DNA from: Sphaerisporangium sp.
Lineage (GTDB): Bacteria > Actinomycetota > Actinomycetes > Streptosporangiales > Streptosporangiaceae
Direction: 5' to 3'
NCBI GenBank assembly: GCA_025964675.1
Contig: JAOPYI010000113.1
Coordinates: forward strand, 1 to 64,000
DNA: 64,000 nucleotides
Below the pieces are notes generated by a model, which saw nothing but the letters and a program-made list of their open reading frames with translations, made no database searches and had not been told where the DNA came from. This document shows, piece by piece, positions 1 through 64,000 of the stretch. Every line of letters begins with the position of its first letter. Position 1 is the first letter of the stretch. A program made the position numbers and the translations under genes.

Positions 1-11
1 TGCTGAATGAC

Positions 12-1184
12 CTATGCATGGCCCCCAACGGTCACCGTGCCGATGGTCAACCGCGGTTCTCCCTCCAGGATCTCTCCGATGCGCTCCACTTGGTCGTCGA
101 GTTCCCGACGTTGGGAGGGGGTGAGCAGGGTCAACGGCTCGACCGTGATGTCCAGCTTGCGTCCGGAGCGGCGCTGATGCCAGACGCCTGCGACCGTGCC
201 GTCGATCAGCAGTACTGGAAAGTTGCCGGCCTGGCCGCCGGCGAGCGCGCGTCGTGCGGCTGGTCCCGGGAAGAGCAGCTCCCGGGGATGGCTGCCAACC
301 GTGTAGTGGTCGAAGTACGGCAGCAGCCGCACGCCGCACGGTGGCAGGGATGCCGCGGCAGTGTCACCGGAGGCAACCCATGCGCGGGCGCCACCAACCT
401 CGACCTGTTCCAGTTCACTCGCGAGGGAGTCGAACAGTTCGGTCGCCCAACCGCGCGGGGCGGACAGCCATTGCGCGAAGTGCTGCGGCGTGGCCGGGCC
501 GTAGGCGTGCAGGTAGCGGCGGACAAGGCCGGCGAGCGCGTCGGATGCCGCGGCCGGCTGGAATCCCGGCAGCCACCGCTGCGGGCTGGTATAGGTGACG
601 TTTCGCCCGCGGTTCGGGCCGAAACACAGCGCGCCGCGATGTGCGGCGAGGTGCATGGCTTGCCGCCAGCGTGGCCACATGCCCTGGAATGCGGGCACCA
701 CCGGGTCGGTGGCCCAGGGCCCGGTACGGACGGCTACCTCCGCGCTGAGTTCGTCGATGGTGAGTTCGGCGTCGGCTAGGGTCGCCGCGATCGCCGCGAC
801 GACCTCGTCGGTCTGTTCGGGGGTCAGTCGCACGTTGGCGGGCATGGGGTTCGTCGCCGGGGGTACCGCGCTGAGCGCGCCGGTCCACAGTGGCAGGTCA
901 ACTGTCGGCAGCAGGTGTACGGTGCCGCGCGGCCCGTACGTCTTCACCAAACTGCGTTCGCTCCACAGCGCGTCCCGGACAGTGGTCCGCGTGGCACCGG
1001 CGACGCGGAGCCCGATGGACACTTCGGCGGCGGACAGTACCTGGGCATGCGCGCCGCACATGGCGGCGACGGCGTCGGCTGGTCGGCCGTCGCGCGCCGG
1101 GGCGAACAGTCCGTGCCGGTCGAGCCGCCGGCCACATACGTCGGCCCAGGACAGCCGCGGCACGGCGGCGGAACGGTTGGTCAT
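12..1184 (-). CDS. winged helix DNA-binding domain-containing protein (HTH_42/AlkZ-like)
   Basis: A 390-residue protein of the winged-helix DNA-binding domain family, whose best known members include the DNA glycosylase AlkZ. Family-type signatures are the N-terminal block starting RLSWADVCGRRLDRHGL, the central LHAYGPATPQHFAQWL segment, and the C-terminal run LLPYFDHYTVGSHPRELLFPG followed by GTVAGVW. The reading frame extends 300 bases further upstream, but ATG 1184 is chosen because AGGAG lies 8 bases before it; an ATG three codons earlier sits directly on that ribosome site. The gene is read leftward and ends close to the window edge. A 16-base palindrome lies about 45 bases upstream. Whether it is a glycosylase or only binds DNA cannot be told from sequence. 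Confidence 0.85.
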   Translation of the reverse strand: MTNRSAAVPRLSWADVCGRRLDRHGLFAPARDGRPADAVAAMCGAHAQVLSAAEVSIGLRVAGATRTTVRDALWSERSLVKTYGPRGTVHLLPTVDLPLWTGALSAVPPATNPMPANVRLTPEQTDEVVAAIAATLADAELTIDELSAEVAVRTGPWATDPVVPAFQGMWPRWRQAMHLAAHRGALCFGPNRGRNVTYTSPQRWLPGFQPAAASDALAGLVRRYLHAYGPATPQHFAQWLSAPRGWATELFDSLASELEQVEVGGARAWVASGDTAAASLPPCGVRLLPYFDHYTVGSHPRELLFPGPAARRALAGGQAGNFPVLLIDGTVAGVWHQRRSGRKLDITVEPLTLLTPSQRRELDDQVERIGEILEGEPRLTIGTVTVGGHA

Positions 1185-1227
1185 CGGGCACATCTCCTGG
1201 TATGTCGTCGATCGGAGTCTGGTGATG

Positions 1228-1243
1228 CCGGTGCCGGCACCGG
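1228..1243. promoter_or_regulatory. 16-base perfect palindrome upstream of the winged-helix gene
   Basis: CCGGTGCCGGCACCGG is self-complementary over all 16 bases and lies 44-59 bases upstream of the ATG at 1184. It could be an operator for that gene. It is GC-rich, so chance occurrence in this genome is possible, and no regulator is known. Confidence 0.3.
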
Positions 1244-1261
1244 AACAGAAGGCAGTCCTCG

Positions 1262-1345
1262 TCAGCGGAGCTTGACGAAGAACGCGCGCAGGTCGGCGGC
1301 TACCGCATCGGCGCCCTCCATCGCGACGAAGTGGCCGTTTATCCG
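1262..1345 (-). pseudogene. C-terminal scrap of an epoxide hydrolase (first copy)
   Basis: Reading leftward, 27 residues (GHFVAMEGADAVAADLRAFF then VKLR and a stop) match the end of the epoxide hydrolase fragment at 1533-1961, which closes with GGHFAAMEAPDLLVGDVREFF then SKLR. Nothing upstream in this frame resembles the family. It is therefore a leftover tail, either from a tandem copy or from recombination between two related genes. It has no start and no catalytic Asp. Confidence 0.6.
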
Positions 1346-1489
1346 GATCATGATCCTTGCCAGAGCTGATGACCCTGCTTGGCGACAAGAGTTGGTGGCC
1401 GTCACGGGCGGTGCTGGGCCAGGGCCGCCGCGGCCCAGGAGCCGCTGACCATGTCGATCCTGGTCTTTCGCTGAGCCCGAGCACCGAAC

Positions 1490-1532
1490 ACCACCGCGGC
1501 GCCCACCTGATCGAGGTCGGCGCCGCGGTGGT
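1490..1532 (-). terminator. long perfect hairpin after the epoxide hydrolase remnant
   Basis: ACCACCGCGGCGCC (1490-1503) pairs perfectly with GGCGCCGCGGTGGT (1519-1532), with a 15-base loop that itself contains ACCT/AGGT. The right arm touches the stop codon of the leftward remnant at 1533, as expected of its intrinsic terminator. There is no U-run, which is common in actinobacterial terminators. Confidence 0.6.
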
Positions 1533-1961
1533 TCAGCGCAGCTTGCTGAAGAACTCCCGGACGTCACCGACGAGCAGGTCGGGCGCCTCCATGGCGGCGA
1601 AATGGCCGCCGCGGCCGAATTCGGACCAGTGCACGACAGTGTGTTCGAACTCGACAGTGCGCCGGATCGACACATCCATGGGGAACACCGCGACCCCGGT
1701 CGGCACCGTGGAACGCTCACTCGCGCCCCAGGCTCCGGCATGCGCGGTCTCGTAGTAGCCGTTGGCCGAGGACCCGGCGGTGCCGGTCAGCCAATACAGC
1801 ATCACGTTGGTGAGCAACAGATCCCGGTCCACCGCGTCCTCGGGAAGTTCGGCGGCCGGATCGGTCCACTCCTTGAACTTCTCCACGATCCAGGCCAACT
1901 GCCCGACCGGGGAGTCATGCAATCCGTGCGCCAGGGTCTGCGGCCGGGTGATCTGGATCAT
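1533..1961 (-). pseudogene. epoxide hydrolase, C-terminal fragment (second copy)
   Basis: The 142 residues from ATG 1961 match the C-terminal part of EHN-type alpha/beta-hydrolase epoxide hydrolases: RPQTLAHGLHDSPVGQLAWI, EKFKEWTD, LLTNVMLYWLTGT, and the end GRGGHFAAMEAPDLLVGDVR. The similarity continues a few codons upstream of the ATG (YPSTE) and is then cut by an in-frame TGA. The N-terminal EHN domain and the nucleophile-Asp half of the hydrolase fold are absent, so the product cannot be active. It is a decay product, not the paralogue of the intact hydrolase at 4650, which belongs to a different (EHN-less) branch. Confidence 0.75.
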
Positions 1962-2021
1962 CTCGGTCGAAGGGTAAGCATCATAGTAGCGTCAATCTTT
2001 CTACCGGCTGACGGGTTGGTC

Positions 2022-2066
2022 CGTGTCGAGTCGTCCGTGCGGCGTGTTCCCGCGGACGACTCGACA
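2022..2066. repeat. 15-bp perfect inverted repeat with 15-nt loop
   Basis: GTGTCGAGTCGTCCG (2022-2036) is the exact reverse complement of CGGACGACTCGACAC (2052-2066). It lies between the broken epoxide hydrolase and an AT-rich islet with a small membrane protein. It could be a bidirectional terminator or the scar of a mobile element. No target duplication was recognised. Confidence 0.6.
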
Positions 2067-2113
2067 CTGTTACTCGAGTCAAAGATTTTCGAAGAATAGT
2101 TGTCTAATTTGAA

Positions 2114-2293
2114 ATGTGGGTAACTTTGCGTCCGAATCGAGCAACTGTCGCGGTCTGGCTCATGCAATTGGCGGTGATAATTGCCATTGTATTCATTGTA
2201 GATAAATGGAAAAGGCACGCTGTTGCGGTGCTCGCGTTTGTAGTAATGCTTGTTGCGCAGCTAAACTCGATTCGTAAGCGAGGAAAGCGCTAG
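2114..2293 (+). CDS. small two-helix membrane protein of unknown function (59 aa)
   Basis: ATG 2114 opens a 59-codon frame ending at TAG 2291-2293. The product starts MWVTLRPNR, continues into a hydrophobic stretch (VAVWLMQLAVIIAIVFIV), a charged turn (DKWKRH), a second hydrophobic stretch (AVAVLAFVVMLVAQL) and a basic tail (NSIRKRGKR). That is a textbook hairpin of two membrane helices with positive ends. The reading frame is bounded by TAA at 2105. No convincing ribosome site is visible. The DNA is far more AT-rich than the surroundings (many ATT, GTA, AAT codons), so recent acquisition is likely. No family recognised; it could be a small-toxin-like or phage-type membrane peptide. Confidence 0.5.
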   Translation: MWVTLRPNRATVAVWLMQLAVIIAIVFIVDKWKRHAVAVLAFVVMLVAQLNSIRKRGKR

Positions 2294-2350
2294 GAGCACT
2301 GCTTTTACAGCCGATGATCCCTCGTCGCACCGAGTCTCGTCCACATGCAA

Positions 2351-2410
2351 ATGCTCAACGCCATGATTGTCTGGTTGAACGGCACCTTCGGTGCGGGCAG
2401 GACGTGCTAG
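2351..2410 (+). pseudogene. N-terminal fragment of a P-loop ATP-binding protein
   Basis: Twenty codons from ATG 2351 read MLNAMIVWLNGTFGAGRTC and stop at TAG 2408-2410. IVWLNGTFGAG is the usual opening of actinobacterial P-loop kinase-like proteins, which continue as a Walker A GAGKT(S/T). Here the reading breaks exactly at the Walker lysine (GAGRTC) where an unrelated, oppositely oriented transposase-like fragment begins. It is the stump of a gene cut by an insertion or deletion. Confidence 0.5.
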
Positions 2411-2529
2411 CCGACCAGTCCACCCAGGTCACAGCGCTCGGCCAGTCGCATCGCCGAGGCCAGCCCGCCGTAGGCGATCACGTGGTCATCGTCGAAGATC
2501 GCACGGGTCTTGGCGGGGGCATGAACAAT
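2407..2529 (-). pseudogene. transposase N-terminal remnant (IS1380-like)
   Basis: Leftward translation gives AKTRAIFDDDHVIAYGGL then ASAMRLAERCDLGGLVG and a TAG where the family usually has a Glu before HV. The pattern VFDDxxVxxxGLxPxxxLAERxGLxxLV is typical of the start of IS1380-family transposases. Only about 40 codons survive, without the DDE catalytic core or terminal repeats. It abuts the P-loop stump at about 2405, marking an old insertion junction. Assignment is by remembered family pattern only. Confidence 0.45.
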
Positions 2530-2583
2530 CGCACGCCGCCGGCTGTGGTTGGAGGCCACGTGGCGAAATCATGGACATGAGGC

Positions 2584-2973
2584 TCAGCCGGTGCGGCCGA
2601 ACCCGGAGACGGGGGTTTCGTACGCTTCGCGGGCGTCGAGCAACTCCTCCCAGTGCTTCTCCGCCCAGGCGCACGCGACCGCCATCGGTCCCAGCAGGCT
2701 GCGGCCAAGCGGGGTCAGCTCGTACTCGACCCGCTGCACGGCCTCGTTGTAGGCGGTACGCGAGATCAGGCCGTCCCGTTCGAGCCCCCTGAGCGATTGC
2801 GTGAGCACCTTCGCGGTGATGCCGCGCAGGGGGATCCGCAGTTCAGTGAACCGCCGCGGGCCGTGCTCGAGACAGCGGATGATCATCCCTGCCCACTTGT
2901 CGCCGAACCGGATCGGTGAGAGCGCGGACGGGCAGAGTTCGTCGAACATGTCGGGGGCGAGCCGTTCGTTCAT
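2584..2973 (-). CDS. HxlR family transcriptional regulator
   Basis: A 129-residue winged-helix regulator. It shows the HxlR layout: CPSALSPIRFGDKWAGMIIR, the helix-turn-helix GPRRFTELRIPLRGITAKVL followed by TQSLRGLERDGLISR, the wing YNEAVQRVEYELTPLGRSLL and a C-terminal helix W.EKHWEELL. ATG 2973 was chosen over the much longer open frame because the HxlR domain starts there. It is transcribed away from the SDR gene at 3076; the 102-base gap carries a GGTACC/GGTAACC element and a hairpin. HxlR proteins often repress a divergent redox gene in response to thiol or quinone stress, so it probably controls the SDR/F420-reductase pair. Confidence 0.9.
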   Translation of the reverse strand: MNERLAPDMFDELCPSALSPIRFGDKWAGMIIRCLEHGPRRFTELRIPLRGITAKVLTQSLRGLERDGLISRTAYNEAVQRVEYELTPLGRSLLGPMAVACAWAEKHWEELLDAREAYETPVSGFGRTG

Positions 2974-2989
2974 GGGTGTCACGATATCC

Positions 2990-3007
2990 GGTACCCCCTT
3001 GGTAACC
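2990..3007. promoter_or_regulatory. candidate HxlR operator
   Basis: GGTACCCCCTTGGTAACC is an imperfect dyad located 17 bases from the HxlR start and 69 bases from the divergent SDR start. Its position between a divergent HxlR regulator and its presumed target is typical for an operator. The binding motif of this regulator is not known. Confidence 0.4.
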
Positions 3008-3035
3008 GCTGCCCCGGATAGCGTCCGGGGCAGCG
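3007..3035. promoter_or_regulatory. 12-bp perfect hairpin in the SDR leader
   Basis: CGCTGCCCCGGA (3007-3018) pairs exactly with TCCGGGGCAGCG (3024-3035) around the loop TAGCG. It ends 40 bases before the SDR start, so it may be a second operator or an RNA hairpin in the 5' leader. It starts on the last base of the candidate HxlR operator. Confidence 0.45.
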
Positions 3036-3075
3036 GCTGGAGCTCAAGCCCAGCCCTGGTGAGAGGGGTCATCCG

Positions 3076-3714
3076 ATGAGCAAGATCGTGGTCTTCGGGG
3101 CTGGTGGCCGGGCCGGACGCGCGGCCGTCGCTGAGGCGCGCGGGCGTGGCCACCACGTCACCGCCGTCGTCCGTGATCCGTCCAAGTACGGCGACCTCGC
3201 GGCCGAGGGCATACAGGTCATTGCGGGCGATGTCACTGACACGTGCGGCATCACCGCGATCGCCGCCGGTCACGACGCCGCGATCAGCGCCGTGTACGAC
3301 CCGGGCTCTGATCCGCATGACTTTTTCGTCAGCTCGGCGCGGGCCCTGGTCGATGGTCTGGGGCAGGCGGCCGGGGTGGGGCGGTTGGTGGTGGTCGGGC
3401 TGGCCTCCATCCTGGAGACCGCCTCCGGGGTGAAGCTGATGGACACCACCGGCTATCCCCAGGAGTACCGATCGTTCTACCTGGGACACGCGGCTGGGAC
3501 GGACGCGTTGCATGCGGCGGTCACCACACTGGACTGGCTGGTCATCAGCCCGGCTGGCGACTTCGACCACGGTGGTGCACGCAGCGGCCGGTACCGGACG
3601 GCCCGGGCGGACGCGGCCAGCCGCATCTCCTACGCCGACTTCGCGATCGCGCTGCTCGACGAGATCGACACCCCAAGGCACCACCGCACCCATCTCGGCG
3701 TCGAGGAGGGGTGA
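3076..3714 (+). CDS. NAD(P)-binding atypical SDR-family oxidoreductase
   Basis: A 212-residue single-domain Rossmann protein. The N-terminus KIVVFGAGGRAGRAAVAEA has the glycine-rich dinucleotide loop, followed by HHVTAVVRDPSKY and GDVTDTCGI, typical of NAD(P)H-binding (NmrA/BVR-B like) proteins. It lacks the classical YxxxK catalytic pair, as is usual for this atypical SDR group, which often acts in quinone or flavin reduction or redox sensing. Its TGA overlaps the ATG of the next gene, so the two are translationally coupled. It is divergent from the HxlR gene, which probably represses it. Substrate unknown. Confidence 0.85.
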   Translation: MSKIVVFGAGGRAGRAAVAEARGRGHHVTAVVRDPSKYGDLAAEGIQVIAGDVTDTCGITAIAAGHDAAISAVYDPGSDPHDFFVSSARALVDGLGQAAGVGRLVVVGLASILETASGVKLMDTTGYPQEYRSFYLGHAAGTDALHAAVTTLDWLVISPAGDFDHGGARSGRYRTARADAASRISYADFAIALLDEIDTPRHHRTHLGVEEG

Positions 3715-4145
3715 TGGACAGCCGAGCCGGCGAAGAGGTTCACGACAATCCGAACGACTGGGTTGCCCGGCACATCCACAGTTTTCTCGAAACCGGCGGC
3801 CAAGCGCGTCCGGGCATGAACGACCTGCTGCTGACGACCCGCGGCCGGAAGTCGGGCAAGTTGCGCCGCACGGCACTCGTCTATGGGCGGGACGACGATC
3901 GCTTTGTGCTAGCCGCGTCCAACGGCGGTGCGTCGAACCACCCGGCCTGGTACCTCAATCTGCTCGACGACTTCGAGGTCACGGTCCAGGTCGGCACGGA
4001 GACGTTCGCCGCGCGAGCCCGTACCGCCACGGCGGAGGAAAAGCCGCCGCTCTGGCTGCTGATGGTCTCCATCATGCCTTCCTACGCGGACTATCAGCGG
4101 CAGACCAGCAGAGACATTCCAGTGGTGATCGTGGAGCGGGTGTAG
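3714..4145 (+). CDS. deazaflavin (F420)-dependent nitroreductase family protein
   Basis: A 143-residue protein of the DUF385/Ddn-like split beta-barrel family that binds reduced F420. Recognisable blocks are LLLTTRGRKSGKLRRTALVY, the phosphate-binding and strand region, GGASNHPAWYLNLLDDFEVTV, GTETFAARARTATAEEKPPLW and the end PVVIVERV. The ATG at 3714 shares its A with the TGA of the upstream SDR; a GTG directly before it is possible. GAGGAGGGG supplies the ribosome site. Such enzymes reduce quinones, nitro compounds or unsaturated ketones in mycobacteria and relatives. Pairing with an SDR under an HxlR regulator points to detoxification of electrophiles. Confidence 0.88.
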   Translation: MDSRAGEEVHDNPNDWVARHIHSFLETGGQARPGMNDLLLTTRGRKSGKLRRTALVYGRDDDRFVLAASNGGASNHPAWYLNLLDDFEVTVQVGTETFAARARTATAEEKPPLWLLMVSIMPSYADYQRQTSRDIPVVIVERV

Positions 4146-4154
4146 TGGCCGCCC

Positions 4155-4375
4155 TGCCTTCGCGTACTGCACGGTGATCATGTTGACTGTGGTCTTCGAC
4201 GCAGGGTAGGCGACGCCCGGGAAGGCGTACGTCGGGGTGTCGGGGTGGTGACGAGGGTCTTCGAGCCCAGGCCGCTGCTCACGTTCACCACGACCGGGGC
4301 GGCGGACCGTTGCGGCAGCGGCAGGAATGCGTGGGTGACGCGCACCACGCCGAAGACACTCGCCGTGCTCGGCAC
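4155..4375 (-). pseudogene. short-chain dehydrogenase fragment, frameshifted
   Basis: Leftward translation shows FGVVRVTHAFLPLPQRSAAP, then VVVNVSSGLGS, the core of a classical SDR ending at the catalytic Ser strand. After about 4240 the match shifts to another frame: TYAFPGVAYPASKTTVNMIT and VQYAKAG, which is the YxxxK helix. The Rossmann N-terminus and the C-terminal third are missing. A frameshift plus truncation at both ends makes this a clear pseudogene. Confidence 0.75.
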
Positions 4376-4649
4376 TCAGACACTCGTGGAGCAACCGGAC
4401 ATGCCGGGCGGCAGGAGGTGACCCCGCAAGGCCGTCAGCCCGGCGCCAGCAGGCTGGTGGTTCCTCAAGCCCCGGGTAGGCCTGACACGGCGCCGTATCC
4501 CGGAGCCGGTTTGCCGAAGTGGCAACACGATTCGCGGCGGCCCGACCGTGCTCCGCATGATGAACGCAAGAGCCGTTGGACGGCGGCCCGGCCTGGTACC
4601 GGCCGGTGGTGCACTCGGCGCGCGGAGGATCTAAAGCTTTGGAGGTTTG
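4376..4649. other. no gene recognised between SDR remnant and epoxide hydrolase
   Basis: About 270 bases with no convincing frame on either strand. The last part carries the GGAGG ribosome site (4641-4645) of the epoxide hydrolase. It is probably decayed DNA of the same accessory patch. Confidence 0.4.
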
Positions 4650-5636
4650 ATGACGCAGCCCGATCCGGTCCTGGAGATCACACATCGTCTGGTCTCCTCT
4701 CCTGCCGGCCGCATCCATCTGGTGGAGCAGGGCTCTGGGCCGCTGGTGTTGCTCGTGCACGGGTTTCCGGAGTCCTGGTACTCCTGGCGCCACCAGCTGC
4801 CGGTACTGGCCGCGGCCGGCTACCGGGCCGTCGCCGTCGACGTCCGCGGCTACGGCCGCTCCTCCAAGCCTGAGGGCGCGGCGGCGTACCGGATGCTCGA
4901 TCTGGTGGAGGACAACGTCGCCGTGGTGCAGGCCCTGGGCGAGCAGACGGCAGTGATCGTGGGCCACGACTGGGGCGCGACCATCGCTGCCAACTCCGCC
5001 CTCGTCAGGCCCGACGTCTTTAGCGCGGTCGGGCTGCTGAGCGTGCCCTACGCACCGCGCGGCGGGCCGCGGCCCAGCGAGGTGTTCGCGCAGATGGGCG
5101 GAGAGGAGGAGTTCTACGTCAGCTACTTTCAGGAGCCCGGCCGGGCCGAGGCTGAGATCGAACCGGACGTCCGCGGCTGGCTCGCCGGCTTCTACGCCGC
5201 CCTGTCCGCCGACACCATGTCGGCCGCCGGCGCCCCTGACCCGCACTTCGCCTCCCGGGGCGGGACGCTGCGCGACCGGTTCCCCGCCGGTCGGCTGCCT
5301 GCCTGGCTCAGTGAGGACGACCTCGATGTCTACGCCGCGGAGTTCGAGCGGACCGGCATGAGCGGGGCGCTCAACCGTTACCGGAACATGGACCGGGACT
5401 GGGAAGACCTCGCCGACTTCGACGGTTCCCCCATCACCCAGCCGTCCCTGTTCATAGGCGGCGCGCTGGACGCCTCCATCACCTGGCTGGCCGACGCCAT
5501 CGAGGCATACCCCGTCACTCTGCCGGGCTTGGTCTCCTCGCACCTTCTCGATGGCTGTGGCCACTGGATTCAGCAGGAGCGCCGCGAGGAGGTCAACGAG
5601 ATTCTGACCGGCTGGCTTGCCCCCCTGCCCGTCTGA
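4650..5636 (+). CDS. alpha/beta-hydrolase, epoxide hydrolase type
   Basis: A 328-residue alpha/beta hydrolase without signal peptide. The oxyanion motif is HGFPESWYSWRHQL, followed by VDVRGYGRSSKP, the nucleophile elbow VGHDWGA (Asp nucleophile, as in epoxide hydrolases and haloalkane dehalogenases) and the late His in CGHWIQQERREEV. The HGFPxSW and GHDWGA pair, the cap region and the length fit EphA/soluble epoxide hydrolases, which open epoxides to diols through a covalent Asp ester. ATG 4650 follows GGAGG with a 4-base gap; a TTG one codon earlier is less likely. It is monocistronic. Confidence 0.88.
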   Translation: MTQPDPVLEITHRLVSSPAGRIHLVEQGSGPLVLLVHGFPESWYSWRHQLPVLAAAGYRAVAVDVRGYGRSSKPEGAAAYRMLDLVEDNVAVVQALGEQTAVIVGHDWGATIAANSALVRPDVFSAVGLLSVPYAPRGGPRPSEVFAQMGGEEEFYVSYFQEPGRAEAEIEPDVRGWLAGFYAALSADTMSAAGAPDPHFASRGGTLRDRFPAGRLPAWLSEDDLDVYAAEFERTGMSGALNRYRNMDRDWEDLADFDGSPITQPSLFIGGALDASITWLADAIEAYPVTLPGLVSSHLLDGCGHWIQQERREEVNEILTGWLAPLPV

Positions 5637-5742
5637 AACACCGCTCAGACAAGCTCTGCTCGCTCCCGGTGACCTCGGCGATGGCCTCCGGCGACGGCTT
5701 GAAGTACCGGCGCAGGTTCTCCGGCTTCTTTCGAGACAGCCA
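5637..5742 (-). pseudogene. possible tyrosine-recombinase/integrase tail
   Basis: Leftward translation from 5742 reads WLSRKKPENLRRYFKPSPEA then IAEVTGSEQSL, preceded by an in-frame TGA. The pattern KKPENxRRYFxPSxEAxxEVT is seen at the C-terminus of some actinobacterial site-specific integrases. No catalytic residues are present. This is a short remnant identified by remembered pattern only. Confidence 0.35.
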
Positions 5743-5930
5743 TCGTCAACCCCCAAGCCGCGGCTGCCCGGGAACGTCACTCTCTTCCCACTGACGGCAC
5801 GTTGATTGTGGGTGTCGCGCACATTTCGGACGTGCGGCGGGCGATCTAACTTTGCGGCAACCGGAGGTGTGATCGGCATCACACCATCTCGCGTCAGCCG
5901 TGAGATCGGTTCCCGTGGAAGGAGCGGTCA

Positions 5931-7154
5931 TTGAGGCGCTTCCTGTACTCGTCCCTCACGCTGCTGGTGGGCGTCCTGTCCGTGGTCGCGGCGCTACAGC
6001 TCACCGTGAGACCCGCCGGCGCGGCCGCTCTGACCAAGGTCACCGGCTTCGGTTCCAATCCGGGCGCGCTCAACATGTGGGTCTACCGGCCCGACAACCT
6101 GCCCGCCGGCGCCCCGCTCGTCGTGGCGATGCACGGTTGTACGCAGACGGCGAACGACTACTACACCAACTCCGGCTGGAAGAAGTACGCCGACCAGTAC
6201 CACTTCGCCCTGGTCTTCCCTGAGCGGATCGACTCGGCGTCCTACCCCTCCAACTGCTTCCAGTGGTTCCAGGAGTCCCACATCGCCAGGGGGCAGGGGG
6301 AGGCGCTGTCCGTCGCGCAGATCGTCGGCTTCGCCACCCAGACCTACAACCTGGACTCCAAGCGGGTCTACATCACCGGCCTGTCGGCGGGCGGGGCGAT
6401 GACCGCAGTCATGCTCGCCACCTACCCGGACCTGTTCGCGGCCGGCTCCATCGTGTCCGGCCTGCCCTATCGGTGCTCCCCACCGGCGTCCACCTCCACC
6501 TGCCAGTACTCCGGTGTCGACAAGACCCCGAAGGCCTGGGGTGACCTGGTACGCAACGCCTACCCCGGCTACACCGGGCCGCGCCCGAGGATCGCGATCT
6601 GGCACGGGCAGTCCGACGCCGTCGTCGTGCCGAAGAACGGGCTCGAGCTGCGCGACCAGTGGACCGACGTCCTCGGCGTCTCCCAGGCGCCCGTCTCCAC
6701 CGAAACCCTCCCGGGCAGCACCACTCTGGAGAAGTACGGCGCCGACGCGGTCCGCCTCTACAAGATCGCGGGTGCGGGCCACGGCACCCCTGTTCACCCG
6801 GGTACCGGCGCCGACCAGTGCGGCACCGCCGCCGCGTACTTCCTCGACAGCATCTGCTCCGCCTACCGTGACGCCGCCTTCTTCGGTCTAGACGGCCCAG
6901 GGGGCACACCCACGGCCACCCCGACGGTCACCCCCACGGCGACTCCGACCACGACCCCGACGGTCACGCCGCCCGTATGCGTGACGGCCAGCAACTACGC
7001 CCACACCACGGCCGGACGGGCCTACCAGTCCGGCGGCAACACCTACGCCAACGGTTCCAACGACGCGATGGGGCTGTGGAACACCTTCACCAGCCACACG
7101 CTCAAGCAGACCGCCCCGGGCTACTGGGTGGTCGCGGACGCTCAGTGCCCCTGA
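5931..7154 (+). CDS. secreted PHB-depolymerase-family esterase with C-terminal binding module
   Basis: A 407-residue exported serine esterase. The start is TTG 5931, six bases after AAGGAG. A Sec signal peptide (MRRFLYSSLTLLVGVLSVVA, cleaved near AGA-AAL) is followed by an LpqC/PHB-depolymerase type 1 catalytic domain: MHGCTQTANDY (oxyanion region), the nucleophile GLSAGGAM, an Asp near WHGQSDAVV and the His in AGHGTPVHPG. Residues about 325-350 form a Thr/Pro linker (repeated PTATPTVTP), then about 55 residues with CVTASNYAHTTAGRAYQSGG, a small domain seen at the end of such depolymerases and thought to bind polymer. Likely substrates are polyhydroxyalkanoates or feruloyl/acetyl esters. Confidence 0.9.
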   Translation: MRRFLYSSLTLLVGVLSVVAALQLTVRPAGAAALTKVTGFGSNPGALNMWVYRPDNLPAGAPLVVAMHGCTQTANDYYTNSGWKKYADQYHFALVFPERIDSASYPSNCFQWFQESHIARGQGEALSVAQIVGFATQTYNLDSKRVYITGLSAGGAMTAVMLATYPDLFAAGSIVSGLPYRCSPPASTSTCQYSGVDKTPKAWGDLVRNAYPGYTGPRPRIAIWHGQSDAVVVPKNGLELRDQWTDVLGVSQAPVSTETLPGSTTLEKYGADAVRLYKIAGAGHGTPVHPGTGADQCGTAAAYFLDSICSAYRDAAFFGLDGPGGTPTATPTVTPTATPTTTPTVTPPVCVTASNYAHTTAGRAYQSGGNTYANGSNDAMGLWNTFTSHTLKQTAPGYWVVADAQCP

Positions 7155-7166
7155 GGCCGGGCACGA

Positions 7167-7212
7167 CAGGACCGCGCGACCGGCGTCGGCCGGTAGCGCG
7201 GTGTCCTGCTTT
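7167..7212 (+). terminator. intrinsic terminator after the esterase gene
   Basis: CAGGACCGCGC (7167-7177) pairs with GCGCGGTGTCCTG (7196-7208) with a two-base bulge and an inner GC-rich hairpin. CTTTGG follows. It lies 13 bases after the esterase stop. Confidence 0.55.
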
Positions 7213-7575
7213 GGACCTCCGGGACGGGTCACGAAGCGGCGCGGTCGCGGGCGTGGGGCTCGGCGCGGACTGCCTCCCGGTGGTGCCCGTACTCGTCGTC
7301 GTTGTGAATGGTCCGGTCAATGACGGTGGCCGGCGTCCTCCGCCGGGTGCGGTATTCCGTGAAAGCGTTTCCGCCTTTCCCCGTGCCGGGGAATGAGAAG
7401 ACCATTATCGCCACGACGTCGAATCGAAATGCTTTACCTCGTGCTGAGGTCGCGCTTCTTTAGGCCGGGTACCGACTGTATTGCGGAGCGGAGGCCGTGC
7501 TTTCGCCACCGGGTACGGTGATCCCGGGACGGGGGAGACGGCGCGCGACTCACCAGCGAAGAGGAGAGCGCAAGC
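7213..7575. other. intergenic region, no secure gene
   Basis: About 360 bases. A 61-codon leftward frame (7229-7414) has GC-biased third positions in its second half but no ribosome site or recognisable family, so it is not called. The right part probably holds the promoter of the PRC-barrel gene, whose ribosome site is AGAGGAG just before 7576. Confidence 0.35.
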
Positions 7576-7935
7576 ATGATCAGCGACAACCTGTGGACAT
7601 ACCGCCCGGACGTATACGGCAACGACCAGACCATGGACATCGTCGGTTTCGATGTCGAGGCCGTCGACGGCAAGATCGGTTCGGTGGACGAGGCGAGCAA
7701 CGTCGTCGGCGAGAGCTACATCGTCGTCGACACCGGGCCGTGGATCTTCGGCAAGAAGGTCGTCCTCCCCGCGCTCGTCGTCACCCAGATCAACCAGCCG
7801 GACCGGAAGATCTACGTCGCCCGGACGAAGCAGGAAATCAAGAACGCTCCGGAATTCGACCAGAAATCGTACAAGGACGCCGGTTACCGGGCGCGTCTCG
7901 CCGGGTACTACGGGAATCTCCCCGGAGCCATGTAA
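7576..7935 (+). CDS. PRC-barrel domain protein
   Basis: A 119-residue soluble protein. MDIVGFDVEAVDGKIGSVDE then YIVVDTGPWIFGKKVVLPAL is the PRC-barrel beta fold also found in RimM and photoreaction-centre H subunits. The C-terminus (QKSYKDAGYRARLAGYYGN) is a short helix common in actinobacterial stress versions. RBS GAAGAGGAGAG precedes ATG 7576. It stands alone and is followed by a perfect hairpin terminator. Such proteins are often stress-induced in this order; a specific function is not known. Confidence 0.85.
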   Translation: MISDNLWTYRPDVYGNDQTMDIVGFDVEAVDGKIGSVDEASNVVGESYIVVDTGPWIFGKKVVLPALVVTQINQPDRKIYVARTKQEIKNAPEFDQKSYKDAGYRARLAGYYGNLPGAM

Positions 7936-7947
7936 TTGTTTCGCGCC

Positions 7948-7981
7948 GATGGGCCGTTCGCGACGTCGCGAACGGCCCATC
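7948..7981 (+). terminator. 34-base perfect palindrome, terminator of the PRC-barrel gene
   Basis: GATGGGCCGTTCGCGAC (7948-7964) is immediately followed by its exact reverse complement (7965-7981). It begins 12 bases after the stop codon. There is no U-run, but the stem is very strong and placed as expected. Confidence 0.75.
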
Positions 7982-8608
7982 GTCATGCCGCCCGAAGGCG
8001 AGACGCCGGCGAGGAATTGATTCAACAGCCCGGCAGGGAACGAGAGTGCGCCTCGAGACGCCCACATCGGCGGGTCTACCTTGGTCGCTCACTGCGACGA
8101 GGAGGAACCCGGGGCCGGCACGTCCGGCTATCGGCGACCGGTTTCGTGCACGGGCCTCCGAGTCCCTCCCCGGTTAACGGTCCTGCGGAATCACGATGGT
8201 CTTCCGGCACCGAAAACCATCGCACTATGCCAACCACAGGACTGTCAGGCGCAGTTAACATTGGATGTCTCCGACCGTCAAGGGGCATCAGCGATGCACT
8301 GCCTGTGCCAGAGATGCCCAACAGCGCCGGGAGATGCGGTCTACCAGCTCTTTTGTCCGTAGGCCGGGCTCCACGAATTGGTCTCTACCGAAGGCACAGA
8401 CATCGGAGGTGTCAGGATGGCACAATGATCGGACGTATTTGGCCGGTTAGCGGCTCGACGCGGGCCGGGAGCCCATGCCCGGGACGCTTGACGCTTCCGT
8501 TCGTACGTGTCAAAGTTTCGTCCACAGCGGCGAAAGTTGCGCTGAATTAATCTCTTCCCCCATAAAACAGGTGCGGCGGCGCGCTCCTCCATCGTGAAGG
8601 AGTCCGTC
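7982..8608. other. 627-base region without a convincing gene
   Basis: No frame on either strand shows family resemblance, a good ribosome site and biased codon use together. Composition drops in GC around 8210-8570, consistent with promoter and leader DNA of the ThuA-domain gene. AAGGAG at 8597-8602 is its ribosome site. Confidence 0.4.
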
Positions 8609-10393
8609 ATGGACGAGCACGTACCCCTCTCCGCGCTCTCCCAAGAACAGTCTCGACCTCCCGGCTCACGCGCGTTACGGGCGTTCCTGAGGTTCTCCAT
8701 CGCCGCACGGGCCGCCATCGCGCTGGTCATCGTGGCGGCGGGCATCCTGTCGGTCCCGGTCACGGCGTCGGCGGCGCCGTTGACCAAGGTCCTCGTCTTC
8801 TCGAAGACCGCCGGCTTCCGGCACACCTCCATCCCCAACGGCATCGCGGCGATCCAGCGGCTCGGCACCGCCAACGGGTTCACCGTGGTCGCCACGGAGG
8901 ACGCCGCGGCGTTCACCACGGCCAACCTGGCGCAGTACCAGGCGGTCGTCTGGCTGTCGACCACCGGTGACGTGCTGAACGACGCCCAGCAGACGGCGTT
9001 CCAGTCCTACATGGCCGCCGGCGGCGGGTACGTCGGCATCCACGCCGCCGCCGACACCGAATACAACTGGCCGTGGTACGGCGGCCTGGTCGGCGCGTGG
9101 TTCAGCTCCCACCCCGCGACCCAGCAGGCCACGGTGCGCGTGGAGGACAGGGCCAACGTCTCCACATCCCACCTGCCGGCGAGCTGGACCCGCACCGATG
9201 AGTGGTACAACTACCAGAGCAACCCCCGGTCGAGCGTCAAGGTGCTGGCCAACCTGGACGAGTCGTCATACACCGGCGGCACCATGGGAGACCACCCCAT
9301 CACCTGGTGCCAGAACTACGGCGGCGGCAGGTCCTGGTACACCGGCCTGGGCCACACCGAGGAGTCCTACGCCGATCCGGCGTTCACCACCATGGTGCTC
9401 GGTGGCATCCAGATCGCGTCGGGCGCCAAGCCCGCCGACTGCCGTCCCGAGACCGGCTACACCGCGCTGTTCGACGGCACCCAGGCCGGCTTCGGCAAGT
9501 GGCGGCAGGCCGGGCCGGGCGGGTTCACGCTGGCCGACGGCACCCTGACCTCCTTCGGCGGCATGGGACTGCTGTGGTACCCGGTGAGCACCTTCAGTGA
9601 CTACTCACTCAAGCTCGACTGGATGATGCCGGGCGACGACAACGGGGGAGTGTTCATCGGGTTCCCTGACCCGCAGGGTGATCCCTGGAAGCCGGTCGAC
9701 GCGGGCCACGAGATCCAGATCGACGCCACCGACGCCGACCCGACCCGTACGACGGGGAGCGTCTACAGCTTCAAGGCACCCGACTCGGCCCTCCGCGCCG
9801 CGGCGCTCAAGCCGCCGGGGTCGTGGAACACCTACGAGATCGCACTGCACGGGCAGCATGTCGAGATCTACCTCAACGGGGTCAAGATCAACGACTACAT
9901 GAGCACGCGTGCCATCGCCAACGGCTACATCGGCGTGCAGAACGACGGCGCGGGCGCCGACATCAACTACCGCAACATCCGGATCAAGCAGGACACCGCC
10001 GCCGTCACCGACCTGGCCCGGGGCCGTCCCGTCACGGTCTCCAGCGTCGAGCCCGGAAGCCCGCACGCCGGGGCGAACGCCGTCGACGGCAACGCCGGCA
10101 CGCGGTGGGGCAGCGCCTACTCCGACCCGCAGTGGATCACGGTCGACCTGGGCGCCACCCGCACCCTGAAGCGGGTGAGGCTGAACTGGGAGACCGCTTA
10201 CGGCCGGGCGTACCAGATCCAGACCTCGGCCAACAACTCGACCTGGACGACGATCTACTCCACGACCACCGGTGACGGCGGCGTCGACGACGTCACGGTG
10301 ACCGGCACCGGCCGCTACGTACGGATCTACGGCACCCAGCGTGCCACCCAGTGGGGCTACTCCCTCTGGGATTTGAACGTCTTCGGCACCTGA
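8609..10393 (+). CDS. secreted ThuA domain - DUF1080 - F5/8 type C (discoidin) protein
   Basis: A 594-residue exported multidomain protein. ATG 8609 lies six bases after AAGGAG; a GTG 15 bases earlier would overlap that site. A long signal sequence (hydrophobic AAIALVIVAAGILSVPV) ends near ASAAP. Residues about 55-275 are a ThuA-like class I amidotransferase fold (VLVFSKTAGFRHTSIPNGI, GYVGIHAAADTEYNWPWYGG, GRSWYTGLGHTEESY), 285-460 a DUF1080 laminin-like sugar-binding fold (TALFDGTQAGFGKWRQAG, YIGVQNDGAG), and 465-594 a discoidin domain ending YSLWDLNVFGT. ThuA proteins act in trehalose or trehalulose catabolism, and DUF1080 is found in 3-keto-disaccharide hydrolases. It probably acts with the next gene on an extracellular glycan. 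Confidence 0.88.
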   Translation: MDEHVPLSALSQEQSRPPGSRALRAFLRFSIAARAAIALVIVAAGILSVPVTASAAPLTKVLVFSKTAGFRHTSIPNGIAAIQRLGTANGFTVVATEDAAAFTTANLAQYQAVVWLSTTGDVLNDAQQTAFQSYMAAGGGYVGIHAAADTEYNWPWYGGLVGAWFSSHPATQQATVRVEDRANVSTSHLPASWTRTDEWYNYQSNPRSSVKVLANLDESSYTGGTMGDHPITWCQNYGGGRSWYTGLGHTEESYADPAFTTMVLGGIQIASGAKPADCRPETGYTALFDGTQAGFGKWRQAGPGGFTLADGTLTSFGGMGLLWYPVSTFSDYSLKLDWMMPGDDNGGVFIGFPDPQGDPWKPVDAGHEIQIDATDADPTRTTGSVYSFKAPDSALRAAALKPPGSWNTYEIALHGQHVEIYLNGVKINDYMSTRAIANGYIGVQNDGAGADINYRNIRIKQDTAAVTDLARGRPVTVSSVEPGSPHAGANAVDGNAGTRWGSAYSDPQWITVDLGATRTLKRVRLNWETAYGRAYQIQTSANNSTWTTIYSTTTGDGGVDDVTVTGTGRYVRIYGTQRATQWGYSLWDLNVFGT

Positions 10394-10527
10394 GCCACCA
10401 CCGGCCCGCCCGCGTCCACAGCGGCGCGGGCCGGTGCGCCCTTACGGCCCCTTCTCCTCGCGCGGCGCACCTCAGCCGGCACCCTGAGCCCCCGCCGGAG
10501 CCACCCTCCCACCCCCTGGAGACTCCG

Positions 10528-13440
<2,913 letters not shown>

Positions 13441-13445
13441 CCGGT

Positions 13446-13495
13446 GGGCCAGGCCTGGCCCCGGGCGTCACGGGGTCCAGGCCTGGCCCGATTTT
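13446..13495 (+). terminator. intrinsic terminator
   Basis: GGGCCAGGCCTGG (13446-13458) pairs exactly with CCAGGCCTGGCCC (13477-13489), with CCCC/GGGG inside the loop, and GATTTT follows. It starts five bases after the dehydrogenase stop codon: one of the few classic terminators with a U-tract here. Confidence 0.85.
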
Positions 13496-13622
13496 CGGTA
13501 ATAAATCCGATGATCGGCCATCATCAGCCGAAATATTTGCCCAGCTCACCGTGACCGGCCTCCCCGCAGGGGTATGGCGACATTGATCCGTTCCGCGAAG
13601 TAAGTGGGAAGGCGGTGAGGTC

Positions 13623-14045
13623 ATGACAAGACCGACCGGCCTGGAAGCGCATCCTGACATTGTCGCGATGCGAGCCAAGTACGAACGGGCGAGTTCCAGC
13701 ACGGCCGCTCAGGTCATCGACGGGCTGACGCTGCTCGCAGGGCTCTATCTCGCGATATCGCCCTGGGTGGTGGGGTTCAACGGCTTGTCCAGGCTATCGG
13801 TGAGCAACATGGTCACCGGCTTGGCGCTGGCCGCGCTGGCCCTGGGATTCGCGTCCGCGTACGGCCGCACGTACGGATTGACGTGGATAGCGCCGATCCT
13901 GGGCGTCTGGACGATCCTGTCCCCGTGGATCATACGATCCCACACGACCGGGTCGATCTGGAACAACGTCATCACCGGCATCGTCATCCTGCTGCTCGGG
14001 CTGGGTGCCATGGCGGTGGGGACCCGGAAGATGCCCACAAGGTAG
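13623..14045 (+). CDS. SPW repeat membrane protein
   Basis: A 140-residue membrane protein with two copies of the SPW motif (LAISPWVVGF and ILSPWIIRS), each within a two-helix repeat, giving four predicted membrane helices after a soluble N-terminus (HPDIVAMRAKYERASSSTAA). SPW proteins are widespread in actinobacteria and proteobacteria; their role is unknown, often linked to stress or vitamin K epoxide-type contexts. ATG 13623 follows GGCGGTGAGG. The stop TAG overlaps a GTG that can start the truncated topoisomerase frame. Confidence 0.88.
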   Translation: MTRPTGLEAHPDIVAMRAKYERASSSTAAQVIDGLTLLAGLYLAISPWVVGFNGLSRLSVSNMVTGLALAALALGFASAYGRTYGLTWIAPILGVWTILSPWIIRSHTTGSIWNNVITGIVILLLGLGAMAVGTRKMPTR

Positions 14046-14869
14046 TGAGGGAGCCTCCGGGTGTGGCGGAGTCCCCGCCACACCCGCTGCGCGTCCGTCG
14101 CCCGTTTGCGGTCTGGCGCGAGGAGCAGGACCGCGCGAAGTTCGACCGCGTGTGCGAGATGGCGCGGCGGCTCCCGGCGTTCCGCGAGCGGATCGTGAAG
14201 GACCTCCAGGCGCGGGGCATGAGACGCGAGCGGGTCCTGGCCGCCGCGGCACGGATGCTCGACATCGGCTTCTTCCGGGTGGGAGGGGAGGCCTACGAGT
14301 CGTACGGCCTGGCGACGCTCCGCATGGAGCACGTGACCTGCCGAAAAGGCCAGGTGACCTGCGTCTACCCGGCCAAGGGCGGCAAGATGCGGGAGGTGGA
14401 GATCGTCGACGCCGACGTGTGTGAGGTCGTCACCACGCTGCATCGGACAGGGGAGAAGGGCGATCTGCTCCGCTACCAGCAGGGCTCGCAGTGGGTCGAC
14501 GTGCGCAGCGAGGACATCAACGGCTACCTGCGCGAGACCCTGGAGTTCGAGGTGTCGGCCAAGGACTTCCGCACCTGGCACGCGACCGTGCTGGCGGCGG
14601 TGGGCCTCGCGGTCTCCTCGCGGGCCCGCAACAGGACCGGGAGGAAGCGCGCGGTGAGCCGCGTCATCAGCGAGGTCGCCGACTACCTGGGCAACACGCC
14701 GGCGGTCGCCCGGGCGTCCTACGTCGATCCGCGGGTGCTCACCGCCTACGAGAAGGGCCGGACCATCGAGAGGGCGCTCACCGAGCTCGGCGCCGACGCC
14801 CGCTTCGGGCAGCTCGCCACGCACGGCGGCGTTGAGCAGGCCGTCATCGCCCTGCTGCGCCGTTCATAG
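14045..14869 (+). CDS. DNA topoisomerase IB, N-terminally truncated
   Basis: About 274 residues matching the catalytic part of bacterial (poxvirus-type) topoisomerase IB, which relaxes supercoils through a 3'-phosphotyrosine. Visible are VWREEQDRAKFDRVCEMARR, LATLRMEHV (Arg), KGGKMREV, the KDFRTWHATVLAA segment (Arg/His), and ARASYVDPRVLTAYEKGRT with the active-site Tyr. Family members carry about 75 more residues in front (a DNA-clamping domain with VWICP and YLYHxxWR motifs) that are missing: the homology starts abruptly at VWREEQ after a Pro/Arg-rich stretch. GTG 14045 overlaps the upstream TAG; GTG 14063 is an alternative. It may be a pseudogene or an N-terminally altered variant. Confidence 0.75.
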   Translation: MREPPGVAESPPHPLRVRRPFAVWREEQDRAKFDRVCEMARRLPAFRERIVKDLQARGMRRERVLAAAARMLDIGFFRVGGEAYESYGLATLRMEHVTCRKGQVTCVYPAKGGKMREVEIVDADVCEVVTTLHRTGEKGDLLRYQQGSQWVDVRSEDINGYLRETLEFEVSAKDFRTWHATVLAAVGLAVSSRARNRTGRKRAVSRVISEVADYLGNTPAVARASYVDPRVLTAYEKGRTIERALTELGADARFGQLATHGGVEQAVIALLRRS

Positions 14870-14924
14870 CCGCTCCGGTCCGGCGCTGCCCGCCGGTGCC
14901 GGGGGAAAGGAAAGGGGAAACGCC

Positions 14925-15350
14925 ATGACCGACCTGAAGGAAGACCGGGCCATGACCAACCCGTACGCTTCCCTCTCGACCGCCGAGCTGATCAAGCACC
15001 TGTCCGAGGAGGTGTCCCGGCTCGTCCGGGACGAGATCCGGCTCGCGACCATGGAGCTCACGCGCAAGGGACGGCGAGCCGGCTTGGGCGCCGGGCTGTT
15101 CGGCGGCGCCGGAGTGGTCGCGCTGTACGGCGGCGGCGCGCTGGTCGCGGCGCTGATCCTGCTGGTCGCCCACGTGCTCACGCCCTGGATCGCCGCCGCG
15201 GTCGTGGGGGTGGCGCTGCTGATCGTCGCCGCCGTGCTCGCCCTGGTCGGCAAGCGCCAGGTGGGCAAGGCCACGCCGCCGCTCCCCGAAGAAGCCATCC
15301 GGAGCCTCAAGGCCGACGTCGACGTCCTGAAGGAGAGTGCACACCGATGA
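14925..15350 (+). CDS. putative Actinobacterial Holin-X / DUF1469 family membrane protein
   Basis: A 141-residue protein with an N-terminal amphipathic part (STAELIKHLSEEVSRLVRDE then IRLATMEL) and two membrane helices (GAGVVALYGGGALVAALILL and WIAAAVVGVALLIVAAVLAL). The SxxELixxLSxevsrLvRdEirLA pattern is diagnostic of the phage holin superfamily III/DUF1469 group, which in actinobacteria is a general membrane-stress protein rather than a true holin. AAAGGGGAAA precedes ATG 14925; TGA overlaps the next ATG (ATGA), so the two genes are co-translated. Confidence 0.88.
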   Translation: MTDLKEDRAMTNPYASLSTAELIKHLSEEVSRLVRDEIRLATMELTRKGRRAGLGAGLFGGAGVVALYGGGALVAALILLVAHVLTPWIAAAVVGVALLIVAAVLALVGKRQVGKATPPLPEEAIRSLKADVDVLKESAHR

Positions 15351-16003
15351 CCGAGACCGATCCCATCGCGACCCATTACCGGCCCACCGCGGGCGAGGTG
15401 GGCCTGCGCAGGCAGGAGCCCGGCACGGCGACGCCCGAGTCCGCCGGGCCGTCCCTGAACGTCCCCGAGGTCCACGCGCCGCCGAAGCCGTACGTCAAAC
15501 CCGTGGTCAGCCACGGGAAGGGCGACCCTCTCGCCGGCCTCTCCGAGCCGTCCCTACAGGCCCGCCCGGAGGTCACAAGGGAGAAGAAGCACAAGGAGCC
15601 GCGACTGTCGGAGGAGGACCTGCTGCGCGACGACATCGTCCGCACCCGCGAGGAGCTCGGCCGCACGGTCGAGGCGCTGGCGCAGAAGGTCGACGTGAAG
15701 GCGCGGGCGCAGCAGAAGATGGCGGAGACGAAGGTCGTCGCCAAGGAGAAGGCCGCCGAGATGGCGGGCCGGTTCCGCGAGGTCGCCTCGCACTCGGCGA
15801 AGGCCACCACGGACAAGGCCGGGACGGCCCGGCAGACCGTGCCCGGCATGCTCAAGGAGATCTCCTTCCAGGCCAGGCGCCGTCCAGCCGTGATCATCGC
15901 GGTCGGAGCGGTGACCATGGCCGGCGCCGGGTGGCTGAACTGGACCGAGAGGCGCTCGCGCCCCGGCGCCGTCCGCCGGGCCTGGGTCAGGACGACAAGG
16001 TAG
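15347..16003 (+). CDS. DUF3618 domain-containing membrane-anchored protein
   Basis: A 218-residue protein. After a Pro-rich disordered N-terminus of about 90 residues comes the DUF3618 segment LLRDDIVRTREELGRTVEAL followed by AQKVDVKARAQQK, then an Ala/Lys-rich coiled coil and one membrane helix (PAVIIAVGAVTMAGAGWLNW) with a basic tail. DUF3618 proteins almost always follow a DUF1469 membrane protein in actinobacteria, as here with ATGA overlap; together they probably form an envelope-associated complex. Exact function unknown. Confidence 0.88.
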   Translation: MTETDPIATHYRPTAGEVGLRRQEPGTATPESAGPSLNVPEVHAPPKPYVKPVVSHGKGDPLAGLSEPSLQARPEVTREKKHKEPRLSEEDLLRDDIVRTREELGRTVEALAQKVDVKARAQQKMAETKVVAKEKAAEMAGRFREVASHSAKATTDKAGTARQTVPGMLKEISFQARRRPAVIIAVGAVTMAGAGWLNWTERRSRPGAVRRAWVRTTR

Positions 16004-16221
16004 GACGAACGGCCCGGACCGCCGGCGGGCGCGTTCCCGCAGGGTGCCGTCGGCGGTTCCTGGTGGTGCCGATTGAAAGGGAAATAGCAGGTCATCGTCG
16101 CCATGTCGCCGTTGTGAGCGCAGTCCACCCGTCACATGCTCGGGATGTACGCCCGGCGCGCGACCGGCCGTCACAAGGGCGCGCCGCACGCTTCCACGAC
16201 CTACCGCACAAGGTGGATGAC

Positions 16222-17190
16222 ATGCCGCTTCACCCCAATCTCGACCCCGGACTCGCCGCCGGGCTCGAGCACGCCTTCCTGCCGCCCGTCGACTTCGCCC
16301 GCCTGTCGCCGGACGACCTGCCGGCCCTGCGCCGCCAGATGGCCGCGGCGTTCGCCGCCATGCCTCCCGCCACGAGCCCCGGGGTCGCGGTGGAGGACCG
16401 GCGGGTGCCGGGACCGGACGGCGACCCGGACGTCAGGATGCGGGTGTACCGACCGGCGGGGCTTGCGGAGCCGCTGCCTTGCCTGTACTGGATCCACGGC
16501 GGCGGAATGATACTCGGCCTCGTGGAGATGGACGACGCGCGGATGATCGGCTACGTCGAGGACGTGGGATGCGCGGTCGTGTCGGTCGAGTACCGGCTGG
16601 CTCCCGAGCACCCGCATCCGGCGCCCGTCGAGGACTGCTACGCCGGCCTGGTGTGGACCGTAAAGAACGCCGAGGAGCTCGGCATCGACCCCGATCGCCT
16701 CGCCGTCGGCGGTGCGAGCGCGGGCGGCGGCCTGGCGGCCGCAACCGTCCTGCTGGCCCGCGACCGGGGAGGCCCGGCGGTCGCGTACCAGATGCTGGTC
16801 TGCCCCATGCTCGACGACCGGGGCGTCACTCCCTCGAGCAAGGAGTTCACCGAGGCCGTGGCGTGGAACCGCGACGCCAACACCTTCGGGTGGACGGCAC
16901 TGCTGGGGGAGACAAGGGGCACCGACGCCGTTTCGCCGTACGCCGCCCCAGCCCGGGCGACGGACCTTTCCGGGCTGCCTCCCGCCTACATCGACGTCGG
17001 CGAGCTCGAGGTCTTCCGCGACGAGTGCGCCGACTACGCTCAGCGGCTCGCCCAGGCCGGGGTGTCCACCGAGTTCCACCTGTACCCGGGCGGGTTCCAC
17101 GGCTTCGACGCGCTCGTGCCCGACGCCGAGCTCAGCCGCAGGGCCGTCGCCGGGCGTGTGGCGGGCCTGCGCCGCGCGCTGACCCGCTGA
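16222..17190 (+). CDS. alpha/beta hydrolase of the HSL (GDXG) lipolytic family
   Basis: A 322-residue cytoplasmic esterase. The oxyanion hole motif HGGG (YWIHGGGMILG), the nucleophile elbow GGASAGGGLAA (Ser), the acid in YIDVGELEVFRDE and the base in YPGGFHGFD define the hormone-sensitive lipase group, acting on short acyl esters or other small esters. ATG 16222 follows AAGGTGG by five bases. It is flanked by a 218-base leader and by the convergent fluoride operon. Substrate unknown. Confidence 0.9.
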   Translation: MPLHPNLDPGLAAGLEHAFLPPVDFARLSPDDLPALRRQMAAAFAAMPPATSPGVAVEDRRVPGPDGDPDVRMRVYRPAGLAEPLPCLYWIHGGGMILGLVEMDDARMIGYVEDVGCAVVSVEYRLAPEHPHPAPVEDCYAGLVWTVKNAEELGIDPDRLAVGGASAGGGLAAATVLLARDRGGPAVAYQMLVCPMLDDRGVTPSSKEFTEAVAWNRDANTFGWTALLGETRGTDAVSPYAAPARATDLSGLPPAYIDVGELEVFRDECADYAQRLAQAGVSTEFHLYPGGFHGFDALVPDAELSRRAVAGRVAGLRRALTR

Positions 17191-17206
17191 CCTCTGTGGG
17201 ACCTGG

Positions 17207-17569
17207 TCAACCCGCCAGGACACGGGCCAGCAGCATGCCGCACCCCCCGGCGGCGAGCCCGGCGACGACGCTCGCGGCGACGTTGAGCACGGCGAGCAGG
17301 CGGGCCCCGGTCTCGGCCAGCCGCAGCGTCTCGTAGCCGAACGTCGAGTACGTGGTGAGCGCGCCGCAGAACCCGCTGCCCAGCAGCGCCATCACCCCCT
17401 CGCCCGCCGGAAGGGCGGCCAGGAAGCCCAGCAGCGCCGACCCGGCGACGTTGACGGTGAGGGTGCCGAAGGGGAAGGCCGCGTCGTGCCGGGCCTGGAC
17501 GGCGCGGTCGGTGAGGTAGCGCAGTGGAGCGCCCACGGCGGCTCCGGCGGCGACGAGCAGCGCGATCAC
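17207..17569 (-). CDS. crcB: fluoride efflux channel subunit FluC/CrcB (second gene of pair)
   Basis: A 120-residue four-helix membrane protein. [33 protein letters not shown] (the conserved Asn) and [19 protein letters not shown] (the Phe-box and Na-site segment TTYSTF) are diagnostic of Fluc fluoride channels, which work as dual-topology dimers. GTG 17569 overlaps the stop of the DUF190 gene by GTGA. With the homologue at 17913-18440 it probably forms a heterodimer with opposite orientations. Confidence 0.93.
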
Positions 17570-17916
17570 GGGGCCGCCTCGCCGGGCCGCCCGGCGTAGC
17601 GGATCACTTCCACCGGGTCGAGGACGACCAGCCCCTCGGTGACCAGCTCGTCGAGCCGGGGGAGGAAGGCGCGGATCCGCTCCTCGGCGTCCACGATGAC
17701 GATCGCCACGGGAAGATCCTCCGACAGCGACAGGATCCGGTCGGTGTGGATACGCGACGAGGCCCCGTACCCCTCGATGCCGCGCATCACGGTGGCGCCG
17801 GCCAGCCCCGCCTCGTGGGCCCGGCGCACGATCTCGTGGTACAGCGGCCGATGGCGCCACTGGTCGGACTCCCCGACGAGGATCGTCAGGCGGACTGCGG
17901 GGCCTTCGAGCTTCAT
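17566..17916 (-). CDS. DUF190 domain-containing protein
   Basis: A 116-residue soluble protein with ferredoxin-like, PII-related fold: [60 protein letters not shown] and [16 protein letters not shown]190 members are commonly found between or fused to crcB genes and are suspected to regulate fluoride export. ATG 17916 overlaps the TGA of the upstream crcB (ATGA) and its own TGA overlaps the GTG of the downstream one. GGGAGG serves as ribosome site. Confidence 0.93.
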
Positions 17917-18440
17917 GATGACCCTCCCGTACGAAGGAGGCGGATGACCGCGCGGGTCGCGGAGGCCCCGGCGTACACCGCCAGCACGGCGCAGACCACG
18001 GTGGCCGCCAGGTAGGCGAGCGCGGTGCCGAGGGCGCCGGACGCGGCGGCCAGGCCCGCGTCGACGACGTAACCGGAGAAGGTGGTGAACCCGCCGAGGA
18101 CGCCCACGCCGAGAAACGGCCGCAGCAGCGGATGGACCGATCGCGCCTCGGTGATCGTGACCATGAGCACCCCGATCAGCAGGCATCCGGACACGTTGGT
18201 CGCGAAGGTCGCCCACGGGAAGCCGCCGGGCGGATGCGGGAAGGCCACGGCGAGCCCGTACCTGGCAAGGCTCCCCACCACCCCACCGGCCGAGATCACG
18301 CCCAGTGTGGCCCACGGGGCGCGCGGTGGTCCCGCCCGGCGGCGGCCGTCGCGCGGCCCGGCTCCGGCGCGGTGCGGAACCGGATCATCGCCGGAAACGT
18401 CGGGCACAGGGTGCACCTGGCGGCTCCACTTCTTCTCCAT
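17913..18440 (-). CDS. crcB: fluoride efflux channel subunit FluC/CrcB (first gene of pair)
   Basis: A 175-residue FluC homologue with an extra Arg/Pro-rich N-terminus of about 45 residues ahead of the four helices. Family motifs are [35 protein letters not shown] (conserved Asn) and [19 protein letters not shown] 18440 is preferred to a GTG five codons earlier because GGTGG precedes it. It heads the three-gene operon crcB-DUF190-crcB. No fluoride riboswitch was recognised in the leader. Confidence 0.9.
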
Positions 18441-18564
18441 GGCTGCCACCGACACTACCGAGCGCCCTCACCAGCCATGGGACAGCGGGTCCCCTCTCAA
18501 CCGGCCCGCAGGGCCGCCGGGAGATCGACGTCACCGGTCACGCGGCGTGCCGTGCGTCCGAGGC

Positions 18565-19428
18565 TCAGTCGACCTCGGCGCTGCCGCTGACCCGGAGCTT
18601 GCGCCGGGCGCGCTCGTAGAACGTCGTGGTGCCGAGCCGCACCACGTGGCCGGCGGAGCGCACGGCGGTCACCGTGATGTGGTCGCCCGGTTTCAGGCGC
18701 CCGCCGACCGAGCCGTCCACCTCGACGGCGAGCTGCCCGCTGGTGGGCAGCAGCTCCAGGGTGACCTCCTCGTCGGCGGACAGCACGAGGGCACGGTTGA
18801 ACGACGAGTGCGCCGCCGCGGGCACGACGATGAACCCCTCGACCAGCGGGGAGACCAGCGGGCCGCCCGCCGAGAAGTTGTAGGCGGTCGACCCGGTGGC
18901 CGTCGCCACGATGACCGCGTCGGACGCGTAGCGGACGAAGGGGTGGCCCTCCACCGAGATCGCCACCGCGCAGAGCCGGTCGCCGGGTATCCGCGCCAGC
19001 GCGATGTCGTTGAACGCGGTGACCGTCTGGCCGTCCGGCAGGGTGGCCCGCACCGCCATGCGCGGCTCGACGGTGAACTTGTGGCTGTCGATGGCCGACA
19101 GCGCGGGGGGCAGCTCGTCGACGTCGATCTCGGCGAGGAAGCCGAGCTTGCCGAGGTTCACCCCGAGGACGGGGGTGGAACGGCCGCAGACCAGCCGCAT
19201 GGTGCGCAGCATCGTGCCGTCACCTCCCAGGCTGACCAGCAGGTCGGCGCGGTCGACCAGGGCCGAGGAGTCGACCGCCACGGCGCTGCAGTCGATGCGG
19301 CCGACCTCGTCCGGCAGCCCCAGCACGGTCACATCCCTGGCGCGGGCCCACTCCACGATCGTGTCGATGGCCTGCTTGGAATCACGCTGAGGGTGCAGCA
19401 CCAGCCCTACGGTCTTGACCATGCCCAT
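18565..19428 (-). CDS. nadK: NAD kinase
   Basis: A 287-residue NAD kinase, converting NAD to NADP with ATP or polyphosphate. It shows LLVSLGGDGTMLRTMRLV (GGDG motif), PVLGVNLGKLGFLAEID, AFNDIALAR (NE/D motif), VIVATATGSTAYNFSAGGPL (substrate-binding) and VRLGTTTFYERARRKLRV. The first ATG of MGMVKTVGLVLHP is at 19428; TACAGT lies six bases upstream, so the transcript is probably leaderless. A start two codons later is also possible. In many actinobacteria nadK sits with tlyA and recN; here those are absent and a fluoride operon lies downstream. Confidence 0.93.
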   Translation of the reverse strand: MGMVKTVGLVLHPQRDSKQAIDTIVEWARARDVTVLGLPDEVGRIDCSAVAVDSSALVDRADLLVSLGGDGTMLRTMRLVCGRSTPVLGVNLGKLGFLAEIDVDELPPALSAIDSHKFTVEPRMAVRATLPDGQTVTAFNDIALARIPGDRLCAVAISVEGHPFVRYASDAVIVATATGSTAYNFSAGGPLVSPLVEGFIVVPAAAHSSFNRALVLSADEEVTLELLPTSGQLAVEVDGSVGGRLKPGDHITVTAVRSAGHVVRLGTTTFYERARRKLRVSGSAEVD

Positions 19429-19434
19429 GACGCA

Positions 19435-19440
19435 ACTGTA
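19435..19440 (-). promoter_or_regulatory. -10 box of leaderless nadK
   Basis: TACAGT on the minus strand ends six bases before ATG 19428. TANNNT at this spacing marks leaderless transcription in actinobacteria. No clear -35 box is seen. Confidence 0.5.
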
Positions 19441-19871
19441 CGGGCGTCCGGCGTCGGCGGGCACGGCGTTGTTAAGCTGTACGGGAGTCCATGGGACGCA
19501 AGGAGATCGCCCGCCGCGACACGCCGGTCACGGTCCTCACGGAACGGCGTCGCAGGCCTATAGGTGGCTCATCCGGCATTCCGGGCCTGCCGTTCTAACG
19601 GGAGAACGTCCTCCCCGCCGGAAATTCCTGTAGTCGGCCCTATCCTTGTCCGTGCGCCGATGTGGTCCTGACACCAGTTTCGGGGGCCAGGTGTGCCGCC
19701 AGGGGTTCGGTGACACGCCGGTCGGCGCTCCGATAAACGGGGACGTTCGACGGAAACGGCTAACTTACGCCAAGGGACCGCCAATGCATTGCACTGTTCT
19801 CCGCGTGGGAAGCGACGGAAACCGGGTATATTCTTGAGGTGTCAAACTAAGCTCTGTGAAAGGAGTGGGAG
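19441..19871. other. intergenic region before lsr2
   Basis: About 430 bases between the divergent nadK and lsr2 genes. No gene recognised. TATATT at 19827-19832 is the best -10 candidate for lsr2, giving a leader of about 35 bases with AAAGGAG at 19859-19865. Confidence 0.45.
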
Positions 19872-20204
19872 ATGGCGACACAGATCCAGACGCTTCTCAT
19901 CGACGACCTTGAAGGCGGCGAAGCAAAAGAGACCGTGGTCTTCGCGATTGACGGCACCAGCTACGAGATCGATCTGAACGACCAAAACGCCAGCAATCTG
20001 CGCGAGGCTCTTTCGCCTTTCGTCTCCAGCGCCCGCCGCGCGGAGGGTGGGCCTGCCCGGGGTCGCAAGCGCGGGGCGCCCCAGCGGCCCTCTCGCGACA
20101 AAAGCTCTGAGATCCGGGCTTGGGCCAAGGCGCACGGACTGAACGTCAGTGAGCGTGGCCGCATCGCCTCGCACATCGTGGCGCAGTACGAAGCCGCACA
20201 GTGA
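19872..20204 (+). CDS. lsr2: Lsr2 family nucleoid-associated protein
   Basis: A 110-residue xenogeneic silencer. The N-terminal dimerisation domain is MATQIQTLLIDDLEGGEAKE followed by TVVFAIDGTSYEIDL and NLREAL; a basic linker (RGRKRGAPQRPSR) leads to the C-terminal DNA-binding domain EIRAWAKAHGLNVSERGRIA, whose RGR loop inserts into the minor groove of AT-rich DNA. AAAGGAG precedes ATG 19872 by six bases. Lsr2 coats and silences horizontally acquired AT-rich genes, which is relevant to the AT-rich islet near 2.1-2.3 kb. Confidence 0.95.
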   Translation: MATQIQTLLIDDLEGGEAKETVVFAIDGTSYEIDLNDQNASNLREALSPFVSSARRAEGGPARGRKRGAPQRPSRDKSSEIRAWAKAHGLNVSERGRIASHIVAQYEAAQ

Positions 20205-21110
20205 ATGATTAACCCGTCGCGCCCGGATTAGTCGCCCGACGAGCACGTGATCCGCCGCCTGGATCGTCTCTAGCGGACCGCCTTTGTGGCGGCCGTGCTC
20301 GCACCGGGCAATGGCCCCCGGTAGCCTTGGCGGCCCGGGTGCCGCTTTCCTCCGGCCCGCAGGCCCACGCGCCTGGCCTGCAGGCTCTCGGCGTCCGGGC
20401 GTGATCGTCCTTGATCATCGTTCCGGCGAGGTAGTGCTGACTTCAGCGAATTTGTCAGGATCGGCACTATTCCTTACCACGCCAGTGTGTTAGCCGTGCC
20501 TGCGGCCGATCCTGTGAAGTTCCTGTGAAAGCCATGAGCCGTCATCGCGGCCGCGGCCGGGTGTGTCTTTCCCCACTTAACCGGTGTGACGCGTCGCCGA
20601 TCACCGCTTCACAAGAGCCGCGTGACGCCGAGCGACCTGCCTCCTGGCCAATGCGTAATCGTCTCGCCGGTCCCGGGACTTGACGGGCGGGCGAACCTAC
20701 GCCATTATCTCTGTCCCTCTTCGGCGTATCCCTGTCGGGCGCACTCCCGAGATGGCCGGGCGGACCATCCGCCGGCCCCGGCCGAAGCCTGCCGCCGCGC
20801 GGCGGTCCCCGCAATCTAATGGCCGCCGGAGACGCGGATTGTCCGATCATTTCCTCCGGTGAGGTCAATCATGGACCCCGGATCGGGTCCCCGTGGCGGC
20901 AGCCGATCCATTCGCCGGGCGGCCCCCTGCCCTATCGGGGGTGTTAGATGCGAAGACGATAAGGCAATGCCGGGGCCGGAAGTTTTGCCGGTGCTCACCG
21001 TTGAGCGGCCGGCGAATCCCAGCCGCCCCTTTTGTGACATTGTGTAAGCATCCTATGCCGGTATGTCCTGACTTTTTCGCTCCTATACGGGATAGGAGAG
21101 GGGGCCTGGA
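20205..21110. other. about 0.9 kb without a recognisable gene
   Basis: Between lsr2 and the convergent small gene ending at 21148. Frames on both strands lack family resemblance and coherent codon use. The region contains a GC hairpin (CCGCC/GGCGG near 20280-20292), a well-formed sigma-A-like promoter at 20680-20708, GGACCC/GGGTCC at 20872-20889 and CTCCTAT/ATAGGAG with a 5-nt loop at 21080-21098. It may encode a non-coding RNA or very small peptides. Confidence 0.4.
20680..20708 (+). promoter_or_regulatory. sigma-A-like promoter in an apparently gene-less region
   Basis: TTGACG (20680-20685) and CATTAT (20703-20708) are separated by exactly 17 bases, a near-consensus arrangement. It points rightward into about 400 bases with no evident gene before the convergent gene at 21148. 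Confidence 0.4.
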
Positions 21111-21135
21111 GCCGGCGGCGGCATTTTCCGCCGGC
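21111..21135 (-). terminator. hairpin downstream of the sigma-factor operon
   Basis: GCCGGCGG (21111-21118) pairs with CCGCCGGC (21128-21135); on the minus strand it follows the stop at 21148 by 12 bases. Placed as a terminator for the leftward sigma/effector operon. Confidence 0.5.
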
Positions 21136-21147
21136 GGGGCCGGCCTA

Positions 21148-21618
21148 TCAGATGATGATCCACTCTGTGGCCACCACGGCCCCCTGAAGGCGGCAGCGCA
21201 GGCTGAACGGGCCCGTCGGCACCTGATCACAGACGAACCTGCCCATGGCGTCGGCACTCACGGCCCCGGGACGGCGGCCGCGCACCTCGATCAGTGCCGG
21301 CTGGGCGGGGATCACCTGCCCGAGTACCCGGCCGGTCGCGCCCATGATGGTGATCTCCACGTCGATGGTCACCCCGTCGGCGTGGAACGTGGCGAGGCGG
21401 GTCTCGGTCGCGCCTCGCACGGCCCCCGGCTCCATGAGCGAGTCGAAGGTCAGCGCGGCCAGCTCTGCGTCGAGCGTGCGGAGCGTGTAGGCGTCCACGG
21501 CGATCTGGACGAGATCGGAGGGCACCGGGTCGAGGAGCGCCGCCGCGTGGCGCAGCGCGTCCTCCAGGCCCATGTCGTCATCGTCGTGGCCGGAGGTGCC
21601 AGGGCCCACGTCGTTCAT
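21148..21618 (-). CDS. small acidic protein with C-terminal beta (carboxypeptidase-regulatory-like) domain
   Basis: A 156-residue cytosolic protein of unknown function. The N-terminal 50 residues are acidic (HDDDDMGLEDAL) and helical, with DPVPSDLVQIAVDAYTLRTL then DAELAALTFDS, a pattern seen in proteins encoded beside ECF sigma factors. The rest is beta-rich: VTIDVEITIMGATGRVLGQV, PALIEVRGRRPG, DAMGRFVCDQVPTGPFSLRC and VATEWIII, resembling a carboxypeptidase-regulatory or transthyretin-like fold. Its ATG overlaps the stop of the sigma-factor gene (ATGA), so the two are co-translated. Context suggests it is the partner, anti-sigma or protease target of the sigma factor; this is inference. Confidence 0.75.
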   Translation of the reverse strand: MNDVGPGTSGHDDDDMGLEDALRHAAALLDPVPSDLVQIAVDAYTLRTLDAELAALTFDSLMEPGAVRGATETRLATFHADGVTIDVEITIMGATGRVLGQVIPAQPALIEVRGRRPGAVSADAMGRFVCDQVPTGPFSLRCRLQGAVVATEWIII

Positions 21619-22220
21619 CGCACACCTCGCTCGGCCAGGAGCGTCCTCAGCCGCCGCAGGCAGCGCTGCCTGGTCGGGCCGATGCCGCCGACGGGGATGC
21701 CGAGCGCCGCCGACACCTCGTTGTATTGGGGCCTGGGAGAGGCCATGAGCACGCGCAGGAGCCGCTGGCACGCCTCGCCGAGCTGCTCGAACGCCTGCCA
21801 GAGCTGCCTTGCCTTCTCGGCCCCGGCCTCGGCCTCCTCCGACCGGAGCAGCGCCTCCTCCGGCGTCCGCTCGTCGGCGATCCGGTCGAAGACCTCCGGA
21901 TCGCCGACCGGGAAGACCCGGCGGGACACCTTGATCAGTTTGAGGCACTCGTGGCGCGCCGTGCTGGCGAGCCACGATCCGACACTGTCCGGCTCGCGGA
22001 TGCGATCGAGATGCTGGGCGAGCCGGAGCCAGGTCGTCTGGTAGACCTCGTGGCCGTCGGCGTCCGACAGATTGTGGGCGCGCACGACCGACCACACCAG
22101 GGGGGCGAGCCTTTCGACGAGTGCTTTCCAGGCGGCGGCGTCGCCGTCGGCCGCGGCCAGGAAAAGGCTGCCGATCGAATCAGGGTTCACGGCGACGTCC
22201 CTTACGGCGGGGATCATCAT
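21615..22220 (-). CDS. ECF-type RNA polymerase sigma factor
   Basis: A protein of about 201 residues with sigma-70 region 2 (DGDAAAWKALVERLAPLVWS, VVRAHNLSDADGHEVYQTTW, LRLAQHLDRIREPDSVGSWL) and region 4 (RPQYNEVSAALGIPVGGIGP then TRQRCLRRLRTLL), joined by an acidic linker. ATG 22220 is the best start, as the frame runs further upstream into the subtilase gene; no good ribosome site is seen. It would direct RNA polymerase to its own promoter set. No membrane anti-sigma factor is encoded nearby; its neighbours are a small beta-domain protein, a cytosolic subtilase and a TPR-CHAT protease, hinting at proteolytic control. Confidence 0.88.
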   Translation of the reverse strand: MMIPAVRDVAVNPDSIGSLFLAAADGDAAAWKALVERLAPLVWSVVRAHNLSDADGHEVYQTTWLRLAQHLDRIREPDSVGSWLASTARHECLKLIKVSRRVFPVGDPEVFDRIADERTPEEALLRSEEAEAGAEKARQLWQAFEQLGEACQRLLRVLMASPRPQYNEVSAALGIPVGGIGPTRQRCLRRLRTLLAERGVR

Positions 22221-22285
22221 CGTACGGCCCGTGACGCGCGGAAGGGGATGATGCGTTTCATCGGGGAGCCGGTGGACGGCGGCTT

Positions 22286-23800
22286 TCAGGTCCGCCGGCG
22301 ATCCGACGTGCCCGCCGGCTCCCAGAGTGGCGGCCACAGGGCGCGGACCTCACCGCCGCGTACCGTCGCCGTACGCGTGAGGGGACCGGCGAGGAGCCCG
22401 GCCGCGGCCGCCCGGGAGTCGAGCCCAGGGTGCTCCATCATGTGGTTCGCGATCATGGCGGCGACGATGGGGGTGGAGAACGACGTGCCGCTCCACTGCG
22501 CCTTGCCGGTGAACCGGTCGACCGAGACCACGGGCGAAGGGGTGACGCCGCACGTGCTCAACTCGCCGACGTGCGCGGGGAACCGGCAGGTGCAGTCGTA
22601 GTCGAACGGCGGTGAGGGATCCAGCGGCCAGCGGCAGCCGTCGTACGTCGAGTGCTGGTACCTGTACTGCCTCGAGGCCTGCCCGGTGCCGAGGAACGCC
22701 CCCACCAGCCGTTCCCCCGGGGCGTACACCCGCACCCAGTCTCCGTGGTTGGAGAAGCAGGCGCCCCGCACGCCGTCCTCCCGCAGCGCTCCCACGGAGA
22801 GCACCGCGTCGCAGGGCTCCGGCAGGCACGCGGACGCGGCGGGCCAGAAGGGGTCGGCGCTCCCATTGTTCCCGGCCGCCGCCACCAGCAGGGTCTCCGG
22901 GTGGTCGGCCAGCCTTCGCATGAACTCGGCGAGCCCGAGCAGGGGCCCGCCGCACTCGGTGGACGTGCCGGCGGAGAGGCTGATGATGTCGGGCCACCGG
23001 GCCGTCTCCCCGCCGAGGCCGGCGAACGGCGACGGCTCGACGGCCTCCAGGATCTCGTGGCCGAAGTCCCGCTCGCACAGGGCGCCCGCGTGGACCAGCT
23101 TGCCGGAGACCCGCAGGTCGGCGTCCGGCGCGATGGCCGCGATGATCCCGGCGATGAACGTGCCGTGCCCGACGTACTCCTTGACGTAGTCCTCCTTGTC
23201 GGCCGCGGCGTCCGACAGGCGGGAGAGCGCCGGCTCGTGCCCGGTCTTGGCCGGCTCGCCCCTCGTCGGCACCACGCGCCGCATCCACGGGTAGAGGGTG
23301 TCGTGGTTCACCAGGAGCCCGGTGTCGACCACGACGATCGAGACCGGGCGCCGGAGGGCGGCGGACGGCGGGGTGAGGCCGGGGTGCCAGTCACGGGACG
23401 TCGGCACGGGCTCGTCCGACGGGCAGGAGTTCACCCCTCCGGAGGTGATGGCGACGACGTGGTTGCGGCCGCCCACCTTCCTGCCGCCGTTCCTGTCCGT
23501 GATGACCCTGATCGCGTCGAGCGATCTGGCCACCCCTCCGTCGCGGTCCGGGAAGTCCTCGTCGGTCACCTTGATCCGCAGCAGGCCGGCTTTGACGTCC
23601 CTCTCGTCGGGCATGGACACCGGCGCCCGCCTGCCGCTGTTGAGCACCTGGAAGACATCGGGCAGGTCACCCGCCGGCAGGATGATGTGGTCGCGCTCGT
23701 AAGCGTAGGCGGGCGAGGTCTCGTCCGGTCCGGCGACGAGGGGAACTCCCATCTCGCGGGAGATCTGGCCGAGCTGTTCCATGAAGCGGTCGGGCGTCAT
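22286..23800 (-). CDS. cytosolic S8 family serine peptidase (subtilase)
   Basis: A 504-residue subtilisin-like protease with a complete catalytic triad: Asp159 in SIVVVDTGL, His212 in VGHGTFIAGI and Ser440 in SGTSFSTPIVAAMIAN, plus the oxyanion Asn in VAAAGNNGS. There is no signal peptide or membrane helix: the N-terminal 150 residues (DRFMEQLGQISREMGVPLVA, ERDHIILPAGDLPDVFQVLN) form a separate domain, so the enzyme should act inside the cell. A Cys-rich insertion lies between about 390 and 430 (CRWP, DCTCRF, STCGV). ATG 23800 follows AAGGAG by six bases. It is probably co-transcribed with the sigma factor and divergent from the CHAT gene. Confidence 0.92.
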   Translation of the reverse strand: MTPDRFMEQLGQISREMGVPLVAGPDETSPAYAYERDHIILPAGDLPDVFQVLNSGRRAPVSMPDERDVKAGLLRIKVTDEDFPDRDGGVARSLDAIRVITDRNGGRKVGGRNHVVAITSGGVNSCPSDEPVPTSRDWHPGLTPPSAALRRPVSIVVVDTGLLVNHDTLYPWMRRVVPTRGEPAKTGHEPALSRLSDAAADKEDYVKEYVGHGTFIAGIIAAIAPDADLRVSGKLVHAGALCERDFGHEILEAVEPSPFAGLGGETARWPDIISLSAGTSTECGGPLLGLAEFMRRLADHPETLLVAAAGNNGSADPFWPAASACLPEPCDAVLSVGALREDGVRGACFSNHGDWVRVYAPGERLVGAFLGTGQASRQYRYQHSTYDGCRWPLDPSPPFDYDCTCRFPAHVGELSTCGVTPSPVVSVDRFTGKAQWSGTSFSTPIVAAMIANHMMEHPGLDSRAAAAGLLAGPLTRTATVRGGEVRALWPPLWEPAGTSDRRRT

Positions 23801-23895
23801 CGTGGGCTCCTTGTTCGAATGGCGGTCATCCGTCACCGGATAAGAGCCGGAAGGTGCCCGGCTGATACTCCGTGGACGCCCCGAAGCCTCACGTC

Positions 23896-23901
23896 TAACA
23901 T
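23896..23901 (+). promoter_or_regulatory. -10 box of the leaderless CHAT gene
   Basis: TAACAT ends six bases before GTG 23908, the spacing of a leaderless actinobacterial transcript. The 107-base gap to the divergent subtilase start must hold both promoters. Confidence 0.5.
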
Positions 23902-23907
23902 CGATCC

Positions 23908-26568
23908 GTGGGTGGGGGAAGCTCGCGCGATTCCGAAGAGGCGGCGGACCCTCTCGACCTGCTGCCTCTGGTCTTCGCGCGCCCGGCCGAGGCGCTCGCC
24001 CGGGCACGTGCCCTTCTGTCCTCGGCCCCCACGCCGTACGACGCCTCCATCGCCCACCAGGTCGCCGGCATCTGGGAGCGGGACTTCGGCGATCTGACGG
24101 TCGCGATCGGCCACCTGAGGCGGGCGTGCGCGCTCGGCCGCCGCTGCGGATCACCCGACCGCGAGGCCGACGCGCTGGCGGCGCTGGGCGTCGCGGTGGT
24201 CTACTCCGGGCGTACGGCACAGGGCCTGCGCGTCCTCGACGCAGGAGTGACGCGGGGCGGCGGCGTCACGGCGGCCCGCGTGCGGTTCCGCCGGGGCCGC
24301 GTCCTGTGGATCCTCGGGCGGCACCACGAGGCCCTGGACGACCTGCGCCACGCCGTCCCCGTGCTACGGGAGGCGGGGGACACCATCTGGACCGCGCGGG
24401 CGCTCACCCTGCGCGGGCTCGTCCACCTCTCCTTCGGGTCCACCGACCACGCCGACAGGGACTTCGCCGCCGCCGAGCGCCTCTGGGACCTCACCCACCA
24501 GGATCACGACCGCAGCGTGGCGGTGTGGAACCGCGGAGCGGCGGCGTTCCGTTCCGGCGACCTGCCGACGGCCCTGCGCCATCTCGACGAGGCCGCCAGG
24601 CGCTTCGAGGCACTCGGCACGCCGTCGTTCGGCCTGGCCCACGACCGGTGCGACGTGCTGCTGGCGGCGGGGCTGGCCGACGAGGCGCTCCAGGAGGCCG
24701 ACGGCGCCACGGCGCTCCTCGAGCGCATGCGGGGGCAGACGACCACCAAGGCCGAGCTCCTGCTGGTGGCCGCCCAGGCGGCGCTGGCCGCGGGCGATGC
24801 CGACACGGCTGTGGCCCGCGCGCTCGCGGCGATACGCCTGTTCGCGAGCCAGCGCCGCGAGTGGTGGGAGGCACACGCGCGGCTCGTGCTGTTCAGGTCG
24901 CGCGTCGCCACGGGCAGCATCTCCGGCCGGCTCGTACGGGACATCGCGGCGCTGGCCACCCGCCTGTCCGAGCTCCGATCCCCCGAGACGGTGCAGGCGT
25001 CCCTGCTCGCCGGCCGGGTGGCCCTCGCGCTCGGCTGGGCCGAGGACGCCGACCGACACCTGGCCGCCGCCGCGCGCGGGCGGCACCGGGGCCCGGCCGT
25101 CGCGCGGGCCGACGGATGGCTGGCCGAGGCGCTGCGCGCGATGGCCGCCGGACGGGGCAGGGGCGTGCTCAGCGCCTGTCGCAGGGGGCTCGACGTGCTC
25201 GACGAGCACCGGCTCGCCCTCGGCGCGTCAGAGCTGCGGGCACGGGCGACCGCCCAGGGCGCCGAGCTGGCGGCGCTCGCTCAGCGCGCGAGCCTGCGGC
25301 CGGGGAACGCCCGGGCGCTTCTGGACTGGAGCGAGCGGTGGCGGGCGACCGCGCTCGCGGTGCCTCCCACCCGCCCTACGGACGACCAGGAGCTGCTGCG
25401 CGAGACGACCGCCTTCCGCGAGATCACCAGCCGCGTGGAGTCGGCCCGGTCGGCCGGCACGCCCGCCCCCGCCCTCGAGCGCGAGCAGCGGCGGCTCGAG
25501 CGGGCCATCCGTGCGCGCACGCTCAGGGCGCGCAGCGAGGGGAGGACCAACGGCCGTCCCTTCGAGGTCCGCACCCTGCTGGACCGTCTCGGCGACGGCA
25601 GGCTGGTCGAGATCGTCGGTGTCGACGGCGACATCCACGTGCTGGTCTGCGGCGGGGGAAGGGTGCGCCGGTTCCCGGCGGGCCGGGTCGCCGGCGCGGC
25701 CGCCGAGATCGACCACGTCCGTGCCGGGCTCCGGCGGCTCGCGTACGAGGCGACGGGGCGGCAGGACGGCCGGCGGGCCGGCGCCAGGGCGGCGGAGAGG
25801 TTCGGGCTCCTTGAGGCCGGGGCGCGCCGCCTTCAGGACATGCTGCTCGGCCCGGCCCTCCGCCATCTCGGGGACGGCCCGGTGGTGATGGTCCCCCCGG
25901 GACGGCTGCACGGGGTGCCCTGGGCGGCGCTGCCCGCCCTGCGTGACCGGGTGCTCGGCGTCTCGCCGTCCGCGGGGGCGTGGCTTCGCGCCGGGGACGT
26001 CCGGCCGCCGCTCGGCGCCGGGGTCGTGCTGGTACGCGGTCCTGGCCTCGCGACCGGCGGCGCGGAGGTGCCGCGCCTGGCACGGGAGTACGGCGAGGCG
26101 ATGGTGCTGGAGGACGGCACCGCCACCGCCTCGGCCGTGTTGAAGGCCATCGACGGCAGCCTGCTCGCGCACATCGCCGCCCACGGCGCCTTCCGCGCGG
26201 ACAGCCCCATGTTCTCCTCGCTTCGCATGGACGACGGGCACCTCACCGTCCACGACGTGGAGCGGCTGAGCCGCGCTCCCTACCGCATCGTCCTGTCGAG
26301 CTGCGACTCCGGCGTCCTTGAGCCCATCGGCGCCGACGAGCTGCTCGGCCTCGCGGCCGCGCTGCTGCCTCTCGGCACCGCGGGCGTCGTCGCGAGCCTG
26401 GTCCCGGTCAGCGACGAGGCCGCCGTACCGCTGATGGTCTCCCTCCACGACGGGCTGCGCGCCGGACTCGGCATGGCCGAGGCCCTTCGCGACGCCAGGC
26501 GGGCGCTGCCGGGCGACCCCCTGCACCAGGCCACGGGGTGGTCCTTCTCCGCCATCGGGGCCGCCTGA
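23908..26568 (+). CDS. TPR-CHAT protein (caspase-like protease)
   Basis: An 886-residue soluble protein. Roughly residues 15-470 are tandem TPR-like helical repeats (ALARARALLSSAPTPYDASI, RRACALGRRCGSPDREADAL, GDTIWTARALTLRGLVHLSF, DLPTALRHLDEAARRFEALG). A basic coiled region about 500-550 follows. The C-terminal CHAT domain (about 590-886) has the dyad His759 in IAAHGAFRADSPMFSS and Cys799 in IVLSSCDSGV, the arrangement of clan CD proteases such as separase and caspases. GTG 23908 is probably leaderless. CHAT proteins with TPRs are used in bacterial immunity and regulated proteolysis, for example Csx29. Here it faces an intracellular subtilase and an ECF sigma factor, suggesting a protease-driven switch. 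Confidence 0.92.
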   Translation: MGGGSSRDSEEAADPLDLLPLVFARPAEALARARALLSSAPTPYDASIAHQVAGIWERDFGDLTVAIGHLRRACALGRRCGSPDREADALAALGVAVVYSGRTAQGLRVLDAGVTRGGGVTAARVRFRRGRVLWILGRHHEALDDLRHAVPVLREAGDTIWTARALTLRGLVHLSFGSTDHADRDFAAAERLWDLTHQDHDRSVAVWNRGAAAFRSGDLPTALRHLDEAARRFEALGTPSFGLAHDRCDVLLAAGLADEALQEADGATALLERMRGQTTTKAELLLVAAQAALAAGDADTAVARALAAIRLFASQRREWWEAHARLVLFRSRVATGSISGRLVRDIAALATRLSELRSPETVQASLLAGRVALALGWAEDADRHLAAAARGRHRGPAVARADGWLAEALRAMAAGRGRGVLSACRRGLDVLDEHRLALGASELRARATAQGAELAALAQRASLRPGNARALLDWSERWRATALAVPPTRPTDDQELLRETTAFREITSRVESARSAGTPAPALEREQRRLERAIRARTLRARSEGRTNGRPFEVRTLLDRLGDGRLVEIVGVDGDIHVLVCGGGRVRRFPAGRVAGAAAEIDHVRAGLRRLAYEATGRQDGRRAGARAAERFGLLEAGARRLQDMLLGPALRHLGDGPVVMVPPGRLHGVPWAALPALRDRVLGVSPSAGAWLRAGDVRPPLGAGVVLVRGPGLATGGAEVPRLAREYGEAMVLEDGTATASAVLKAIDGSLLAHIAAHGAFRADSPMFSSLRMDDGHLTVHDVERLSRAPYRIVLSSCDSGVLEPIGADELLGLAAALLPLGTAGVVASLVPVSDEAAVPLMVSLHDGLRAGLGMAEALRDARRALPGDPLHQATGWSFSAIGAA

Positions 26569-26759
26569 GCGGCGAATCAGGGAGGGGTGACTCATGCTCG
26601 AAGCCGAGAGGGGGTCACGGAGGGTCATCATGCCGCGTCCGGCAGCCATGACGCGAGTCAGGCAGGCGTCAACTCCTCCTCAAGTGCCACCCGCTCGAGG
26701 TAGCCGTGGGTGGGGATGGGTAGCCATCCGAGCAGTTGTCCATCAAGGGGGAGAGGGCA

Positions 26760-27233
26760 ATGAAACGTGCTGTTTTGGGCGCGATGATGCTGGGAGGCAT
26801 CGGCCTGGGCGTGATGCGATGGCTCAACTCGCGCCAGACCAAGGCCAGGGCCGAACGGGAGGCCAGCCGGTGGCTGATGGTGACCATCAACCGCCGGCCG
26901 GACGAGGTGGTGCCGGACGGGCGGCTGCCCGAGCCGCTGGCACGCCTCGGCGAGACCATCGAGGTACAGGTCCGAGAGGCGCCCGGTGACCGAGGCACCG
27001 AGCTGGGCGCGCGGCCGGTCACGCCGGTGCCCACGGGCGTGGAGGAGGTCATGGCGCGCCTGGCCGGGGAGGACCCCCGTCAGGCGGTGCGCACGGCCCT
27101 GCGGGAGTCCAAGTGCCTCATCGAGACCGGGGAGGTGCTGCGCCCCGACGAGCCGCCGACGACGCGGCCCACTCCCACCGGAAGGCTTGTGGATCTCGCG
27201 TCGCAGCGCGCGGGCGGGGAGGGACGGCTGTGA
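26760..27233 (+). CDS. conserved hypothetical protein with N-terminal membrane anchor
   Basis: A 157-residue protein starting MKRAVLGAMMLGGIGLGVMR, a short hydrophobic anchor, followed by a soluble domain: WLMVTINRRPDEVVPDGRLP, EPLARLGETIEVQVREAPGD, RGTELGARPV. These resemble proteins found in front of zinc alcohol dehydrogenases in actinobacteria, of unknown function. GGGGGAGAGG precedes ATG 26760. Its TGA overlaps the GTG of the dehydrogenase (GTGA), so the two are co-translated and probably work together. Confidence 0.75.
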   Translation: MKRAVLGAMMLGGIGLGVMRWLNSRQTKARAEREASRWLMVTINRRPDEVVPDGRLPEPLARLGETIEVQVREAPGDRGTELGARPVTPVPTGVEEVMARLAGEDPRQAVRTALRESKCLIETGEVLRPDEPPTTRPTPTGRLVDLASQRAGGEGRL

Positions 27234-28405
27234 AGGCACTCACCTGGCAGGGCGTGAACGAGTTGTCGGTGGAACGCGTGCCCGACCCTCGGATCCTCAA
27301 CGCCCAGGACGCGATCGTCAAGGTGCGGATGACCACCACCTGCGGCTCCGACCTGCACCTTCTCGGTGGCTACATCCCGGCCATGCGCGCGGGGGACGTG
27401 ATCGGCCACGAGTTCCTCGGCGAGGTCGTCGAGACCGGGCCGGAGGTCCGCCGGCACAGAGTGGGCGACCGGGTCGTGGTGTGCTCGATCATCGGCTGCG
27501 GCCGGTGCTGGCACTGTGAGCACGACATGTGGTCCCTGTGCGAGAACAGCAACCCCAAGCCGGGCATCACCGACATGATGTGGGGCGGCACCACCGCGGG
27601 GATCTTCGGCTACTCGCACGCGATGGGCGGGTTCAAGGGAAGCCACGCCGAGTACGTGCGTGTCCCCTTCATCGACTACAGCGCGTTCACCGTGCCCGAC
27701 GGGGTCGACGACCTGAACGCCCTGTTCGCCTCCGACGCGGCGCCCACCGGCTGGATGGGCGCCGACCTCGGCGGGGTGCGGCCGGGAGACGTCGTGGCGG
27801 TGTGGGGCTGCGGGGGGGTCGGCCAGATGGCGGCGCGGGCCGCGATCCTCCTCGGCGCCGACCGGGTCATCGCGATCGACCGCTACCCCGAGCGGCTGAC
27901 GATGACCGAGCGCCACATCGGGGCCGAGACGATCGACTACACCCGCACAGACGTCATCGCCGAACTGCGCGAGCGGACCGGCGGCCGGGGTCCCGACGTC
28001 TGCATCGAGGCCGTCGGCCTGGAGGCGGACAGCCCCGGCCCGCAGAAGATCTACGACAAGGCCAAGCAGCGGCTCGGCCTCGAACAGGACCGCCCCATCG
28101 CGGTACGGGAGGCCATTCACGCCTGCCGCACCGGCGGATCGGTGTTCGTCCTCGGCGTCTTCGCCGGGATGGTCGACAAGTTCCCGCTCGGCGCGCTGAT
28201 GAACAAGGGCCTGACGCTGCGGGGCGCCCAGCAGCACGGCCAGCGGTACATCCCGAAGCTGCTCGACCTGATCTCCAAGGGCGAGCTGAGGACGGCCCAC
28301 CTCGCGACGCACACGATGACGCTGGACGAGGGGCCGAGGGGTTACGACATGTTCAAGAACAAGAAGGACGGGTGCGTGCGGGCGGTCTTCCGTCCCTGGG
28401 CGTAG
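27230..28405 (+). CDS. zinc-dependent alcohol dehydrogenase (formaldehyde dehydrogenase-like)
   Basis: A 391-residue medium-chain dehydrogenase. Catalytic zinc ligands are Cys38 (TTCGSDLHLLGG) and His60-Glu61 (VIGHEFLGEVV); the structural zinc loop is CGRCWHCEHDMWSLCENSNP. The coenzyme domain has VWGCGGVGQMAARAAILLGA. The insertion ENSNPKPGITDMMWGGTTAG and the long C-terminal part with FKGSHAEYVRVPFIDYSAF place it with glutathione-independent formaldehyde dehydrogenase-like enzymes. GTG 27230 overlaps the upstream TGA. A strong terminator follows. Position directly before the DosR-like cluster suggests a redox-balancing role; no DosR box was seen before this operon. Confidence 0.9.
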   Translation: MKALTWQGVNELSVERVPDPRILNAQDAIVKVRMTTTCGSDLHLLGGYIPAMRAGDVIGHEFLGEVVETGPEVRRHRVGDRVVVCSIIGCGRCWHCEHDMWSLCENSNPKPGITDMMWGGTTAGIFGYSHAMGGFKGSHAEYVRVPFIDYSAFTVPDGVDDLNALFASDAAPTGWMGADLGGVRPGDVVAVWGCGGVGQMAARAAILLGADRVIAIDRYPERLTMTERHIGAETIDYTRTDVIAELRERTGGRGPDVCIEAVGLEADSPGPQKIYDKAKQRLGLEQDRPIAVREAIHACRTGGSVFVLGVFAGMVDKFPLGALMNKGLTLRGAQQHGQRYIPKLLDLISKGELRTAHLATHTMTLDEGPRGYDMFKNKKDGCVRAVFRPWA

Positions 28406-28439
28406 ATCGGCCGCCTTCGGGTCCGGGTCCCTTCGGAGA

Positions 28440-28473
28440 GGGCCGGCGCCGCCTCGCGCGGCACCGGCCCTTT
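28440..28473 (+). terminator. terminator after the alcohol dehydrogenase
   Basis: GGGCCGGCGCCGC (28440-28452) pairs with GCGGCACCGGCCC (28458-28470) with one mismatch and a CTCGC loop, followed by TTT. It starts 35 bases after the stop codon. Confidence 0.75.
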
Positions 28474-28522
28474 CCGTGCGGCGGCATGATCGCCCAGACA
28501 CGGTGACGCACGGCGTCAGCGG

Positions 28523-28559
28523 AGTCCTAAGGTCCCCGCCGCCCGGGACTTTCGGCGCT
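28523..28559 (+). promoter_or_regulatory. tandem DosR/DevR-like boxes before the CBS-BON gene
   Basis: Reverse strand of 28523-28538 reads CGGGGACCTTAGGACT and forward 28544-28557 reads CGGGACTTTCGGCG. Both fit the DosR core GGGACTTTAGTCCC in its strongly conserved GGGAC half and central T/A steps. They lie 60-96 bases before ATG 28619, the usual distance. Paired boxes are typical of strongly DosR-induced genes in mycobacteria. Confidence 0.6.
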
Positions 28560-28618
28560 GACGGCGTCGCCGCCACGGGCGGGATGCTCGAACCAGGGCG
28601 GAAGTCAGGGAGGCAGCC

Positions 28619-29281
28619 ATGAACATGTATGTCCGGGACGTCATGGGCAGGGTGGCCATCGCGGTCCAGTTGAACACGTCGTTCTCCGACCTCGTCGAGA
28701 CGATGCGCCGCTTCAAGGTCGGCGCGGTGGCGGTCATCGACCACGACCGGCGGCCGGTCGGGGTGGTGTCCGCGCACGACCTGCTCAAGGAGTTCGGCAC
28801 GCCGCGCGGCGCCGTGTTCGAGGGCCGCCGGCAGCGCAGGGAGCACATCAAGGCCGCGGGGAGCACGGCGGCCCAGGTCATGACGACGCCCGCGATCACC
28901 GTGACCGAGAAGACGCCCGTCAGGGAAGCCGCCCGCATCATGCACGACCACCGGATCAGGCAGCTGCCCGTGGTCGACGAAACCACCGGCAAGATCGTCG
29001 GCACGGTCCACCAGCCGGACCTGCTCAAGATCTTCGTACGCCCGCCCTCCGACGTGCGTGCCGACGTCGACGACACCCTGTGGCGCGCCTCCGTCGACCC
29101 GGGGACCCTCACGATCATGGTGGACCACGGCCTGGTGTCGCTCCGTGGCACGGTTCCCCGGCGCTCGCAGATCACGCAGGTGGTCCAGGGAGTGCATGCC
29201 ATCGACGGTGTCATCGAGGTCGACGACCGGATGTGCTACGAGACCGACGACCTCGTCACCGTGCCCCCGCTGTATCTCTGA
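28619..29281 (+). CDS. CBS domain protein with C-terminal BON domain
   Basis: A 220-residue cytosolic protein. Two CBS motifs (MYVRDVMGRVAIAVQLNTSF ... VGVVSAHDLLKEFG, and AAQVMTTPAITVTEKTPVRE ... IRQLPVVDETTGKIVGTV) form a Bateman module that binds adenine nucleotides; residues about 150-215 are a BON domain (TLTIMVDHGLVSLRGTVPRR, IDGVIEVDDRM). AGGGAGG precedes ATG 28619. Homologues such as mycobacterial HRP1 belong to the DosR dormancy regulon; two DosR-like boxes upstream support the same control here. It probably senses energy state. Confidence 0.9.
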   Translation: MNMYVRDVMGRVAIAVQLNTSFSDLVETMRRFKVGAVAVIDHDRRPVGVVSAHDLLKEFGTPRGAVFEGRRQRREHIKAAGSTAAQVMTTPAITVTEKTPVREAARIMHDHRIRQLPVVDETTGKIVGTVHQPDLLKIFVRPPSDVRADVDDTLWRASVDPGTLTIMVDHGLVSLRGTVPRRSQITQVVQGVHAIDGVIEVDDRMCYETDDLVTVPPLYL

Positions 29282-29343
29282 CCGGCCCGTCGCTGTGTGA
29301 TGGTGGAAGCGGGCACGAGAACACACGGAGGGGGAGGTGCGCC

Positions 29344-30213
29344 ATGGCGGGACGTATCGTCGTCGGGGTCGACGGTTCCCCGTCGGCCGCCGCCGCCGTG
29401 GAGTGGGCGGCCGACGAGGCCACGCGCAAGCGGGCGCGTCTCAGGATCGTGCACGTCTGGGAGCCCTGGTCGTACGACTTCCCCTTCAAGGCGGCGCCGC
29501 GCTTCGAGAGCTCGCTCCCGGCGTACTGGACGGGCGCGCTGGCCGCCACCGTCGACTGGGTGCACGACCACGCACCGGGCCTCGAGGTCAGCGCCGCCCT
29601 GGTCACGGGGGCCGTGTCGGAGAGGCTGACGACGGAGTCCGAGGACGCCGACGAGCTCATCCTCGGCAGCAAGGGGCTGGGCGGCTTCGCGGGACTGGTG
29701 CTGGGCTCGGTCGGCCGGTCGGTCGCCGGGCATGCTCCCGGCCCGGTGATCGTGGTACGCCGCTTCACGCCGACCAGGTACGGCGAGATCGTGGTCGGCT
29801 TCGAGGGGTCGGAGCTGTCCGAGGCCGCCCTGGAGTTCGCGCTCCAGCAGGCCCGGCTGCGTGAGGCCCGGGTCCACGTGCTGTACGCCTGGTGGACCCC
29901 GCCGTTCTCCCCGCACGCGACCGCCTACGCCGGCGGTGTGCAGGAGGTGCTCGCCGAGGAGTCGCGCGAGGTCCAGCGGCGCCTGGATCCCTGGCAGGAC
30001 AGGTACCCCGACGTGCGGATGGTGGGCTCGGCCGTGCGGGGGCACCCGATCCGCGCGCTGTCGGACGCCTCGCGGGAGGCCGACCTGGTCGTCGTCGGCT
30101 CCCGGGCGCACGGCTCCTTCGCCTCGGCCTGTCCGGGCTCGGTCAGCCAGGGCGTCCTGCACCACGCCCGCTGCCCCGTCGCCGTCGTACGGCCCCGCCC
30201 GCCGCACGCGTAG
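29344..30213 (+). CDS. universal stress protein, two tandem USP domains
   Basis: A 289-residue protein with two USP domains. Each starts with a beta strand and nucleotide loop (RIVVGVDGSPSAAAAVEWAA; EIVVGFEGSELSEAALEFAL) and has the ATP-binding G-x2-G-x9-G-S/T signature (LGSKGLGGFAGLVLGSVGRS; VVGSRAHGSFASACPGSVSQ). The layout and length match the DosR-controlled USPs of mycobacteria (Rv2623 type), which bind ATP and slow growth in hypoxia. CGGAGGGGGAGG precedes ATG 29344. It lies 62 bases after the CBS-BON gene, probably in the same transcript. Confidence 0.92.
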   Translation: MAGRIVVGVDGSPSAAAAVEWAADEATRKRARLRIVHVWEPWSYDFPFKAAPRFESSLPAYWTGALAATVDWVHDHAPGLEVSAALVTGAVSERLTTESEDADELILGSKGLGGFAGLVLGSVGRSVAGHAPGPVIVVRRFTPTRYGEIVVGFEGSELSEAALEFALQQARLREARVHVLYAWWTPPFSPHATAYAGGVQEVLAEESREVQRRLDPWQDRYPDVRMVGSAVRGHPIRALSDASREADLVVVGSRAHGSFASACPGSVSQGVLHHARCPVAVVRPRPPHA

Positions 30214-30336
30214 CCTTTGGCCGCGCGGGCATCGGCGGGTGGTGGGGCGGTCAAGTGCTGCCCGCTCTTTGAGCAAATGTCCTGTTCGCGGCTTACATCC
30301 AGATTCGGGCCGGGCATCCGGTGGGAGACTCCCTGT

Positions 30337-32067
30337 ATGGCGGACGTCCAACCGCGCTCCCTCATGCCGCACATGCGGCTCGACGAGTTGCTGTCGGAGC
30401 TGCAGGTCCGGCTTGAAACCGTGCTGGCGACGCGTGACAGGGTGCACGCCCTGCTCGACGCGGTCGTCTCGGTGGGGAGCGACCTGGACCTGGAGACGGT
30501 GCTGCGCCGGATCGTGGAGACCGCCACCACCCTCGTGGACGCGACGTACGGCGCCGTCGGGCTGATCGGCGAGGGGAACACCCTGGTGCAGTTCGTCCCC
30601 GTGGGACTGTCCGAGGAGGAGATCGCCAGGATCGAGCACTGGCCCCACGGGCTCGGGCTCCTCGGCCTGCTGATCAAGGACCCGCGCCCGCTTCGGCTCC
30701 ACCACATCGCCGAGCACACCGAGTCGTACGGTTTCCCGCCCGGCCATCCGCCGATGGGGTCGTTCCTCGGCGTGCCGATCCGCGTGCGCGAGGAGGTCTT
30801 CGGCAACCTCTACCTGACCGAGAAGCGCGGGGGCGGCGACTTCGAGGAGGAGGACGAGGACATCGTGATCGCCCTCGCCACGGCGGCCGGGGTCGCGATC
30901 GAGAACGCCCGGATGTACGAGGAGACCCGGCGGCGCGAGGTGTGGCTCCAGGCGTCCTCGGAGGTCACCACCAGCCTGCTGTCGGGGGCCGGCTCGCATG
31001 ACGTGCTGACGCTCATGGCGCGGCGGGCGCGCGAGATGGCCGACGCCGACGTCGCGGTGGTGCTGCTTCCCTCGGCCGGCGGTGAGAAGCTGCGCGTCAT
31101 GATCGCCGACGGGGTGGCGGCCGAGGACATCACGGCGGTGGAGGTCGTGGTCGCCGACTCGCTGTCCGGACGCGCGTTCACGGGAGGGGAACCCGTCGTG
31201 GTCACCGACCTCGCCGAGACCGAGATCCCCGCCGTGATCTCGGACGGCCTGCGGATCGGCCCGGCCGTGGCGGTGCCGCTCGGAGCGGCCGGGGCCGTGC
31301 GGGGCGTGCTGTCGCTGGGCAAGCGCTCGGGCCGCATTCCCTTCAGCCAGTCCCACGTGCGCATGCTGCACTCGTTCGCCGGGCAGGCGTCCATCGCCCT
31401 GGAACTGGCGGAGGCGCGCGAGGACGCCGAGCGGCTCGGCCTGCTCGAGGACCGCGACAGGATCGCCAAGGACCTGCACGACGTGGTGATCCAGCGCCTG
31501 TTCGCGATCGCCATGACGCTGATGAGCGCCGTCCGCCTCGTCGACCGGCCGGAGGCCTCCTCGCGTCTTCAGCACGCGATCGACGAGCTGGACGGCACGA
31601 TCCGGCAGATCCGTTCGACCATCTTCGCCCTTCAGACGCCTCCGGACGCGACGCCCGGCCTGCGCGGGCAGATCGTCGAGCTGGTGGAGGCGGCGCGCGG
31701 GCACCTCGGCTTCATGCCGGGCCTGCGGATGGAAGGGCCCCTCGACAACAGGGTGCCGCCGGAACCCGCCGAGCACCTGCTGGCCGTCCTGCGGGAGACG
31801 CTGTCCAACGTCGTGCGGCACGCCCGCGCCCGCAGGGCCGATGTCGGAGTGGAGGTCGTGGGCGGCTGGCTGACGCTGGTGGTCGAGGACGACGGGATCG
31901 GCCCTCCCACCGGCGGGCGCAACAGCGGACTCCGCAACCTCCGGGACCGGGCCATGGGGCTCGGGGGCTCCTTCGCCGTCGAGTGCGCCGGGGAACACGG
32001 CACCCGGGTGAGCTGGCGCGTGCCGCTGGACCAGCCCGGCGCGGTCAGTCCCGGCGATCGGCCTTGA
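30337..32067 (+). CDS. GAF-domain sensor histidine kinase, DosS/DevS-like
   Basis: A 576-residue soluble kinase. Two GAF domains (about 55-205 and 215-365) precede a HisKA_3 dimerisation helix with phospho-acceptor His381 (IAKDLHDVVIQRLFAIAMTL) and a HATPase_c domain (ETLSNVVRHARARRADVGVE; VVEDDGIGPPTGG; LRNLRDRAMGLGG). The first GAF contains GFPPGHPPMGSFLGVPIRVR then EEVFGNLYLTEK, almost the same as mycobacterial DosS/DosT; His137 of GHPPM sits where those proteins carry the haem ligand, so it may sense oxygen, NO or CO. It converges with and overlaps the response regulator gene by 23 bases instead of sharing an operon. Confidence 0.92.
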   Translation: MADVQPRSLMPHMRLDELLSELQVRLETVLATRDRVHALLDAVVSVGSDLDLETVLRRIVETATTLVDATYGAVGLIGEGNTLVQFVPVGLSEEEIARIEHWPHGLGLLGLLIKDPRPLRLHHIAEHTESYGFPPGHPPMGSFLGVPIRVREEVFGNLYLTEKRGGGDFEEEDEDIVIALATAAGVAIENARMYEETRRREVWLQASSEVTTSLLSGAGSHDVLTLMARRAREMADADVAVVLLPSAGGEKLRVMIADGVAAEDITAVEVVVADSLSGRAFTGGEPVVVTDLAETEIPAVISDGLRIGPAVAVPLGAAGAVRGVLSLGKRSGRIPFSQSHVRMLHSFAGQASIALELAEAREDAERLGLLEDRDRIAKDLHDVVIQRLFAIAMTLMSAVRLVDRPEASSRLQHAIDELDGTIRQIRSTIFALQTPPDATPGLRGQIVELVEAARGHLGFMPGLRMEGPLDNRVPPEPAEHLLAVLRETLSNVVRHARARRADVGVEVVGGWLTLVVEDDGIGPPTGGRNSGLRNLRDRAMGLGGSFAVECAGEHGTRVSWRVPLDQPGAVSPGDRP

Positions 32068-32686
32068 GGTGCGCGGCGAGCGCCGCCGCCTGCGTACGCC
32101 GTTGCATGTCCAGCTTGGCGAGAAGGTTGGACACGTAGTTCTTGACGGTCTTCTCGGCGAGGAAGAGGCGCTCGCCGATCTGCCGGTTCGTCATGCCCTC
32201 GCCGATCAGCTCCAGGATGTGCCGCTCCTGGCCGGTGAGCGCGGAGAGCGGGTCCTTCCTGGTGGCCTGGTCGCGCAGGCGCCGCAGCATCGAGGCGGTG
32301 GTCTGGGGGTCGAGCAGCGACTGGCCCCTGGCCACCGTGCGCACGGCTCCGACCAGGTCCGAGCCGTGGATCTGCTTGAGCACGTAACCCGCCGCCCCGG
32401 CCATGACCGCGTCGAACAGGGCGTCGTCGTCGGCGAACGAGGTGAGCATGAGGCAGGAGAGCCCCGGAGTCCGCGAACGGACCTCGCGGCAGACCTCCAC
32501 GCCGTTCCCGTCGGGCAGCCGCACGTCCAGCACGGCGACGTCGGGCCTGAGGGCGGGGATCCGCGCCACGGCCTGCTCGGCGGTTCCCGCCTCGCCGACG
32601 ACCTCTATGTCGTCCTCGGACTCGAGGAGGGCGGCCACGCCGCGCCGCACCACCTCGTGGTCGTCCAGGAGGAACACACGAATCAT
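32045..32686 (-). CDS. devR: LuxR-family response regulator, DosR/DevR-like
   Basis: A 213-residue NarL/FixJ-type regulator. The receiver domain opens MIRVFLLDDHEVVRRGVAAL and has Asp54 in AVLDVRLPDGNG as phosphorylation site, the switch Thr in LTSF and Lys in YVLKQI. The C-terminal helix-turn-helix is LTGQERHILELIGEGMTNRQ then IGERLFLAEKTVKNYVSNLL and AKLDMQRRTQAAALA, which matches mycobacterial DosR nearly residue for residue in the recognition helix. A perfect GGGAC-N4-GTCCC box lies 36 bases upstream of the ATG, suggesting autoregulation. The cognate kinase is the convergent GAF kinase. Confidence 0.92.
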   Translation of the reverse strand: MIRVFLLDDHEVVRRGVAALLESEDDIEVVGEAGTAEQAVARIPALRPDVAVLDVRLPDGNGVEVCREVRSRTPGLSCLMLTSFADDDALFDAVMAGAAGYVLKQIHGSDLVGAVRTVARGQSLLDPQTTASMLRRLRDQATRKDPLSALTGQERHILELIGEGMTNRQIGERLFLAEKTVKNYVSNLLAKLDMQRRTQAAALAAHLKADRRD

Positions 32687-32721
32687 AGTCGGACGCTAGC
32701 CCCCCACCCGCCTCACGGGAA

Positions 32722-32735
32722 GGGACGAAGGTCCC
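32722..32735 (-). promoter_or_regulatory. DosR/DevR-like box before the response regulator
   Basis: GGGACGAAGGTCCC is a 14-base dyad with the DosR half-sites GGGAC and GTCCC at the correct 4-base spacing. It ends 36 bases upstream of ATG 32686, so the regulator probably controls its own gene. Confidence 0.6.
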
Positions 32736-32798
32736 TGGTCGCGCGTGTCGTCACCTCCCCGGGCCCGCTTCCCGGGCGAGCCCGGTTCCAAGCGTGAC

Positions 32799-33221
32799 CT
32801 ACCTCTGCGTCTCCACCGGCACACGCTGGGTGTCCGGCTTCTCCTCCGCGAGCGGGATGTCCACTTCCAGGATCCCGTCGTGGTAGACGGCCTTGACGCC
32901 CTGCTCGTCGGCGTTCGGCGGCAGCGCGACCGAACGGCTGAACTCGCCGTACCTGAACTCGGTGCGGTGCGGCTCCGACCGCTCCTCCTTGCGCTCGCCC
33001 CGGATGGTCAGCACCCCGTTGGAGACGATGACCTCGACGTCCTTCTCGGGGTCGATGCCAGGCAGCTCGGCGCGGACGACGTAGTGGCCGTCCCTGACGG
33101 TGTCCTCGAAACGGACCATCTGCCCGCCGGTGTACGGCCGCCCTCCGGTGAAGGGCGCTTCCAGCCAGTCCAGCAGATCGGGTACCAAGCCTCTCGACTC
33201 CCGGCGTGTTGGCATAGCCAT
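32799..33221 (-). CDS. Hsp20/alpha-crystallin small heat shock protein
   Basis: A 140-residue small chaperone. The alpha-crystallin domain runs from about 45 to 130: DGHYVVRAELPGIDPEKDVE, VIVSNGVLTIRGERKEERSE, FRYGEFSRSVALPPNADEQG and YHDGILEVDIPLAEEK. ATG 33221 (MAMPTRRESRG) follows AGGGAGG by six bases; the frame is open upstream. It resembles the mycobacterial alpha-crystallin HspX in its short N-terminus and FEDTVRDGHYVVRAELPG segment. Two DosR-like boxes lie 68-103 bases upstream, so it should be induced with the rest of the dormancy cluster. Confidence 0.93.
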   Translation of the reverse strand: MAMPTRRESRGLVPDLLDWLEAPFTGGRPYTGGQMVRFEDTVRDGHYVVRAELPGIDPEKDVEVIVSNGVLTIRGERKEERSEPHRTEFRYGEFSRSVALPPNADEQGVKAVYHDGILEVDIPLAEEKPDTQRVPVETQR

Positions 33222-33288
33222 GTGAACCTCCCTGGAGCTCGTCGGGTCCTTCACCTCCATCTGATGCCTGCGCGGGTGCCCGGGTGCA

Positions 33289-33324
33289 GGGGTCGTAGGT
33301 CCCGAATGCCGGGGACATTCGCCC
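33289..33324 (-). promoter_or_regulatory. tandem DosR/DevR-like boxes before hsp20
   Basis: On the minus strand 33306-33289 reads TTCGGGACCTACGACCCC, a close match to TTSGGGACTWWAGTCCCSAA. A second half-conserved box, GGGACATTCGCCC, occupies 33312-33324 on the plus strand. Both are upstream of ATG 33221. Confidence 0.65.
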
Positions 33325-33393
33325 TCGCACCGGGCCCGCTCCGGAAGATCCAGACCCGGCGGCGCCGCGGTGAGGCCGCCCGCCTGGGGCTCG

Positions 33394-33660
33394 TCAGCCG
33401 CGCCTGACGTGCCCGGCGAGCTGGGCGACGTCCTCGGCGGCGTCCCCGGTCAGCTTGTCGGCCAGATCGGCCAGCGCCCGCCCGGCGGCCAGCTCGTCGC
33501 CGATCTCCGGCACGGGCCGGTCGACAGGGTTGCGCCTGGCGTATCCGACGCTCTCGTGCCTCCTGCCGTCACGGGTGAGCAGGACGGCCCGCGCGACGGT
33601 GCGGTCGTCGTTGTCGTCCTCGGTGATGTAGATCTCCACTGTCCACTGTTTGGCCTGCAT
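33394..33660 (-). CDS. DUF1876 domain protein (Rv1738-like)
   Basis: An 88-residue protein of the DUF1876 family, whose member Rv1738 is among the most strongly DosR-induced genes and resembles ribosome hibernation factors in fold. Visible pattern: QWTVEIYITEDDNDDRTVAR, AVLLTRDGRRHESVGYARRN, PVPEIGDELAAGRALADLAD. AGGAGGTG precedes ATG 33660. No DosR box was recognised directly upstream, but its position next to hsp20 in the cluster supports co-regulation. Possible role: translation shutdown in dormancy. Confidence 0.88.
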   Translation of the reverse strand: MQAKQWTVEIYITEDDNDDRTVARAVLLTRDGRRHESVGYARRNPVDRPVPEIGDELAAGRALADLADKLTGDAAEDVAQLAGHVRRG

Positions 33661-33729
33661 GACGCACCTCCTGCGTTTCCCTCCCTCAACCATCTCTCAC
33701 CGGGTGCGCGCGCTTCGCCCCGGGAGCTG

Positions 33730-35331
33730 TCAGGGCCGCAGGTCGTCGGCGGCGACCGGCTCCCCGGCGCCCATCGCCGTCTCGGCGGCCAGGCGAAGCG
33801 AGGCGACCACCGCCTCCCGCAGGCCGCGCAGGCGGTGCTCGGGAAGCTCGAGGAGGGTGACCTCGCCGGCCCAGGGGGCCGCCCGGGAGACGATCGCCCG
33901 CGCCTGCTTCTTGGTGAGGCCCCCATGAGCCCTGATCAGGCCTTCGCGCCAGGTGTTGGCGAGCTTGCCGTGGGCGTTGTCCAGGATGCCCCGCAGCAGG
34001 CGGCCGGTCTCGCCGTCCGGGGGCGGCAGCCGTACCGCGTCGACCACCGTGCCCGTGCCGGTGATCTCGTACAGCGGGGAGAGCGGTGAGAGATCGGGCG
34101 CGGGCCCGGCGAGGAAGGCCCGTACGTGGCCGGCGCGGGTGGCGAGCAGCAGGCGGGGCAGCGCCGCCTCCAGACCGGAGGGCACGGCCATCGCGACCCG
34201 CGCGGGAGAGGCGGCGTACGGCTTGGCCAGCCACGTGGACAGCCTCGCCCTCGGGGCGCGGGGCGCGGTGTCCTTCGGCCAGTCACCGACCAGCACCTCA
34301 GGCTCGAAGCCCGCCTCGAAGGACGCGCCGGACGCGGGCCCCGGGCGTGACTCGACCGACTGCGGCCCCTGGGTGTAGATCGCGGTGCCGAAGCGCTCGA
34401 CCCTGGCGGCGATGGCGGGACGGGTCTTGCTGGTGGGGCGCAGGACGTAGAGGTCGGCGGCCGAGCCGATGGCCTCCGCACCGAAGTAGCGGTTGAAGTC
34501 CGGATATATGGCCTCTAGAGCGAGATTCAGGTCGTGAAGGGTGCTCTGCACCTTCAGCGCCAGCATGGGGGTGCGCTCGCTCACCCCGTACGCCAGCAGG
34601 ACCCGGCCCCGCTCCGGATCGCGCAGCCCCTCCATGGCCCTGGCCACGAACAACCCGACCCCCTCGGGGGTGTACGGCGGGTCGGTGATCGCCAGGTCGG
34701 CCTGGTCGCGGGCCGACGGGGGCAGTCCGAGGCGCAGGTCGGCCCAGAGGACCCGCACGCCGAGGCCGAGGCTCTCCGCCTGGGCGTCGATGTAGGCCAG
34801 GATGCGATCGTCGATGTCGGCCACGGTGACCTGGACGCCCGGGTGGATCATCGCGACCGCCAGCGAGGTCAGGTCGTGGTCGCCGACGCACAGCAGGCGC
34901 GAGCCCGGCAGCCAGAACCTCGCGCCGAGCAGGAGCGCCCTGCGCACGACCGTCTCCGGCGTCGCGGCCACGTGGTCGAGCGCGTGACGCCCGCGCGGCC
35001 CTCCCGCGATCAGCTTCTCCATGCGCTCGACCACGTCGGCGTGGCGGGGGAGAAGGTGCGCCACGGGGTCGGCGGGGGCGGCGGAGCCCTCGCCGAGGAC
35101 CTCTCGGCATGCCCGCGCCTGCTCGGCCGTGAGCCGGAACCGATCCCCGGACCGCTGCGCACCGGCCTCCCGCAGGAGCGCCTCGACGCCGCGCCGGGAG
35201 GTCGCGGTCTGCCTGACCAGATCCGCCAGGGCCCACCAGGCGCCGTCGCACAGCAGCGCCAGCGCCGCGCGGAGCCTTCTGGCGTCCACCCCGGCCTCGG
35301 CCAGCAGCCTGTTCAGTCCGTCGGGCTCCAT
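33730..35331 (-). CDS. bis-aminopropyl spermidine synthase (BpsA)-like family protein
   Basis: A 533-residue protein. After an N-terminal winged-helix-like region (LADLVRQTATSRRGVEALLR) comes a Rossmann aminopropyl/methyltransferase fold: FWLPGSRLLCVGDHDLTSLA, VTVADIDDRILAYIDAQAES, then the DPPY motif in DLAITDPPYTPEGVGLF and RVLLAYGVSERTPM. This is the DUF43/BpsA layout, making branched polyamines in thermophiles and archaea. The C-terminal 190 residues (WLAKPYAASPARVAMAVPSG ... DNAHGKLANTWREGLIRAHG) are extra and unassigned. TAGGGT lies six bases before ATG 35331, suggesting a leaderless transcript. Whether actinobacterial members make polyamines or modify something else is open. Confidence 0.8.
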   Translation of the reverse strand: MEPDGLNRLLAEAGVDARRLRAALALLCDGAWWALADLVRQTATSRRGVEALLREAGAQRSGDRFRLTAEQARACREVLGEGSAAPADPVAHLLPRHADVVERMEKLIAGGPRGRHALDHVAATPETVVRRALLLGARFWLPGSRLLCVGDHDLTSLAVAMIHPGVQVTVADIDDRILAYIDAQAESLGLGVRVLWADLRLGLPPSARDQADLAITDPPYTPEGVGLFVARAMEGLRDPERGRVLLAYGVSERTPMLALKVQSTLHDLNLALEAIYPDFNRYFGAEAIGSAADLYVLRPTSKTRPAIAARVERFGTAIYTQGPQSVESRPGPASGASFEAGFEPEVLVGDWPKDTAPRAPRARLSTWLAKPYAASPARVAMAVPSGLEAALPRLLLATRAGHVRAFLAGPAPDLSPLSPLYEITGTGTVVDAVRLPPPDGETGRLLRGILDNAHGKLANTWREGLIRAHGGLTKKQARAIVSRAAPWAGEVTLLELPEHRLRGLREAVVASLRLAAETAMGAGEPVAADDLRP

Positions 35332-35500
35332 GCCGCAACCCTATCGGTGGCCCGCCTCCCGGCCGGGTGCCCGCCGCCTGGGCGGATCGGATCGCTGAAC
35401 GGGAGTTCCCGCCGGGAAGCGGGCGTGTCCGAGCGGTCGCGGGAGCGGTCCGTTTACTAAACTCCCCCGGGGCGAGGTCACGGGGAGCGTGGGAACCCTC

Positions 35501-36115
35501 ATGCTGTACGGCATAGATGTGTCCAACTGGCAGGGCGCCGTCGACTGGGCGGAGTACGCCGGCGAGGGCGTCGACTTCGGTTTCGCTAAGGCGAGCGAGG
35601 GCGCGGCGTTCACCGACAAGTGGTTCGCCCGCAACTGGACGGCGATGCGGGAGAACTGGCTGGTCTGCGGGGCCTACCACTTCGGTCACCCGAAGGGCGA
35701 TCCCGACGACCAGGCACGCCACTTTCTCGACGTGGTCGACGCGGCGGGCGGCCTGCGGCGCGGCGACCTGGTCGCCCTGGACCTGGAGCACTCCGGCCAC
35801 CTTCCGCCGAACGAGGTCGCCGCGTTCGCCAGGCGCTGGTGCCACGTGCTGACCCGGTGCACCGGCATCAGGCCGCTCATCTACACCTTCGTGTCGTTCG
35901 CCAGGAAGGGCTACTGCGAGGGGCTGAAGGACTACCCCCTGTGGATCGCCGCGCCGAGCCATCCGAAGGGCCACCCCGTCGTGCCGCCGCCGTGGGAAAG
36001 GTGGACCATCCACCAGTACGCCCACGGCCCCATCGATCGCAGCGTGTTCAGGGGCACCCGGGCCCAGCTCACCGCGCTCGGTCTCCAGCCACAGCCCCAC
36101 AGGCGCAAGGCGTAG
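35501..36115 (+). CDS. glycoside hydrolase family 25 (lysozyme-like) protein
   Basis: A protein of about 204 residues consisting of a single GH25 TIM-barrel: YGIDVSNWQGAVDWAEYAGE (catalytic Asp near the start), FGFAKASEGAAFTDKWFARN, GAYHFGHPKGDPDDQARHFL, the acid Glu in LVALDLEHSGHLP and YPLWIAAPSHPKGH. GH25 enzymes cut the glycan chain of peptidoglycan. No signal peptide is present, so it is either released by lysis or exported by an unusual route. ATG 35501 is preferred (GTGGGA before it); GTG 35489 would add four residues but has almost no gap to the ribosome site. Confidence 0.88.
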   Translation: MLYGIDVSNWQGAVDWAEYAGEGVDFGFAKASEGAAFTDKWFARNWTAMRENWLVCGAYHFGHPKGDPDDQARHFLDVVDAAGGLRRGDLVALDLEHSGHLPPNEVAAFARRWCHVLTRCTGIRPLIYTFVSFARKGYCEGLKDYPLWIAAPSHPKGHPVVPPPWERWTIHQYAHGPIDRSVFRGTRAQLTALGLQPQPHRRKA

Positions 36116-36200
36116 GGACCCGGCGATAATCGGAGGCGGCTCCCGGTAGCATCGGGCACGATAAAGGTGAAACCGAGTCCACACATTCCTTGGAGTAATC

Positions 36201-38168
36201 GTGCCTGCCGCCCTCGAAATACGCGTCACCGTCGCCGGAGCCGAGCGTGTGGTGGCGGGCGGCACGACGGCCGGTGAGGCGCTCGAGGCCGACGGCCGCA
36301 CCGTCGTGGCGGCGAAGATCAACGGCGAGCCGCGTGACCTGGCCACCGAGGTCGCCGACGGCGACACCGTCGAGCCCATCGCCGTCGACAGCGAGCAGGG
36401 CCGGTCCATCCTCCGCCACTCCACCGCCCACGTGATGGCGCAGGCCGTCCAGGAGATCTTCCCCGGCGCCCGGCTCGGCATCGGCCCGCCCGTGGAGAAC
36501 GGCTTCTACTACGACTTCGACGTCGAGCAGCCGTTCACCCCGGACGACCTCAAGCGCGTCGAGAAGCGCATGCGCGAGATCGTCAAGCAGGGGCAGACTT
36601 TCGCAAGGCGAGCCGTGTCCGACGACGCCGCCCGCGAGGAGCTCGCCGCCGAGCCCTACAAGCTGGAGCTGATCGGCCTCAAGGGCGGCACCGCCGAGGA
36701 CGAGAGCGTCGAGGTGGGTGGCGACCAGCTCACCATCTACGACAACCTCGACCCCAAGTCGGGCGAGCTGTGCTGGAAGGATCTCTGCCGGGGCCCGCAC
36801 CTGCCGTCGACCCGGGGCATCCCGGCGTTCAAGCTGATGCGCTCCGGCGGCGCCTACTGGCGGGGCAGCGAGAAGAACCCCCAGCTCCAGCGCATCTACG
36901 GCACCGCGTGGGAGTCCCGCGAGAAGCAGGACGACTACCTCCACCTGCTGGAGGAGGCCGAGAAGCGCGACCACCGCAAGCTGGGCGCCGAGCTCGACCT
37001 GTTCTCGTTCCCGACCGAGCTGGGCTCTGGCCTCGCGGTCTTCCACCCCAAGGGCGGCGTGGTGCGCCGCATCATGGAGGACTACTCCCGGCGCAGGCAC
37101 GAGGAGGCGGGTTACTCCTTCGTGAACACCCCGCACATCACCAAGGAGAACCTCTACCAGATCTCCGGCCACCTCGACTGGTACGCCGACGGCATGTTCC
37201 CCCCCATGGAGCTGGAGGGCGCGCGCTACTACCTCAAGCCCATGAACTGCCCGATGCACAACCTGATCTTCAGGTCGCGCGGGCGGTCCTACCGCGAGCT
37301 GCCGCTGCGCCTGTTCGAGTTCGGCACCGTCTACCGCTACGAGAAGTCCGGCGTGGTGCACGGCCTCACCCGCGTGCGCGGCATGACGCAGGACGACGCC
37401 CACATCTACTGCACCCGCGATCAGATGCAGGACGAGCTGAAGAGCCTGCTGCGGTTCGTGCTCAGGCTCCTGCGCGACTACGGCCTGGATGACTTCTACC
37501 TGGAGCTGTCGACCCGTGACCCGGAGAAGTCCATCGGCACCGACGAGGTCTGGGCGGAGGCCACCGAGGCGCTGCGCGTCGCGGCCGAGGCCGAGAGCCT
37601 CGAGCTCGTCCTCGACGAGGGCGGCGCGGCGTTCTACGGGCCGAAGATCTCGGTGCAGGCCAAGGACGCCATCGGGCGCACCTGGCAGATGTCGACCATC
37701 CAGGTGGACCTGAACCTGCCGGAGCTCTTCGAGCTGGAGTTCCAGGGGGCCGACGGGTCGCGCCAGCGCCCGGTCATGATCCACCGGGCGCTGTTCGGGT
37801 CGATCGAGCGGTTCTTCGGCGTCCTGGTCGAGCACTACGCGGGCGCGTTCCCTCCGTGGCTCGCGCCAGTGCAGGTGATCGGCATCCCGATCTCCGAGGC
37901 CCACGTGTCCTATCTCGGCGACCTGGCCAAGAGGCTGCGCGAGCGGGGCATCCGGGTGGAGGTCGACGCCTCCGCCGACCGCATGCAGAAGAAGATCCGC
38001 AACGCCCAGAAGTCCAAGGTGCCCTTCATGCTGCTCGCCGGTGACGACGACATCGCCAACGGCGCGGTGTCCTTCCGCTACCGCAGCGGTGAGCAGAAGA
38101 ACGGCGTCCCGGTGGACGAGGCCATCGCCCAGATCGTCGACGCCGTCGAGCGCCGCGTCCAGGTCTGA
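36201..38168 (+). CDS. thrS: threonine--tRNA ligase
   Basis: A 655-residue class II synthetase with all domains: N-terminal TGS ([20 protein letters not shown] to about residue 65), the editing domain with [20 protein letters not shown] (zinc-type HxxxH), the core with [15 protein letters not shown] (motif 1), [20 protein letters not shown] and [20 protein letters not shown] (motif 2), [20 protein letters not shown] (motif 3), and the C-terminal anticodon-binding domain ([20 protein letters not shown]). GTG 36201 follows TTGGAG. No T-box leader is seen. It heads the conserved thrS-HIT order found across actinobacteria. Confidence 0.97.
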
Positions 38169-38321
38169 GAGACCTCCCACCTGCTCCGGGAGCGGCCGGT
38201 CCGGTCCCGGAGCGCCGCACGCGCCAAGTGGAGGGCCGGTGCCCGGCACCGGCCTACTCGCGTGTCCGCTGCGTGGTGCCCGGCGGGCGGACAGGCCGCG
38301 CCTCGTCCTATGCTGCAAGGC

Positions 38322-38867
38322 ATGCAGGAGCCGATTGAGCAGCCCGGTGCCGGAGAGCCCGACAACTTCCAGCGTCTCTGGACCCCCCACCGCATGGCTT
38401 ACATCAAGGGGGAGAACAAGCCGAGCGGCACGGGCCCAGGTGATGGCTGCCCGTTCTGTGAGATCCCCACGATGAGCGATCAGGACGGGCTCATCGTCGC
38501 CCGTGGCTCCTCGGTGTTCGCGGTGCTCAACCTCTACCCGTACAACTCCGGGCACATGATGGTCTGCCCGTACCGTCACGTTCCCGACTACGTCGACCTG
38601 GACGAGTCCGAGACGGCCGAGTTGGGCGACTTCACCAAGCGCGCGATGCAGTCGCTGCGGAAGGCGAGCGGCGCGCAGGGCTTCAACGTCGGCATGAACC
38701 TCGGCCACGTCGCCGGGGCCGGCATCGCGGGTCACCTGCACCAGCACGTCGTGCCCCGCTGGGGTGGCGACACCAACTTCATGCCGGTGGTGGGCCACAC
38801 CAAGGTGCTCCCGCAACTTCTGCAGGACACCAGGGACATCCTCGCCGACGCCTGGCCCGCCGCCTAG
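38322..38867 (+). CDS. HIT family protein (AP4A phosphorylase/hydrolase-like)
   Basis: A 181-residue HIT-superfamily protein with the signature HLHQHVVPRW (HxHxHxx) in the C-terminal half and family blocks FQRLWTPHRMAYIKGENKPS, CPFCEIP, LNLYPYNSGHMMVCPYRHVP and GFNVGMNLGHVAGAGIAGHL. Mycobacterial orthologues (Rv2613c) are AP4A phosphorylases and lie between thrS and pgsA1. TATGCT lies seven bases before ATG 38322, suggesting a leaderless transcript; an ATG four codons earlier overlaps that box. Here the gene is separated from pgsA by an 11.7 kb segment. Confidence 0.93.
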   Translation: MQEPIEQPGAGEPDNFQRLWTPHRMAYIKGENKPSGTGPGDGCPFCEIPTMSDQDGLIVARGSSVFAVLNLYPYNSGHMMVCPYRHVPDYVDLDESETAELGDFTKRAMQSLRKASGAQGFNVGMNLGHVAGAGIAGHLHQHVVPRWGGDTNFMPVVGHTKVLPQLLQDTRDILADAWPAA

Positions 38868-38921
38868 CCTCCAAGGGCCGCGGTCACGCGTCCCTTGGGC
38901 GTCCGGGCTCGTCGTGAGGGG

Positions 38922-41033
38922 TCAGGTGGTCAAGGGGCGCAGCACGGGGGAGGGCTCCGGTGGCACGGGCGCGAGGGCGCGGATCCCCGCCGACAGCACC
39001 AGCGGGACGGCCAGCGCCAGCGCCATCGACAGCACGGCGGCGCCCGAGTCGTTGACCAGCATCCCGACCACCCCGCTGACCAGGGATCCGATCAGGCCGG
39101 CGCGCAGCATCGGCGCGCGCTCGAACGCCACGGGCAGGACCCCGGCGCTGGCGGTGCCCGGGCGGAGGAGCGCGAAGACCAGGAACGCGAAGGCGGCGAC
39201 GACGATCGGCATGAGGTTGGGCGAGAGCAGCGTGCTCAGCATGGCCGTCAGCTTCCTGAGGATCACCGGCAGGAACGTGCCGTCGAACACCTGCCCGGCG
39301 AACCGCCCGAGATGGGTCTGCGAGCCCGGCGGCCGGAGGTAGTCGAGGTAGGCGATGCCCATCACAAGGACGCCGCCCGCCACGCAGAAGGCCCCCAGCT
39401 TGACGACCGAGACCTTCTTGCCCGCCACCAGCAGTGCGGTGACCGCGATGCCCGGGACGAACGCGATCACGCCGCCGAAGTCGCTGCCGATCCCCGGCCA
39501 GCCGTCGAGGAGCATCGCGAAGCCGCCGAGGCCGGCCACCAGGGCGACGGCCACCCGTCGGCGGCCCGTCCGCACCAGGCCGTCGGCGACGGCGGTCGTC
39601 AGCAGGAGCACGGCGGTGGCGAGCAGGGCGAAGGGGATGTTCCCGAGGCCGTAGTAACGCGCGCCGACCACGCCGGTGTAGCCCATGAGGCTGTTGAGCT
39701 GCAGGGGGGTGCCGGTGAGCAGGTCGCCGACGAGCACGGCGGCCGTGACGCCCGCGATGACGGCGGGCGGCCCGAGCACGCTGCCCGCCTCCGGGCGGCC
39801 CCGCAGGCGCGACCACAGGGCCGGGGCGGCCAGGGCCAGGCCGGTCAGTACGACCGCGCAGGAGGCGACCCCGGCCAGAAGCGCCAGCACGGGCACCGCC
39901 GCGCGGTCCCACGGAGCGAGGTTGACCAGGAAGGTGGAGGCCGGGAGCGACGCGAGGCCCAGCGCGGCGACCCGCACCCCGCCAAGGCCCCGGCGGCGGC
40001 GCAGCAGCAGGAAGGCGATCCCGTAGAAGAGCACCTGGAGCACCGCCAGGCCGGTGAAGAACGGGCCGCCCGCGGCGCGGATGGCCTGCCCGGCGACGTC
40101 GGCGCCGCGGAGCGCCGTGATGCCGTCGTCGAGCGTCGTCGTACGGCTGGCGCTCCACGGCACCCCGATGACGGTCGGGGGAACGGCCACTCCGGCCGCC
40201 GTGAGCATCGTGGCCGTGATGTCGGGCAGGATGACCATGTCGTCCCGGTGGGTCGACATCGCCCCGAGGAAGTGCCCCTGGGCGCCCGCCGCCCGCCACA
40301 TCGCGACCCGCAGGTGCGGCTCGGAGCCGTGGTCGGCCAGCCCGGCCAGCAGCACCGTCGTGTCCTGCGGCAGCAGGCCCAGCACCGCGCCGGCCTTGGC
40401 GTCGGCCGCCCTGAGCGCGGCCTTGCGCCGCGCCGGGGACAGGCTCTCCGGCAGCTCCGACAGCCGCTCGCCATTGATGTAGGGGCGGACCAGGTCGTCC
40501 ACGTCCACGGCGAGCACGCCGCACCCGGACCAGTCGGCGACCTTGTCGGGAGAGGGGGCGTAGCGGTCGACCCGCCCGGCCCGGTCGGCGAGCGCGAGGG
40601 CCGCGCCGGGGCCCACCGCGGAGGTGCACTGACCGGCCGCGTGCACCGCGGCGCCCAGCGTGCCCGCGTACTTGACGTCGCGCACCGTCCAGAGCCAGTC
40701 GAAGCCCGGGATGACCGCCCCGGCCCCCTGCTGTTCCGGGGCGGGCGGGGGCCCGCACTTGGAGCCGACCGACGAGCGCACCCCGGCCGACACCGTCAGC
40801 CACCCGTCGTAGGGACAGGTGGTCCTGCCCACCGCGCGGACCGACAGCGAGCCCACCGCGCTCTGGCCCGCCAGCCGCCACAGGTTGGGGGTGTCGGCGG
40901 CGTTCACGTCGTGCCAGTGGAGCCCGGGCACGCCGATCAGGGCCACCCGCGCGGGGCCGTCCGCCCGCGCGACGGCGGGGGCCATGATGAGCCCCAACAT
41001 GATCACAGCCAACGCGCCGAGCACCCGCCTCAC
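38922..41033 (-). CDS. membrane protein with N-terminal alkaline-phosphatase-like domain
   Basis: A 703-residue protein. A signal/anchor (RRVLGALAVIMLGLIMAPAV) leads to an extracytoplasmic domain of about 300 residues resembling alkaline phosphatase/sulfatase folds (VALIGVPGLHWHDVNAADTP, TTVLLAGLADHGSEPHLRVA, HRDDMVILPDITATMLTAAG), followed by ten or so membrane helices (FFTGLAVLQVLFYGIAFLLL onward to LSMALALAVPLVLSAGI). GGGAGG six bases before GTG 41033 sets the start. Similar proteins occur in many actinobacteria; a phosphotransferase or flippase-linked role in envelope biosynthesis is possible. Two Cys pairs in the N-terminal domain suit an exported fold. Confidence 0.8.
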   Translation of the reverse strand: MRRVLGALAVIMLGLIMAPAVARADGPARVALIGVPGLHWHDVNAADTPNLWRLAGQSAVGSLSVRAVGRTTCPYDGWLTVSAGVRSSVGSKCGPPPAPEQQGAGAVIPGFDWLWTVRDVKYAGTLGAAVHAAGQCTSAVGPGAALALADRAGRVDRYAPSPDKVADWSGCGVLAVDVDDLVRPYINGERLSELPESLSPARRKAALRAADAKAGAVLGLLPQDTTVLLAGLADHGSEPHLRVAMWRAAGAQGHFLGAMSTHRDDMVILPDITATMLTAAGVAVPPTVIGVPWSASRTTTLDDGITALRGADVAGQAIRAAGGPFFTGLAVLQVLFYGIAFLLLRRRRGLGGVRVAALGLASLPASTFLVNLAPWDRAAVPVLALLAGVASCAVVLTGLALAAPALWSRLRGRPEAGSVLGPPAVIAGVTAAVLVGDLLTGTPLQLNSLMGYTGVVGARYYGLGNIPFALLATAVLLLTTAVADGLVRTGRRRVAVALVAGLGGFAMLLDGWPGIGSDFGGVIAFVPGIAVTALLVAGKKVSVVKLGAFCVAGGVLVMGIAYLDYLRPPGSQTHLGRFAGQVFDGTFLPVILRKLTAMLSTLLSPNLMPIVVAAFAFLVFALLRPGTASAGVLPVAFERAPMLRAGLIGSLVSGVVGMLVNDSGAAVLSMALALAVPLVLSAGIRALAPVPPEPSPVLRPLTT

Positions 41034-41313
41034 CACTGACCTCCCAAAACCTTCTACCGGCAAATCCTTGGCACCGTACGGGAAAATCAGCTGCCCGGTC
41101 CAGGAAACCGCGCTGAACATCATGCGAAAGGTTACCGTGGGCCACGGGTCGAGCGGGGCCGCGTAGCGTCGTGCACGCGTGCTGGCTGACCACGACCACC
41201 GCTGCCGGTTCAGGTGCTCGTGCCGGTACCACTTGTCGTTTGGGAAGGTCGTCAGGTCGAATGACGCCCTGATGCCCCTCGTCCCCCATGCAATGCTGAT
41301 GTAGAACTGAATC

Positions 41314-41907
41314 ATGATCCTTAGTGGTGTTCTCAGGACCCTGCGATGGCCGGTGTTGATGGCGGCGGTACTGCCGCTGGCAGCCTGCGGCGCGCCGGAG
41401 GCCGGTGCGCCGCCCCAGGCGGGGGCCGTCCAGGGCGCCGGCCGGCCGGGGAGCCTGGGCAATCCGCGCGTGCTCAACTGCGAGAACCGCAACGGTGAGG
41501 TGCCGGAGGAGAAGACCATGGTCCTGACCACGGGGCCGGAGGACCTCGTCATCGGGCCACTGGTCGTGCCCGGACTGATGGCCTGGGCCGGCGCGCGTCC
41601 GGAGGAATACGGCGCCGACCACAAGTTCAAGGTCGGCGCCGTGGTCAGGAAGGGCCAGACGGTCACCCTCTCCATCTCGGCAGAGTTCCACGACAGCGCG
41701 GGGCTGCTTTACTCCGAGCCCTCCAGGACCGCGCGCACCCCGGCCGAGGCCGACCACGCGGTGACGTTCACCGCGTGCGCCGACCGCGACACGATCTTCG
41801 TCGGTGGCTTCTACGTTCTCGAACCCCGGTGCGTTGTGCTGGAGATCCGCCCGCAGGGGCAGGCCGCCGTCCGCCGCGAGATCTCCTTCTTCGGCGGCGC
41901 CTGCTGA
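41314..41907 (+). CDS. lipoprotein, unknown function
   Basis: A 197-residue protein with a lipobox (VLMAAVLPLAACG; Cys about residue 25). The mature part contains CENRNGEVPEEKTMVLTTGP, EDLVIGPLVVPGLMAWAGAR, VVRKGQTVTLSISAEFHDSA, AVTFTACADRDTIFVGGFYV and ends SFFGGAC: a beta-rich domain with Cys pairs. Similar small lipoproteins are common in Streptosporangiales, without assigned function. It is convergent with the membrane gene ending at 41909 (2-base gap) and is the only rightward gene within this leftward block. Confidence 0.75.
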   Translation: MILSGVLRTLRWPVLMAAVLPLAACGAPEAGAPPQAGAVQGAGRPGSLGNPRVLNCENRNGEVPEEKTMVLTTGPEDLVIGPLVVPGLMAWAGARPEEYGADHKFKVGAVVRKGQTVTLSISAEFHDSAGLLYSEPSRTARTPAEADHAVTFTACADRDTIFVGGFYVLEPRCVVLEIRPQGQAAVRREISFFGGAC

Positions 41908-41908
41908 G

Positions 41909-42469
41909 TCAGCCGGAGAACAGCGTCGCGACGACCCCGGCGAGCACGACCGCCAGCAGGCCCAGGGCCAGCCGCCGGAACGGCTTCTCCCGGTCCATGA
42001 GCCAGTTCATCAGCCAGACCGGTTCCTGCGGGCCCTCCGGGTCCCTCTTCGGCGGCACGGCCGTCACCATCACGATCCCGGGGATCGTGAAACCCATCGC
42101 GTAGGCCACACCCGCCCACCAGGGCACCAGGCCGAACAGGGTGACACCCAGCGCCGCCCAGCTCAGGGAGGTCACCCGGAAGGTGGTCATGACCAGGCCG
42201 GTGTCCAGCCCCCACACCAGCGCCCCGCGGGCGGGGCCGAGCCGGCCGAAGTGCTGCTGCGGGGTCTGCCGCCGCCACATCGGCGTGCGAAGCCCGAACA
42301 GGCCGGAGTCGATGGCCACGCACCAGAGCATGACGAGCACGGCGGCGATCTTCGTGACCGTGCCGGGCACCCAGCCGAACAGGCCGAAGCCGAGCAGATG
42401 GACCAGCCCGTAGGTGACGACCGCGGAGACGGTGAAACCGAGGGCGAGCATGAGGATCGGCCGATACAT
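41909..42469 (-). CDS. integral membrane protein of the Mau-like operon
   Basis: A 186-residue protein with about five membrane helices (ILMLALGFTVSAVVTYGLVH, WVPGTVTKIAAVLVMLWCVA, VWGLDTGLVMTTFRVTSLSW, WWAGVAYAMGFTIPGIVMVT, LALGLLAVVLAGVVATLF). No family recognised with confidence. ATG 42469 follows GGGGAAAAGG; an upstream TTG at 42529 would add 20 residues. It lies downstream of the MauE-, thioredoxin- and Cys-rich genes on the same strand and so probably belongs to that export/maturation operon. Confidence 0.75.
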   Translation of the reverse strand: MYRPILMLALGFTVSAVVTYGLVHLLGFGLFGWVPGTVTKIAAVLVMLWCVAIDSGLFGLRTPMWRRQTPQQHFGRLGPARGALVWGLDTGLVMTTFRVTSLSWAALGVTLFGLVPWWAGVAYAMGFTIPGIVMVTAVPPKRDPEGPQEPVWLMNWLMDREKPFRRLALGLLAVVLAGVVATLFSG

Positions 42470-42532
42470 GGCCTTTTCCCCGGGGACTCTCCCCTGGACC
42501 AGGGGGCGGAGGTATCCGACGAAGGACAAGCC

Positions 42533-42613
42533 TCAAAAACTGAACAGTTGCGCGAAGCCGGCGCTGGCGACGAGCAGCAGCAGCGCGACGGTCACCCAGA
42601 CGTCGAAAGTCAA
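42533..42613 (-). CDS. 26-residue single-helix membrane peptide
   Basis: TTG 42613 starts MTFDVWVTVALLLLVASAGF then AQLFSF and TGA. GGGGGGAGG lies eight bases upstream, a very strong ribosome site that no other frame here uses well. The peptide is one hydrophobic helix with an acidic residue at the front, typical of small regulatory membrane subunits. It lies in the same direction between the Cys-rich Tat substrate and the membrane protein gene, 65 bases after the former. Evidence is the ribosome site, composition and placement; no homologue is known to me. Confidence 0.5.
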   Translation of the reverse strand: MTFDVWVTVALLLLVASAGFAQLFSF

Positions 42614-42678
42614 CGCGTCATCCTCCCCCCGCGGTGGCCGCCCACGGGCCGGCGCGTGGGCGGCCACCTGTTCTGTTG

Positions 42679-43065
42679 TCAGCAGCCGTTGGCGTTGACG
42701 GTCCATCCGGCGGAGCAGATGAACGGACCCGTGTTGCAGTTCGCTCCCTTGGTGCACTCACCGCAGGCGTATCGGCGCTGGTACGGCGGCGAGCCGCTGC
42801 AGCAGGTCCAGACCTTCATGCTGTAGCCGGACGGGCAGACGTACTGCGCGCTGCTGTTGGTCGGGCAGAAGTTGTTGGGCTGAGCGAGGTTGCAGCACCG
42901 CCAGTTGGCGGCCTCGGCTGCCTTGCTCGTCGCGGCCAGGCCCGCGACCGCGCCGATCGTGGTGACCCCGACCTTGCCCATCCAGCCGAGGAACCTTCGG
43001 CGGTTCGATCCCGGATGACCGGACTCATCGAGCCCCACGGCCGAAGCCTTGTTCATGTGCCCCAT
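42679..43065 (-). CDS. Tat-exported Cys-rich protein, methylamine dehydrogenase light-chain-like
   Basis: A 128-residue protein. The N-terminus has a twin-arginine signal (SNRRRFLGWMGKVGVTTIGA then VAGLAATSKAAEA), so it is exported folded. The mature part of about 76 residues holds 11 Cys (NWRCCNLAQPNNFCPTN, YVCPSGYSMKVWTCCSG, YACGECTKGANCNTG, FICSAGW) and three Trp. The size, Tat export, Cys density and the MauE plus MauD-like genes just upstream recall the light chain of methylamine dehydrogenase, which carries a tryptophylquinone cofactor and six disulfides. No heavy chain gene is nearby, so this may be a different enzyme or a structural or antimicrobial protein. AAAGG precedes ATG 43065. 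Confidence 0.75.
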   Translation of the reverse strand: MGHMNKASAVGLDESGHPGSNRRRFLGWMGKVGVTTIGAVAGLAATSKAAEAANWRCCNLAQPNNFCPTNSSAQYVCPSGYSMKVWTCCSGSPPYQRRYACGECTKGANCNTGPFICSAGWTVNANGC

Positions 43066-43107
43066 TCGGTACCTTTCTGACTGTTCTGTCCATGTGGTGG
43101 AAGCGGA

Positions 43108-43662
43108 TCAGTGCTGTGCGGACGACTTCGTGGCCAGGGTGTGCTTGTAGGCGATGGGAGCGGCCGCGTACATCTGCCGGACCGTCGGCACCGTGTGGGC
43201 CCGTGTCAGCTTCCCCTCGGCGACGTGGAGGGCGACGGGCGTGAGGTCGAGCCCGAGACTGCCCACGATGCGCTCGTCCTCGTCGAGGATGACCCGCTCG
43301 CTGTACAGCTCGAACTCGGCGATGAACTCGTTGCCGTCCCCGGACACCGGGACGACCACGACCCACATCGAGGGAGGCACCGCGCCACCGCGCAGCGCCG
43401 AGGCCAGGTTGCGGCAGGTCTCGCACTTGTTGGAGACGAACAGCACCATGGCCTGGTCGGACTTGTCGAGGGAGGCGGGCAGGCCGAATACGCTGGGCCG
43501 CGCGCCCTCCAGGGTGCCCAGCTCCACCGGGGTGGGCTTGTCCTCCATGTCGAGGTAGCCGCGGATCTGCTTGACCTGTTCGAAAAGCTCCACCTGTGCG
43601 CCGATCTGGACGAACAAAACCACGGCCATGAGGCAGATCACGATGAGCAGTACCGTCGTCAT
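43108..43662 (-). CDS. MauD-like membrane-anchored thioredoxin-fold protein
   Basis: A 184-residue protein with one N-terminal membrane helix (TTVLLIVICLMAVVLFVQIG) and an extracytoplasmic thioredoxin-like domain with active site CETC in MVLFVSNKCETCRNLASAL and the cis-Pro region DLTPVALHVAEGKL. MauD-type proteins keep disulfide exchange going during folding of the methylamine dehydrogenase light chain. ATG 43662 overlaps the TGA of the MauE gene (ATGA). The Cys-rich gene follows 42 bases later, so it is probably the client. Confidence 0.85.
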   Translation of the reverse strand: MTTVLLIVICLMAVVLFVQIGAQVELFEQVKQIRGYLDMEDKPTPVELGTLEGARPSVFGLPASLDKSDQAMVLFVSNKCETCRNLASALRGGAVPPSMWVVVVPVSGDGNEFIAEFELYSERVILDEDERIVGSLGLDLTPVALHVAEGKLTRAHTVPTVRQMYAAAPIAYKHTLATKSSAQH

Positions 43663-44225
43663 GCGGCGGGCACCTCCGCGTCGCGTTGGGTCGGTTCCGG
43701 GATCACTATGCGGTCCTCGCGCAGCGGCCGCCACAAGCGGAGCTCGGCGACCAGCTTCCAGGCGACAAGGGCGAGCAGGAGCGCGGCCAGGCCGCCCAGT
43801 CCCTGCTCTGTGTTCCAGCTCGGCGGGCTCGCCTCGGCCAGCACCGCGAGGGCCAGCCAGAGCGGCAGATAAAGGAGCTGCCGCCAGCCGAGTACGGCGC
43901 CGCCGTTGCCGAAGCAGCCGCACTTGATCTTTTCCTTGATGCCCAGTGCGCGGATCCCGGCTCCGGCGAACGCCACGGCCAGCGGCGCGATGAGCGCCCT
44001 GGGCCAGGTGGCCGACGGCAGGACCGTGAGCCCGGTCACGGCGACCAGCTCCGCTGCGATCACCGCGATCGCCGCCTTCTCGGCCACCGCCGTCAGCCCG
44101 AGCCGTCCGATGGTCCGGCCGAGGTCGCGGAAGGTGAGGATTTTTGAGAGGGCCGCGACCGTGAAGATCGCGATGAGCGCGATCTGCGCCGCGACCCCGA
44201 GCACGCCTGACACATTTTGGCTCAC
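43659..44225 (-). CDS. MauE/DoxX-like redox membrane protein
   Basis: A 188-residue protein with four to five membrane helices. IALIAIFTVAALSKILTFRD followed by LGRTIGRLGLT is the opening pattern of MauE/DoxX-type proteins; KEKIKCGCFGNGGAVLGWRQ contains the conserved CGCFG Cys pair found in MauE and in vitamin K epoxide reductase-linked relatives. It probably passes electrons to the downstream MauD-like thioredoxin. GTG 44225 follows GGGAG by seven bases. First gene of the leftward operon 44225-41909. Confidence 0.85.
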   Translation of the reverse strand: MSQNVSGVLGVAAQIALIAIFTVAALSKILTFRDLGRTIGRLGLTAVAEKAAIAVIAAELVAVTGLTVLPSATWPRALIAPLAVAFAGAGIRALGIKEKIKCGCFGNGGAVLGWRQLLYLPLWLALAVLAEASPPSWNTEQGLGGLAALLLALVAWKLVAELRLWRPLREDRIVIPEPTQRDAEVPAA

Positions 44226-44273
44226 CCGCTACTCCCGTTAAGGTCGGAATAATGGGAAAATATGCCAGTTCTT

Positions 44274-44307
44274 GGAATTGATCAAGGCTCTGACGCGATC
44301 AATTTCC
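44274..44307. promoter_or_regulatory. inverted repeat upstream of the Mau-like operon
   Basis: AATTGATC (44276-44283) and GATCAATT (44297-44304) form a perfect 8-bp dyad with 13 bases between, extended to GGAATTGATC/GATCAATTTCC. It lies 50-80 bases before GTG 44225 in locally AT-rich DNA, and 18 bases downstream of the selB stop region. An operator for the operon is plausible. Confidence 0.5.
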
Positions 44308-44324
44308 ACAAGTTACAAGCGTCG

Positions 44325-46088
44325 TCAGTTGGACGGCACGCAGATCCGCGACTCGTTGTCGATCCGGCGGGTGAGGCCCCGGGCGTCGAGATGCTCCAGG
44401 AGCGGTACGGCGACGCGGCGGCTGGTGTCCAGGGCCGCCCGCGCCTGGCTGACGGTGAACGGCGAGGGCAGTCTTTCGAGCAGGGTCGCCGCCAGCTGCG
44501 GCGCGTCCGGCAGCAGGACGACGTTCTTGGCGACCACCAGCAGCGCTCCTGCCCGTACGGCCGCCGCCAGGGACTTTCCCGTCAGATCGAGCTCGGCGAG
44601 ACGCCCGGCGGTCGGGGCGTCGAAGGGCCGCTCGGCGAGTTCGGCCCCAAGCGCGGCGACCGCCTTCGCGATCCGGGGAGGAAGCGGCACCCCGTGCCGG
44701 TCACTCCTCTGGACGACCCCTGACCTGATCGTCAGGGGTGGCGCGACCAGCGCCTCCACCAGCCGGCCTTCGGGCAGGCCGAGCAGGCGGGCCGCGGCCT
44801 CCACGGTCATCCCCTGAGCGTGCTGGGACACCTGTTCCACCAGGTCACGGCCGAGCGCGGACCAGTGACCTGGATCGGTGAACCAATCGCCCGCAACGGG
44901 ACGCCCGGCGGATGGATCACCGGATCCCGGGCGTCCCCCAGGTGGGCACCCCATCGCGGTCAGGTCCGCCCGGCTCAGCAGCCCGTGCCAGCGGAGCAGA
45001 TCCGCGACGGTGGGCACGCTCACCCCGGCGAGCGCCGCCGCCCTCGCCGCCGCGGCTCCCCGGCGCCGCAACGGTGCCGGCCGTATGTCCAGCACGTGGG
45101 CGCCGGTGACGATCGCCCGGCGGCCGGGGTCGCGGAGCAGCCCCCGCTCTCCCGACCGGAGCGGCAGGGGCCGGGCAAGGGTGAGCCTCGCGGTGCCCTC
45201 ACCCAGCGGGCGCAGCCGGGCGGGGACGGCCGCCGAGCCCAGATGGAAGACCAGATCGCCTTTGGGAGCCTCTCCGGAGTCCAGCCGTACGTCGATCACC
45301 TCCGTGGTGATCCAGGCGCCCGGGGTCAGCAGCGCCATGCCACGGGACAGGACGGCGCGGCCGTTTCCTCTGAGATTGACGGCGACGCGAGCGATGGCCG
45401 GCACCAGGTCGGTCCGCTGGTTGAGAGTCTGCAGGCCCCGGACCTGGACCCGTTCGCCACCGATGACCAGCTCGTCACCCACGCGCAGCGTGCCATGGGC
45501 GAGCGTACCGGTGACGACGGTTCCGGCCCCGGTGACGGTGAACACTCGGTCGATCCACAACCGCACCGGGGACTCCAAGTCGGGCTCGGGAAGCCCGGCC
45601 GCCAGCCGGTCGAGCGCCGCCTCCAGTTCGGGGATCCCCTGCCCGGTCAGCCCGCTGACGGCGACGGCGGCGATCCCGGCCAAGCTCGTGCCCTGGAGAT
45701 GGAGGCGGGCCTCCTCGGTGGCGACCTCCGGATCGGCGAGGTCGGAGCGGGTGACCACCAGCAGGCCGTGCCGTACGCCCAGGGCGTGCAGCGCGGCCAG
45801 ATGCTCGGCTGACTGGGGCCGCCAGCCCTCGTCCGCCGCGACCACGAACATGACAGCGGGGGACGGGCCGACCCCCGCGAGCATATTGGTGACGAACCGC
45901 TCGTGCCCGGGAACGTCGACGAACGCCAGTCGCTCGCCCGAGCCAAGGGTAGTCCAGGCGAACCCGAGGTCGATTGTCATTCCCCGGCGCCGTTCCTCGG
46001 CCCAGCGGTCGGGCTCCATCCCGGTGAGCGCCCGCACCAGCGTCGACTTGCCGTGGTCCACGTGCCCGGCGGTCGCGATCACCCTCAT
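44325..46088 (-). CDS. selB: selenocysteine-specific translation elongation factor
   Basis: A 587-residue SelB. The GTPase domain starts MRVIATAGHVDHGKSTLVRA with PGHERFV and a TRSD (NKxD equivalent) box; EF-Tu-like domains II and III follow (RLWIDRVFTVTGAGTVVTGT, GSAAVPARLRPLGEG), and the C-terminal 240 residues are winged-helix repeats that bind the SECIS hairpin (PTVADLLRWHGLLSRADLTA, SPFTVSQARAALDTSRRVAV). SelB brings Sec-tRNA to UGA codons. The genes selA, selD and tRNA-Sec are not in this window and must be elsewhere if selenocysteine is used. ATG 46088 starts the P-loop strand directly. Confidence 0.93.
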   Translation of the reverse strand: MRVIATAGHVDHGKSTLVRALTGMEPDRWAEERRRGMTIDLGFAWTTLGSGERLAFVDVPGHERFVTNMLAGVGPSPAVMFVVAADEGWRPQSAEHLAALHALGVRHGLLVVTRSDLADPEVATEEARLHLQGTSLAGIAAVAVSGLTGQGIPELEAALDRLAAGLPEPDLESPVRLWIDRVFTVTGAGTVVTGTLAHGTLRVGDELVIGGERVQVRGLQTLNQRTDLVPAIARVAVNLRGNGRAVLSRGMALLTPGAWITTEVIDVRLDSGEAPKGDLVFHLGSAAVPARLRPLGEGTARLTLARPLPLRSGERGLLRDPGRRAIVTGAHVLDIRPAPLRRRGAAAARAAALAGVSVPTVADLLRWHGLLSRADLTAMGCPPGGRPGSGDPSAGRPVAGDWFTDPGHWSALGRDLVEQVSQHAQGMTVEAAARLLGLPEGRLVEALVAPPLTIRSGVVQRSDRHGVPLPPRIAKAVAALGAELAERPFDAPTAGRLAELDLTGKSLAAAVRAGALLVVAKNVVLLPDAPQLAATLLERLPSPFTVSQARAALDTSRRVAVPLLEHLDARGLTRRIDNESRICVPSN

Positions 46089-46167
46089 GCCGCAGCCAGC
46101 CGAGGGTCGGCCGACATGGTGTCGGCGCGCGGTACGGCACGCTGTGGCCCAGGCCTCCTCACGCGGG

Positions 46168-47751
46168 TCAGGGGAGCGTCGTCGTGACGGGCGCGCTCTC
46201 GTTGCCGAGGCGGTCTAGCGCGGTCACCAGGTAGGTGCCACTCGCCCCGGTGGCGTACGACTGCTCCGCCGCACCGGTCGCGGGGACGACGGCGAGCAGG
46301 TTGCGGGCGTCTGCCGTCGTGCAGTCGTCCGGCTTGGCGCCCGCGACCCCGTAGACGGCGTAGGAACGTGCGTCATGGGAGGACTTCCACACCAGCGTCC
46401 CGCCGGAGTTACGAAGGCGGGCGGGGGTGGCCGGGGCCTTGCCGCCGCGCTCCTTCATCAGCGGCAGCAGGGCCGGTCGGGGATAGTGGTCCTTCACGAT
46501 CGCGTCCAGCACGCCCAGGGGGTTCTTCCCGACCTGCGCCGCGCTGAAGTAGACGTCGCCCTGGACCTCGGGGTACTTGCGGTTGAGGGTCAGGTGGGCG
46601 GGCAGCTCGCCGGCCTTGGCCCAGGCCGGGTTGTCATTCGTGCCGACACGGTAGAGCGCCTGGCCGATGTAGAGGTGCACGCCGGTGCCCTTGACCTCGT
46701 TCGCCCACCACGGCACGAGCTTGGCGTAGTCGGCGGCGGCGAACCCGCGCGGCCAGTAGAGCTGCGGCATGATGTAGTCGACGGAACCGGCCTTGATCCA
46801 CGTGCGGGCGTCGGAGTAGATGGCGTCATAGGCCGACAGGCCCTTGGTGTCCGAGCCCGACGGATCGTCCGACTTGTTGCGCCAGATGCCGAACGGGCTG
46901 ATGCCGAACTTCACGTACGGCTTGGCGGCGTGGACGGCCTTCCCGACCTGGGCGATCAGCTTGTCGACGTTGGCGCGCCGCCAGTCGGCCGGCGACATCC
47001 CCTTGCCGTACTTTGTAAAGGCGGCGGAGTCGGCGAACTTCGTGCCCTTGCCGGGATAGGGGTAGAAGTAGTCGTCGAAATGCACGCCGTCGATGTCGTA
47101 CCGCTGCACGACGTCCTGGATCACCTTGACGGTGTGGGCGCGCACCTCCGGCAGGCCCGGGTTGTAGTAAAGCTTGCCCTCATGCTTGACGACCCACTCA
47201 GGGTGCTGACGCGCGGGGTGGTTCGCCGGGAGCTTGGTCAGGTCGTCCTTGTCCGCAGCGCGGTACGGATTGAACCACGCGTGGAACTCCAGGCCCCGCT
47301 TGTGCGCCTCGGCGATCAGGAAGGGCAGCGGTTCCCAGCCGGGGTCCTGGCCGGCGGTGCCCGTGAGCCACTGCGACCAGGGCTCGTAGGGCGACTTGTA
47401 GATCGCGTCGGATGCAGGACGTACCTGGAAGAAGACCGCGTTGAAGTTGCGCTTCACCGCGTTGTCGAGGATCCGGAGGTACTCCGCCTGCTGCCGGGCA
47501 GGGTCCAGCCCCGTCTTGGACGGCCAGTCGACGTTGTGCACGGTGGCGATCCACACACCCCTGAGCTGCCGCTTGGGGTACTTGGCGCTCACCTTGCACG
47601 CCTCCGCGCCGGCGGTAGGGGCCGCCGCGGGCGCCGCGGGCCTGGTCTCGCTGTCCGCGGGAACGGCGCCCGGTCCGAAGAAGTAGGCGACGCCGGTGGT
47701 GACCACCGCGATGGTCGCGGCGGCGAGCAAGGGCCGATGTCCGTTTCGCAT
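46168..47751 (-). CDS. secreted glycoside hydrolase-like protein (GHL10/DUF187 family)
   Basis: A 527-residue exported protein. A signal sequence (RPLLAAATIAVVTTGVAYFF) precedes a TIM-barrel of about 310 residues: RQLRGVWIATVHNVDWPSKT, FNAVFFQVRPASDAIYKSPY, EFHAWFNPYRAADKDDLTKL, YDIDGVHFDDYFYPYPGKGT and VDYIMPQLYWPRGF, the pattern of the GHL10 family that includes DigH, a peptidoglycan glycan hydrolase in E. coli. A fibronectin-like C-terminal domain (ARLRNSGGTLVWKSSHDARS) follows. It may cut denuded cell-wall glycans. Start ATG 47751 has no visible ribosome site. Confidence 0.9.
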   Translation of the reverse strand: MRNGHRPLLAAATIAVVTTGVAYFFGPGAVPADSETRPAAPAAAPTAGAEACKVSAKYPKRQLRGVWIATVHNVDWPSKTGLDPARQQAEYLRILDNAVKRNFNAVFFQVRPASDAIYKSPYEPWSQWLTGTAGQDPGWEPLPFLIAEAHKRGLEFHAWFNPYRAADKDDLTKLPANHPARQHPEWVVKHEGKLYYNPGLPEVRAHTVKVIQDVVQRYDIDGVHFDDYFYPYPGKGTKFADSAAFTKYGKGMSPADWRRANVDKLIAQVGKAVHAAKPYVKFGISPFGIWRNKSDDPSGSDTKGLSAYDAIYSDARTWIKAGSVDYIMPQLYWPRGFAAADYAKLVPWWANEVKGTGVHLYIGQALYRVGTNDNPAWAKAGELPAHLTLNRKYPEVQGDVYFSAAQVGKNPLGVLDAIVKDHYPRPALLPLMKERGGKAPATPARLRNSGGTLVWKSSHDARSYAVYGVAGAKPDDCTTADARNLLAVVPATGAAEQSYATGASGTYLVTALDRLGNESAPVTTTLP

Positions 47752-48079
47752 GAGACGTCAGTCTGGCATCGGCAAAGAGATGGTAAGGCCCGATAAAGGA
47801 AATCGTATGGTGATGCCGGGGTGACATCTGGGAGGGATGTGAGGCCAGGGGCCTGCGGCGGTCGCGGGCGTGGACGGGTTCCACCTCGTCCCCGCGCGAC
47901 GAAATCCGCGACGGACCAGGCACTCCGCTGCCGCTCGCGCCGGGCCGGGGCGGGGACGCGCGCCGCCACGGTGAGGCGGCCCGCGGCTCCGGTGACAACT
48001 GGCTTACCTCCGAGGTGACCGCCCTCCGGCCGGCACGCGCACGTGCCGGCCGCATCGTCGCCGCGCCGCATGATGCCGC
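47752..48079. other. intergenic region between GHL10 gene and EF-G2
   Basis: About 330 bases. No gene recognised; high GC with several short palindromes. The part near 47760-47830 probably holds the promoter of the leftward GHL10 gene, and a hairpin at 48028-48051 the terminator of the EF-G2 gene. Confidence 0.45.
48028..48051 (-). terminator. terminator of the EF-G2 gene
   Basis: GGCCGGCACG (48028-48037) and CGTGCCGGCC (48042-48051) form a perfect 10-bp stem with a 4-base loop. It lies 28 bases after the leftward stop at 48080. Confidence 0.65.
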
Positions 48080-50239
48080 CTAGTCCGAGGCCGACCTGAG
48101 CTTGTCGGCCAGGTGGGAGGGCAGCGGCTCGTACCGCAGGAAGCCCCGGTGGAAGGTGCCCGTGCCGTGCGACATGGACCGCAGGTCGATGGCGTACCGC
48201 GTGATCTCCAGCTCGGGCACCTCGGCCCTCACCAGCGTGCGGCCGGTGCCCACCGGCTCGGTGCCGAGGACGCGTCCCCTTCGCGAGGACAGGTCGGACA
48301 TCACCGCGCCGACGTGCTCGTCCTGGACGAGGACGGAGACCTCGTCCACCGGTTCGAGCAGCAGCGCGGGCACCTTCGCCGCCGCCTCCTTCAGCGCGAG
48401 CTGCCCGGCGATCTGGAACGCCATGTCCGAGGAGTCGACCGAGTGAGCCTTGCCGTCGTACAGCGTCACCCGGATGTCCACGACGGGGTAGCCGGCGAGC
48501 ACGCCTCGCTCCATCTGGGCGCGCACGCCCTTCTCCACCGAGGGGATGAACTGCCTCGGCACCACCCCGCCGACGATCTTGTCGACGAACTCGAAGCCGC
48601 CGCCGGAGTGCAGGGGCTCGATCTCGACGTGGCAGATGGCGTACTGCCCGTGACCGCCGGTCTGCTTGACGTTGCGGCCCATGCCCTGGGCCTTGCCGCC
48701 GAAGGTCTCGCGCAGCGGCACCCGAAGGTCCACCCGCTCGACCTCGACGCCGTGGCGCCTCGCCAGGTGGTCGAGCAGCACGTCGGCGTGGGCCTCGCCC
48801 ATGCACCAGAGCACGAGCTGGCGCGTCTCGGCGTTGTTCTCGAGGCGCAGCGTCGGATCCTCGGCGACCAGGCGCCCGAGCGCCTGCGACAGCTTGTCCT
48901 CGTCGGCCTTGGACCTGGCCCGGATCGCGACGGGCAGAAGCGGGTCGGGCATGTTCCAGGACGTCACCAGAAGCGGGTCGTCCTTGTCGGACAGGGTGTC
49001 GCCCGTCTCCGCCCGGCTGAGCTTGGCCACCGCGCAGATGTCCCCCGCGGTGCACTTGGTGGTGGTCCGCTGGAGCTTGCCGAGGGGGGAGGAAAGGGCG
49101 CCGATGCGCTCGTCCACGTCGTGGTCCTCGTGACCGCGCTCCGCCAGGCCGTGGCCCGAGACGTGCACCACCATGTCGGGGCGCAGCGTGCCGGAGAAGA
49201 CGCGCACGAGGCTGATGCGCCCGACGTACGGGTCGCTGGTGGTCTTGACGATCTCGGCGACGAGCGGCCCGTCGGGGTCGCACGCCAGTTCGGGCACCGG
49301 ACGGCCGTCGATCCTCGTGATCTCCGGTAGCGGGTGCTCCATGGGTGAGGGGAACCCCTGCGTGATCACCTCCAGCAGCTCCAGCATGCCGACGGCCACG
49401 CCGGAGCCGGGGGTCGCGCACGTGGCGAGCACGGGATAGAAGCCGCCCCGGGCCACGGCCTTCTCGAGGTCGTCGATCAGCACCTTGGTGTCGATCTCCT
49501 CGCCGGAGAGGTAGCGGTCCATGAGGGACTCGTCCTCGCTCTCCTGGATGATCCCCTCGATCAAGGTGCCGAGGTAGGTCTCGATCTGTTCCTGGTAGGC
49601 GGCACCAGGGAGGTTCTCCGTGCGGGTGCCCGTGGCGTAGTTGAAGAACTTCTGCGAGAGCAGCCCGATCAGGCCGTTCACGTGGCCGTTGGTCACGACG
49701 GGCAGGTAGAGCGGGGCCACCCCGTCGCCGAAGGCGTCCTGGCAGGTGGCCACCACCTCGTCGAAGTCGGCGCGCTGGTGGTCGATCTTGGTGATGACGA
49801 CCGCCCGGGGCATGCCGACCGAGGCGCACTCCTCCCAGAGCATGCGCGTCAGCCCGTCGACGCCCTCCGCCGCCGAGACCACGAACAGCGCGGCGTCGGC
49901 CGCCCGCAGGCCCGCACGCAGGTCACCGACGAAGTCGGCGTACCCAGGCGTGTCGAGCAGGTTGATCTTGATGCCGTTGTGCGTAACCGGCGCGACGGAG
50001 AGGTTGACCGAGCGCTGCTGGCGTACTTCCACCTCGTCGAAGTCGCTTACCGTGGTGCCGTCCTCCACCCGGCCGGTGCGCTGGATGGTGCCCGTCGCGG
50101 CCAGCAGGGCCTCGACAAGCGTCGTCTTGCCTGATCCGGAATGGCCGACCAGCGCGACATTGCGCACCGCATCCGGCCGGTCGGCCGAGGGTGCCCTGCC
50201 CGCGGCTCCTGATGTTCCGCCCGTGGTTCTGTCCGGCAC
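48080..50239 (-). CDS. elongation factor G-like protein EF-G2
   Basis: A 719-residue translational GTPase paralogue of EF-G. GTPase motifs: VALVGHSGSGKTTLVEALLA (P-loop with SGSGKT in place of the usual DAGKT), RQQRSVNLSVAP (switch I), LLDTPGYADFVGDL and TKIDHQRADF; domain IV has ETFGGKAQGMGRNVKQTGGH and domain V RGRVLGTEPVGTGRTLVRAE. EF-G2 proteins of actinobacteria bind ribosomes but have no proven translocation role. GTG 50239 follows GGGAGG by four bases. It is divergent from the PIP-synthase gene. Confidence 0.92.
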   Translation of the reverse strand: MPDRTTGGTSGAAGRAPSADRPDAVRNVALVGHSGSGKTTLVEALLAATGTIQRTGRVEDGTTVSDFDEVEVRQQRSVNLSVAPVTHNGIKINLLDTPGYADFVGDLRAGLRAADAALFVVSAAEGVDGLTRMLWEECASVGMPRAVVITKIDHQRADFDEVVATCQDAFGDGVAPLYLPVVTNGHVNGLIGLLSQKFFNYATGTRTENLPGAAYQEQIETYLGTLIEGIIQESEDESLMDRYLSGEEIDTKVLIDDLEKAVARGGFYPVLATCATPGSGVAVGMLELLEVITQGFPSPMEHPLPEITRIDGRPVPELACDPDGPLVAEIVKTTSDPYVGRISLVRVFSGTLRPDMVVHVSGHGLAERGHEDHDVDERIGALSSPLGKLQRTTTKCTAGDICAVAKLSRAETGDTLSDKDDPLLVTSWNMPDPLLPVAIRARSKADEDKLSQALGRLVAEDPTLRLENNAETRQLVLWCMGEAHADVLLDHLARRHGVEVERVDLRVPLRETFGGKAQGMGRNVKQTGGHGQYAICHVEIEPLHSGGGFEFVDKIVGGVVPRQFIPSVEKGVRAQMERGVLAGYPVVDIRVTLYDGKAHSVDSSDMAFQIAGQLALKEAAAKVPALLLEPVDEVSVLVQDEHVGAVMSDLSSRRGRVLGTEPVGTGRTLVRAEVPELEITRYAIDLRSMSHGTGTFHRGFLRYEPLPSHLADKLRSASD

Positions 50240-50543
50240 GTCGCCTCCCGCGTCTCGCCGTGAGATGCGGCCGCGCGCGGCCACATCGTCCGCCGCCGCG
50301 CCCGCCGCCCGAGAGAGCGCGGTGCCCTCACCCTTTACCTCTGTGGCGCGGATCACAAGAGGGAACAGGCAAAAGTGCTTGCCAAATGACACCTGGACTT
50401 GGCCGGGTGTTCGCCCGCCGGTTTCCCTCCCGTCTTGTCTCCTTCCCCGTCCTGTGTCGTCTCGCACCCGATTCGCACCTGGTGGGCCGCCTCAGCGGCT
50501 TCGTTCGAAGCGGGGGCCCCACGTGGCCTACGATCGGACGGCG
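50240..50543. other. divergent promoter region EF-G2 / PIP synthase
   Basis: About 300 bases with no gene. TACGAT (50529-50534) lies nine bases before ATG 50544 and is a candidate -10 for a leaderless or very short-leader pgsA transcript. Confidence 0.4.
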
Positions 50544-51143
50544 ATGTTGAAGCTCCTGCGTCCCGCCGTCACCCGTGTCCTGACCCCGCTCGGCCGGGCG
50601 CTCGCCCGCCTGGGGATCAGCCCGAACGTCATCACCGTCATCGGCACGCTCGGCGTCACGGCGGGAGCGCTCGGGTTCTACCCGCGCGGCCAGTTGTTCC
50701 TGGGCACGCTCGTCATCACCTTCTTCGTCCTCGCCGACCTGCTCGACGGCGTGCTGGCGCGGATGCTCGGCAGCGGCAGCACGTGGGGGGCGTTCCTCGA
50801 CTCCACCCTCGACCGCGTGGGCGACGCCGCGATCTTCTCCGGGCTGATCCTGTGGTTCGTGTCCACGGGCGAGAGGGTCCTCGTCGCCGTCTCGCTGTTC
50901 TGCCTGGTCGCCGGGGCCGTCGTGTCGTACGCCAAGGCACGTGCCGAGGGGCTCGGCCTCACCTGCGACGTCGGCCTGGCCGAGCGACCGGAGCGGCTGG
51001 CGGTGGTGCTCGCCGCCGCCGGCCTGTCGGGGCTCGGCGTGCCGTACATCCTCGCGGTGGCCCTCTGGCTCCTCGCCGCCGCCAGCGCGTTCACCGCCGG
51101 GCAGCGGATTGTCCACGTTTATCGCCAGACGGTGCCAACATGA
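50544..51143 (+). CDS. pgsA: phosphatidylinositol phosphate synthase (CDP-alcohol phosphatidyltransferase)
   Basis: A 199-residue membrane enzyme with the CDP-alcohol motif D-G-x2-A-R-x8-G-x3-D-x3-D in ADLLDGVLARMLGSGSTWGA then FLDSTLDRVGD. LGISPNVITVIGTLGVTAGA is the usual N-terminal helix. By gene order (HIT ... pgsA-patA-pimA) it is the PIP synthase (Rv2612c type) that joins CDP-diacylglycerol and inositol-1-phosphate, the first step to phosphatidylinositol mannosides. The next gene starts 50 bases after its stop. ATG 50544 has no Shine-Dalgarno sequence. Confidence 0.92.
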   Translation: MLKLLRPAVTRVLTPLGRALARLGISPNVITVIGTLGVTAGALGFYPRGQLFLGTLVITFFVLADLLDGVLARMLGSGSTWGAFLDSTLDRVGDAAIFSGLILWFVSTGERVLVAVSLFCLVAGAVVSYAKARAEGLGLTCDVGLAERPERLAVVLAAAGLSGLGVPYILAVALWLLAAASAFTAGQRIVHVYRQTVPT

Positions 51144-51192
51144 ACTTACGGCCTTCCGCACACAGGACAGGTCTTCTCACCGACATCTGGGG

Positions 51193-52113
51193 GTGAACCT
51201 CGCGTTGACTGATCGGCTCGTTGCCTGGGCTTACCACCTTGGCTGGGTGCTCGTGCCCAAGCTGCCCGAGCCGGTGGCCGCGTGGGCCTTCCGTCTCATC
51301 GCCGACATCATGTGGCGCCGGCACGGCAAGCTCGTGCGCCGCCTCGAATCCAACCTCGCCCGGGTCACGGGCAAGGACGCCGCCGATCCCTCGATCCGCG
51401 ACCTCAGCAGGGCGGGTGTGCGTTCCTATTTCCGCTACTGGATGGAGGCGCTGCGCCTCCCGGCGATCAGCAGGGAACGCATCCTCACCGGCATGCACGA
51501 CATCGGGGGAGACATCATCTTCTCCACCGTGGACAGCGGCAGGGGCATCGTGCTCGCCCTGCCCCACATGGGCAACTGGGACCTCGCCGGCGCCTGGCTG
51601 ATCCACAAGGGATACCCGTTCACCACGGTCATGGAGCGGCTCAAGCCCGAGTCGCTGTACAACCGCTTCGCCGCGTTCCGCCAGAGCCTCGGCATGGAGG
51701 TGCTGCCGCTCACGGCCAAGGGAGGCGGCACCGCTCACGCCTTCGGCACCCTGGCCCAGCGGCTGCGCGCCGGTCGGCCGATCTGCCTGCCCGCCGAGCG
51801 CGACCTCACCGACACGGGCATCGAGGTCGACTTCTTCGACGGTAAGACACGCATGGTCGCGGGTCCTGCGCTCCTGGCGATCCAGACCGGCGCGGCGCTG
51901 CACCCGGCGACGTTGTGGTTCGAGGGCGACGGCTGGGGCCTGCACATCCACGAGGAGATCCCCGTGCCGGCCGAAGGCTCTCGCAAGGACAAGGTCGCCA
52001 TCATGACGCAGAGCATGGCCCGCGTCTTCCAGGAGGGCATCTCCGAGCACCCCGAAGACTGGCACATGCTGCAGCGGCTCTGGCTCGACGACCTGGAGCC
52101 ACGGTCGCCATGA
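51193..52113 (+). CDS. patA: phosphatidylinositol mannoside acyltransferase
   Basis: A 306-residue membrane-associated acyltransferase of the LpxL/HtrB family. The catalytic HX4D box is LALPHMGNWDLAGAWLIHKG; further blocks are RRLESNLARVTGKDAADPSI, YFRYWMEALRLPAISRERIL and RLRAGRPICLPAERDLTDTG. In mycobacteria PatA puts palmitate on the mannose of PIM1/PIM2. GTG 51193 (VNLALTDRLVAWAY) follows CTGGGG; TTG 51205 is an alternative. Its TGA overlaps the pimA ATG (ATGA). Confidence 0.92.
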   Translation: MNLALTDRLVAWAYHLGWVLVPKLPEPVAAWAFRLIADIMWRRHGKLVRRLESNLARVTGKDAADPSIRDLSRAGVRSYFRYWMEALRLPAISRERILTGMHDIGGDIIFSTVDSGRGIVLALPHMGNWDLAGAWLIHKGYPFTTVMERLKPESLYNRFAAFRQSLGMEVLPLTAKGGGTAHAFGTLAQRLRAGRPICLPAERDLTDTGIEVDFFDGKTRMVAGPALLAIQTGAALHPATLWFEGDGWGLHIHEEIPVPAEGSRKDKVAIMTQSMARVFQEGISEHPEDWHMLQRLWLDDLEPRSP

Positions 52114-53309
52114 GGGTCGGCATGGTGTGCCCGTACACCTGGGACGTCCCGGGCGGCGTGATGGCCCACGTCCGCGATTTGGCGGAGGCGCTCATCGCCG
52201 ACGGCCACCACGTGTCGGTGCTCGCTCCGGCGTCCGACGACGCGCCGCTGCCGTTCTACGTGACCTCAGCCGGGCGCGCCGTCGCCGTGCCGTACAACGG
52301 CTCGGTGGCGCGCCTGGCCTTCGGGTTCTTGTCGGCCAACCGCGTGCGCAAGTGGCTGCGCGAGGGCCGTTTCGACGTTCTGCACGTTCACGAGCCCGCC
52401 GTCCCGTCGGTTGGCCTGCTGGCCTGCTGGGCGGCCCGCGGCCCCATCGTGGCGACATTCCACGCCTCCTTCCAGCGTTCGCGTGCCATGTCGGTCTCCG
52501 CGCCCGTGCTGCACACCGCGCTCGAGAAGATCTCCGGCCGGATCGCCGTGTCGGACGCCGCGCGCAAGACGCTCGTGGAGCACATGGGAGGCGACGCCGT
52601 CCTCATCCCCAACGGCGTCACGGTAAGCCGGTACGCCGAGGCCGAGCCCCTTCCCGGGTGGGGGCCGGACGGCGGCGTGATCGGGTTCCTCGGGCGCATG
52701 GATGAGCCGCGCAAGGGCCTGCCGGTGCTGCTGGACGCGTTCACGCGGCTCGCCCCTGAGCGTCCCGGCCTGCGGCTGCTGGTCGCGGGGCCCGGCGACG
52801 CCGACGACGTGCTGGCCAAGGTCCCCGTCTCGCTGCGTGAGCGCGTCGGCGTCCTCGGCCTGGTCAGCGAGGAGGACAAGGCCCGCGCCTACCACTCCGT
52901 CGACGTCTTCTGCGCGCCCAACACCCACGGCGAGAGCTTCGGCATCGTGCTGGCCGAGGCGATGGCGGCGGGGGCGACCGTGCTGGCGAGCGACATCCCC
53001 GCGTTCCGGCGGGTCCTCGGCGATGGCCAGGCGGGCGCGCTGTTCGAGACCGGCGACGCCGGCTCGCTCGCGCGCGAGGCCGCCGCCCTCCTCGACGATC
53101 CCGCCTGCCGGGCGAACCTCTCCGCCGAGGCGCGTCTCGCGGTCCGCAAGTACGACTGGTCGACCGTGGCCCGCGACGTCGTACGCGTCTACGAGACCGT
53201 GACCTCGACCGCGGCCGGAGGCGTGGAGGAAGAGCAGCAGGGCCGGGGGCGCGGCGAGGCGGGCCGGGTCCCCGAGGGGGTCCGTGCCCACGGAAGCGAG
53301 GTCTCGTGA
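52110..53309 (+). CDS. pimA: phosphatidyl-myo-inositol mannosyltransferase
   Basis: A 399-residue GT4 glycosyltransferase with GT-B fold. The N-terminus MRVGMVCPYTWDVPGGVMAH then VRDLAEAL is characteristic of PimA, with the acceptor loop GGV; the donor-side motif is APNTHGESFGIVLAEAMAAG (E-x7-E). PimA transfers mannose from GDP-mannose to phosphatidylinositol, starting PIM and LAM synthesis. The last 35 residues are a charged, low-complexity tail. ATG 52110 overlaps the patA stop; the gene's own TGA overlaps a GTG that begins a short duplicated frame. Confidence 0.94.
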   Translation: MRVGMVCPYTWDVPGGVMAHVRDLAEALIADGHHVSVLAPASDDAPLPFYVTSAGRAVAVPYNGSVARLAFGFLSANRVRKWLREGRFDVLHVHEPAVPSVGLLACWAARGPIVATFHASFQRSRAMSVSAPVLHTALEKISGRIAVSDAARKTLVEHMGGDAVLIPNGVTVSRYAEAEPLPGWGPDGGVIGFLGRMDEPRKGLPVLLDAFTRLAPERPGLRLLVAGPGDADDVLAKVPVSLRERVGVLGLVSEEDKARAYHSVDVFCAPNTHGESFGIVLAEAMAAGATVLASDIPAFRRVLGDGQAGALFETGDAGSLAREAAALLDDPACRANLSAEARLAVRKYDWSTVARDVVRVYETVTSTAAGGVEEEQQGRGRGEAGRVPEGVRAHGSEVS

Positions 53310-53371
53310 CCGCCGCGACGGCCGTCCTCGCGCTTGAGGGCGCCAGGGTTCATGGAAGCGAGGCGCTGTGA
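53306..53371 (+). repeat. duplicated gene junction with a 21-codon frame
   Basis: The sequence around the pimA stop (GGAAGCGAGG then TCTCGTGACCGCCGCGACG) is repeated 62 bases later as GGAAGCGAGGCGCTGTGACG at the start of the next gene. GTG 53306 overlaps the pimA TGA and opens a 21-codon frame (VTAATAVLALEG...) whose TGA overlaps GTG 53368. It looks like an old tandem duplication of a start region that now links two genes by coupled translation. Confidence 0.5.
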
Positions 53372-53913
53372 CGGCCACGACGGTGATCCTCGTGGTGGGC
53401 GTGTTCGTCGTGCTCAGCGCCGTCTACATCTCGTGGCGGGCGGGGCGGCTCGACCGCCTGCACATCCGCCTGGAGACCGCCAGGGCCGCCCTGGACGCGG
53501 CGCTCATCGGCCGCGCCGCCGTCTGCATGGAGCTCGCCGCGTCCGGGGTGCTCGACCCGGCCAGCAGTCTCGTGCTGGCCGCGGCCACCCACGAGGCACG
53601 TACGGCGGGGCCGGAGGAGCGCGAGCACGCCGAGAGCGACCTGTCGCGCACCCTCAGGGCCGTGATGGACCAGGAGCGCTTCCGGGAGCGGCTGGCCGAC
53701 ACCCCGGCCGGTCCCGACCTGATGGCCGAGCTCGACACCGCCGTGACCAAGGTGATCTACTCCCGGCGCTTCTACAACAACGCGGTCGGGGCCACCCGGC
53801 TGGCCCAGCGCCGGTGGCTGGCACGCACGCTGCGCTTGGCCGGCCACACCGAGTACCCGTCGTACTTCGAGATCGACGACGCCGAGCCGGCCTCGCTGGC
53901 CCAGCAGTCCTGA
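53368..53913 (+). CDS. LemA-like membrane-anchored protein
   Basis: A 181-residue protein. One N-terminal membrane helix (TTVILVVGVFVVLSAVYISW) is followed by helical coiled-coil segments (RLDRLHIRLETARAALDAAL, ESDLSRTLRAVMDQERFRER) and IYSRRFYNNAVGATRLAQRR, which resembles the RRFYNxxV motif of LemA proteins. Length and layout also fit LemA, though similarity is partial. It comes directly after pimA in many Streptosporangiales by gene order. GTG 53368 follows AGCGAGG. Function unknown; an envelope scaffolding role is possible. Confidence 0.75.
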   Translation: MTATTVILVVGVFVVLSAVYISWRAGRLDRLHIRLETARAALDAALIGRAAVCMELAASGVLDPASSLVLAAATHEARTAGPEEREHAESDLSRTLRAVMDQERFRERLADTPAGPDLMAELDTAVTKVIYSRRFYNNAVGATRLAQRRWLARTLRLAGHTEYPSYFEIDDAEPASLAQQS

Positions 53914-54087
53914 CGGCCGCCGGCCGAGTTCCTTGGGCGTGCCAAATGTCCTGGCGTACGGGATATTGGCCGATTTTACTTAACCTCGCCTGTGAATCGA
54001 CCAAACTGGGACCAGACCAGCGGTAACGCCTTGCCAACCATCGGTAAGCTCATGGCGTTTTCAGGATAAATCGGGAGGAGCCGAGCT

Positions 54088-55098
54088 GTGCGGTTAAATC
54101 GGGTGATCGGCGTCACGCTTGCGGGAACCGCCGTTCTAGCGCCCGCGGTGGCGTGCTCGTCCTCCAGTGGCGCGGCCAAACCGGCGGCCCAGGGAGCCGA
54201 GCCGGTGGCGTCGGCGTCGGCCTCCCCGCCTCCCGAGCACCCGTTCACCGGGCAGCCCGTGGCCGGCCGCAAGCCGGTGCTGGCCGTGAAGATCGAGAAC
54301 ACCTCGTCCGGCAAGCCGCAGCTCGGCCTGCGCAGCGCTGACCTCGTGTTCGTCGAGCAGGTGGAGGGCGGTCTGACCCGCCTGATGGCCATCTTCTCTT
54401 CCAAGATCCCGGCCAAGGTCGGCCCGGTGCGCAGCGCCCGCATCTCCGATCTGCACCTGCTGCCGATGTTCGGCAGGCCGGCCCTCGCCTACTCGGGCGT
54501 GCAGAGCAAGATGGTGCCGCTCGTCAGGCAGGCGCCGCTGTTCGACGTGTCCGACAGCGCCAAGCCGGGCGCCTACTTCCGCCAGTCGGGCCGTGTCGCG
54601 CCGTACAACCTCTTCGCCGACACCAGGAAGCTCATCGCGGGGGCGCCCAAGGCGAGCAAGGCTAAGGATATCGGCCTGGTCTTCGGCGACGCGCCCAACG
54701 GCGGAACGGTCAAAAAGTCATTTTCCATAAAATATCCGGCAGCGCGTTTCACGTTCAGCTGGTCCGCGGACCAGAAGCGCTGGCTCGTGGCGCAGGACGG
54801 CAAGAAGGACATGGCCGCCGAGGGCGGCCAGCTCGGCGCCCCCACTGTCGTGATCCAGTACGCCAAGACGACCAGGTCGGAGTTCCACGACTTCACCGGC
54901 AGCTACACCCCGCTGATCCAGACGACAGGCACGGGGAAGGCTGTCGTCCTGCGCGACGGCAAGGCGTACAAGGCGGAATGGTCGCGCTCGTCGGAGAAGG
55001 CGGGCACGATGTACACCACCGAGGGCGGCCAGCCGATGAACTTCAGCCGAGGCCAGGTGTGGATCGTGCTCGCGGCCCCCAAGCCCGTCCAGCCCTGA
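54088..55098 (+). CDS. DUF3048 (YerB-like) lipoprotein
   Basis: A 336-residue lipoprotein: signal with lipobox APAVACSSSSG, a disordered Ala/Pro linker to about residue 55, then two DUF3048 domains: KPVLAVKIENTSSGKPQLGL, RSADLVFVEQVEGGLTRLMA, VGPVRSARISDLHLLPMFGR and, in the second, TVVIQYAKTTRSEFHDFTGS and GQVWIVL. YerB-type proteins are extracytoplasmic, of unknown role, common in Gram-positive bacteria. GGGAGGAG precedes GTG 54088. It stands between the PIM cluster and pdxS with its own promoter region. Confidence 0.9.
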   Translation: MRLNRVIGVTLAGTAVLAPAVACSSSSGAAKPAAQGAEPVASASASPPPEHPFTGQPVAGRKPVLAVKIENTSSGKPQLGLRSADLVFVEQVEGGLTRLMAIFSSKIPAKVGPVRSARISDLHLLPMFGRPALAYSGVQSKMVPLVRQAPLFDVSDSAKPGAYFRQSGRVAPYNLFADTRKLIAGAPKASKAKDIGLVFGDAPNGGTVKKSFSIKYPAARFTFSWSADQKRWLVAQDGKKDMAAEGGQLGAPTVVIQYAKTTRSEFHDFTGSYTPLIQTTGTGKAVVLRDGKAYKAEWSRSSEKAGTMYTTEGGQPMNFSRGQVWIVLAAPKPVQP

Positions 55099-55269
55099 TG
55101 TGCGCCGACAGGGGCCGCCGGCTCGCCGGGTGAAGTGCGCCGCCCCGCGCGGGCCGTACAACATGTCCAAAGACCCCCTGAACATGTGACGATCCGGACG
55201 GTGAGGTGCCATGCTGATCAGCGCCTAACATGGGACGGGAACCCATTGTCGCGCTCGTGAGGAAAGACC

Positions 55270-56184
55270 GTGTCCAGCAGCACCCCCGAAGTCACCGACA
55301 CCGCCGTCACCGGCAGCGCCCGCGTCAAGCGCGGCATGGCCGAGATGCTCAAGGGCGGCGTCATCATGGACGTCGTCACCGCGGAGCAGGCCAAGATCGC
55401 TGAGGACGCCGGCGCGGTCGCCGTCATGGCCCTCGAGCGTGTGCCCGCCGACATCCGCGCCGAGGGTGGCGTGTCGCGCATGAGCGACCCGGACATGATC
55501 GACGGCATCATCGCGGCCGTCTCGATCCCCGTCATGGCCAAGGCCCGCATCGGCCACTTCGCCGAGGCCCAGGTGCTCCAGGCCATCGGCGTCGACTACG
55601 TCGACGAGTCCGAGGTGCTCACCCCCGCCGACGAGTCCAACCACATCGACAAGTGGGCCTTCACCGTGCCCTTCGTCTGCGGAGCGACCAACCTAGGAGA
55701 GGCTCTTCGCCGTCTGGCCGAGGGCGCCGCGATGATCCGCTCCAAGGGCGAGGCCGGCACCGGCAACGTCGTCGAGGCCACCCGCCACATGCGGCAGATC
55801 CGCGGCGACATCAAGCGCCTGGGCTCCCTCGACGACGCCGAGCTCTACGCCGCCGCCAAGGATCTCCGCGCGCCCTACGAGCTGGTCGCCGAGATCGCCA
55901 AGACGGGCAAACTCCCCGTCGTGCTGTTCACCGCGGGCGGCATCGCCACCCCGGCCGACGCCGCCATGATGATGCAGCTCGGCGCCGAGGGCGTCTTCGT
56001 CGGCTCCGGCATCTTCAAGTCCGGCGACCCCGCCAAGCGCGCGGCCGCGATCGTCAAGGCCACCACCTTCTACGACGACCCAGACGTCATCGCCAAGGTG
56101 TCCCGAGGCCTGGGCGAGGCCATGGTCGGCATCAACGTCGCCTCCCTGCCCGACTCCGAGCGCCTCGCCACCCGGGGCTGGTAG
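55270..56184 (+). CDS. pdxS: pyridoxal 5'-phosphate synthase lyase subunit
   Basis: A 304-residue TIM barrel of the PdxS/SNZ family, which makes PLP from ribose-5-phosphate, glyceraldehyde-3-phosphate and the ammonia supplied by PdxT. Highly conserved blocks: [40 protein letters not shown] (catalytic Lys follows in [16 protein letters not shown]), [20 protein letters not shown], and [23 protein letters not shown] 55270 follows GAGGAAAG. Its partner pdxT lies 1.8 kb downstream beyond an unrelated phosphatase gene. Confidence 0.97.
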
Positions 56185-56312
56185 CCTTCTCCGCCTTCTC
56201 GGTCCCGCGCCACGCGGGCGCCGGGAAGGCGTCATGCTGAATCCGGAAATATCCCCTGTGACCTGGGTGTCCCTATACCCGGGGTTTGCTCTGAATAGTT
56301 AATGATCGTCTT

Positions 56313-57812
56313 GTGCTCGACAGGCGATCGTTCCTCGTGATGGGGCTGGCAGCGGGGGTGCCACCTCTGCGGGTCTCCTATGGCGACCCTTTCACGCTCG
56401 GCGTGGCCTGCGGCGACCCGGCCCCTGACGGCTTCGTCATGTGGACCCGCCTTGCCCCCGTGCCGCTCGCCGAGGACGGATTCGGCGGCATGCCCCCCGC
56501 GCCGGTGCCGGTCTACTGGGAGATCGCCACCGACCCCGCCTGCGCGCAGGTGATACGGCGCGGCACCGAGGACGCCGTACGCGACTGGGCGCACAGCGTG
56601 CACGCCGAGGTCACCGGGCTCGAGCCGGGGCGCGAGTACTGGTACCGGTTCAAGTCCGGCCCGTACATCTCGCCCATCGGCCGCGCGGTGACCGCCCCGG
56701 CGCCCGCCTCGCTCCCGAGATCGCTCAACCTGGCCGTGACGTCGTGCGCCAACTTCCAGCACGGCCTCTTCACCGCGTACGCCAGGCTGGCGCAGGAGCG
56801 GCCGGACCTGGTGCTGCACCTGGGCGACTACATCTACGAGTACGGCAAAGGGGAGCAGCAGTGCCCCGGCGGCAACGTGCGCGAGCACGAGGGCCCGGAG
56901 GCCAGGACGCTGACGGACTACCGGCGCAGGCACGCGCTGTACAAGACCGACGCCGACCTGCGGGCGGCCCACGCGGTGGCGCCGTGGATCCCGATCATGG
57001 ACGATCACGAGGTGCGCAACAACTGGATGAGCCTCCTGCCGGCGGACCGGCGCGAGGCGGCGTTCCGCGCCTACTACGAGCACATGCCGCTCCGCAAGAC
57101 CTCCAAGCCGGAGGGCCCCGCCATCAAGCTCTACCGCCGCCTGCGGTGGGGGAGCCTCGCCACCATCCACCTGCTGGACACCCGCCAGTACCGCGACCCG
57201 GCGATCTGCGGCTCCGGCTTCGAGGAGTGCCCGGGGTCAAGGGTGCCCGGCCGCACGATCACCGGGGCCGAGCAGGAGCGATGGCTGCTCGAAGGCTTCC
57301 GCGAGTCCAAGGCTTTGTGGGACGTCATCGGCCAGCAGGTCTTCTTCGGCCAGCGCAACATACGCTCCGGCGCGGAGAAGGTCGTCAGGCAGGACGCCTG
57401 GGACGGCTTCTCCGGCTCGCGGACCAGGGTCACCCGCGGCTGGGTCGACGCGGGAGTGCGCAACGCCGTCGTGCTCACCGGGGACGTGCACTCCCACTGG
57501 GCCGGCGAGCTCGCCCTGGACTACGATGACGACGCGTCGCGCCTGGTCGGCACCGAGCTCGCCGTGACGTCGATCACCAGCGGCGGCGACGGCCACGACG
57601 CCGACCGCGCCAGGGACTCGCTTCTGGCCAAGAACCCGCACCTGAAGTTCCACCTGAGGCGCCGGGGCTACCTCATGGTCAAGCTGGAGCCCACCGCGCT
57701 CACGGCCGACTTCAAGATCGTGCGATACGTCAGCACCCCCGGCGCCCCCGCGCTGACCGCCGCCACCTTCGTCATCGCGGACAAGGCTCCCGGGCTGCTC
57801 CGGCAGACCTGA
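56313..57812 (+). CDS. phoD: PhoD-type alkaline phosphatase/phosphodiesterase
   Basis: A 499-residue protein. The N-terminus LDRRSFLVMGLAAGVPPLRV is a twin-arginine signal. It shows the PhoD layout: N-terminal domain FTLGVACGDPAPDGFVMWTR with EVTGLEPGREYWYRFKSG, then the metallophosphatase with VTSCANFQHG, LVLHLGDYIYEYGKG, WIPIMDDHEVRNNW and VVLTGDVHSHWAGEL, binding Fe/Ca at the active site. It releases phosphate from esters outside the cell. GTG 56313 has no clear ribosome site, so the transcript may be leaderless. It lies between pdxS and pdxT, where mycobacteria carry tesB2. Confidence 0.9.
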   Translation: MLDRRSFLVMGLAAGVPPLRVSYGDPFTLGVACGDPAPDGFVMWTRLAPVPLAEDGFGGMPPAPVPVYWEIATDPACAQVIRRGTEDAVRDWAHSVHAEVTGLEPGREYWYRFKSGPYISPIGRAVTAPAPASLPRSLNLAVTSCANFQHGLFTAYARLAQERPDLVLHLGDYIYEYGKGEQQCPGGNVREHEGPEARTLTDYRRRHALYKTDADLRAAHAVAPWIPIMDDHEVRNNWMSLLPADRREAAFRAYYEHMPLRKTSKPEGPAIKLYRRLRWGSLATIHLLDTRQYRDPAICGSGFEECPGSRVPGRTITGAEQERWLLEGFRESKALWDVIGQQVFFGQRNIRSGAEKVVRQDAWDGFSGSRTRVTRGWVDAGVRNAVVLTGDVHSHWAGELALDYDDDASRLVGTELAVTSITSGGDGHDADRARDSLLAKNPHLKFHLRRRGYLMVKLEPTALTADFKIVRYVSTPGAPALTAATFVIADKAPGLLRQT

Positions 57813-58020
57813 ACCGGCCACTCTTCCCCCTCGCGGTCACGCCTGTCCCGGCCGGGAAGTCCAGGGCCGTTTGGGGCGTTGTTCCGCATGGCCGTACGCT
57901 TTCGGGACGCATGCGTCTCCATGAAGCCGGGTGCGCCCCTTCACAGGAACGACCCCCAATAGGCTGCCGCGTTCTGGGGGCGTCTTGAGCATTTTCGAGC
58001 AGTGATTGAGAGGAACACCG

Positions 58021-58611
58021 GTGACGTCTGCGCCGACGATCGGCGTGCTCGCCCTCCAGGGCGACGTGCGTGAACACGTCCGCTCACTTGAGGCGGTCGG
58101 CGCCAAGGCCGTGGCCGTCCGCCGGCCGGCCGAGCTGGAGGCCGTGGACGCGCTGGTCATCCCCGGCGGCGAGTCGACGACGATGTGGAAGCTCGCCGAC
58201 GCGTTCGAGCTGCTCGAACCGCTGCGCATGCGCGTCAAGTCCGGCATGCCCGCCTACGGGTCCTGCGCCGGCATGATCATGCTGGCCGACCGGATCGAGG
58301 GCGGCATCGAGGGGCAGCAGACGCTGGGCGGCATCGACATGATCGTGCGTCGCAACGCCTTCGGCCGCCAGGTCGACTCTTTTGAGGCATCCTTGGATTT
58401 CGCGGGACGCGGTCAGATGCGCGCCGTCTTCATCCGTGCCCCCTGGGTCGAGTCCGTCGGCACGGATGTCGAGGTGCTGGGACTGGCCGAGCCGGGGGAT
58501 AGGATCGTCGCGGTCCGGCAGGGACCTCTGCTCGCGACGTCCTTCCACCCCGAGCTGACCGGGGACACGCGGGTTCATTCGTATTTTGTCGAGATGGTGA
58601 GGGAGCTCTAG
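58021..58611 (+). CDS. pdxT: pyridoxal 5'-phosphate synthase glutaminase subunit
   Basis: A 196-residue class I glutamine amidotransferase. [40 protein letters not shown] (oxyanion loop), the nucleophile Cys in [14 protein letters not shown] and the His-Glu pair in [20 protein letters not shown] are all present. It hydrolyses glutamine and channels ammonia to PdxS. GTG 58021 follows AGAGGA by seven bases; a TTG five codons earlier overlaps that site. The yebC gene starts four bases after its stop. Confidence 0.96.
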
Positions 58612-58614
58612 CCG

Positions 58615-59364
58615 ATGTCCGGCCACTCCAAATGGGCGACGACGAAGCACAAGAAGGCCGTGATCGACGCCAAGCGCGGCAAGCTTTTCGCCAAGCTCGT
58701 CAAGAACATCGAGGTGGCGGCCCGCACTGGTGGCCCTGACCCGGAAGGCAACCCCACTCTCTACGACGCCATCCAGAAGGCGCGCAAGAGCTCTGTGCCG
58801 GTCGACAACATCGAGCGCGCCCGCAAGCGCGGTGGCGGCCTTGAGGCCGGCGGCGCCGACTGGCAGACCATCATGTATGAGGGCTACGCGCCCGGCGGCG
58901 TCGCGGTGCTCGTCGAGTGCCTCACCGACAACCGCAACCGCGCGGCCTCCGAGGTGCGCGTCGCGATGACGCGCAACGGCGGCTCGATGGCCGACCCCGG
59001 GTCGGTGTCCTACATGTTCAACCGCAAGGGCGTGGTGATCGTCCCCAAGGGCGAGCTCGCGGAGGACGACGTGCTGACCGCCGTGCTGGACGCCGGAGCC
59101 GAGGAGGTCAACGACCTCGGCGAATCCTTCGAGGTCGTCTCCGAGGCCAGTGACCTGGTCCCGGTGCGCAAGGCCCTGCAGGACGCCGGCATCGACTACG
59201 ACTCGGCGGAGAGCGGGTTCATGCCGACGCTGAGCGTCCCCCTCGACGAGGACGCCGCGCGCAAGGTGTTCCGCCTCATCGACGCCCTGGAGGACAGCGA
59301 CGACGTCCAGAACGTCTACGCCAACTTCGACGTCTCCGACGACGTCCTCGCCAAGCTCGACTAG
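58615..59364 (+). CDS. yebC: YebC/PmpR family protein
   Basis: A 249-residue member of the YebC/TACO1 family. [20 protein letters not shown] is the diagnostic start, followed by [60 protein letters not shown] and [20 protein letters not shown]. YebC proteins were first seen as transcription regulators and are now known to relieve ribosome stalling at proline stretches in some bacteria. It lies between pdxT and the GNAT/ruvC genes as in most actinobacteria. Confidence 0.95.
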
Positions 59365-59485
59365 CCGCGGGTGGCCCGTTCCCGCTGCCTTCCGGTCGGG
59401 GCCGGTGTGTACGGCGGCGCCACCTCGTACGGCGGGCGGAAAACGGTTCGATCCGGCGGAGGGCTTACGCATAGGTTTGGCGGTT

Positions 59486-60652
59486 GTGGAAATCCGTGAT
59501 GTGACGGTCGACGATCTCGACGCCGTCCTGGACAGCCGTAAGCGGGCCTTCGGCCCCATCCCCGCCGGCAGCATCGGGCCATGGCGCACGACGGTGGCGC
59601 CGTCGCTGGCCGAGGGGCGTTATCTCGGTGTCTTCGACGGCGGGCGCCTGATGGGCACCAGCAGGATCAACCGCTACGACCAGTGGTGGCACGGCCGCCC
59701 GCTGTCGATGGGCGGCGTCGCGAGCGTCACCGTCGCCCCTGAGGATCGTGGACGCGGCGTGGGGCGTTTCCTCATACGGGCCACGATGGACCGCTGCGCG
59801 GAGCTCGGCCATGTCGCCTCCGCGCTCTATCCCGCGACCACCCCGCTGTACCGAGGCCTCGGCTGGGAGCACGCCGGAGCCCGCAACCGCGTCACCCTGC
59901 CGGCGGAGGCCCTTCGCACGCTGGGCGCCCGCGACGGCGGCGTCAAGCTGAGGCGCATGGGGCCCGGCGACGCAGCCGAGCTCAGGAGCGTGCTGGAGCG
60001 CGTCTACGCCGCCACCCGCGCGTCCGGGCCGCTCGGCCGGGAGGAGCGGATCGACCGCCTGTGGCTCTCCGGCGAGGACGACTTCGCCTACCTCGCCGAC
60101 GACGGCTTCGTCCTCTACCGCTGGCGGGGCGATGACATCGACGTGGAAAACCTCGTGGCCGGGTCGGAGGCGACGGCGAGGACGCTGTGGTCGCTCGTCG
60201 GCACGGCCTCGTCCGTCGCCACGACCGTGACGGCCGTCGTCGAGCCCGACGACCCGGTGCTGTGGCTGCTGCGCGAGCGCTCGTACGACTCGGTGAAGCA
60301 GACCCGCTGGATGTTCCGCCTCATCGACCTCGCGTCGGCCGTCGCGCAGCGTGGCTACCCTGCCGCGGTCTCCTTCGACACCGTCGTCGAGGTCGACGAT
60401 CCGCAGCGTCCGGCGAACTCCGGCGCCTGGCGCCTGTCCATCTCCTCAGGCGCCGGCGCGGCCACCGCCGTCACCGCGCCCGCGGGCGAGGAGGCGCCCC
60501 GCCTCACCATCGGCGGCATGTCCGCGCTGTTCGCCGGCGTCCGGCCGGGCTCCCTCCGCCGCGCAGGGCTGCTGAGCGGCGGCACCCCCGAGATCGACGA
60601 CCTCCTCGGCGCCGCCTTCGCCGCCAAGCCGTACATGATCGACTACTTCTGA
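59486..60652 (+). CDS. Eis-like GNAT N-acetyltransferase
   Basis: A 388-residue protein with the Eis layout: an N-terminal GNAT domain with acetyl-CoA loop VAPEDRGRGVGRFLIRATMD, a second degenerate GNAT domain and a C-terminal sterol-carrier-like domain (AGEEAPRLTIGGMSALFAGV, RRAGLLSGGTPEIDDLLGAA). MGTSRINRYDQWWHGRPLSM then GGVASVTVAPE and the terminal carboxylate FAAKPYMIDYF fit Eis, which acetylates aminoglycosides and other amines. GTG 59486 gives MEIRDVTVDDLDAV; a TTG three codons earlier is possible. TAGGTT lies just upstream, so it may be leaderless. Confidence 0.88.
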   Translation: MEIRDVTVDDLDAVLDSRKRAFGPIPAGSIGPWRTTVAPSLAEGRYLGVFDGGRLMGTSRINRYDQWWHGRPLSMGGVASVTVAPEDRGRGVGRFLIRATMDRCAELGHVASALYPATTPLYRGLGWEHAGARNRVTLPAEALRTLGARDGGVKLRRMGPGDAAELRSVLERVYAATRASGPLGREERIDRLWLSGEDDFAYLADDGFVLYRWRGDDIDVENLVAGSEATARTLWSLVGTASSVATTVTAVVEPDDPVLWLLRERSYDSVKQTRWMFRLIDLASAVAQRGYPAAVSFDTVVEVDDPQRPANSGAWRLSISSGAGAATAVTAPAGEEAPRLTIGGMSALFAGVRPGSLRRAGLLSGGTPEIDDLLGAAFAAKPYMIDYF

Positions 60653-60765
60653 GCGGGCGGCCTGGGGGAGGCCGGACGGCGCGGCGTGTTGGTGGTGCGC
60701 CGTCATGACGGCCGGGGTAGAGTTCGGGGCCGAACATGTGTTCGGCGTTCTGGGGAGGCGTGCCG

Positions 60766-61374
60766 GTGCGGTTACCTGAGCTGCGGGTGATGGGGGTCGA
60801 CCCCGGGCTGACCCGCTGCGGTCTCGGTGCCGTCGAAGGCAGGGCGGGCGGCGCGCTCTCGCTGGTCAAGGTGGGCGTCGCGCGCACCCCCGCCGGTGAC
60901 GACATCGGCGCTCGCCTGGTCGCGATAGAGGCCGAGATCGAGCTCTGGCTCGACGAGGTGAGGCCCGACGCCGTCGCGGTGGAGCGCGTCTTCAGCCAGA
61001 GCAACCTCCGCACCGTCATGGGCACCGCCCAGGCCTCCGCCGTGGCGATCGTCTGCGCCGCCCGGCGAGGTCTGCCCGTCGCGCTGCACACCCCGTCGGA
61101 GGTCAAGGCCGCGATCACGGGGTACGGCAACGCCGACAAGGCGCAGGTGGGCGCGATGGTGACCCGCCTGCTCCGGCTCGACGTCATGCCCAAACCCGCC
61201 GACGCCGCCGACGCCCTCGCCCTCGCCATCTGCCACATCTGGCGGGGCGGCACCCAGAACCGCCTCGCCGAGGCCGTGGCCAAGGCCAGGGGCGGCACCG
61301 CCGCCCGCGTGCCGGGAGCGCAAGGGGCCTCCGGCGTGGGCCGTGCCCGGCCCGCCAGGGGAGCGGCGCTGTGA
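60766..61374 (+). CDS. ruvC: crossover junction endodeoxyribonuclease RuvC
   Basis: A 202-residue RNase H-fold resolvase. Acidic residues: Asp in [19 protein letters not shown], Glu in [20 protein letters not shown], and the C-terminal Asp pair in [19 protein letters not shown]. It cuts Holliday junctions held by RuvAB. GTG 60766 lies seven bases after GGGGAGG; the GTG two codons earlier is too close to the ribosome site. A basic Ala/Arg-rich tail of about 25 residues extends beyond the family core. Its TGA overlaps the ruvA GTG. Confidence 0.95.
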
Positions 61375-61991
61375 TCTCCTCGGTCTCCGGGCGGGTCGCC
61401 GCCATCGCCCCCGACTCGGCGGTGGTCGAGGTCGGCGGCGTGGGCATCCTCGTCCACTGCACGCCCGGCACGCTCGCCACGCTCCACGTCGGCGAGGCGA
61501 CCCGGCTGGCCACCTCGCTTGTGGTCCGCGAGGAGTCGCTCACGCTCTTCGGCTTCGGCACCGACGACGAGCGCAGGGTCTTCGAGATGGTCCAGACCGC
61601 CTCGGGCGTCGGCCCGAAGCTCGCGCTCGCCATGCTCGCCGTCCACGCGCCGAACGCGCTGCGGGTCGCGGTAGCGAGCGCCGACGTCAAGGCGCTCACC
61701 ATGGTCCCCGGCATCGGGCAGAAGGGCGCGCAGCGCATCATCCTCGAGCTGAAGGACAAGCTGGGCACGCCCGACGCGGCCGTCGCCGCCGCGCTCAACG
61801 GCCAGGCGAAGAAGCCCGCCTGGCGCGAGCAGGTGCATTCGGGGCTCGTCGGCCTCGGATACTCCGCGAAGGACGCCGACGAGGCGATCTCGATCGTGTC
61901 CCCCGAGGCCGACGCGGAGCTGGCCGCCGGGCGCACCCCCGCGGTGGCGGCCTTGCTCAAGGCGGCCCTGCGGGCCCTGAGCGTCCGATAG
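61371..61991 (+). CDS. ruvA: Holliday junction branch migration protein RuvA
   Basis: A 206-residue Ruv[21 protein letters not shown] with [14 protein letters not shown] forms the OB-fold, [20 protein letters not shown] and [20 protein letters not shown] the two helix-hairpin-helix motifs, and the C-terminal domain [20 protein letters not shown] contacts RuvB. The tetramer holds four-way junctions flat. GTG 61371 overlaps the ruvC stop (GTGA). Confidence 0.96.
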
Positions 61992-62001
61992 GGGCCGCCG
62001 G

Positions 62002-63051
62002 ATGAGCCTGGACAGAGATCTCGTGTCGCCCGACGCGGAGGGCGACGAGCAGGCGATCGAGTCGGCGCTGCGTCCCAAGCGGCTGAGCGAGTTCATCGGC
62101 CAGGGCCGGGTGCGCGAGCAGCTCTCCTTGGTGCTCGAAAGCGCGGTGCGCCGCAAACGGCCGCCCGACCACGTCCTGATGAGCGGCTCGCCCGGGCTCG
62201 GCAAGACCACCCTCGCGATGATCGTCGCGGCGGAGCTCGGCATGCCCCTCCGGCTGACCTCCGGGCCCGCCCTGGAGCGGGCCGGAGACCTCGCGTCGAT
62301 CCTCTCGACCCTGGCTGAGGGCGAGGTGCTGTTCATCGACGAGATCCACCGCATGGCCCGCCCCGCCGAGGAGATGCTCTACCTCGCCATGGAGGACTTC
62401 CGGGTCGACATCGTCGTCGGCAAGGGGCCAGGGGCGACCGCGATCCCGCTGGAGATCGCGCCGTTCACGCTGGTGGGGGCCACGACCCGCGCCGGCCTGC
62501 TACCCGCCCCGCTGCGCGACCGGTTCGGCTTCGTCGCCCATATGGACTTCTACGACGTCGAGGAGCTCGAGCAGGTGCTGCGCCGCTCCTCGCGCCTGCT
62601 GTCGCTCGGCCTTCCCGACGAGGCCGCGCACGAGATCGCCCGCAGGTCACGCGGCACACCCCGCATCGCCAACCGCCTGCTCAGGCGGGTGCGCGACTTC
62701 GCCGAGGTGCGCACAGAAGGCGTCATCACCAGAGACATCGCCTCCGCGGCCCTCAACCTCTACGAGGTCGACGCCGAAGGGCTCGACCGGCTCGACCGGG
62801 CTGTTCTGGCCGCGCTGCTGCGCAAGTTCGGCGGCGGTCCCGTCGGGCTGTCCACGCTCGCCGTGGCGGTGGGGGAGGAGCCCGAGACCGTCGAGGTCGT
62901 CGCCGAGCCCTTCCTGGTGCGTCAGGGCCTGCTCGCCCGCACTCCCCGAGGGCGGGTGGCGACGGCCTCCGCCTGGGCCCACCTGGGCCTGACCCCTCCG
63001 CCGGACGCCTTCGGCGCGATCGGCCACCCGGCGCTCTTCGACGACCCCTGA
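62002..63051 (+). CDS. ruvB: Holliday junction branch migration ATPase RuvB
   Basis: A 349-residue AAA+ motor. Walker A is [20 protein letters not shown], Walker [19 protein letters not shown], sensor 1 [20 protein letters not shown] (arginine finger region), sensor 2 [20 protein letters not shown], and the C-terminal winged helix VALLRKFGG-type segment [20 protein letters not shown]. It pumps DNA through RuvA-bound junctions. ATG 62002 comes ten bases after the ruvA stop. Third gene of the ruvCAB operon; a terminator-like hairpin follows. Confidence 0.97.
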
Positions 63052-63111
63052 TCGTCCTGACAGGCTGTCTTTACAACGATCTCCGGTCGCTCAGCGCCTC
63101 ACACAGGCGCC

Positions 63112-63131
63112 CGGCCCCTGGTGAGGGGCCG
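63112..63131 (+). terminator. hairpin after ruvB
   Basis: CGGCCCC (63112-63118) pairs with GGGGCCG (63125-63131) around TGGTGA. It lies about 60 bases after the ruvB stop in a 346-base gap without genes. No U-run. Confidence 0.5.
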
Positions 63132-63260
63132 TCCGCCGTGCTTTCGCGGGTCGCGCACCACGGCGGGGCGGCGATGGCGTGAAAGTTTCAAGCCTCCTGT
63201 ATCTGCTGGTCACAGATCGGTGACAACGGGAACTTTCCAGCGTGCCGGAGCGTGGGTTCG

Positions 63261-63290
63261 TTGCCGGGCATTGACAAGCTCGCCTAAACT
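63261..63290 (+). promoter_or_regulatory. promoter candidate for yajC-secD
   Basis: TTGCCG (63261-63266) and TAAACT (63285-63290) are 18 bases apart, in the gap between ruvB and yajC. The start codon of yajC is about 108 bases downstream. A GTCAC/GTGAC dyad lies at 63209-63224. Confidence 0.4.
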
Positions 63291-63397
63291 CCGTGGCTTG
63301 GCTGGCTGTGTACGCTGACATGATCAGAGTGTGGCCGTGCCGACGTCGCCAGACATCCGGTGCCAGGCCGGTCAGTTCTTAATCGGAAGGAAGCCCC

Positions 63398-63769
63398 GTG
63401 CAGGGCCTTGGATCATTCGTGCCACTGATCTTGCTGGTCGTGGTTTTTTACTTCCTGCTCATCCGCCCGCAGCGCAAGCGGCAGCAGGAGCAGGCGCAGA
63501 TGCAGAGAAGCCTGTTGCCGGGCACCCGGGTGATGACCACCACCGGCCTGTTCGCGACCGTCTCGGCGATCGAGGATGACGACGTGATCCTGGAGATCGC
63601 GCCAGGCGTCGAGACCCGATGGGTCAAGGCGTCCATCGGTCGCGTGCTGACCCCGGTGGAGGAGACGGTGGACAATGAAGAAGGCGCACATGACACCGTC
63701 ACCGACGAGACGGTGATCGACACCCCTCCGCACAGGGGAGACGAGGGCTCGACTAATCAGAAGTCCTGA
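63398..63769 (+). CDS. yajC: preprotein translocase subunit YajC
   Basis: A 123-residue single-span membrane protein. SFVPLILLVVVFYFLLIRPQ then RKRQQEQAQMQ is the hallmark YajC helix with basic cytoplasmic flank; the soluble part LLPGTRVMTTTGLFATVSAI, DVILEIAPGVETRWVKASIG is conserved, with an acidic C-terminal tail. YajC associates with SecD and SecF at the Sec translocon. GTG 63398 follows GGAAGGAAG. secD starts 42 bases after its stop, as in other actinobacteria. Confidence 0.93.
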   Translation: MQGLGSFVPLILLVVVFYFLLIRPQRKRQQEQAQMQRSLLPGTRVMTTTGLFATVSAIEDDDVILEIAPGVETRWVKASIGRVLTPVEETVDNEEGAHDTVTDETVIDTPPHRGDEGSTNQKS

Positions 63770-63811
63770 GTAGGCTCACCGCAAACCCCTTGACGAAAGA
63801 ACTGACCACCA

Positions 63812-64000
63812 GTGGCCCCATCGACCAGCAGCCAGAGTAGGCCGGGACGTGTACTCCTGGCGCTCCTGGCACTCATCCTCGCCATGGGCGCGACGATGCT
63901 GATTCAAAAGGCATTCGTCCCGAAGTACGCACTCGATCTCGCCGGCGGGACCACGGTGACGCTGTCACCGGTCACGCAGGCCGGCGCGGCTCCGTCCCAG
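63812..64000 (+). CDS. secD: protein translocase subunit SecD (partial, N-terminus)
   Basis: The first 63 codons of SecD, cut by the window edge. GTG 63812 starts VAPSTSSQSRPGRVLLALLA, with a first membrane helix (VLLALLALILAMGATMLI) and the conserved start of the large periplasmic domain YALDLAGGTTVTLSPVTQ, matching the GxDLxGGTxxxL pattern of SecD. SecDF uses the proton gradient to help complete export. No strong ribosome site is visible. It belongs to the yajC-secD-secF operon. Confidence 0.88.
   Translation, partial: MAPSTSSQSRPGRVLLALLALILAMGATMLIQKAFVPKYALDLAGGTTVTLSPVTQAGAAPSQ

Follow-up and report, generated by a model that had tools for sequence, protein, structure and literature searches.

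Genes and features of the locus

The locus lies in the window, i.e., the whole stretch of 64,000 nucleotides that was analysed, and contains an ECF sigma factor (SIG), the small protein SML, a cytosolic subtilase (S8) and a TPR-CHAT protease (CHAT). The positions of the genes and of the predicted promoters are given in Table 1. In the window sequence, the stop codon of SIG overlaps the start of SML in TGCGATGA. The Pfam families matched were Sigma70_r2 for SIG (2.3e-11), Peptidase_S8 for S8 (3.5e-19), and CHAT (7.9e-29) and TPR_12 (5.7e-13) for CHAT. All Pfam matches of SML were below threshold; CarboxypepD_reg (PF13620) gave 13.5 bits and did not reach its gathering cut-off of 32.3. The catalytic Asp, His and Ser of S8 sit in VVDTG, GHGT and GTSFSTP, respectively, and the start of the protein was unlike a signal peptide (top 19-residue hydropathy of 0.36 over the first 25 windows). 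In CHAT, hydropathy exceeded the usual membrane level only once (1.91), at residue 814 within the folded CHAT domain. An earlier note on this DNA had described a sigma factor paired with a 156-aa protein, a subtilase with a full triad and no signal peptide, and a divergent TPR-CHAT protein with a His/Cys dyad, and each of these features was found in its place.

Table 1. Positions of the genes, the linker codon and the predicted promoters in the window.
Feature	Position	Strand	Description
SML	21148..21618	-	156 aa; N-terminal helical segment and C-terminal beta sandwich; candidate cleavable anti-sigma factor
SML Arg68 codon	21415..21417	-	linker motif [VLIAT]R[GSATD]; candidate cleavage or contact site
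SIG, ECF sigma factor	21615..22220	-	201 aa, counted from the selected ATG start
S8, cytosolic subtilase	22286..23800	-	504 aa; triad Asp159/His212/Ser440
Predicted ECF-type promoter of S8-SIG-SML	23844..23868	-	GTATCA-N16-CTC; pattern search
Predicted sigma70-like promoter of CHAT	23873..23901	+	TGGACG-N17-TAACAT; 6 nt before GTG start (leaderless)
CHAT, TPR-CHAT protease	23908..26568	+	886 aa; His759/Cys799

Conservation of the four genes

The neighbourhood was examined in 80 fetched SML loci, a non-random set selected from the match lists in which one locus (L057) was chosen by its CHAT and SML matches. Within 9 kb of SML, SIG was found in 74 of the 80 loci, CHAT in 68 and S8 in 59, and SIG was immediately upstream of SML in 73. 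All four genes were present in 63 of 89 loci, in six arrangements, and when the ORFs of 70 loci were clustered, the four families formed the largest clusters. One stretch entered these two sets twice, as L031 and L042, and was also counted twice in the catalytic-residue alignments and the motif counts given below. In 65 genomes, a listed CHAT match was located no more than 9 kb away for at least 79 of 90 SML matches, two of which are pieces of one gene (G060 contig 27), and approximately 0.5 were expected. The clustering of the four genes is far beyond chance, and they are a conserved unit. By the earlier note, a lack of co-occurrence would speak against the switch, and the genes clearly do co-occur. 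Among the matches listed in the 65 genomes, 72 of 150 CHAT matches had no SML match nearby; hence, CHAT genes occur outside the module too.

The two main arrangement types separated in the trees of CHAT, S8, SIG and SML, with 0, 1, 0 and 0 of 56 loci misplaced, and the edge support for the split was 0.61, 0.98, 0.81 and 0.78, respectively. In 21 of the 80 fetched loci, no S8 was detected within 9 kb of SML, and nine of them kept SIG, SML and CHAT, so S8 looks accessory. SML stayed with SIG in 10 loci that had neither CHAT nor S8 nearby; four of these were loci of genus g22, and one was at a contig end. The tree distances of SIG and SML had the best correlation of the six gene pairs (r 0.867). 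In locus L039, the fetched stretch held no SIG-SML pair, and CHAT and S8 were both in pieces.

The catalytic residues were evaluated in alignments of the window row with matches covering at least 60% of the query for CHAT (58 of 64) or at least 40% for S8 (52 of 55). The CHAT dyad, the conservation of which the earlier note had named as a check, was kept in 59 of 59 rows. The S8 triad was likewise kept, with Asp in all 52 rows that had a residue there, and His and Ser each in 53 of 53.

Protein folds, linker motif and promoters

The structure model of CHAT (pTM 0.78) had its best structure match in separase (5fby; Z 27.9, rmsd 3.3, 316 residues), and it also matched Csx29 in 7y9x (Z 26.1, rmsd 14.0, 493 residues) and 7y83 (Z 22.8, rmsd 4.7, 398 residues). 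As modelled, CHAT resembles both proteins in fold, which bears out the likeness to Csx29 proposed in the earlier note. Against the Csx29 family model NF041237, CHAT scored 18.2 bits and did not pass the cut-off of 300. The top PDB sequence match of the CHAT C-domain profile was DdvA (8rot/8rw5; 3.1e-14). The P1-Arg preference of separase comes from D2151, which corresponds to K670 in Csx29, according to the excerpted text of PMC9729208. Asp836 of CHAT was conserved in 58 of 59 rows, and a P1-Arg specificity through this residue was considered and rejected because the residue aligned with D2151 and K670 is Val840, which is no acid. Hence, an Arg cleavage site cannot be predicted from the CHAT pocket.

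The helices of SML are connected to its beta sandwich by a variable linker, in which a VR[GS]-like motif is conserved. The Arg68 position held Arg in 69 of 70 distinct SML proteins, with one gap. Of 83 linkers, 75 contained the motif, compared with a mean of 27.7 and a maximum of 40 after shuffling; the pattern was picked after the alignment had been seen, and the 83 linkers came from 89 distinct SML proteins, six of which were dropped. The C-terminal domain is an Ig-like sandwich according to the structure model and the structure matches. SML is an anti-sigma candidate by gene position and presumably binds SIG. A fused SIG-SML model, made by reading through the stop between the two genes in locus L033, gave a pTM of 0.38, a pLDDT of 33-64 in the SML helical part and no confident interface. 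The SML profile found neither a solved anti-sigma factor nor a Csx30 chain among the PDB sequences at E up to 10, though the title of 8eey names the latter; the sole match was a zinc transporter (1.4). Chains of Csx30 or of an anti-sigma factor were likewise missing from the listed structure matches that cover the SML half, but this should not be taken as evidence of absence.

The motif GTATCA-N16/17-CTC had 79 matches in 1.24 Mb (70 loci) versus 1 for the reversed motif. It headed 17 of the 21 operons classed as S8-led and divergent and was found in 0 of 37 separate CHAT upstream regions. Among the other leaders, the motif was within 400 b in 7 of 45, several being misclassed divergent loci that carry it; several S8-led loci had been classed as SIG-led in this count, owing to overlapping frames. 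The motif was absent from eight type-B S8-led leaders read in the family of the window (f1). A GTATCTG variant was seen by eye in three type-B loci (L060, L128 and L129) and in none of the 14 other leaders inspected, and a shared promoter in type-B leaders was rejected.

SIG presumably recognises the GTATCA-N16/17-CTC site, and on this promoter evidence S8 is probably induced by the sigma factor and not itself the trigger. The site persists where SIG is distant: in genus g22 (G060, G148, G160 and G170), S8 keeps an intact promoter, no SIG gene stands between it and SML, and SIG and SML occur as a pair 30-35 kb away. Another SML stays beside S8 and CHAT without SIG in this genus, so SML may have another role. 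The promoter of CHAT was present in full form in 12 of the 28 divergent loci with a SIG-type promoter and as its -10 half in 21 of 28, counts that have no control set.

The promoter pattern was also searched in the genome of the window, where 26 sites were obtained versus 19 in reversed controls. The S8 promoter of the window had the top score (30.2), followed by a site before a 115-aa ORF without a Pfam match (22.7) and one at 16.4. Only the first two fall inside the range of the 28 training sites (21.2-36.1), and a wider regulon is not claimed. Within the window alone, one match versus 0.58 expected with wider spacing was not significant.

A proposed proteolytic sigma switch and its alternatives

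The locus plausibly operates as a cytosolic sigma/anti-sigma/protease switch in which CHAT cleaves SML, SIG is freed and SIG induces its own operon including S8; we hold this to have an even chance of being correct. CHAT would be expressed from its own housekeeping-type promoter as a sensor protease, combining a TPR sensor with a separase/Csx29-like caspase domain, and SML would keep SIG inactive via its N-terminal helical segment. Once triggered by some signal, CHAT would cut SML and release SIG; the likeliest cleavage site is the Val67-Arg68-Gly region of the linker. The freed SIG would drive TGTATCA-N16/17-CTC promoters, i.e., that of its own operon S8-SIG-SML and, in many relatives, that of an adjoining LuxR/LAL-type regulator. 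S8 would therefore be an induced second protease, acting as amplifier or executioner, and newly made SML could reset the switch. The four genes are probably a self-reinforcing on-switch. The proteolytic switch proposed in the earlier note was thus retained in part: the conserved unit, the catalytic residues, the separase/Csx29-like CHAT and the lack of CRISPR agreed with it, whereas phage defence was not supported and S8 is probably an output and not the trigger.

A cascade in which CHAT activates S8, and S8 destroys SML or finishes the fragments made by CHAT, would fit the position of S8 beside SIG-SML in most modules, the approximately 150 residues ahead of its catalytic core and the retention of S8 with SML in g22 without SIG. 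However, it appears rather unlikely given the SML loci that lack S8 nearby, including the nine with SIG, SML and CHAT, and S8 should be scarce before activation because it sits behind a SIG-type promoter. SIG may instead be held low by direct proteolysis, with SML as a co-factor only and no anti-sigma factor, as was proposed for ECF54 in the excerpted text of PMC8999054. This proposal agrees with the fused model and the PDB profile search, in which no anti-sigma fold was demonstrated for SML. Sigma and anti-sigma genes typically stay paired, and we regard direct proteolysis as unlikely in view of the position of SML directly after SIG, the pairs kept without nearby CHAT or S8, and the correlated tree distances of the two genes. 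An equally unlikely role for SML is that of a scaffold or positive partner that, rather than inhibiting SIG, would bring SIG or a substrate to the proteases. The retention of SML with S8 and CHAT where SIG is gone (four g22 loci and L126) is consistent with such a role, as is the Ig-like sandwich, a common binding fold, but the genes of SIG and SML overlap in the window and there is a precedent in Csx30, which inhibits a sigma factor and is cleaved by a TPR-CHAT protease (excerpted text of PMC10028731).

Phage defence or abortive infection, which the earlier note had also suggested, concerns the purpose of the locus and is compatible with the other mechanisms. CHAT proteases defend in other systems (Csx29 and gasdermin-linked CHAT; excerpted text of PMC9729208), and in PADLOC-DB S8 matched a subtilase (1.3e-10) and IetS (4.1e-7 over 33 residues). 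However, these matches were generic or short, those of CHAT were weak (BovA, 0.014), SIG and SML had none at E up to 1, and no convincing full-length match was found for the module proteins in that database. The flanking ORFs with Pfam matches were ordinary, and type-B copies have local synteny in common. When the phage and plasmid collections were searched for SML, the only match was a plasmid record of 11.85 Mb, which from its size is probably a chromosome. Little points to defence, and we consider it improbable.

Relation to known systems and biological meaning

The excerpted text of the review in PMC8999054 files ECF sigma factors with carboxypeptidase-type, subtilase and CHAT neighbourhoods under ECF54, attributes this neighbourhood to Huang 2015 and Casas-Pastor 2021, and proposes proteolytic control on the assumption of no anti-sigma factor. 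Hence, the gene set is not new. By its neighbourhood, SIG is a candidate ECF54 member according to that definition, with the carboxypeptidase-type match of SML being sub-threshold. In contrast to the published control, the present reading makes SML the anti-sigma factor; S8 would be induced by the sigma factor, and CHAT, expressed separately, would be the trigger. The ECF-type promoter, the separate CHAT promoter, the g22 split and the linker motif are added beyond the ECF54 gene set. No paper describing the promoter, the linker motif or a parallel to Csx29 was found in a literature search, which is weak evidence; Huang 2015 and Casas-Pastor 2021 may include a promoter prediction.

The type III-E CRISPR relay of Csx29, Csx30 and CASP-sigma likewise has a TPR-CHAT protease with a separase-like fold and His/Cys dyad, an ECF-type sigma factor, a partner protein, and sigma-factor sites in its own locus (the last according to the excerpted text of PMC10028731). 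It differs in that CHAT is far below the Csx29 cut-off, SML has no Csx30 sequence match in the PDB, and the module has an added S8 protease and is co-inherited on chromosomes. Furthermore, no CRISPR array was found in 14000-40000, in agreement with the earlier note; the sole repeat there was a two-copy, 26-nt repeat inside the SML gene, and the 10 flanking ORFs had no Cas family match. DdvA also ties a CHAT domain to sigma control, but its PDB title describes a transmembrane anti-sigma factor, whereas CHAT and the presumed anti-sigma factor are separate and soluble here. EACC2-caspase systems share a caspase-superfamily protein, an ECF sigma factor and a TPR protein in one neighbourhood, whereas their core domains are EACC2 and DUF1822, without a subtilase-SML-CHAT set in the excerpted text of PMC8195603.

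The four neighbouring genes occur together in many soil bacteria, where they are probably a switch that resembles part of a CRISPR system, without CRISPR. Tentatively, the module may be a CRISPR-free actinobacterial cousin or source of the Csx29-Csx30-CASP-sigma relay, although we find this less probable than the switch itself. CHAT would sense a cytosolic signal and cut the anti-sigma factor at the VR|G linker, and the freed SIG would build up the subtilase and the LuxR-type regulator, which would constitute an all-or-none proteolytic fate switch in filamentous bacteria. ECF54-type control is a proposal only in the excerpted review (PMC8999054), and the two promoters, the g22 split and the linker motif make it testable. 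If the switch operates as proposed, type III-E CRISPR would appear to have borrowed its protease arm from an older chromosomal sigma switch, and bacteria would own a caspase/separase-like protease that commits the cell through transcription.

The module, its conservation and its inheritance

The four genes that the earlier note placed in one block, encoding an ECF sigma factor (SIG), a small protein (SML), a subtilase (S8) and a TPR-CHAT protease (CHAT), were all found as described, and the catalytic residues it named were correct when the translated genes were checked.

Features of the module in the window
Feature	Position	Strand	Remark
SML	21148-21618	-	No Pfam cut-off reached in family scan
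SIG	21615-22220	-	Sigma70_r2 in family scan
S8	22286-23800	-	Peptidase_S8 in family scan
Predicted SIG-type promoter	23844-23868	-	43 nt ahead of S8 start
Predicted CHAT promoter	23873-23901		TGGACG-N17-TAACAT, facing away from S8 site; ends 6 nt ahead of CHAT GTG
CHAT	23908-26568	+	CHAT and TPR in family scan

SML was detected in 162 of 200 genomes of the order, and its profile matched 64 of 65 genomes of the order and 41 of 396 drawn from the phylum. In the 65 genomes, CHAT lay within 9 kb of SML for at least 79 of 90 SML matches, where chance would give about 0.5. Of the 150 CHAT matches listed for these genomes, 72 had no SML nearby. The 80 fetched SML loci contained SIG in 74 cases (directly upstream of SML in 73), CHAT in 68 and S8 in 59. 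Nine of ten loci found through S8 were added to give 89 loci, the tenth (L039) being left out for want of SML. The complete set was present in 63 of the 89, in six arrangements (31, 25, 4, 1, 1 and 1 loci). The main two were CHAT divergent from S8-SIG-SML, as in the window (type A), and co-directional S8-SIG-SML-CHAT (type B). All four gene trees separated these two arrangements, none of them misplacing more than one of 56 loci; hence, the parts of the module were mostly inherited together. S8 was the part most often absent, and nine loci had SIG-SML-CHAT without it.

In the ORF clustering over 70 loci, the four module families ranked first. The clusters that followed reflected local synteny; type-B loci held the largest of these. 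To the right of CHAT in the window, positions 26700-32100 held a run resembling a dormancy or stress cluster (zinc alcohol dehydrogenase, CBS-BON protein, universal stress protein and GAF histidine kinase); the alcohol dehydrogenase also occurred at L031 (the same stretch as L042), L041, L046 and L097. The window's own genome had two CHAT matches, the second at L057 (contig 28, 18000-36000), within a co-directional S8-SIG-SML-CHAT set. At L039 (Nonomuraea aurantiaca), CHAT and S8 were both fragmented and no SIG-SML was seen within the fetched stretch, as if the entire module were decaying, or else through sequencing error.

Proteases and the small protein

His759 and Cys799 of CHAT were invariant in 59 of 59 aligned rows (the window plus the 58 of 64 matches covering at least 60% of the query). 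For S8 (the window plus 52 of 55 matches, coverage at least 40%), Asp159 was present in all 52 rows having a residue there, and His212 and Ser440 in 53 of 53. Both proteases look active by these residues. The predicted CHAT structure (pLDDT 83.7, pTM 0.78) matched separase 5fby (Z 27.9, rmsd 3.3, 316 residues) and Csx29 in 7y9x (Z 26.1, rmsd 14.0, 493 residues) and 7y83 (Z 22.8, rmsd 4.7, 398 residues). The C-terminal profile retrieved DdvA, titled a transmembrane anti-sigma factor, as top sequence match (3.1e-14), followed by Csx29 (2.2e-8). One genome of the window's family (G063) had 20 CHAT-domain matches among the matches listed, an unusual expansion.

In the SIG-SML read-through model, the sigma factor was confident and a beta sandwich occupied fusion residues 272-347 (pLDDT 75-89 as far as residue 340 and 62 over the final ten residues). 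The helical part between them was poorly predicted (pLDDT 33-64), and no confident interface was obtained (pTM 0.38). The sandwich resembled Ig-like and similar domains (e.g., 3uc2, Z 9.1, rmsd 2.0, 77 residues). The linker from helices to sandwich varied in length, and Arg68 was found in 69 of 70 distinct sequences, the remaining one being gapped. The motif [VLIAT]R[GSATD], a pattern picked after the alignment had been seen, occurred in 75 of 83 linkers (shuffled mean 27.7, maximum 40). Owing to this conservation and count, the motif is the strongest candidate for a site of cleavage or contact; no Arg preference is predicted from the CHAT pocket.

Predicted promoters and other SIG-type sites

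The CHAT/S8 intergenic region of relatives carried a conserved two-part site, TGTATCA-N16-CTC, ahead of S8. Over 70 loci, there were 79 occurrences of GTATCA-N16/17-CTC and a single one of the reversed pattern. Of the 21 operons classified as S8-led and divergent, 17 had the site in front (0 in shuffles), as did 7 of the 45 other SIG operons (mean of 0.02 in shuffles); none of the 37 separate CHAT genes was preceded by it. In the window alone, one GTATCA-type match against 0.58 expected was no more than chance. The site was not found at L057, and most type-B loci of the window's family showed no TGTATCA-type site. The short spacing between the CHAT promoter and its start codon is expected of a leaderless transcript.

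In four genomes of one genus (G060, G148, G160 and G170), the CHAT/S8-SML locus had an intact S8 promoter and no SIG, and a SIG-SML pair lay 30-35 kb away on the same contig. The site was found close to SIG in all four, borne by a LuxR-like gene at L051 and L130 and lying by the SIG-SML pair at L160 and L161. This arrangement shows that SML can remain beside the proteases without SIG, and it is consistent with SIG controlling the S8 promoter in trans.

Furthermore, 25 TGTATCA-N16/17-CTC sites were listed without a scored module gene downstream. Thirteen preceded LuxR-like genes that formed two clusters, of eight and five. Pfam scans of three of these genes showed GerE, either with an AAA domain or without one; single sites preceded a BTAD regulator (L054) and a UDP-glucose dehydrogenase (L110). 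Near the module at L051, L130 and L034, LuxR-like frames stay open across the SIG-type site, which offers a start codon; since they run through a promoter site, the true starts are probably later. The sole other strongly scoring site of the own genome's 26 (L156; contig 310, 13813-13837) runs almost straight into a 115-aa ORF without a Pfam match.

Known systems, proposed relay and role

According to a review (PMC8999054), carboxypeptidase, subtilase and CHAT genes are conserved neighbours of the ECF54 group, for which proteolytic control with no anti-sigma factor involved has been proposed. The module is very probably this same neighbourhood, and the gene set is therefore not new. The working parallel is Csx29-Csx30-CASP-sigma (PMC10028731), in which a TPR-CHAT protease cuts an inhibitor of the sigma factor, and sites for this sigma factor occur within the locus itself. 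The window CHAT fails the Csx29 family model (18.2 bits vs 300), no match between SML and Csx30 was found among PDB sequences, and no CRISPR array was present in 14000-40000 of the window.

The phage-defence role suggested by the earlier note gained little support. The Pfam-matching neighbours in the window were ordinary (NAD kinase, Lsr2, CrcB, alcohol dehydrogenase, CBS-BON, Usp, GAF histidine kinase), SML had no match among phage records, and S8 matches to defence subtilases were generic or short. Among plasmids, SML matched only one record, of 11.85 Mb.

CHAT would be the likely trigger, answering a putative signal and, in the window's type, expressed apart from the sigma operon. SML, as the constant partner of SIG, is likely its brake and would bind it until cleavage. 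S8 would more probably act as output or amplifier than as trigger, because it lies behind a SIG-type promoter, which SIG may recognize, and is absent in some lineages. A putative stress or developmental role is likelier for the module than phage defence.
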